Shown here one piece after another: positions 1 to 23,709 of a stretch of 23,709 nt of DNA. The translations under genes and the position numbers were made by a program. Under the pieces are notes generated by a model. The model ran no database searches. It had not been told where the DNA came from and saw nothing but the letters and a program-made list of their open reading frames with translations. Numbering within the stretch: the first letter of the stretch is position 1; every line of letters starts with the position of its first letter. The stretch is from Deinococcales bacterium. Lineage in GTDB: Bacteria; Deinococcota; Deinococci; Deinococcales; JAAFIG01. Location of the stretch: the NCBI GenBank assembly GCA_013298595.1, contig JAAFIG010000046.1, forward strand, positions 1 to 23,709, given 5' to 3'.

Positions 1-63
1 TGGCTTATGAGAACCAACGCCGAAAATATCATTTCGTGGTGGCTGTTTAGACATCATTGCCAT
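1..63 (-). CDS. sugar ABC transporter permease (malF-like), N-terminal fragment
   Basis: Only the first 21 codons are inside the window; the gene runs off the left edge. The start at 63 is supported by a purine-rich Shine-Dalgarno (AGGAG) ending about six bases upstream. The readable N-terminus (MAMMSKQPPRND...) is hydrophilic and is not itself diagnostic. The permease call rests on position: it follows malE on the same strand by 162 nt, and malE-malF order is usual for maltose-type transporters. That is inference, not recognition of the sequence. Two further ATGs (57 and 54) follow closely in frame, so the exact start is uncertain by a few codons. Confidence 0.45.
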   Translation of the reverse strand, partial: MAMMSKQPPRNDIFGVGSHKP

Positions 64-141
64 TGCTCTCTCCTCTCGAGTGCAGCATTACAAGGAACCA
101 ATAACGAAGGCTGTAAAAATTCAGTCTAGTTATAACGTAAA

Positions 142-167
142 CACCCCGCCCTAAATAGAACGGGGTG
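142..167 (-). terminator. intergenic hairpin between malE and the downstream permease gene
   Basis: Arms CACCCCG (142-148) and CGGGGTG (161-167) form a 7-bp GC-rich stem around a 12-nt loop. On the minus strand the stem is followed by only three T residues, so it is a weak terminator at best. Its position between binding-protein and permease genes suggests partial termination or 3'-end protection, which would give more MalE than permease. Confidence 0.5.
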
Positions 168-225
168 CTACAGTATTTTTATGTTTGCTCGAGTTTTTTC
201 ATTTGGCTCCACTCAAGCATAAGGC

Positions 226-1461
226 TTACTTTTTGTTGATAGCAGCCTTGATTTGTTCCACACCTTTGGTGTGTAAGCCAGCAATATCAGCATTAGCTGT
301 CTTGATCGAGAGGTTCAAAGCATCGCCCCAAGGACCCCAAACCTGACCCATTTCTGGGATGTTTGGCATTGGGATACCTTTAGCAACGGCTGCTCCGAAG
401 CCTGCTGCCACTGGGTCTTTACCGAGTTGGCGCACAGCGCTCTTGGAGATTGGCAAACGACCACCAATTTTGTTTAAGCTAACTTGGTTGGCGTTGCTGA
501 CTAAGAATTTAGCAAATTCTGAGGTGACAGCTTTTTGTTTGCTGTAAGCATTCATGACCACACCGCGCACACCGAGGAATGGTTGGAAATCAGCTGTTGC
601 GCCTGTTGGGCGTGGTGGTAAACCAATGCCGTAATCAATCTTGGCTTTTTTAACATCTGCCATGACCCAAGGTCCGTTTAACCACATTGCAAGGTTGCCT
701 TTAAGGAACAAGTCTTGTTGCAAGTCTGGGCTTTCTGCGCCTTCTGGAATCAACTTGTACTTGAAGCGCATATCGGAGATCAATTGTGCAGCTTTGACAG
801 CGCCACCATTGGCTAAACCAATGTCGGTGGTGTTGAAGCTACCATCTTTGTTCTTGCCGAAAACATAAGCGCCAAAAGCGCGGTAGAAACCGTGCATATG
901 GTATTGAATACCGATTGGTGCGAGGAAACCAAATTGTTGTTTCTCGAGGTTGGTCAGGTTTTGGCTGACTTTGATAAATTCATCCCATGTTTTTGGAATG
1001 CCACCTGGGAGTAATTTTTTGTTGTACACAATAGCCACGGCTTCGCCCCACATTGGCACACCGAAAGTGCGACCTTTGTAGTTGAAAGCATCTAAGCTAC
1101 TTTCGGCAACGTCTGCTTTGAAAGCAACGCTGAGGTACTTATCCATTGGCTCGAGTACACCAGCTGCTGCAAATTCGCCCACGCGGTCGTGAGGAACTGT
1201 TGCAATCATGTCTGGACCTTCGCCCTTTGGAGCGCTTTGAATGAATTTGTCTTTGTTATCGCCAAGTGGTACTGCCACAATCTCGAGCTTTGCGCCTTTG
1301 GCTTGTGGGGTTTTTTCGAACGCATCTGCAGCGGCTGAGAACCATTTCAGTTCTTCTGTTGCAAAGTCTGTCCAAATTGTAATCTTGTTACCCTGTCCTT
1401 GTACTGCACCTGCGGCAAGCGCGAGGCTGAGTGCCGCTACAACTCCTGCTACTTTCTTCAT
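226..1461 (-). CDS. malE: maltose/maltodextrin-type ABC transporter substrate-binding protein
   Basis: Periplasmic or membrane-anchored sugar-binding protein that delivers substrate to an ABC permease. The 411-residue product begins with a typical signal peptide (MKKVAGVVAALSLALAAGA, then AVQGQG). The mature part starts with the ITIWTDF strand usual in family 1 solute-binding proteins. It also holds GPDMIATVPHDRVGEFAAAGVLEP-type hinge sequence, a WLNGPWVMADV block, and IPMPNIPEMGQVWGPW near the C-terminus, which resembles the matching MalE segment (PNIPxM). The start at 1461 is preferred over an upstream in-frame codon because GGAGG lies seven bases before it and the signal peptide begins exactly there. 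A permease gene appears to follow. A LacI-type palindrome lies about 39 nt upstream, so repression by a LacI-family protein is likely. Maltose specificity is inferred from family resemblance. Confidence 0.9.
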   Translation of the reverse strand: MKKVAGVVAALSLALAAGAVQGQGNKITIWTDFATEELKWFSAAADAFEKTPQAKGAKLEIVAVPLGDNKDKFIQSAPKGEGPDMIATVPHDRVGEFAAAGVLEPMDKYLSVAFKADVAESSLDAFNYKGRTFGVPMWGEAVAIVYNKKLLPGGIPKTWDEFIKVSQNLTNLEKQQFGFLAPIGIQYHMHGFYRAFGAYVFGKNKDGSFNTTDIGLANGGAVKAAQLISDMRFKYKLIPEGAESPDLQQDLFLKGNLAMWLNGPWVMADVKKAKIDYGIGLPPRPTGATADFQPFLGVRGVVMNAYSKQKAVTSEFAKFLVSNANQVSLNKIGGRLPISKSAVRQLGKDPVAAGFGAAVAKGIPMPNIPEMGQVWGPWGDALNLSIKTANADIAGLHTKGVEQIKAAINKK

Positions 1462-1499
1462 GTTCCATCCTCCGTGGCGAACTGCCAGCACCTTTGTTT

Positions 1500-1513
1500 T
1501 GGTAGCGCTTCCA
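1500..1513. promoter_or_regulatory. LacI-family operator upstream of malE
   Basis: On the minus strand the site reads TGGAAGCGCTACCA, a near-palindrome centred on AGCGCT. It matches the CcpA/LacI-family consensus TGWAANCGNTNWCA at 12 of 14 positions. It sits between a possible -10 (TATACA on minus, about 8 bp upstream of the site) and the malE ribosome binding site, where a repressor would block initiation. A LacI-family gene is present at 15454, but nothing here proves that it is the cognate regulator. Confidence 0.55.
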
Positions 1514-1680
1514 CACTTACGTGTATACGGGAAACACTCCGAACAAGGTTTTTACTGACTGTAGACCTAACTAGAACTTTAACACAGGTTTTCAAGAAGT
1601 GGAAGTCTATATTGCACATATAAGCATTATGCAAACCTAAAGCATTTTATCATCATTTACTTAACCCTGTCTGTAACAAC

Positions 1681-1699
1681 TTGTGACTCGAGTTCACAA
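1681..1699. promoter_or_regulatory. CRP-like inverted repeat in the divergent malE / phosphatase gap
   Basis: TTGTGA (1681-1686) and TCACAA (1694-1699) flank CTCGAGT. The half-sites are those of CRP/FNR-family targets (TGTGA...TCACA), but the spacer is seven rather than six bases, and the middle is one more copy of the abundant CTCGAG. It lies about 45 bp upstream of the 1746 start. It may be a cAMP-receptor-type site or chance. Confidence 0.3.
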
Positions 1700-1745
1700 A
1701 GTCAGGACAATCAGAGCAAACCACCACGCGGTATAACTGTAAGCC

Positions 1746-2441
1746 GTGAAATTATACTTTATTCGCCATGCCCAAAGCGGTAACAACGCCATCTTCGATG
1801 CCACAGGCACAGAACACGGACGCAGCGAAGACCCTGAACTCTCGGGTTTAGGACTCGAGCAAGCCGAGTACTTAGGGCAATACTTTGCCAATAACACTGA
1901 TCCACTCGAGAAAAACCAGCGCATCACGCATTTGTATTGCAGCACCATGACCCGAGCCATTCAGACTGCCCTCGAAGTCGGGCAGGGTATTGGTTTAACA
2001 CCAATCATCTGGGAAGATTGGCATGAAATTGGTGGTATTTGGCTCGAGCAAAACGGCAAACAAGTTGGACAGGCAGGAAAAAACCGAACACAACTCGAAG
2101 CACGCTTTCCTAGCATCGATTTTTCGCAATACAAGCACGACACAGGCTGGTGGTCTCGGGAAACCGAAAACAATTGCACACCTAGGGCTACTCGGGCTTG
2201 GGCTGGTTTACTCGAGCGTCATGGTGGTACAAAAGACCAAGTTGCGATTGTCTCTCACGGGCATTTTTACGCGCATATCATGGGGCAAGCTTTGGGTATC
2301 GAAGTTGGAACAGGTAAATCTTGGTTTACACTCAATAACACGGCTATCACCCGTATTGATCTCTGCGAAAACGATCACAACAGCACAGAAATACACTATG
2401 CCAACCGCCTTGTGCACTTGCCACTCGAGAAAATATCTTAA
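1746..2441 (+). CDS. histidine phosphatase superfamily protein
   Basis: Cytoplasmic protein of 231 residues in the phosphoglycerate-mutase-like (histidine phosphatase) superfamily. The N-terminal phosphohistidine motif is FIRHAQSGNN with R7 and H8; Ala replaces the usual Gly of RHG, as in many SixA-like members. The second catalytic histidine is in VSHGHFY near H171. An acidic/aromatic middle (WEDWHEIGG, TGWWSRE) is the cap region; it is not diagnostic of substrate. The start is a GTG with a TATAAC box ending eight bases upstream and no Shine-Dalgarno, consistent with a leaderless mRNA. It stands alone between malE (divergent) and the prenyltransferase gene. A second family member lies at 6950. 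Substrate unknown. Confidence 0.85.
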   Translation: MKLYFIRHAQSGNNAIFDATGTEHGRSEDPELSGLGLEQAEYLGQYFANNTDPLEKNQRITHLYCSTMTRAIQTALEVGQGIGLTPIIWEDWHEIGGIWLEQNGKQVGQAGKNRTQLEARFPSIDFSQYKHDTGWWSRETENNCTPRATRAWAGLLERHGGTKDQVAIVSHGHFYAHIMGQALGIEVGTGKSWFTLNNTAITRIDLCENDHNSTEIHYANRLVHLPLEKIS

Positions 2442-2506
2442 TGACTGTAAAGCTCTATACGAGATGTGTACTGTCACGGTATCCTTGGCAGCATTATTGC
2501 TTATGT

Positions 2507-2529
2507 TGTATTTCCAACGTTGAAATACA
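2507..2529. promoter_or_regulatory. inverted repeat upstream of the UbiA gene
   Basis: TGTATTTC (2507-2514) and GAAATACA (2522-2529) form a perfect 8-bp inverted repeat around CAACGTT. It ends 27 bases before the GTG start at 2557. With no T tract it is more likely an operator or 5'-UTR hairpin than a terminator. Possible function inferred from position only. Confidence 0.4.
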
Positions 2530-2556
2530 CATCGTACCAAGCAAACAGAGGTCGCT

Positions 2557-3444
2557 GTGAAAGAACTCAACGGGATTTGGCGTTTATTGCGTTTTAAAGA
2601 TTATGCAGGTGCAGTCGTATTTACAACATGTATTGGTGTTGCTGCCGCTGGTGGCAAATTTGGTTGGCAACTGATTCTGGTTTTATTAGCCAATTGGTTA
2701 GCTGTTGGTTTTGCCTTTATGTACAACGACATCGAAGATGCCCCCGACGATGCAAAAGACCCGAAAAAAGTGCATCGCAACCCAGTCAGTGCAGGGATCA
2801 TCTCGCATCAACAAGCCATGCTGGCATCACTGGCAGTGGCTGCCTTAGGGGTGCTGCTGTACTTACCGCTTGGCATTATGCCAACCATTCTTGGTGCAAT
2901 CTGTGTTGTGCTTGGATTTTTATATTCCTACAGACCATGGCGCTTAAAAGGTATTGCTGTCATAGATGTGATATCGCACTCTGTGATGCTCTCGAGTTTA
3001 CAAGTCATGTGTGGATATTTTACCTTTGCCCAAAACCTCAATGCAGCTTACCTTGCCCCACTGATTTCAATGACCGCTGCCAGCATGTACGGACAAATGT
3101 TTAATCAAGTCCGAGATTACCAAACCGACCGTGACGCAGGGCTACGCAATACTTCGGGTTTAGTTGGTGAATCTCGAGCACAAATGATCATGCAAAGCTT
3201 ACTTGGCATTGCCATTATCGCTGGTTTGTACGCTTTATTTATCCAACAACTCGCGCCATGGTGGGTTTTTATTGTTGGGCTTGCCATGCTGTTACTACTT
3301 GTCATTCCTGGTGTGATCCAAGGCATTCGCAAAGGAAACTTACAAGAAGCCCACACCCCAGTAATTGCTGCTTTGCCTCATGCAGGAACAATCATGATGG
3401 CAGCTTGGTTTTTATTGCCGTGGCTGATACCAGCTTTACGCTAA
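2557..3444 (+). CDS. UbiA-family prenyltransferase
   Basis: Integral membrane prenyltransferase of 295 residues, the usual size for the UbiA superfamily (UbiA, MenA, chlorophyll synthase and relatives), with about eight to nine hydrophobic helices. Both Mg-diphosphate motifs are visible: NDIEDAPDD at residues 57-65 and DYQTDRD at 187-193. These enzymes attach a polyprenyl chain to an aromatic or other acceptor during quinone or lipid synthesis. Which acceptor is used here cannot be read from the sequence, and menaquinone-type synthesis is only a guess. The GTG start is supported by AGAGG about six bases upstream. The gene is alone on its transcript, with an inverted repeat in front and a hairpin-rich element plus terminator behind it. 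Confidence 0.85.
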   Translation: MKELNGIWRLLRFKDYAGAVVFTTCIGVAAAGGKFGWQLILVLLANWLAVGFAFMYNDIEDAPDDAKDPKKVHRNPVSAGIISHQQAMLASLAVAALGVLLYLPLGIMPTILGAICVVLGFLYSYRPWRLKGIAVIDVISHSVMLSSLQVMCGYFTFAQNLNAAYLAPLISMTAASMYGQMFNQVRDYQTDRDAGLRNTSGLVGESRAQMIMQSLLGIAIIAGLYALFIQQLAPWWVFIVGLAMLLLLVIPGVIQGIRKGNLQEAHTPVIAALPHAGTIMMAAWFLLPWLIPALR

Positions 3445-3588
3445 ATTATACGGAATTGTGTTAATCAGTCAAAATACACGAGTGATTAACCGACTAAAAG
3501 GAGTAACAACGACACGGAATTAACGTTTGAACGACAGTTTGACCGTTTTTTGGTCAAACGAGAGTGATTAAGTTAATTCTGTATTATT
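3444..3588. repeat. hairpin-rich 145-bp element with imperfect terminal inverted repeats
   Basis: The first 24 bases (3444-3467) match the reverse complement of the last 24 (3565-3588) at 19 positions. Inside are GTTAATCA (3460-3467) with TGATTAAC (3483-3490), GAATTAAC (3517-3524) with GTTAATTC (3572-3579), and GTTTGACC (3537-3544) with GGTCAAAC (3552-3559). TGATTAA and ACGGAATT each occur twice, so two mutually exclusive RNA folds are possible: two local hairpins, or one long closing stem. There is no convincing ORF. It could be a MITE-like remnant or a structured RNA/leader; it does not match any riboswitch class I can recognise. Confidence 0.5.
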
Positions 3589-3597
3589 GCTCGAGAC

Positions 3598-3632
3598 AAA
3601 GCACACCCATAAAACTGGTGTGCTTTGGTTTT
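3598..3632 (+). terminator. rho-independent terminator before the aminotransferase gene
   Basis: AAAGCACACC (3598-3607) and GGTGTGCTTT (3617-3626) form a perfect 10-bp stem with a 9-nt loop, followed by GGTTTTG. It would end transcripts coming from the UbiA gene or from the element at 3444-3588. Only about 15 bases separate it from the aminotransferase start. Confidence 0.7.
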
Positions 3633-3633
3633 G

Positions 3634-3646
3634 TATGCTATTACCC
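3634..3646 (+). promoter_or_regulatory. leaderless-type promoter for the aminotransferase gene
   Basis: TATGCT (3634-3639) is followed by seven bases and then the ATG at 3647, with no Shine-Dalgarno. This places the predicted transcription start at or next to the start codon. No good -35 hexamer is visible. Confidence 0.5.
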
Positions 3647-4732
3647 ATGAATTATCGCCGAATGCCCATCGAGATTGAATCGCCAGAGCAACTGGGTTAC
3701 TCGAGTATTCGATATAACCTTGCCGAGTCTAGCGTTACAGATGTTATTTGGGATGATTTAAATTTGGATTTACGCGGTTTGGTTTTGCAGTACGGCGATC
3801 ATTTAGGGCATCCACAATTACGTGCTTTACTCGCCCAAGATGCAAACCTTGGGGCAGATCAGGTGCTCTTAACTGTTGGAGCTGCCAGTGCTTTATTTAT
3901 GGTGCATACCGCTTTGCTCAAAGCCAACGACGAATGTATCATCACTTTTCCAAATTACGGCACAAACCTCGAGACTCCGCTGGCAATGGGGTGCAACATC
4001 AAACGGCTCGAGTTGCGTTTCGAGGATGAATGGCGTTTAGATTTACATAAACTCGAGGCATTAGTGACCGCAAATACAAAACTTATTTCTTTAACCACCC
4101 CCCATAATCCAACTGGGACAGTCTTAACTCAAGCTGAAATCGAAGCTGTTATTGCCATTGCAACTCGAGTAAACGCGTTTGTACTGGTAGATGAAACCTA
4201 CCGCGAAATGAGTTTTACGACACCACCACCCATCGCAGCGAGTTTAGCCAACAATGTGATCAGCGTCTCGAGTGTCTCAAAAACATATGGTTTACCAGGC
4301 ATTCGATTGGGCTGGCTGATGACTCAGAACACCGTTTTACTCGAGAAATTATTAGCCGCCAAAGAACAAATTTTTATTGGTGGTAGTGTCCTAGATGAAG
4401 AAGTGGCATTCCAAGTTTTAGCCAAACGAAAAACCTTCCTCGAGAAAACCACAACCCATATCACCACCAATTTTGCCGTGGTCAAAGAATTTATGCAGCA
4501 ACAAAATAACCTCGAGTGGGTTGAACCAGCAGGTGGAGTGGTTTGTTTTCCACGTCTGAAAAACCTCGAGCCAGCAGCATTTTATCAAGCTTTACAAGAC
4601 ACTGGCACATACGTCGGACGTGGTGGTTGGTTTGACATGCCAGACACGTACTTCAGATTGGGTTTTGGCTGGACAAATCTCGAGACATTACAAGGTGGTT
4701 TAGCTGGTATCACCACAGCTTTACGCCGTTAA
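3647..4732 (+). CDS. PLP-dependent class I/II aminotransferase
   Basis: Cytosolic fold-type I pyridoxal-phosphate enzyme of 361 residues. Visible family marks are the TPHNPTG loop (N154-G157), the VDETYREM strand carrying the cofactor-binding Asp and Tyr, and [16 protein letters not shown] with the likely Schiff-base lysine K212 and the RxGW turn. Family members transfer amino groups between amino acids and keto acids. The 361-aa length and the N-terminal sequence resemble the capreomycidine-synthase/aspartate-aminotransferase-like group, but substrate is not assigned. The ATG at 3647 was chosen over a TTG at 3587 because the upstream codons fall inside a terminator hairpin and a -10 box lies seven bases before this ATG. 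Its last 12 bases overlap the 3' end of argR on the other strand. Confidence 0.85.
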
Positions 4733-5182
4733 GTAATCATCAAATTCGAGTTGCAATGCCTTTGCTGCCTCGAGATGACGAGCCGCCACAAAAATCGTGT
4801 CCTGCCCAGCGATTGTGCCCACAATATCATCTCGAGATAATTGATCTAAAACCAGTGCCACACCCATTGCATGACCATCTGAGGTACGCAGCACAACAAT
4901 GGTTTCACCTCGGTCAACGTCTTTGACAAATTGTTTAAAGCGTAAACGCAATTCTTCGGTCGGATCAGCTGCTAATTGAAATGGCGCAAGTGCATAACGA
5001 TGACTGGTTTTACCAACAGGTAAACGCACTAAACGCAACTCGGTGATGTCACGGCTGACGGTGGCTTGTGTGACGTTATACCCTTCTGCCAATAAGCGTT
5101 CGACCAATTCTGTTTGCGTGGCAATAAATTCCTTAGCGACAATATCTTGAATACGGCGTTGGCGTTGCTCTTTGCTTTGCAT
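4721..5182 (-). CDS. argR: arginine repressor, ArgR family
   Basis: DNA-binding regulator of arginine metabolism, 153 residues, the normal ArgR size. The N-terminal winged helix-turn-helix contains [16 protein letters not shown], where the SRD motif is characteristic. The C-terminal hexamerisation/arginine-binding domain holds [14 protein letters not shown], equivalent to the usual GTIAGDDT motif with one Asp changed to Gln. The start at 5182 begins the conserved N-terminus ([12 protein letters not shown]); a longer in-frame reading would run through the neighbour's promoter and signal-peptide region. A TATACT box sits six bases before the ATG with no Shine-Dalgarno, so the mRNA may be leaderless. 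A palindrome covers this promoter, suggesting autoregulation. It is divergent from the TPR gene and its 3' end overlaps the aminotransferase gene. No arginine biosynthesis genes are next to it. Confidence 0.92.
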
Positions 5183-5196
5183 TGTATAAGTATACA
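5183..5196. promoter_or_regulatory. argR promoter with overlapping palindrome (possible ARG box)
   Basis: TGTATA, AG, TATACA form a perfect palindrome directly upstream of the argR ATG; the minus-strand -10 TATACT lies within it, and a further TTGTATA half-site follows at about 5202. ArgR boxes are AT-rich palindromes, so this is a reasonable autoregulatory site, although it may simply be a palindromic -10 region. Confidence 0.45.
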
Positions 5197-5219
5197 TCGT
5201 GTTGTATAGAAAAACCCCA

Positions 5220-5249
5220 TTGGCAATCTCGAGAAACTGGTCGTAAAAT
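5220..5249 (+). promoter_or_regulatory. promoter of the TPR-protein gene
   Basis: TTGGCA (5220-5225), an 18-bp spacer, and TAAAAT (5244-5249). The ATG follows nine bases after the -10 box with no Shine-Dalgarno, so the transcript is likely leaderless or nearly so. A CTCGAG lies within the spacer. Confidence 0.6.
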
Positions 5250-5258
5250 ACTGGTACC

Positions 5259-5972
5259 ATGAAAAAAATCTTCACTGCATTACTGGCAGTTGCCTTGTTA
5301 GCAGGCATTACGGTGCAAGCCCAGAATCGCTTATCGGAAGCCAAAGCCTTATATACCAAAGGTGACTTTAAAGCAGCAGCGGACATAGCCAAAGATATCA
5401 ACACCGCCGAAGCCCAATCTTTTGCTGCCAAAGCCAACAGCATTTACGCCTATACACAACCCGAAAATAAACAAGAAGCCTTGTATACACAATCCGAAAA
5501 ATATGCTCGTAAAGCCATTAGTTTAGATGATAGCAACGCCGACGGTTACTTTGAAATCGCCAGAGCACTCGGCAGACTAAGCCAAATCCGAGGAATCCTC
5601 GCAGCCCTTTCCCAAGGTTTAGGTAGCCAAATTCGTGAAAACCTCGAGACAGCCTTGCGCTACGACACCAAACACACCGAAGCCATGGTTGCCTTTGGAC
5701 TTTGGCACTCCGAAATTGTGGCTAAAGGCGTGGGATGGTTATACGGAGCCAGCCCAGAAGCAGCAATTGGTTTCTTTGACCGCGCCGTTCGGCTTGAGCC
5801 AAAAACAATTATCCACAAAGTTGAATACGCTCATGGACTGTTACTCATAGACAAAAATAAGTACTTACAAAAAGCCAAAGATTTACTCGAAGAAGCTGTC
5901 AAACTCAAAGCCAATGATGCCGCCGAAGCCCTTGATTTAGCTCGAGCCAAACGCGACTTAGCTGCGTTATAG
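5259..5972 (+). CDS. secreted TPR-repeat protein
   Basis: A 237-residue exported protein. Residues 1-22 ([20 protein letters not shown]) are a clear Sec signal peptide with AQA-type cleavage. The rest is helical and alanine/lysine rich, with tetratricopeptide-like units: [17 protein letters not shown] (about 29-45), [27 protein letters not shown] (about 76-105), and [27 protein letters not shown] (about 168-195). Such proteins are periplasmic scaffolds for protein-protein contacts; no enzymatic motif is seen. It is transcribed divergently from argR and followed by the tandem-repeat region. Partners are unknown. Confidence 0.75.
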
Positions 5973-6032
5973 ATTTATAAGGCATGCCTCGCACCCTACA
6001 GATTTTTTGCCTTTTGCTTTATCTCGAGATGC

Positions 6033-6182
6033 GTTGTTTTCGATGTCCAGTCGCTTCGCGCCCCTAGGTTATGCTTTATACACTGTTATTTTCGATATCC
6101 AGCCGCTTCGCGTCCCTAGGTTATGCCTTATACACTGTTGTTTTCGATGTCCAGCCGCTTTGCGTCCCTAGGTTATGCCTTT
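6033..6182. repeat. three tandem copies of a 52-bp intergenic repeat
   Basis: Copies start at 6033, 6085 and 6137. The first two are 52 bp; the third is complete to about 6182 and then diverges. Each unit runs from GTTNTTTTCGATNTCCAG through CGCTTCGCG-like sequence and CCCTAGGTTATGC to TTATACACT, with only a few base differences between copies. Each unit carries the palindrome CCTAGG. There are no unique spacers, so this is not CRISPR. The array abuts the promoter of the cytochrome gene; in 5973-6032 before it there is only a GGCATGCC palindrome and one CTCGAG. Confidence 0.85.
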
Positions 6183-6203
6183 TTTGCCCTACAGCATTGG
6201 CAG

Positions 6204-6216
6204 TAACATAGGGCTT
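6204..6216 (+). promoter_or_regulatory. leaderless-type promoter for the cytochrome c operon
   Basis: TAACAT (6204-6209) followed by seven bases and a GTG start at 6217, with no Shine-Dalgarno. A T-rich stretch near 6181-6186 could serve as a poor -35. Confidence 0.5.
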
Positions 6217-6573
6217 GTGAGAATCACGTTTACTCGAGTACTACTGCTTTTGGTGATTGGATTACCAGTGCTCTTTATGGCTTGTGCTCCTCAGAATGAA
6301 GCGCTGGCAAAAGCCACTGCCGCTCATCCTGAAGGCAGGGCATTATTTGAACAATACAACTGTATGCGATGCCATGAAGGTGGTACTGGTGGGTACGGTA
6401 AACAAATGATTGAGAACACTCGTTTACGCAATTTAGAGTACATTAAAACTCGAGTGCTAAATGGCAAAGACTTAGGTGCCGCTAAAATGCCAGCCTACCC
6501 TGATATGCCAAAAAAAGACTTAGAAGAAATTGCAAGATTTGTTAGAACACTTGCAGGTTGGGAGAAACCATGA
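6217..6573 (+). CDS. single-haem c-type cytochrome, probable lipoprotein
   Basis: A 118-residue electron-transfer protein on the outer face of the inner membrane or in the periplasm. Residues 1-22 form a hydrophobic signal ending LFMAC with C23 as a likely lipidation cysteine (the lipobox is somewhat atypical). The haem-binding motif is CMRCH (C49, C52, H53), and KMPAYP supplies a plausible distal methionine ligand at M91, followed by the C-terminal helix LEEIARFVRTLAGW usual for class I cytochromes c. The GTG at 6217 is chosen because it gives a clean signal peptide and has a -10 box seven bases upstream; an ATG at 6175 would begin inside the tandem repeat. The stop overlaps the thioesterase start by four bases (ATGA). 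Redox partner not identifiable here. Confidence 0.85.
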   Translation: MRITFTRVLLLLVIGLPVLFMACAPQNEALAKATAAHPEGRALFEQYNCMRCHEGGTGGYGKQMIENTRLRNLEYIKTRVLNGKDLGAAKMPAYPDMPKKDLEEIARFVRTLAGWEKP

Positions 6574-6953
6574 CCATCGAAGAACGTTACACAATTTCTG
6601 AATGCCATAGCCTCGAGCAAATATTCCCCAATCAAACCAATCCTAATGGCACAGCCTTTGGTGGGCATATTGTTTCTTTGATGGATAAAGTCGCTGGTTT
6701 TGCCGCAGGACGATTTAGTGGTGGTGCAGTGGTGACTGCCAGTATGGACAAAGTGGATTTTCGTATACCAATTCGTATGGGCGAAGTGATCGAAGTGATT
6801 TCTAGAGTGGAATCTGTTGGGCGTACCAGTATGCGAATCAAAGTGGATGTTAAAAAAGCCATGCCCAACGATGACAGCCTTGTAACCAGCGGTTACTTTA
6901 CTTTTGTTGCCATAGACCAAATGGGCAAACCACGCCCAGCGATTCCCGAATGA
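6570..6953 (+). CDS. acyl-CoA thioesterase, hotdog fold
   Basis: A 127-residue single hotdog-domain protein of the YciA/acyl-CoA hydrolase type, which hydrolyses acyl-CoA thioesters in the cytosol. The motif NPNGTAFGGHIVSLMDKVAG spans about residues 24-43; N24 and D39 are the usual active-site positions, and the GG turn and central helix are clear. Then VTASMDKVDFRIPIRMGEV and the final SGYFTFVAID strand follow family order. Start ATG at 6570 overlaps the cytochrome stop and has GGGAG about five bases before it. It ends overlapping the next gene by four bases. The co-transcribed trio (cytochrome, thioesterase, phosphatase) shows no obvious pathway link. Confidence 0.88.
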   Translation: MTIEERYTISECHSLEQIFPNQTNPNGTAFGGHIVSLMDKVAGFAAGRFSGGAVVTASMDKVDFRIPIRMGEVIEVISRVESVGRTSMRIKVDVKKAMPNDDSLVTSGYFTFVAIDQMGKPRPAIPE

Positions 6954-7567
6954 CACCTAGCTCTCCTCCACTCCGAATTTGGCTAGTGAGGCACGGCATC
7001 ACCGATTGGAATATCGAAGGACGCTGGCAAGGCTGGTCAGACACACCTCTGTCCACCCAAGGTCATGAACAAGCTTGGAAGCTCCGCAACCGACTCGAGG
7101 CAAAAAACTTTGATCGGGTGTACTCGAGCGATTTATTACGGGCATTAGATACCGCCCGAATTGCAGGTTTTGAACCTGTTCCCGATGCCCGATTGCGCGA
7201 ATTAAACTTTGGGGTTTTTGAAGGTGGAAATAGCTTTGAAAATGCCAAACACCCAGAATTTGCCAGTTGGATACAAGACCCTGTCGAAAAAGCCGCGCCA
7301 ATGGGTGAAAGTTACGCCAGTTTACGCGCTCGAGCCATGCACTGGTTAAATACTCTGCCAGACAGTGGTGAAATGCTGGTTTTCTCGCATGGCGGGTGGA
7401 TTCAAGTACTGACCTGCGGCGTGCTCGAGGTCACACCACTGGCAGCACCACGCATTTGGCGACTACGGGTTACACATGCCAGCATTACTGTTCTCGAGCG
7501 GCACTGGACACCCAATGGCAATGTTTGGACACTCGAGCGATTAAATGACACGGCTCACCTCGAGTAG
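6950..7567 (+). CDS. histidine phosphatase (phosphoglycerate-mutase-like)
   Basis: A 205-residue cytosolic phosphatase of the same superfamily as the 1746 gene but in the CobC/PhoE-like branch. It has the canonical VRHGITDWN (R14, H15, G16), GWSDTPLSTQGHEQA, YSSDLLRALDTA with the conserved Arg, LRELNFGVFEG with the catalytic Glu, and FSHGGW with the second histidine H147. Substrate unknown; relatives act on small phosphomonoesters. It is the last gene of the cytochrome-thioesterase trio, starting in an ATGA overlap. CTCGAG is dense here (seven copies in 618 bases), giving Leu-Glu or Arg codon pairs; the gene even ends CTCGAGTAG. Confidence 0.88.
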   Translation: MTPSSPPLRIWLVRHGITDWNIEGRWQGWSDTPLSTQGHEQAWKLRNRLEAKNFDRVYSSDLLRALDTARIAGFEPVPDARLRELNFGVFEGGNSFENAKHPEFASWIQDPVEKAAPMGESYASLRARAMHWLNTLPDSGEMLVFSHGGWIQVLTCGVLEVTPLAAPRIWRLRVTHASITVLERHWTPNGNVWTLERLNDTAHLE

Positions 7568-7697
7568 TAACAGAAACTTCTACTGAAATTCTCTTAAAGA
7601 TATAGATATTCCCCATAAAATCCCTCACGCCGCAGTAAGGATTCTGTAAGAATTATTATGGTATCCCTAAGTTGTCTGTGCGGTTTTTAACAGATTT

Positions 7698-7727
7698 TTG
7701 CAATTTACAAGCTAATTTTGTTAAGAT
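7698..7727 (+). promoter_or_regulatory. promoter of the double-glycine peptide gene
   Basis: TTGCAA (7698-7703), an 18-bp spacer and TAAGAT (7722-7727), leaving a leader of about 33 nt before the ATG at 7767. About 45 bp upstream is the inverted repeat ATTCT-GTA-AGAAT (7641-7653), a candidate regulator site. The rest of the 199-bp gap after the phosphatase gene is AT-rich and holds no further recognisable element. Confidence 0.5.
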
Positions 7728-7751
7728 TTCATAGTCAAGCACCGATTTGAT

Positions 7752-7760
7752 AGAAGGAGA
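7752..7760 (+). promoter_or_regulatory. very strong ribosome binding site for the peptide gene
   Basis: AGAAGGAGA ends six bases before the ATG at 7767. It is the strongest Shine-Dalgarno in this part of the window and closely resembles the phage T7 gene 10 leader in sequence and spacing. Neighbouring genes mostly have weak or no Shine-Dalgarno, so the peptide is probably made in excess. Confidence 0.8.
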
Positions 7761-7766
7761 TACCAT

Positions 7767-7931
7767 ATGATTCGAGAATTGAATGTTCAAGAAGCACTCG
7801 AGACAGTTGGCGGTTGTGGCTCAAGACGCAGACGAACTGGCTGCAAACCACCGCCACCACCTTGCCCACCACCACCCGTTTGCCCACCTGTAGACCCACC
7901 ACCTGTTGACCCACCTGTTGATAATCCGTAA
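7767..7931 (+). CDS. double-glycine leader precursor of a proline/cysteine-rich secreted peptide
   Basis: A 54-residue precursor. Residues 1-16 (MIRELNVQEALETVGG) form a double-glycine leader; Leu at -12 and Glu at -8 relative to the GG match the leader pattern of class II bacteriocins and microcins, while the usual hydrophobic residue at -4 is shifted to -3. Cleavage after G16 would release a 38-residue core beginning CGSRRRRTGC, then K, runs of five and four prolines broken by Cys, and a tail with three PPVD units. The core holds 17 Pro, four Cys (core 1, 10, 17, 23), and RRRR plus Lys against three Asp. Two disulfides are possible. It has its own promoter, strong ribosome binding site and terminator, and lies just before a C39-peptidase exporter, its likely processing and export machine. 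No modification enzyme is nearby. Antimicrobial or signalling roles are inferences. The poly-proline runs should need EF-P for translation. Confidence 0.85.
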   Translation: MIRELNVQEALETVGGCGSRRRRTGCKPPPPPCPPPPVCPPVDPPPVDPPVDNP

Positions 7932-7951
7932 TTTACGGTTTTTGTGCCGTT

Positions 7952-7985
7952 GTCTCCTTGTTTGAAACAGGGAGACTTTTATTTT
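7952..7985 (+). terminator. rho-independent terminator after the peptide gene
   Basis: GTCTCCTTGTT and AACAGGGAGAC pair over 11 bp (one G-T wobble) with a 3-nt loop, 7952-7976, followed by TTTTATTTT. It separates the peptide transcript from the transporter operon. Confidence 0.85.
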
Positions 7986-8001
7986 CCAGTTATTTATAAA
8001 C

Positions 8002-8015
8002 TTGAGAAATCTCAA
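8002..8015. promoter_or_regulatory. palindrome upstream of the exporter promoter
   Basis: TTGAGA, AA, TCTCAA form a perfect 6-bp inverted repeat about 18 bp upstream of the -35 box of the exporter promoter. Candidate operator, from position alone. Confidence 0.3.
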
Positions 8016-8032
8016 ATGTTAGTTGAATAGCT

Positions 8033-8061
8033 TTGTAAATCCAAGATACTTGTCTTACAAT
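8033..8061 (+). promoter_or_regulatory. promoter of the peptide-exporter operon
   Basis: TTGTAA (8033-8038), a 17-bp spacer and TACAAT (8056-8061). It gives the ABC transporter, HlyD and TolC-like genes an expression start independent of the peptide gene. Confidence 0.6.
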
Positions 8062-8108
8062 GCCTTACTCAAGCCTATTTGCACAATCAGGCTTTTCCTA
8101 TTGAATTC

Positions 8109-10214
8109 ATGATGAAAATTTTCCTTCAAGATGATCCAACTGAATGCGGCGTAGCTTGTTTGCGCTCTATTCTGGCAAATTATGGGTATTTTTCAACCTC
8201 CAATCAGTTACGGCAAGCAACGGCTCTAAAAACTTCGGGCACTTCGTTATTTGGTTTGCAGTCAGCGGCTAAGCAAGTGCATTTTGAAGCCAAAGCTTTA
8301 GCGGCTGAACTCGAGGATTTGGCTTCTTTGGATTTGCCTTGTATTTTGCATTGGGATCATAATCATTATGTGGTTTTGTGGCGTATTTATAAAGGGAAAG
8401 CTTTTATTGGCGACCCTGCTTTGGGGAAAAATAAGTGGTGGGTTTTAGCAGATTTAAACAAGCATTGGACTGGAAAATTGTTGTGGTTACAACCAAGTAC
8501 CAGTTTTATTGCTGGTCATTTTGCTGGTAAACGAGGCTTTGCTGGTTTACTTGAACACCTCAAGCAGTTTCAGGGCTTAGGTTCTACACTGTTTTCAATT
8601 GGGTTAGGGACATTTTTTTTAGCTTTGCTGGGTTTAAGTGCACCAATACTTTCTCAGGTGTTATTTGATCGGGTTTTGACTTTTCGTGAAGATCAACTTT
8701 TACCTTATTTATTGTTTGGTATTTTTATCGTCTCGAGTTTTCAAACAGCTTTTGGGGCAATTCGTGGATATCTCTCGAATCATTTAGCCATGCGTTTAGA
8801 TTATCGTTTGCATCTTGGTTATTGGGATCATTTGCTGCATTTACCTTTGCGTCAACACGAAACACGTTTGGTTGGCGATTTATTGCAACGTTTCTCGGAT
8901 TTATCTAAAATTCGTACTGTTTTAACCAGCAGCATGATTGGCTTACCAAGTTCGGTTTTTTCTTTACTTGTCAGTGCTGCTTTACTGATTACCTACAATC
9001 CAACATTGGCTTTGGTAGCAGGGTTTAATATTCCTTTGCAACTGGCTTATTTGTTTATCTTATCGCCTATTCTGCGTGAAAATTCTCGAAAAACACTGAC
9101 AAAGGATGGCGAAGTGCAATCCTTTTTGATTGGTTCGCTCGAGGGATTAAGTACCATTAAAGCGTGGCGCAGCGAAGCTTGGGCTATGACCAAAGGACGT
9201 TTACATATTGCTTCGCTAACCCAATTGCAATGGCGTGGTTTGATGTTATCCACTTGGGGCAATGTGGTTTTTGCTTTGCTTGGCAGTTTTGGCAATATGT
9301 TGGTGTTGTGGTTTGGTGCTACCCAAGTCTTAAAACTCGAGTTAACCGTTGGGCAATTGGTGGCTGCCAGTGGCTTAATGGTCAATTCGGTAGCTGCTTT
9401 ATCAAGTATCACCGAAGGCATCATGAATATCCAAGAAGGTATTGTGGCTTCGGATCGCTTAGCTGAATTGCTCGAGGTTGAAACTGAATCTGATAAGGGT
9501 TTACGTGAATTACAACCTTTAACAGCTCATTTAAAAATCCAGAATCTGAGTTTTGGCTACTTACCAGAATTACCAATTCTTAAAAGTATTTCTTTTCATT
9601 TACCAAAGGGTTCTTACACGGCTTTTTTGGGTGCCAATGGCAGTGGTAAAAGTACATTAGCAACGATTTTGGCACAAATGCAGAACGCCTCATCAGGCAG
9701 TATTTTATGGGATGGGATTTCCTTATCAGAAGTGGCTATTAGTGCCGCTCGAGAGCGCATTTTGTATTTGCGTCAGGATGTGCCGTTATTTTATGCAACA
9801 CTGCGTGAAAATATTTCCTTTGCCGAGGATATCGAAGATAGTCAACTCTGGGCGGTGCTTGGTTCTGTTGGACTCGAGCAAATGGCAAGACGTTTACCTG
9901 AGGGGCTGGATACAGTCATTGGTGGTGAGAGTTTATTTAAGCTCTCGAGCGGCGAGCGTCAAATGCTTGGGTTGTGCCGAGCTTTATGTAGCACTGCCGA
10001 TGTGCTGATTTTAGATGAACCGACTGCCACCCTCGATATGGAACGTGAACGCCGTGTAGTACAGATTTTAACGCAGTTAAAACGCACTAAGACATTATTT
10101 GTTATCACCCACCGTCCTGCTTTAATCGAACCTGCCGATCAAGTACTCAGTCTCGAGGACGGCGAAGTGTTTAGTATCGAAAAAAATTCTGTTGGAAAGC
10201 AGGTGTTTGCATGA
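8109..10214 (+). CDS. peptidase-containing ABC exporter (C39 peptidase, membrane and ATPase domains)
   Basis: A 701-residue inner-membrane exporter of the PCAT type that cuts double-glycine leaders and pumps the peptide out. Residues 1-130 are a C39 cysteine peptidase: Q7 and C13 in QDDPTECGVACL, H86 in HWDHNHYVVL, D102 in GDPALG, so all catalytic residues are present. A six-helix membrane domain follows (about 150-430). The C-terminal ATPase has Walker A GANGSGKST (K514), a Q-loop at LRQDVPLF, signature LSSGERQ (from 612), Walker B VLILDEPTATLD and the H-loop ITHRP. Length is typical. The ATG pair at 8109 begins the C39 fold; a TTG at 8079 would add ten unsupported residues. No Shine-Dalgarno is evident. 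It overlaps the HlyD gene by four bases, indicating an operon. The peptide at 7767 is the obvious substrate. Confidence 0.93.
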   Translation: MMKIFLQDDPTECGVACLRSILANYGYFSTSNQLRQATALKTSGTSLFGLQSAAKQVHFEAKALAAELEDLASLDLPCILHWDHNHYVVLWRIYKGKAFIGDPALGKNKWWVLADLNKHWTGKLLWLQPSTSFIAGHFAGKRGFAGLLEHLKQFQGLGSTLFSIGLGTFFLALLGLSAPILSQVLFDRVLTFREDQLLPYLLFGIFIVSSFQTAFGAIRGYLSNHLAMRLDYRLHLGYWDHLLHLPLRQHETRLVGDLLQRFSDLSKIRTVLTSSMIGLPSSVFSLLVSAALLITYNPTLALVAGFNIPLQLAYLFILSPILRENSRKTLTKDGEVQSFLIGSLEGLSTIKAWRSEAWAMTKGRLHIASLTQLQWRGLMLSTWGNVVFALLGSFGNMLVLWFGATQVLKLELTVGQLVAASGLMVNSVAALSSITEGIMNIQEGIVASDRLAELLEVETESDKGLRELQPLTAHLKIQNLSFGYLPELPILKSISFHLPKGSYTAFLGANGSGKSTLATILAQMQNASSGSILWDGISLSEVAISAARERILYLRQDVPLFYATLRENISFAEDIEDSQLWAVLGSVGLEQMARRLPEGLDTVIGGESLFKLSSGERQMLGLCRALCSTADVLILDEPTATLDMERERRVVQILTQLKRTKTLFVITHRPALIEPADQVLSLEDGEVFSIEKNSVGKQVFA

Positions 10215-11218
10215 CCCAACCATCAGATTCTTTCAGACGAGTCAAAGTTGCCGAGTTACGGCGTTTTGAATGGGAACAACCCTCGAGTCAGGTTGCCAAA
10301 TGGACTTTTTTGGTACTGGTATTATTTGTGGTGGTTGCCGTTATTTGGGCTTCGGTTACGCAAATTCAGTTGTATGGTTTGGTGCTTGGACAACTCGAGC
10401 CTGAACGCAAATTAACTGTCGTTGAAATGCCTTTCGCTGGGCGAGTACTCGAGATTCGGGCGAGGTTATGGCGTGAAGTCAAAAAAGGTGATGTCTTATT
10501 TGTGGTGGATGGTGTTGGCACAGACGCTGCCGAGAGTGTTTTAAAACTCGAACGCAGTAATAATCAACTTTTAGATGCTTTAAAAACCCTCGAGACTGCG
10601 ACTGTAGATGCCACCCAACAACAACGTAAACTCGAGTCTGTCAGGGCTGTTTTTGCTGTGGGCGCAGCCTCAAGACTTGAATTTAAGGAAGCGCAAGAAA
10701 ATGCAGCTCGAGCTAAAGTGGTACTCGACCAAGCCAAGTTAAGAGTACAGGGTTTGAAACTCGAGCAAACCCAACAAAAACGCTTATCAAAACTGATTAT
10801 TCGTGCTCCAATTTCGGGCATTGTAACAACATTAGCAGTGCAACAAGCTGGGAAATTAGCCAACATGGGCATTGCTCTACTCGAGATTTTACCGAGTGGT
10901 TCGACGCTGATTTTTCGTGGTGAATTAAGCGAATCCGAACGCCCTAAAGTCAGAGAAGGCGCAAAAGCTGAAGTTGCTTGGGCGGCTTACCCACGTCAGA
11001 AATATGGTGTTACCCGTGGCATTGTCAAAGCCATCTCGCCAAATAGCAATGGTAAATATGCCCTCGAGATTCGTTTTGCAAAGTTGGTGCTTGAAGGTCC
11101 ACTTGGCAATCGTCCGTTGCTACCCGGTATGACAGCTGAAGCTCGAGTGATTGCAGCCACAAAACCAGCTTTGGGTTTATTATGGGATTGGTTACGTGGT
11201 GTTAATCCGCTTGATTAA
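10211..11218 (+). CDS. HlyD-family periplasmic adaptor of the type 1 secretion system
   Basis: Membrane-fusion protein of 335 residues linking the inner-membrane exporter to an outer-membrane channel. A short cytoplasmic N-terminus is followed by one transmembrane helix (31-49, WTFLVLVLFVVVAVIWASV). Next come a lipoyl half-motif (MPFAGRVLEIRARLWREVKKGDVLF), a coiled-coil hairpin rich in Lys/Glu/Gln/Ala (about 105-195), the second lipoyl half (IIRAPISGIVTTLAVQQAGKLANMG), and a beta-barrel region ending in the family's PGMTAEARV. It is shorter than E. coli HlyD (about 478 residues) because the coiled coil is short, as in bacteriocin/microcin adaptors. Start ATG overlaps the ABC gene stop. Ten CTCGAG copies fall within it. 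Confidence 0.9.
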   Translation: MTQPSDSFRRVKVAELRRFEWEQPSSQVAKWTFLVLVLFVVVAVIWASVTQIQLYGLVLGQLEPERKLTVVEMPFAGRVLEIRARLWREVKKGDVLFVVDGVGTDAAESVLKLERSNNQLLDALKTLETATVDATQQQRKLESVRAVFAVGAASRLEFKEAQENAARAKVVLDQAKLRVQGLKLEQTQQKRLSKLIIRAPISGIVTTLAVQQAGKLANMGIALLEILPSGSTLIFRGELSESERPKVREGAKAEVAWAAYPRQKYGVTRGIVKAISPNSNGKYALEIRFAKLVLEGPLGNRPLLPGMTAEARVIAATKPALGLLWDWLRGVNPLD

Positions 11219-11271
11219 AATCTTGAGCATCTTTAAGTGAAATGTACCAAAGTTATTCTTTCAAGGAGTTT

Positions 11272-12564
11272 ATGGTTGCTCGAGTTTTTTATAGTGTTAT
11301 ATTCACACTAATTTTTTCGGTTGCACAAGCTCAAACTATGCTTTCTCGAGCCGATGTCATGCGTTTAGCAGAACGCAGTGCCAGTGTAGAAGTGGCTCGA
11401 GCGCGTTTAGCGAGTGTAGAAGCCCAAGCAGCCGATGCTGGTGTTGGCTTATCTGGGAGTGTCACAGGCTCGGCTGCCGTGGTCAGTACAGTGCCAACGG
11501 CTGGTGCAAGCAATTTTACGTACCCTTGGGATATTCAATTTAATCTGCGTTTCGCTGGAATTTGGGGTGAAGCACAAGATGCTCGAGTCCAAGCCAGTCT
11601 TAATTTAGAACGAGCCAAACGCAGTTTATTAGCCGCGCGAGTTCGAGCCATAACCAGTGCAGTCAGTTTATGGCATGGTATTCGCCGTGGTTTAGCCAAT
11701 CTCGAGGTGGCACGTTTGGCATTGGACTTAGCAACACTTGAAGATCGGGCTGCTGAAGCTCGTTTCCAAGCTGGTGGCATCACTGTGGTGGATCGTGAAC
11801 GTTTTAGTATTGCTGTGGATATTGCAACACTTGATGTGACTCGAGCTGAAGTGCGTTTAGATGGTTTACGTTTACAATTTGAAGCCTTGTTTGGTGTTCG
11901 TAACCCAACCATTAAACAAGGTTGGACTGGGCTACCTGAACCTCGAGTTACAGAAGCGCAACTTGAAGCTCGGGAAGATGTTTTTGAAGCTCGAGCTGCT
12001 GCTATTGGGGCTGGCATTCAACAAAGCCAAGCCCAACGCGAAGTACTACCAGTCGTCAGTCTTGAGGGGAATTGGCGTGGTTCAGCGGGTGAATTTAATT
12101 GGGGAGTCAATCAATACTTGGCAGTATCGCTTGGGTACTCGTACCCAATAATCATACCTATTGGGGTCAGTCAAAGTTTCAGTATTGGTTTAAGTTTACG
12201 TATCCCACTTAACCCTTGGAAATTCTCGAGTGTCAGTGCTTTTTCACGGCAAGTTTCGGCAGCGCAGCGTTCTCTTGATACAGCTATTGCCATTGCCAAA
12301 GCCGATATCAGCAATAAACGTGCGGCTCTGGCATTAACTCGCTCGAGTTTACAATTGGCTTTGCGTTCGGCTGAGTATGCAGCGCGGCAAGTCGAACGTA
12401 TTCGTGTTCGGGTCAGTGCTGGTACAGCCTCCGTTGTGGATGTCAAACGTGCGGAATTAGATGCACTTAAAGCCAATGCTCAGATTCTCGAGGCACAATT
12501 TGAGACAGATGCAGCTATACTTGATATTTGTGCTGCATACGCATTTCCTTTGGAGGCTCAGTGA
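11272..12564 (+). CDS. TolC-like outer-membrane efflux protein
   Basis: A 430-residue exported protein of the TolC/outer-membrane-factor family, the likely exit channel of this secretion system. Residues 1-21 (MVARVFYSVIFTLIFSVAQAQ) are a signal peptide. The mature protein shows the two-fold TolC layout: long Ala/Arg/Glu-rich coiled-coil helices (about 30-55, 105-205), a beta-strand region with Gly/Ser-rich residues (GSVTGSAAVVSTVPTAG and VVSLEGNWRGSAGEFNWG), then a second coiled-coil half. The ATG at 11272 has AAGGAG upstream at short spacing (three bases); an ATG at 11242 would add ten hydrophilic residues before the signal peptide. The stop overlaps the start of a second, related gene. Confidence 0.85.
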   Translation: MVARVFYSVIFTLIFSVAQAQTMLSRADVMRLAERSASVEVARARLASVEAQAADAGVGLSGSVTGSAAVVSTVPTAGASNFTYPWDIQFNLRFAGIWGEAQDARVQASLNLERAKRSLLAARVRAITSAVSLWHGIRRGLANLEVARLALDLATLEDRAAEARFQAGGITVVDRERFSIAVDIATLDVTRAEVRLDGLRLQFEALFGVRNPTIKQGWTGLPEPRVTEAQLEAREDVFEARAAAIGAGIQQSQAQREVLPVVSLEGNWRGSAGEFNWGVNQYLAVSLGYSYPIIIPIGVSQSFSIGLSLRIPLNPWKFSSVSAFSRQVSAAQRSLDTAIAIAKADISNKRAALALTRSSLQLALRSAEYAARQVERIRVRVSAGTASVVDVKRAELDALKANAQILEAQFETDAAILDICAAYAFPLEAQ

Positions 12565-13556
12565 GATATTTACTTATTATTTTGATCTACCTATTTGCCA
12601 GCACGGCATCTGCACAAATTCCCGAAAAATGGTTTTCGGCAGCACTTGCACGTTCAGATAGTTTTAGTATTGCCCTCAGTGAAGCCCAAAATGCCAAGAT
12701 TCGTTTACAACGATTAAAATCCGATCCCTTAGCCACCAAACCTTTACTGCTCGAGGCAAGTACTACCCTTGAACTTGCCGAGGCTCGAGTCATTGCTGCG
12801 CGGCTCGATGTACGTCGTAGTGTTTTGCAAGATACTTTTGCTTGGAATTCTGCAGCGAATGCACTTGATTTAGCATCAGCTCGGGCAAATTTAGCCGATG
12901 CCAATGCTCGAGCCGCCAATGCTCGGTTTAAAACGGGTGCGATTACCAACAGTGAGTTAAATCGAGCAGAAGCTGATTTGCGTGCGGCTCAAAGCGAAGT
13001 GACCAGTGCTCGTTCTGAGTGGTTAGCCGCCAGTGAAGTTTTGCGGAGTCGTCTTGGTTTTGCTGCGGATGCCAGTTTGCCAAATGTTGCTACACCGCGT
13101 CCGCAAAAAATTATTTTAGAAAAAAGTATCGAAAACAATCTTCGTGTTGTGGAAACTCGAGGCAGTTTAGCTCGAGCTAAACTTGATTTAACCATTAAAG
13201 ATAATGAATTTACCGCACCTGTAGAAATTAACGAAGCACGCCGAAGTGTTGCCAATGCCGAACGCAACTTAGCTGATGCCCGAAACGTGGTCAAAACAGG
13301 TTTGGTTAATCGTTGGGAAACATATCAATCCACAGTCAATGCCATTACAGCTCGAGAGCGTGGTGTGCAATTGGCTCGAGATGAATTAAAAACCCAATCA
13401 GATCGTTTTTCACGTGGTTTGGTTTCGCAATTGGTGGTTTTGCAAGCCAAAGTCAATTTGGCACAACAACTGGCTTTATTTGAAGAGGCTCGGCAACGGT
13501 TTTCGCTGGCGGTGCTCGAGTTGGCAGTACTGGTCAATGTGGATGTTTGGTTGTAA
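12561..13556 (+). CDS. second, shorter TolC-like outer-membrane-factor protein
   Basis: A 331-residue exported protein directly after the first TolC-like gene, starting at a GTG in a GTGA overlap with TTTGGAGG just upstream. Residues 1-20 (MRYLLIILIYLFASTASAQ) form a signal peptide. The rest is long Ala/Arg/Glu/Leu-rich helices with repeated outer-membrane-factor motifs (LADANARAANARFKTGAITNSELNRAEADL and RFSRGLVSQLVVLQAKVNLAQQ), but the beta-barrel sequence that the first protein shows is poor or missing and it is about 100 residues shorter. It may pair with the first protein in a mixed channel, be a periplasmic-only helical partner, or be a degenerating duplicate. It ends directly against the stop of the convergent permease gene with no space. 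Confidence 0.7.
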   Translation: MRYLLIILIYLFASTASAQIPEKWFSAALARSDSFSIALSEAQNAKIRLQRLKSDPLATKPLLLEASTTLELAEARVIAARLDVRRSVLQDTFAWNSAANALDLASARANLADANARAANARFKTGAITNSELNRAEADLRAAQSEVTSARSEWLAASEVLRSRLGFAADASLPNVATPRPQKIILEKSIENNLRVVETRGSLARAKLDLTIKDNEFTAPVEINEARRSVANAERNLADARNVVKTGLVNRWETYQSTVNAITARERGVQLARDELKTQSDRFSRGLVSQLVVLQAKVNLAQQLALFEEARQRFSLAVLELAVLVNVDVWL

Positions 13557-14357
13557 TTAACGACGATGCGCCGAAAATTGCACTCGTAAAATTTCGGATA
13601 AAGCATTGATTTGCAGCACCAAAAGCATAATCAACCCTCCAGGTAGAATACTCAGCCACCAGGCACCGCTGAGTAAATACCCGTACCCTCTCGAGACCAT
13701 GCTGCCCAAACTTGGTGTCTCGATGCCAACCCCAACACCAAGAAACGATAAACTCGCTTCGAGTAAAATATTGTGTGGTACATCCAGCGCCATTTGCAGC
13801 AACATACCACTGGCAATATTGGGCAGTAAATGTCGCCATAAGGCTCGAGTTTCGGTTACACCAAGTGCCGTGGCTGCCTGCATATACTCGAGTTCGCGTT
13901 GTACCAGCACAGTGGCTCGAGTGTAACGGGCAAAGCTTGCCCAGCCAAATACACCAATAATGACAATTAAATTTTCCAATCCTGCCCCTAGAATTTTTAG
14001 CGTGACCAGTGCAAGGAGCATGGTCGGTAATGCCATTTGCACTTCGCTGGCACGTAAAATCAGTTGCTCGAGATGCCCCCTGCGCCACCCTGCAATTAAG
14101 CCAAGTGGCACACCAATACCTGCCGAAATGATGGTGCTAACCATACCAACCAACATCGAAATACCTAAGCCGCGCAACAATAACCCAAAAACATCTTGCC
14201 CCAACTCGTTAGTGCCTAACCAGTACAAACTCGAGAATGGAGGTTGTAGCACTTGGTTGAGGTTTTGCAACATCGCATTTGGTGAAATGATTGGTGCCAG
14301 TATGGCGACAACACAAAATCCAATAATGCCACCAAGCATTTGCCAGCCTTTATTCAT
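13557..14357 (-). CDS. peptide/nickel-type ABC transporter permease, DppC family
   Basis: Inner-membrane permease of 266 residues with about six hydrophobic helices, in the DppC/OppC family that imports peptides or nickel. Family marks: an N-terminal helix, YWLGTNELGQDVFGLLLRG, and the EAA loop AATALGVTETRALWRHLLPN at the ATPase-docking site, then LEASLSFLGVGVGIETPSLGSM. It starts inside the end of the DppB-family gene (8-base overlap), so the two are co-translated. No ATPase or binding-protein gene follows: the 3' end directly abuts the second TolC-like gene on the other strand, so partner subunits must be encoded elsewhere. Confidence 0.9.
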   Translation of the reverse strand: MNKGWQMLGGIIGFCVVAILAPIISPNAMLQNLNQVLQPPFSSLYWLGTNELGQDVFGLLLRGLGISMLVGMVSTIISAGIGVPLGLIAGWRRGHLEQLILRASEVQMALPTMLLALVTLKILGAGLENLIVIIGVFGWASFARYTRATVLVQRELEYMQAATALGVTETRALWRHLLPNIASGMLLQMALDVPHNILLEASLSFLGVGVGIETPSLGSMVSRGYGYLLSGAWWLSILPGGLIMLLVLQINALSEILRVQFSAHRR

Positions 14358-15264
14358 AGCGAACTCGAGGGTCTATCAGCACATATAAAGCATCGGTTAT
14401 GAAATTAATACAAATATAAATAAATGCACTGAGCAGAACAAATGCCAAAATCACAGGAGCGTCTAAGCGATTCAGTGCCTCGAGTGCCACGCGGTTCATA
14501 CCCGGATAAGCAAATAAACTTTCGGTGATTGCGGCTCCAGACAGTAAACCTGCAAATTGCATACCAAGGATGGTTAAAAAGGGTATTAAAGCGTTTCTTA
14601 AAGCATGTTTGTATAAGACTTTAAATTCTGGTACACCTTTAGCTCGAGCTGTGCGAATACTATCTTGGGTTAAAACTTCGAGTAATTGGTTTCGGATCAT
14701 TTTTTGATAAATAGCTGCTCGAGGTAATGCCAGTGTAAGTGCTGGCAAAATCAGGTGGGCAGGACTGCCGCTGCCTTGGGATGGCAGTAATTGCCATTGC
14801 ACTGCAAAAAAATAGATTAGCAAAATACCAATCCAAAAAGTCGGAGCACTGATGAATAAACTCGAGATAAATTGACAAAACTTATCAAAACTCGAGCCAA
14901 CATGGGCTGCGTTTTGCACGCCAATGGGTATGCCAATGAGTAAACCAAAACCAATGGCAGTGAAAACCAACTCAAGGGTTGCAGGGAATCGCTCGAGTAA
15001 ATTTTTCATGGCAGGTTGAGCACTGTAAAACGATCGTCCGAAATCGCCTTGTATTGTTTTACCTAGAAAAATCAGGTACTGCACAGGTAGTGGTTGCTCG
15101 AGTCCATACGCTTGGCGCAAGGCTTGGCGTTCTGAATTAGTGGCATCTTCGGCGCTGAGTAAACTGATTGGGTCGCCAACAATATGCAGTGCTATAAATG
15201 CAATACTGGTTACCATCCATAAAACAATGATGCTTTGGCTGGCTCGAGTTAGTAAAAAAACCAC
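14350..15264 (-). CDS. peptide/nickel-type ABC transporter permease, DppB family
   Basis: Inner-membrane permease of 304 residues, DppB/OppB family, with about six transmembrane helices. Visible: N-terminal helix TRASQSIIVLWMVTSIAF, YGLEQPLPVQYLIFLGKTIQGDFGRSF typical of this family, the EAA loop TARAKGVPEFKVLYKHALRNALIPFL, the later PGMNRVALEALNRLD, and C-terminal DPRVRYE. It starts with GTG at 15264; a minus-strand TACAAT ends six bases before it and no Shine-Dalgarno is seen, so the message may be leaderless. It is divergent from the LacI-family gene. The cognate ATPases and binding protein are not in the window; substrate unknown. Confidence 0.9.
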   Translation of the reverse strand: MVFLLTRASQSIIVLWMVTSIAFIALHIVGDPISLLSAEDATNSERQALRQAYGLEQPLPVQYLIFLGKTIQGDFGRSFYSAQPAMKNLLERFPATLELVFTAIGFGLLIGIPIGVQNAAHVGSSFDKFCQFISSLFISAPTFWIGILLIYFFAVQWQLLPSQGSGSPAHLILPALTLALPRAAIYQKMIRNQLLEVLTQDSIRTARAKGVPEFKVLYKHALRNALIPFLTILGMQFAGLLSGAAITESLFAYPGMNRVALEALNRLDAPVILAFVLLSAFIYICINFITDALYVLIDPRVRYE

Positions 15265-15453
15265 GGGTGTATTGTACCGATTTTGCTTAGGCTTCTTCAG
15301 AGCTTCTTCATTGAGGACTGCAATGTAAGTTCGAGTTTTTTCTACCTGTTTTTCTCAGGTGCTCAGCAACTTGTGCTATACTACATTCAAATAGAGTGCA
15401 GGGATACAAAGTTTTGGGCTTTTTGCCCTGCCAGCACTCAAGGTGGAAAAATT

Positions 15454-16473
15454 ATGAAACTGACCATTCAAGAAGTAGCCGAAAAAGCTGGCGTAGGCGT
15501 AGGAACAGTTTCAAGAGTTCTCAACAATCATAAATCGGTGCGACCCGAAACCCGCGAACGAGTCAGTGCAGCCATGCAGGAACTTGGGTTTATTCCTAAT
15601 CCACATGCGCGGCGTGTTGCAGGTGGCAAAAGCTACACCGTCAGTATTATCTTACAAGTCGTTGGCACCGAATTTTATATTCGCCTTTTATCCGGACTCG
15701 AGAAAACCTTAGAAACACACCGTTACGACAGCGCCTTGTTCCCACTGATTGGGCGCGAACGCTTAGAACGTTACCTGAACTCGAGCACCCTTGCATATCA
15801 ATCCGATGGCATTGTCATGGCAAGCCATAATCTTGGCGATTTATACCCTGATGGCAAATTACCAACCCGTCAACCTGTTGTTATTGTGGACGGCAACAGT
15901 TGCCATTACGATAGTGTTTACCTTGACAACGAACTGGGTGGTGAATTAGCAGCTCGAGCCTTAGCTGCCTTAGATGGCGAAAAATATGCGATCAGTGTGC
16001 ACCAAGACCTCGACACCGTTTTCAAAACCACGGTCTTCCAAGACCGTATGCGTGGCTTTAAGAATTACTTCGAGAACAACCACACCGCCATGCCCGAAGC
16101 CAACATCCAAACCATCACCTTTGATTTAGAAAATGCTCGGCGAGCCACTCAACATATTCTTGATACAGCAACCTTGCCTGTCAATATTTTTGCGGCTGCC
16201 GATCTCATTGCGATGGCAGTCATTGACGAAACCCGTGCTCGTAATCTCGAGATTGGACGTGATGTCCGCGTGATTGGTTTTGACGACCACCCGTGGGCAA
16301 AAGAACATGGCTTAACCACTTTGCATCAACCTGTCGAAGCCATGGGGGCAACGGCTGCCGAATTATTGGTTGAACGACTTTCGGGTTACGATGGTGCACC
16401 ACGTCAAGTTCGTTTTGAACCACGCTTAATTGAACGGCGTAGCACTTTACAACAAGAAGATTCCGAAATTTAA
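15454..16473 (+). CDS. LacI-family transcriptional regulator
   Basis: A 339-residue DNA-binding repressor with a sugar-type effector domain. The N-terminal helix-turn-helix is classic LacI: MKLTIQEVAEKAGVGVGTVS followed by RVLNNHKSV, with the hinge AAMQELGFIPNPHARRV. The rest is a periplasmic-binding-protein-like effector and dimerisation domain, including FDDHPWAKEHGLTTLHQPVEAMG near 270-300 (numbering approximate). The ATG at 15454 has AGGTGG seven bases upstream. The 189-bp divergent gap to the DppB gene holds a possible -10 (TATACT near 15377) and a hairpin (GGGC and GCCC arms, about 15416-15428). Likely targets include sugar genes; the LacI-type site at malE is 14 kb away. The stop overlaps the stop of the next gene on the other strand. 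Confidence 0.93.
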   Translation: MKLTIQEVAEKAGVGVGTVSRVLNNHKSVRPETRERVSAAMQELGFIPNPHARRVAGGKSYTVSIILQVVGTEFYIRLLSGLEKTLETHRYDSALFPLIGRERLERYLNSSTLAYQSDGIVMASHNLGDLYPDGKLPTRQPVVIVDGNSCHYDSVYLDNELGGELAARALAALDGEKYAISVHQDLDTVFKTTVFQDRMRGFKNYFENNHTAMPEANIQTITFDLENARRATQHILDTATLPVNIFAAADLIAMAVIDETRARNLEIGRDVRVIGFDDHPWAKEHGLTTLHQPVEAMGATAAELLVERLSGYDGAPRQVRFEPRLIERRSTLQQEDSEI

Positions 16474-17096
16474 TTGTCTGGCAACACTGGCTCGATCAAA
16501 TAACAACAGACACTGGGGCTAGTTTGAGTGTCTCGAGAAACTTTGGCTTGCAATAATTGCCTGTACAAATCGGCTTCGCTCTCATAAACAGCCTCAAGTG
16601 CCACTTCGAGATGCGGAGAATTGCCTTGGGACAACACCCAGATGCCCTCTAAACGCTGAAGAGAAGCTTGATAGCCAAGTTCATTCAGAATCTCGAGCAA
16701 TGCCATTAAACGCTGCTCAAGTGAACCTTGTACTCGAGGTTGCCATTGAAGCAACAAGGTCTGGTTACGGCTATGTAAAACCGATAATACCGCGCCAACA
16801 CCATAAACTTGCTCGATATGTTCTAAGATATCAGTGCAAAGTTGCGCGTAGCGTTTAGGAAAATGCTGCTCGCCTTTACTCGAGACCCGAAAGACATGTT
16901 GCGGACGACCACGCTGGTTGACTCGTTGCACTTTGGCATCAAGTAAACCCTCATTTTTTAAATCCAATAAATGCTGCCGTGCCGCTGGCACACTGATCTC
17001 GAGAGCTGCAGCAACATCATGGGCTGTACCACTACCAGCGCCACGCAGCGCATACAAAACCCGAGTTTTGGTTGAATCGCCAGCAATACTGTGCAT
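16470..17096 (-). CDS. winged helix-turn-helix transcriptional regulator (ArsR/SufR-like)
   Basis: A 208-residue regulator. The N-terminal winged helix is clear: STKTRVLYALRGAGSGTAHD, then EISVPAARQHLLDLKNEGLL with the recognition helix, and a wing with NQRGRPQHVFRVS, the R-G-R-P turn common in SufR/ArsR-like proteins. The C-terminal half is helical and unassigned and ends near a CC pair (SVCCYLIEP). SufR proteins bind an Fe-S cluster through C-terminal cysteines, but only this pair is seen, so cluster binding is doubtful. A minus-strand AAGGAGGT lies 14 bases before the ATG, too far to be ideal; TAACCT five bases before the ATG could be a -10 for a leaderless mRNA. A near-perfect inverted repeat at 17120-17149 overlaps the likely -35 area. 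Confidence 0.75.
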   Translation of the reverse strand: MHSIAGDSTKTRVLYALRGAGSGTAHDVAAALEISVPAARQHLLDLKNEGLLDAKVQRVNQRGRPQHVFRVSSKGEQHFPKRYAQLCTDILEHIEQVYGVGAVLSVLHSRNQTLLLQWQPRVQGSLEQRLMALLEILNELGYQASLQRLEGIWVLSQGNSPHLEVALEAVYESEADLYRQLLQAKVSRDTQTSPSVCCYLIEPVLPDN

Positions 17097-17119
17097 GGTT
17101 TAGGTTAAGTACCTCCTTG

Positions 17120-17149
17120 AAATGTTTAGCAAAAAACGCTAAAACATTT
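17120..17149. promoter_or_regulatory. inverted repeat in front of the winged-helix regulator gene
   Basis: AAATGTTTAGC (17120-17130) and GCTAAAACATTT (17138-17149) are reverse complements except for one extra T/A. It lies 24-53 bases upstream of the regulator start, a good position for an autoregulatory operator. As RNA it would form a stable hairpin in either direction. Confidence 0.5.
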
Positions 17150-17188
17150 CTGACTAGAAGGAGTAAGGGCGATGTATCTCACGCTGTA

Positions 17189-17356
17189 ATGGCAGAATTG
17201 CTGTTTTTTGAAAATTCTAAAATGAGCGACCCTGCCCGTGAGGTGCGTCTTAGGGTTAAGAAAAGTGGTAGATACTTAGCTACTTTTGTGCTTCTCGAGC
17301 GCATAAAAAGCCACAAGTACCACCAGTGCACCCAACCAACCAGGGGCACCACCTAA
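17189..17356 (+). CDS. possible small protein preceded by a 5-codon leader ORF (uncertain)
   Basis: AAGGAG at 17158-17163 is followed eight bases later by ATG (17172) of a five-codon ORF (MYLTL, stop 17187-17189). Its stop overlaps the next ATG (TAATG), a layout typical of translational coupling. The second ORF would encode 55 residues rich in Arg and Lys (SDPAREVRLRVKKSGRYLA). Its last 81 bases overlap the antisense gene ending at 17276, and no homologous family is recognised, so it may be spurious. The Shine-Dalgarno and coupling are what make it worth listing. Confidence 0.25.
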   Translation: MAELLFFENSKMSDPAREVRLRVKKSGRYLATFVLLERIKSHKYHQCTQPTRGTT

Positions 17357-17713
17357 CTCGAGGGTAAAAGGTTTGCCCAGTAAACCACCAAGGCTACCAA
17401 TTAACCGTGTCCCCGATTCTCGAGCACTAAATTCCATAGCAGCAAACCCATCGCCGAGTGTACCTGTTACGGCATCTACACCACGTAAATTAATTGGGTC
17501 GTTACCAACAAAACCAATCAGTTCACCAGCCTCGAGGCTGAGTTGTACAGCAAAGCCATTGCTGCCACCAACCCGACCTGTCACACCCGTGGCTGTTAAG
17601 TCGAGTTTGACATCTCGAGCCATTAAAGCACCACCTACACGTCCTAGTAACTTATCGCCCTCAAGACGAACTTTAATCTCAAAACGTTCCGCACCAAGAA
17701 AACCTTCAATCAT
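17276..17713 (-). CDS. uncharacterised glycine-rich protein with C-terminal membrane segment
   Basis: A 145-residue product I do not recognise. Most of it is a series of short alternating strands with Gly-Arg/Gly-Phe turns (KLLGRVGG, GVTGRVGG, GELIGFVGN, RLIGSLGG), suggesting a repetitive beta structure of about 25-residue units. The last 25 residues (GAPGWLGALVVLVAFYALEKHKSS region) form one hydrophobic helix with a basic end, so it is probably a tail-anchored membrane protein. The ATG at 17713 has a minus-strand TATACT eight bases upstream and no Shine-Dalgarno, consistent with a leaderless mRNA. It contains several CTCGAG copies, like resident genes. It is divergent from the tRNA cluster. 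Confidence 0.6.
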   Translation of the reverse strand: MIEGFLGAERFEIKVRLEGDKLLGRVGGALMARDVKLDLTATGVTGRVGGSNGFAVQLSLEAGELIGFVGNDPINLRGVDAVTGTLGDGFAAMEFSARESGTRLIGSLGGLLGKPFTLELGGAPGWLGALVVLVAFYALEKHKSS

Positions 17714-17732
17714 CGCTTTAAAGTATACCCTG

Positions 17733-17761
17733 TTGACACATCACGAGATGCCTGATACACT
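17733..17761 (+). promoter_or_regulatory. consensus sigma-70-type promoter of the tRNA cluster
   Basis: TTGACA (17733-17738), a 17-bp spacer and TACACT (17756-17761). The -35 is a perfect consensus. Predicted start is near 17768, about 29 nt before the first tRNA. Confidence 0.8.
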
Positions 17762-17796
17762 CTCGCTCGCACTTCTCGTAAGTGTTGCTCTCTTGA

Positions 17797-17886
17797 GGAG
17801 GGTTGGCCGAGCGGTTGAAGGCGACAGTCTTGAAAACTGTAGTAGGGGAAACCTTACCGGGGGTTCGAATCCCTCACCCTCCGCCA
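17797..17886 (+). tRNA. tRNA-Ser, anticodon UGA
   Basis: Acceptor GGAGGGT pairs with ACCCTCC, discriminator G and encoded CCA at 17884-17886. Anticodon stem ACAGT/ACTGT closes loop CTTGAAA with anticodon TGA at 17831-17833. A long variable arm (GTAGGGG...CCTTAC region) and T-loop GTTCGAATC fit serine tRNA. It reads UCN serine codons. Confidence 0.97.
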
Positions 17887-17909
17887 AAGCCAGCACCCAA
17901 GATTCATCC

Positions 17910-18001
17910 GGAGGGATGGGTGAGCGGTTGAAACCAACGGTTTGCTAAACCGTCGTACGAAGAAATTTGTACCGAGAGTTCGAATCTCTCTCCCTCCGCC
18001 A
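17910..18001 (+). tRNA. tRNA-Ser, anticodon GCU
   Basis: Acceptor GGAGGGA pairs with TCCCTCC, discriminator G and encoded CCA ending at 18001. Anticodon stem ACGGT/ACCGT closes loop TTGCTAA with anticodon GCT at 17944-17946. Long variable arm, T-loop GTTCGAATC. It reads AGC/AGU. It lies 23 bp after tRNA-Ser(UGA), with which it shares most of its acceptor stem. Confidence 0.97.
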
Positions 18002-18040
18002 AGTAACACCCCGCTTAGCAAACGGGTCGCAACCAAACAA

Positions 18041-18117
<77 letters not shown>

Positions 18118-18123
18118 CTTTCA

Positions 18124-18154
18124 AGAACGATGCTCAATGCGTCGTTCTATTTTT
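18124..18154 (+). terminator. rho-independent terminator of the tRNA cluster
   Basis: AGAACGATGC (18124-18133) pairs with GCGTCGTTCT (18139-18148) over ten positions with one G-U wobble and a 5-nt loop, followed by ATTTTTC. It lies seven bases after the tRNA-Arg CCA. Confidence 0.85.
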
Positions 18155-18195
18155 CTTCATTTTGGTTTCACCTATAAACTGGTAGACTCGAGAAC

Positions 18196-19032
18196 GTGGA
18201 TTTTACTTTTCAAGCTATCATTTTAGGTATTGTCGAAGGCATCACCGAATTCTTACCCATCTCGAGCACAGGGCACTTAATTGTTGCCGAGCATCTACTT
18301 GGATTTTCTGACCCGAGTAAAACCTTTACTGTGGTCATTCAAATTGGGGCGATTCTAGCCGTGATTCTGTATTACTTTAAAGATTTACTGGCTCGAGTGA
18401 CAGGTTTATTCCAAGGGCAAGCCAATGCCAAAAAATTCTGGTTCAACCTTGTCATTGCCACTATTCCTGCAGCGGTACTGGGTTTAGCCTTAGAAAACTT
18501 TCTAGGTTTTCTTGACACACCTTTAACAGTTGCATTAGCTCTGATTATTGGTGGCATTATTTTGTTTGTGCTCGAGACCATACGCGGCAAACAACAAACC
18601 GCTCCCGAAGCACTCGAGCCAGACATTGACAGCATCACACCACGCCAAGCTTTACTGATTGGGGCTTTTCAAGTGCTTGCTGTGATTTTCCCAGGCACCT
18701 CGAGAAGCGGAGCCAGTATTGTTGGTGGTTGGCTGGTTGGCTTAAACCGCGTTACAGCCACTGCGTTCTCGTTTTATTTAGGTATTCCTACACTTGGCGC
18801 AGCAGGATTATACAAACTGTATAAGGCTCGAGATAGCCTCAGTAGTTTATCTGGTGGTGCTCCAGCTTTACTCATTGGCAGTGTGGTGAGCTTAATTACG
18901 GCGTTTTTAGCAGTTTCATGGTTACTAAAATTTATCTCGAGAAATGATTTCAAAGGCTTTGCGATTTACCGTATCGTAGCAGGGCTTGTGATCCTGATCT
19001 TATTAGCCACAAATGTCATGCCGAACACCTAA
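18196..19032 (+). CDS. uppP: undecaprenyl-diphosphate phosphatase
   Basis: Inner-membrane enzyme (BacA/UppP family) that converts undecaprenyl diphosphate to undecaprenyl phosphate, recycling the lipid carrier for peptidoglycan and other wall polymers; overexpression gives bacitracin resistance in known bacteria. The 278-residue, multi-helix product has both catalytic motifs: VEGITEFLPISSTGHL (from residue 13) and PGTSRSG (166-172). The GTG start has TAGACT seven bases upstream, no Shine-Dalgarno, and a CTCGAG in the gap, suggesting a leaderless mRNA. It follows the tRNA terminator, and its stop is one base from that of the convergent gene. Confidence 0.96.
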   Translation: MDFTFQAIILGIVEGITEFLPISSTGHLIVAEHLLGFSDPSKTFTVVIQIGAILAVILYYFKDLLARVTGLFQGQANAKKFWFNLVIATIPAAVLGLALENFLGFLDTPLTVALALIIGGIILFVLETIRGKQQTAPEALEPDIDSITPRQALLIGAFQVLAVIFPGTSRSGASIVGGWLVGLNRVTATAFSFYLGIPTLGAAGLYKLYKARDSLSSLSGGAPALLIGSVVSLITAFLAVSWLLKFISRNDFKGFAIYRIVAGLVILILLATNVMPNT

Positions 19033-19033
19033 A

Positions 19034-19429
19034 TTAGACTCGTCCATATTTTTTCTCTGGTGGCATCCAACGAATCGCTTCCCAGTCTGCATTTAAAGTC
19101 ATGCGTTGGGCTTGTCGAAACTCGAGACGTGTTGCAATACTCCAACCTCGGTCGTAATCGAGTTCATCTGAGGTTTTGCTGGCTGGGAACAGTGTCCAGA
19201 TAAAGCCTTTGTTACGAAGCGCTCGTACAGCTCGAGGAAAGTACCCTTCGACATGTTCACGATTGGTTAAAAAGAGAATCACCACATCAAAAAGCCCATC
19301 TAAATGGGTTTCGACAATCACTTCGGGAATTAACCGAATCCGTGCCAGAATTTCATCTGGGGCATTACAAACACTGACCACACTGTTGTTTTGAATTTCA
19401 AATTTATTGGTTACTGGGCTTACATTCAT
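19034..19429 (-). CDS. DUF3052-like protein
   Basis: A small cytosolic protein of 131 residues. The pattern LFDVVILFLTNREHVEGYFP, then PRAVRALRNKGFIWTLFPAS, KTSDELDYDRGW and a final DWEAIRWMPPEKK resembles the DUF3052-type family, whose function is unknown. The ATG at 19429 is chosen because AGAGG ends about five bases upstream; a GTG at 19435 would add two residues. It follows the RNA methyltransferase gene by 11 bases on the same strand and is probably co-transcribed. Confidence 0.55.
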   Translation of the reverse strand: MNVSPVTNKFEIQNNSVVSVCNAPDEILARIRLIPEVIVETHLDGLFDVVILFLTNREHVEGYFPRAVRALRNKGFIWTLFPASKTSDELDYDRGWSIATRLEFRQAQRMTLNADWEAIRWMPPEKKYGRV

Positions 19430-19440
19430 AATCACCTCTG

Positions 19441-20442
19441 TTAAGGAATTTCTAAGGCAAAGACTTTTAACGGCGCTTCTTCAACGGGTTTCACAGGATA
19501 ATCTTGATTGGACTGACCAAGGGATTGTAAAAGATTATACCCACGATTTGCCCGCTCAAGTCCACGGGTGATGGCTTTTTTAAAATCCAATCGGCTGAGC
19601 TTGGCATGGTTACAACAAGCCAGCAACAAGCCATTTGGCTCGAGTAATTCGGCTGCGGCTGCCACCAAATCATCGTAATTTGCTGCCACCGAAAAGCGTC
19701 GTTTTGCGGCTGTGGCAAAACTTGGTGGGTCAAGAATAATTGCGTCGAATTTATCGCCACGCCGCACAAAGCGTTTAAACCATTCAAAGACATCACCATG
19801 AATAAAATCTGTGCTGCGCGGTACAATACCGTTTAATCGGTAATTTTCTGTACCCCAATCCAAGACTTTTTTTGAAAGGTCAAGATTCACTACCCGCAAA
19901 GCACCACCTAAACTGGCTGCCACACCAAAACCGCAAGTATAAGCAAAGCAATTAAGCACGGTACTCGAGCCAATATGGGTGCGTAACCAAGCTCGGGTAT
20001 CTCGCATATCTAAGAAAATACCAACAGATAAATCGCCGCCAGGACGAATTAAAAAACGCATCCCAGATTCAAGCACAGTCAGGCTTTCGAGATTTTCACC
20101 CCAAACCGCCTCGAGTGGAGCCAACTCTGTTCGTTGTGTATTTGCCACATGACGAGCTTCCTTAGGGCGACGTTTCAAATAAACACTCGAGCACGGCAGT
20201 GTTTTTGTGATACAACCAAGCAGCACGCTTTCTGCACTCGAGTCCAGATATTCGTACAAAGATACCACTAAAACATCGGCAAATCGATCTATCGTTAAAC
20301 CGGAAATAGCATCTCCCGAGCCGTTTACCACACGAAACGCAGTGCTATCAGCACGATTAACCAAAGCCAGCCTTTTGACAAAAGCTGCTTGTAATCGTTG
20401 CTCGAGCACAGCAGGGCGACGCAGTAAAGCCAACAAATCCAT
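19441..20442 (-). CDS. class I SAM-dependent RNA methyltransferase, RlmI/RlmO-like
   Basis: A 333-residue Rossmann-fold methyltransferase of the group that includes 23S rRNA m5C methyltransferases (E. coli RlmI, Thermus RlmO). The SAM-binding motif I is VLNCFAYTCGFGVAASLGGA (usual form NLFSYTGGF), motif IV is LDPPSF (237-242), and a CC pair in LLLACCNHAKLS lies where these enzymes carry the catalytic cysteine. The N-terminal PUA domain seems reduced or divergent; the first 100 residues hold a GDAISGLTIDRFAD segment typical of the family's EEHE-like domain. A minus-strand TACACT seven bases before the ATG and no Shine-Dalgarno suggest a leaderless mRNA. The exact rRNA target is inferred, not shown. 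Confidence 0.8.
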   Translation of the reverse strand: MDLLALLRRPAVLEQRLQAAFVKRLALVNRADSTAFRVVNGSGDAISGLTIDRFADVLVVSLYEYLDSSAESVLLGCITKTLPCSSVYLKRRPKEARHVANTQRTELAPLEAVWGENLESLTVLESGMRFLIRPGGDLSVGIFLDMRDTRAWLRTHIGSSTVLNCFAYTCGFGVAASLGGALRVVNLDLSKKVLDWGTENYRLNGIVPRSTDFIHGDVFEWFKRFVRRGDKFDAIILDPPSFATAAKRRFSVAANYDDLVAAAAELLEPNGLLLACCNHAKLSRLDFKKAITRGLERANRGYNLLQSLGQSNQDYPVKPVEEAPLKVFALEIP

Positions 20443-20455
20443 ATGCCACAGTGTA
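20443..20455 (-). promoter_or_regulatory. leaderless-type promoter of the RNA methyltransferase gene
   Basis: On the minus strand TACACT (20455-20450) is followed by seven bases and the ATG at 20442, with no Shine-Dalgarno. The rest of the 337-bp gap up to 20779 holds the uncertain small ORF at 20588, one CTCGAG and the TTGACA box of HU at 20731. Confidence 0.5.
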
Positions 20456-20587
20456 TATCAGCCACTACAGTGATACATGACCAAAAAGAATATTTTTCGT
20501 TTATTTACTAAATTACCAAATTAAGATAATGCCGTCTATAACAGCACCAATTCTATCGCCACGCGCAGCACGGGATTCTGTGGTATT

Positions 20588-20713
20588 CTAAGACTCAACT
20601 GAATCACTAGGTTCGTTTGTGACGGTCTTCTCGAGAGATACCGCCCTGCTTGTGTTGTCTGTGGCGGAGTATTCGGTTTTGCCCGAAGTCTGTTTGCGTC
20701 TGCCACGGGTCAA
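20588..20713 (-). CDS. possible 41-residue hydrophilic protein (uncertain)
   Basis: A minus-strand ORF starting at TTG with GAGAGG six bases upstream. It would encode a basic N-terminus (TRGRRKQTSGKTEYS) and an acidic, serine/threonine-rich end (KTVTNEPSDSVES). No family is recognised. The only support is the ribosome binding site and an otherwise empty gap, and it carries one CTCGAG. It may be a chance ORF. Confidence 0.25.
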   Translation of the reverse strand: MTRGRRKQTSGKTEYSATDNTSRAVSLEKTVTNEPSDSVES

Positions 20714-20779
20714 TCCTTGCCTCTCCCCTATTGACAAATTAGCTATTCCCGTAGCAAAGTGATAGGCGGAGGTAACAAA

Positions 20780-21061
20780 ATGGCAGATCGTATGGGTAAA
20801 GCACATTTGGTTCAAGAAGTCGCAGACAAAGCTGGCGTGACACGTAAAGCCGCCGGAGCCGCCGTAGACGCAATGATTGGCGCAGTATTGGCTGGATCAA
20901 AGAAGGGTCATAGCGTCACGCTACCCGGACTTGGTACATTCAGTGTTGTCAAGACCAAAGCACGCACTGGTGTTAAACCAGGAACGAAGGACAAAATTAA
21001 GATTCCTTCTGGTAAGCGCCTCAAGTTCAAAGCATCAAGCACCCTCAAAGGTAAACTCTAA
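20780..21061 (+). CDS. HU-family nucleoid DNA-binding protein
   Basis: A 93-residue histone-like protein that bends and compacts DNA as a dimer. The HU/IHF pattern is clear: N-terminal helices (KAHLVQEVADKAGVTRKAAG), then SVTLPGLGTFSVVKTKARTG, and the DNA-binding arm leading to KIPSGKRLKFKASSTLKGKL. The family's NP at the arm tip is replaced by KPGTKDKIKI. GGAGGT ends six bases before the ATG, a full Shine-Dalgarno. TTGACA at 20731 is a probable -35, though the -10 is weak. It has no CTCGAG, unlike most neighbours, and a strong terminator follows. Confidence 0.95.
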   Translation: MADRMGKAHLVQEVADKAGVTRKAAGAAVDAMIGAVLAGSKKGHSVTLPGLGTFSVVKTKARTGVKPGTKDKIKIPSGKRLKFKASSTLKGKL

Positions 21062-21076
21062 ACAACCCTGCGCGTC

Positions 21077-21105
21077 AACGACTCCCACGTGGGAGTCGTT
21101 TTTTT
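21077..21105 (+). terminator. rho-independent terminator after the HU gene
   Basis: A 24-base perfect palindrome (21077-21100): arms AACGACTCCC and GGGAGTCGTT around a central ACGT, leading into TTTTTTT. Starts 16 bases after the HU stop. Confidence 0.9.
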
Positions 21106-21174
21106 ATAACCATATAAGCTAAAATATGACCCTGAACAATTCCTAACACAAGCCTCTGATAGAATCCCCAAGTT

Positions 21175-21915
21175 ATGCAGCATCGTCACCTGATTGCTCC
21201 AAGTTTACTCGCCTGCGATTTTTCTCAACTTAGGGAGGAACTTCGTGCTATCGAAAAAGCAGGCGCTGCTTGGGCACACTTTGATGTCATGGACGGCGCT
21301 TTTGTACCCAATATCTCAATTGGTTTACCGATTCTCGAGGCGTGCCGAAAAAACACGCTTTTAACCTTGGATGTGCATTTGATGGTACAAAACCCTGAGC
21401 GTTACCTCGAGCAATTCGCGGCGGCTGGTGCAGATATTTTAACGATTCATGCTGAAGCCACAGCCCATGCCCACCGAGCAGTCCAAATGATTAAAAATCT
21501 TGGCAAACGCGCTGGTTTAGCCATCAACCCTGGCACACCCATCGAAGCGTTCAGACCATTACTGCCAGACCTTGATTTAATCCTTGTTATGAGCGTTAAT
21601 CCTGGTTTTGGTGGTCAACAATTTATTCCTAGCAGCTTAGAACGCTTACAACAAGCAGCTCGCTTACGTGACCAACTCAACCCACAGTGCTTACTTGAAG
21701 TAGATGGTGGTGTCAATCAAAAAAACATTCATAGCATCGCCCTTGCAGGAGCTGATATTCTGGTCGCAGGTAGCGCCATTTTTTCTGCACCCAGTATCCG
21801 TGAAAATTTTGCTGCACTCCAAGCCAAACTCGAGGGACGTGAAATGCTGATAGCTCCATCAGGAACTGCCACCAACGAATCTATGACCCTAGAATTCACC
21901 GAGGAAACATCGTGA
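21175..21915 (+). CDS. rpe: ribulose-phosphate 3-epimerase
   Basis: Cytosolic TIM-barrel enzyme that interconverts ribulose 5-phosphate and xylulose 5-phosphate in the pentose phosphate pathway. The 246-residue product shows the family blocks in order: [25 protein letters not shown] with the metal/catalytic Asp, [13 protein letters not shown] with the metal-binding His, [36 protein letters not shown] and LVAGSAIF. It is about 20-25 residues longer than usual because of a C-terminal tail (after EGREML). TAGAAT lies nine bases before the ATG, with no Shine-Dalgarno. It overlaps the next gene by four bases. Confidence 0.95.
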
Positions 21916-22640
21916 TGCGCCTTAGGGTGGATGTCCTGCCCCGCAGCGACCAAGACCGAGGCTTCCAACCCTTTGCCGATACCGTGTTGATTGTAGACAC
22001 CCTACGCGCCACCACAACCGCTGTGACCTACCTCGAGCAAGGTGCAGAGAGTTTGTATCTCTGCCCAGACCTCGAAACTGCCCTCGCTTTCAAAGGCGAA
22101 GGCGTGATACTCGCAGGCGAACGAAACTGCTTAGCCCCAGAAGGCTTTGACCTTGGCAATAGCCCTGTGCAAGCCCTCGAGCGTCGCTTTGACCAACACA
22201 CAGTCGTCATGAGCACCACCAACGGCACATTGGCAGCCGTAACAGCCGCTGAAACGGGCAAAAATATTATTCTCGCCAGCCTTCGCAACGCCCATGCTGC
22301 TGCTCGTAAAGCCCGTGAACTCGCCACCGAAGAAATCGCAGTCCTCTGCGCTGGCTCGAGCGGCAGAATCGGACTCGAAGATGTCTACACCGCAGGTGTA
22401 CTCTGCGAATACTTTATCTCCATGACCGAATGCAGCTTAGACGACGGCGCACAAATAGCCCTCACCGTCCGCCGCCAATTCGCCGATCCACTCGAGCCAC
22501 TGTCTAAATCTCGAGCTGCTGAAAAGATTAGTCAAGTCGGACTCGAGTCTGACATTGCTTATGCCGCTGAAGTCTCGAGAAGCACTGTTGTACCAATGCT
22601 GGTTGGGCGCAGCGGCGCAGCTCTGATTTTCAAGGGCTAA
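21912..22640 (+). CDS. comB: 2-phosphosulfolactate phosphatase family (ComB)
   Basis: A 242-residue protein of the ComB family, whose archaeal members dephosphorylate 2-phosphosulfolactate in coenzyme M synthesis. In bacteria without coenzyme M, such as this one presumably, the role is unclear. Family motifs are visible: [50 protein letters not shown] and [18 protein letters not shown]. The GTG start sits in a GTGA overlap with rpe and has GAGG seven bases upstream; an ATG directly follows it. Co-transcribed with rpe and the next unknown gene. Confidence 0.88.
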
Positions 22641-22643
22641 GCA

Positions 22644-23138
22644 ATGCGACACTTGCCTGATTTTATCCAAACTGCTCTAACTGCCCCACAACAACAACAA
22701 ACAAGTAATCAACTGGCTAAACCATTAGCACATTTGCTTGGTCTTGCCATAACCTACCATCCCAAACAAGAATACTGTGCTGGATGGTATTACAGTTTTC
22801 AGACTCGTATCAAAAAAACCAATGCTAGTCCACGCTCCAAGGGCAGTTTATTTGAAATTCGCATCTACATTTCATCTCGAGCACCCATATTTACTTTTTA
22901 CTGTTTTGACCACCAGTATTTCCTCACCAAAAAAGGCAAACTCAATCATCCAATTCCACTTACTGAACTACCAGAAACCCTACTGAAACCCATCAATTTA
23001 GCTCGAGGTTTACTCGAGCAGCACGATTACCAAGAAGTGCATTTTGATTGGTTAACACAACCAGCACCTCATTGTCTGACAGAAATAGATGCACAACCTG
23101 CCAATGTTTTTGAAGTGTTATTCGCAGAGATTGTTTGA
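22644..23138 (+). CDS. uncharacterised protein
   Basis: A 164-residue product I do not recognise. The ATG lies three bases after the comB stop, so it is probably translated by coupling; a weak AAGGG is the only Shine-Dalgarno-like sequence. The sequence is soluble and mixed alpha/beta: a Gln-rich N-terminus (QQQQTS), an aromatic middle (YYSFQTRIKKT, FEIRIYISSRAPIFTFYCFDH), and PLTELPETLLKPINLARGLL. No signal peptide, membrane helix or catalytic motif is seen. It contains three CTCGAG copies, as resident genes do. It is convergent with the next gene, four bases apart. Confidence 0.65.
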   Translation: MRHLPDFIQTALTAPQQQQTSNQLAKPLAHLLGLAITYHPKQEYCAGWYYSFQTRIKKTNASPRSKGSLFEIRIYISSRAPIFTFYCFDHQYFLTKKGKLNHPIPLTELPETLLKPINLARGLLEQHDYQEVHFDWLTQPAPHCLTEIDAQPANVFEVLFAEIV

Positions 23139-23147
23139 AGCTTCAAA
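23134..23147. terminator. 14-bp palindrome between convergent gene ends
   Basis: TTTGAAGCTTCAAA is a perfect palindrome that contains the stop codons of both convergent genes. It may act as a weak bidirectional end signal, but lacks a loop and T tract, so this is uncertain. Confidence 0.3.
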
Positions 23148-23709
23148 GACTAATGGTTTTCTCGAGCACAACCTTCACAGGAATTCGATTAGCACTTTGC
23201 TGCAAAACCCAAGCCGAAAACTCTGAAGGCACATCCCGCCACAATAAACGCAAACGCACCGACACCACACTTTGCGGCATCTTAAACACCTCAAGCCGCG
23301 AACCATCAGCAGGAATTCGAGTATCCACAGCAATTTTTTTGGCACGCCAAATCTCATGGCGCAACAAGGGAGTACCACGTTCATCCTGCAAAACCTGATG
23401 AAACACCCGAGAACCACTAGGTAAAACCCCAGCCACATCCAAAACGCCACTCGAGAAAACCTCTTGCCCAGCCAAATTCAAACCACGTATCTCGAGCCAG
23501 AGTTGCCGCAAATCTGCCACGCCAGTTGGAATAGCATGAGCCGCGCCAATATTCTGTAAACGCACTTGTAAACGCCCAGAAACAAGCTCAGACTCGAGCT
23601 TTAACGCATTACGAATCATAGATAAATTTGCATCCGCATTTGGAGCAACCACGCTGCTACCACCACGTAACACATGCCAACCGACACTGCCTCGAGAACG
23701 CCCAGCCAC
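23143..23709 (-). CDS. C-terminal part of a probable multihaem-cytochrome-like protein
   Basis: The last 188 residues of a gene that continues beyond the right edge; the true start is not in the window, and the ATG-like start at the edge is not meaningful. The segment resembles the beta-rich C-terminal region of multihaem cytochrome c proteins: an HAIPTGVADLRQLWLEIRG strand (H-x-x-PTG motif), EVFSSGVLD, WRAKKIAVDTRIPADGS, where DTRIP is characteristic, and a final strand with VVLEKTISL. No CXXCH is present in the visible part; any haem sites would be upstream. The call is by motif memory only. It ends four bases from the stop of the neighbouring convergent gene. Confidence 0.5.
   Translation of the reverse strand: MAGRSRGSVGWHVLRGGSSVVAPNADANLSMIRNALKLESELVSGRLQVRLQNIGAAHAIPTGVADLRQLWLEIRGLNLAGQEVFSSGVLDVAGVLPSGSRVFHQVLQDERGTPLLRHEIWRAKKIAVDTRIPADGSRLEVFKMPQSVVSVRLRLLWRDVPSEFSAWVLQQSANRIPVKVVLEKTISL

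What the first reader, a model, noticed from the sequence alone, without database searches (positions are those of the whole stretch)
7698..13556. Complete leader-cleaving secretion locus for a proline/cysteine-rich double-glycine peptide
Seen: a 54-codon gene (7767-7931) whose first 16 residues end in VGG and match the Leu(-12)/Glu(-8) double-glycine leader pattern. Its core has RRRR, four Cys and 17 Pro, with three PPVD units at the C-terminus. It is followed by a C39-peptidase ABC exporter with intact Q7, C13, H86 and D102, an HlyD adaptor and two TolC-like genes. Known: PCAT exporters cut after GG and export the core. Inference: this is an unmodified, possibly disulfide-linked secreted peptide, antimicrobial or signalling. 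A cationic head joined to a polyproline body resembles proline-rich antimicrobial peptides of animals more than standard class II bacteriocins. No modification or immunity gene is seen.
Basis: partly seen in the sequence, partly recalled or inferred. Interest (0 to 1): 0.9.

Follow-up and report, generated by a model that had tools for sequence, protein, structure and literature searches.

The report
Proline/cysteine-rich double-glycine peptide with exporter
A bacterium apparently related to Meiothermus carries a small gene for an unusual proline- and cysteine-rich peptide next to a complete, ordinary-looking machine that would cut off its leader and export it, probably as a bacteriocin-like weapon, although the peptide has no known relative and no visible self-protection gene.

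Summary
At 7767-7931 a 54-codon ORF with a strong Shine-Dalgarno encodes MIRELNVQEALETVGG|CGSRRRRTGCKPPPPPCPPPPVCPPVDPPPVDPPVDNP. It is followed by an 11-bp terminator hairpin, then a C39-ABC exporter with intact catalytic residues, an HlyD adaptor and two OEP/TolC-like genes. Independent support: a leader profile built only from Meiothermus peptides finds this ORF as its one hit (E up to 5) in the 4.58-Mb genome, and 1.4 Mb of resampled sequence gave no leader of the strict type. The nearest exporters (52-57% identical) occur in genomes that carry arrays of peptides with the same REL..E..GG leader, followed by Rce1-like (CPBP-type) membrane proteins; one peptide resembles Bacteriocin_IIc. So it is most likely a GG-leader, type-I-secreted, bacteriocin-like peptide of class II microcin type, probably horizontally acquired. 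The core has no homologue in the 61 related genomes searched and no immunity gene is visible, so its activity is unproven. The animal proline-rich AMP analogy is not supported. The apparatus is a known kind; the core is new. A side lead: Meiothermus arrays repeat a conserved proline-rich GG peptide at the head of their cassettes.

The parts
7767..7931 (+). 54-aa precursor: leader 7767-7814 (MIRELNVQEALETVGG), core 7815-7928 (38 aa, C/R/P-rich), stop 7929-7931
7751..7766 (+). Shine-Dalgarno region (AAGGAG at 7754-7759, 7 nt before the ATG)
   Evidence: direct reading
7952..7976 (+). intrinsic terminator-like hairpin (11-bp stem, loop of 3, TTTTATTTT tail) between peptide and exporter; inferred to keep exporter transcripts below peptide transcripts
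   Evidence: 3 terminator-like sites in the region, 0.4 expected; -21.5 kcal/mol, z -4.05, 0 of 200 shuffles as stable
8109..10214 (+). PCAT: C39 peptidase / ABC exporter, 701 aa (possible TTG start at 8079); Q7, C13, H86, D102
   Evidence: (PCAT1 4ry2 E 1.2e-89; ComA 8hf7 E 2.9e-69)
10211..11218 (+). HlyD/CvaA-type membrane fusion protein, 335 aa
11242..12564 (+). OEP/TolC-like outer-membrane protein 1, 440 aa
12528..13556 (+). OEP/TolC-like outer-membrane protein 2, 342 aa (a GTG start at 12561, behind CTTTGGAGG, would make it 331 aa)

Best explanation
The locus makes and exports one ribosomal, probably unmodified peptide by a class II microcin (MccV)-like type I route. The 16-residue leader docks on the C39 domain, Cys13 cuts after Gly-Gly, and the 38-residue core (about 3.99 kDa, charge about +2, N-terminal Cys, four Cys that could form two disulfides outside the cytoplasm, a polyproline body and a PPVD tail) leaves through the HlyD/OEP channel. 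The most likely role is a bacteriocin-like antagonist of related bacteria. Shown here: gene anatomy, intact catalytic motifs, and leader and exporter homology with Meiothermus loci that look like bacteriocin loci. Inferred: cleavage, export, disulfides, antibacterial action. Sub-confidences: about 0.9 that the peptide is a GG substrate of this exporter; about 0.5 that its role is antibacterial.
For: Precursor ORF with strong SD and GG leader directly upstream of the exporter. The leave-one-out leader profile hits only this ORF genome-wide at E<=5. C39 catalytic residues and ABC motifs intact. Nearest exporters (52-57% identical) occur in genomes with GG-peptide arrays of the same leader type, one leader 56% identical (MIRELSVEELETIEGG). 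That peptide matches Bacteriocin_IIc at E 8e-6, just under Pfam's cut-off. Rce1-like membrane proteins, a known type of bacteriocin immunity protein (my knowledge), follow GG peptides in these arrays. A terminator after the peptide gene is a common arrangement in bacteriocin operons (my knowledge). The locus is absent beside the matching permease gene in same-genus G001 and in the 6.5 kb behind the matching phosphatase in G002, and the exporter stretch has low GC (0.39 against about 0.46), as expected of an acquired cassette.
Against: No homologue of the core anywhere searched. No recognisable immunity protein in the locus and no Rce1-like gene as in Meiothermus. The core lacks the Gly-rich or amphipathic/transmembrane character of known class II bacteriocins (my knowledge). 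Leader positions -7 (Ala) and -4 (Thr) are weak. A single sequence, so purifying selection could not be tested.
Confidence: 0.5

Rival explanations
1. Same export route, but the core is a signal or pheromone rather than a toxin: secreted, sensed by the population, with no need for an immunity gene.
For: No immunity gene in the locus. GG-leader export is also used for pheromones (ComA/ComC type, my knowledge; ComA is among the solved relatives). In Meiothermus and G064 a LuxR-type (GerE) gene follows the HlyD gene.
Against: No regulator, histidine kinase or receptor gene sits in this locus; the LuxR-type gene of Meiothermus is missing here. The core is long, charged and Cys-rich for a linear pheromone.
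Confidence: 0.2
2. The exported core is structural or protective: a Cys/Pro-rich extracellular or envelope-bound peptide (cross-linked polyproline rod, or a metal or redox binder through its four Cys), not an antagonist.
For: Polyproline with regularly spaced Cys (17, 26, 33, 39) and PPVD repeats looks like a rigid spacer (direct reading); no immunity gene; no core homologue among the bacteriocin-like peptides.
Against: No cell-wall-binding or anchoring motif; relatives of the exporter occur with bacteriocin-like peptides.
Confidence: 0.17
3. The ORF is a regulatory leader ORF: ribosome stalling on PPPPP/PPPP controls read-through of the terminator into the exporter genes, and the GG resemblance is incidental.
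For: A strong terminator lies 20 nt past the stop codon, upstream of the exporter; polyproline runs stall ribosomes without EF-P (my knowledge).
Against: The GG leader matches an independent profile and is its only hit in the genome. The fold of 7767-7990 is no more stable than shuffles (z -1.67) and shows no alternative antiterminator stem. This would not explain what the exporter exports.
Confidence: 0.05
4. The ORF is non-functional or a decayed remnant and the exporter serves other substrates elsewhere in the genome.
For: No conserved core; single copy in one genome.
Against: Strong SD, no frame damage, Pro codon choice in line with neighbouring genes (CCA 10 of 17 against 48% in 15 window genes), and no other hit to the Meiothermus leader profile in the genome, though the genome is only 94% complete.
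Confidence: 0.08

Closest known systems
Class II microcins (MccV/colicin V system: CvaC, CvaB, CvaA, TolC)
   Same: GG-leader precursor, C39-ABC exporter with the catalytic triad, HlyD-type MFP, outer-membrane factor; leader starts with the same kind of M(I)REL motif (components as in PMC9746304)
   Different: Dedicated OEP genes (two) in the locus; core Pro/Cys-rich; no immunity gene; not an enterobacterium
GG-peptide arrays of Meiothermus and G064 found here (L026, L035, L036/L038, L089, L090, L091)
   Same: Closest exporters (52-57% identical) and adaptor (37% identical), same leader type; a short proline-rich GG peptide of similar core size in Meiothermus
   Different: There: several cassettes with variable GG peptides, Rce1-like proteins and a LuxR-type gene; here: one peptide upstream of the exporter, no Rce1-like gene, no LuxR-type gene, non-homologous core
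PCAT1 (4ry2) and ComA (8hf7) exporters
   Same: Domain order C39-TMD-NBD and catalytic residues align along the whole length
   Different: Gram-positive, no HlyD/TolC partners; remote sequence similarity
Animal proline-rich antimicrobial peptides (apidaecin, bactenecin class)
   Same: High Pro content, some Arg
   Different: Cys-rich, acidic tail, Arg in a single block, no PRP-type motifs; resemblance only in composition

Membership tests
Class II microcin (criteria as in PMC9746304) | Precursor with N-terminal double-glycine leader | tested here: met
   positions -4 and -7 atypical
Class II microcin | C39 ABC transporter with Cys/His/Asp triad | tested here: met
   C13, H86, D102 plus Q7
Class II microcin | Membrane fusion protein and outer-membrane factor | tested here: met
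   HlyD_3 and two OEP proteins
Class II microcin | Cognate immunity protein near the peptide gene | tested here: not met
   Only the phosphatase, thioesterase and cytochrome c genes upstream and the export genes downstream; the short antisense ORFs over the peptide gene are reverse-strand polyproline
Class II microcin | Demonstrated antibacterial activity | not testable with these tools
   needs a bioassay
Class II bacteriocin by Pfam (Bacteriocin_IIc PF10439 and similar) | Match to a Pfam or NCBIfam bacteriocin model | tested here: not met
   0 families in Pfam and NCBIfam
NCBIfam exporter subfamilies (TIGR01193 bacteriocin_ABC, TIGR03796 NHLM_micro_ABC1) | Curated score cut-off | tested here: not met
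   319 against 523.85 and 356 against 853.3 bits: C39-ABC superfamily member outside the named subfamilies
RiPP with modification enzymes (NHLP, lanthipeptide and the like) | Adjacent modifying enzyme | tested here: not met
   No such gene among the Pfam-scanned neighbours at 5259-14357
Animal-type proline-rich antimicrobial peptide | Cys-free, PRP-type motifs, ribosome binding | tested here: not met
   Sequence has four Cys and no PRP motif; ribosome binding not testable here

The most novel reading that the evidence does not exclude
This core and the conserved proline-rich GG peptides at the head of Meiothermus cassettes are versions of one undescribed class of secreted polyproline peptides, perhaps a shared companion or scaffold for the variable toxins, and here it has gained cysteines and acts alone.
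Probability: 0.12. Interest if true: 0.65.

Novelty: new variant of a known kind. Interest (0 to 1): 0.38.

Why it matters
GG-peptide secretion loci have been catalogued mainly in Gram-positives, enterobacteria and cyanobacteria; my searches of the held papers found no description for Meiothermus (limited to open-access texts). If the peptide is made, it would be a secreted Cys/Pro-rich core unlike known class II bacteriocins, exported by a type I route in a lineage where such weapons are little studied. The lack of an immunity gene makes toxin versus non-toxin a clean test.

Tried and rejected
Core homologues by protein search in the own genome and 60 related genomes gave only low-complexity Pro matches (best E 4.9e-4, inside a 419-aa frame in G048), and none in plasmids at E<=10. 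Core similarity to the Meiothermus proline-rich GG cores is no better than shuffled cores (fractions 0.44, 0.54 and 0.12 of shuffles reach the score), so homology is not claimed. Genome contigs gave only distant ABC proteins (24-30% identical); plasmid exporters were at most about 31% identical. Attenuator leader-ORF model: no antiterminator fold. The first leader-profile search included the query and is not used as evidence; one search is the leave-one-out version. Structure prediction was not run: a 38-residue Pro-rich core would not give an informative model.

Full report
WHAT IS THERE. The ORF at 7767-7931 encodes MIRELNVQEALETVGG|CGSRRRRTGCKPPPPPCPPPPVCPPVDPPPVDPPVDNP, starting 7 nt behind AAGGAG. 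A strong intrinsic-terminator-like hairpin (7952-7976; -21.5 kcal/mol, z -4.05) separates it from the exporter. The exporter from ATG 8109 has 701 aa with C39, transmembrane and nucleotide-binding domains, Q7, C13, H86, D102 and intact ABC motifs, and aligns along its length with PCAT1 and ComA. HlyD (10211-11218) and two OEP genes (11242-12564, 12528-13556) follow, closely spaced or overlapping. The opposite-strand genes from 13557 on are peptide-transport-type permeases, so the cluster ends there.

IS THE LEADER REAL? A strict leader pattern occurs once among 371 short ORFs in the window, never in 1.42 Mb of first-order Markov sequence and never in 223 kb of other fetched loci. That pattern was written after seeing the ORF, so the stronger test is independent: a profile of eight leaders taken only from Meiothermus loci, searched over the own genome, gives one hit at E<=5, this ORF at full length (E 0.42). 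A chance hit would fall anywhere in 4.58 Mb; this one lies directly before the exporter. The leader departs from the canonical pattern at -7 (Ala) and -4 (Thr), but each departure also occurs in a Meiothermus leader.

WHAT THE RELATIVES SHOW. Of 111 genomes of the order, seven (own included) have a close exporter: four of one genus (52-53% identical), one of another genus in that family (57%) and one of a third family (48%, cut by a contig end). The single-contig genome G025 has 3,097,457 bases, which I recall as Meiothermus ruber DSM 1279; the genus name Meiothermus used here rests on that recollection. In G025, G072 and G073 the order is ABC, HlyD, LuxR-type gene, then GG peptides. In G064 the exporter contig ends after the LuxR-type gene, and a GG array lies on another contig (C134) with an OEP gene at its end. 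In the arrays of G072, G073 and G064, Rce1-like (CPBP) membrane proteins follow GG peptides; such proteins are known immunity proteins of class II bacteriocins (my knowledge). One G072 peptide, with leader MIRELSVEELETIEGG, matches Bacteriocin_IIc (E 8e-6, 26.2 bits against a cut-off of 27.1). This makes bacteriocin export the likeliest job of the exporter family and is the main reason for favouring an antagonistic role here.

WHAT DOES NOT CARRY OVER. The core has no homologue in 61 genomes or in the plasmid collection, and no Rce1-like or other immunity candidate is present. The closest analogue by composition is a short GG peptide that heads cassettes in several Meiothermus genomes (cores of about 35-38 aa with 8-12 Pro), but its alignment score with our core is what shuffled cores give. 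Among near copies of that peptide dS mostly exceeds dN (for example G025 against G072_3: dN 0.017, dS 0.133), suggesting it is a real, selected gene, though some pairs show no excess.

ORIGIN. In the same-genus genome G001 the matching permease and LacI genes are present but the gene next to the permease is a 139-aa ORF followed by isoprenoid genes, not the exporter; the phosphatase side in G001 is cut by a contig end and says nothing. In G002 no exporter match lies in the 6.5 kb behind the matching phosphatase. With the GC dip (0.39 at 8001-9000) and patchy distribution, horizontal acquisition is the simplest reading, not proof.

MECHANISM. Shown: anatomy, motifs, homology. From established knowledge of PCATs and MccV (PMC9746304, PMC10231218): the C39 domain recognises and cuts the leader, and the core passes through MFP and OMP. 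PMC10231218 reports that the MccV system exported human EGF in its disulfide-bonded form, so a Cys-rich core is compatible with such a route. Inferred: two disulfides, antibacterial role, higher expression of the peptide than of the exporter through the terminator.

VERDICT. A sound first-stage observation; the export reading is well supported, the proline-rich-AMP analogy is not. The machinery is a known kind; the core is an unusual cargo of unproven activity.

Noticed in passing
L036:14130-14291, 16829-16990, 18437-18595; L038:2264-2425; L035:10657-10818, 13542-13703; L026:13060-13221; L090:7625-7786, 9027-9188; L091:6139-6294: A conserved proline-rich GG peptide (ATEPSAWLKLITQLPALPEPWPRGGIVPPPKQPEERE type) recurs in Meiothermus arrays, mostly just before a variable GG peptide; a possible companion peptide or the constant part of a recombining cassette.
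   Followed up: partly
L036:12768-12804: The first copy of that proline-rich peptide in G072 is broken by a TAG inside the leader.
   Followed up: no
L035:13425-13530 and L036:18179-18400: Downstream cassettes carry remnants of the LuxR-type gene's 3' end before the proline-rich peptide, suggesting the cassettes arose by duplication of that junction.
   Followed up: no
L035:12259-13245; L038:86-1108 and 3511-4812: S41-like peptidase genes lie inside or beside the Meiothermus GG arrays (the L035 one matches Peptidase_S41, E 2.4e-13; those in L038 judged by sequence likeness only).
   Followed up: no
window 11242-13556: Two adjacent OEP genes in one type I locus, the second short; a short OEP protein (238 aa) also ends the G064 array (L089:10750-11466).
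   Followed up: no
window 17797-18117: Three tRNA genes (Ser-TGA, Ser-GCT, Arg-ACG).
   Followed up: no
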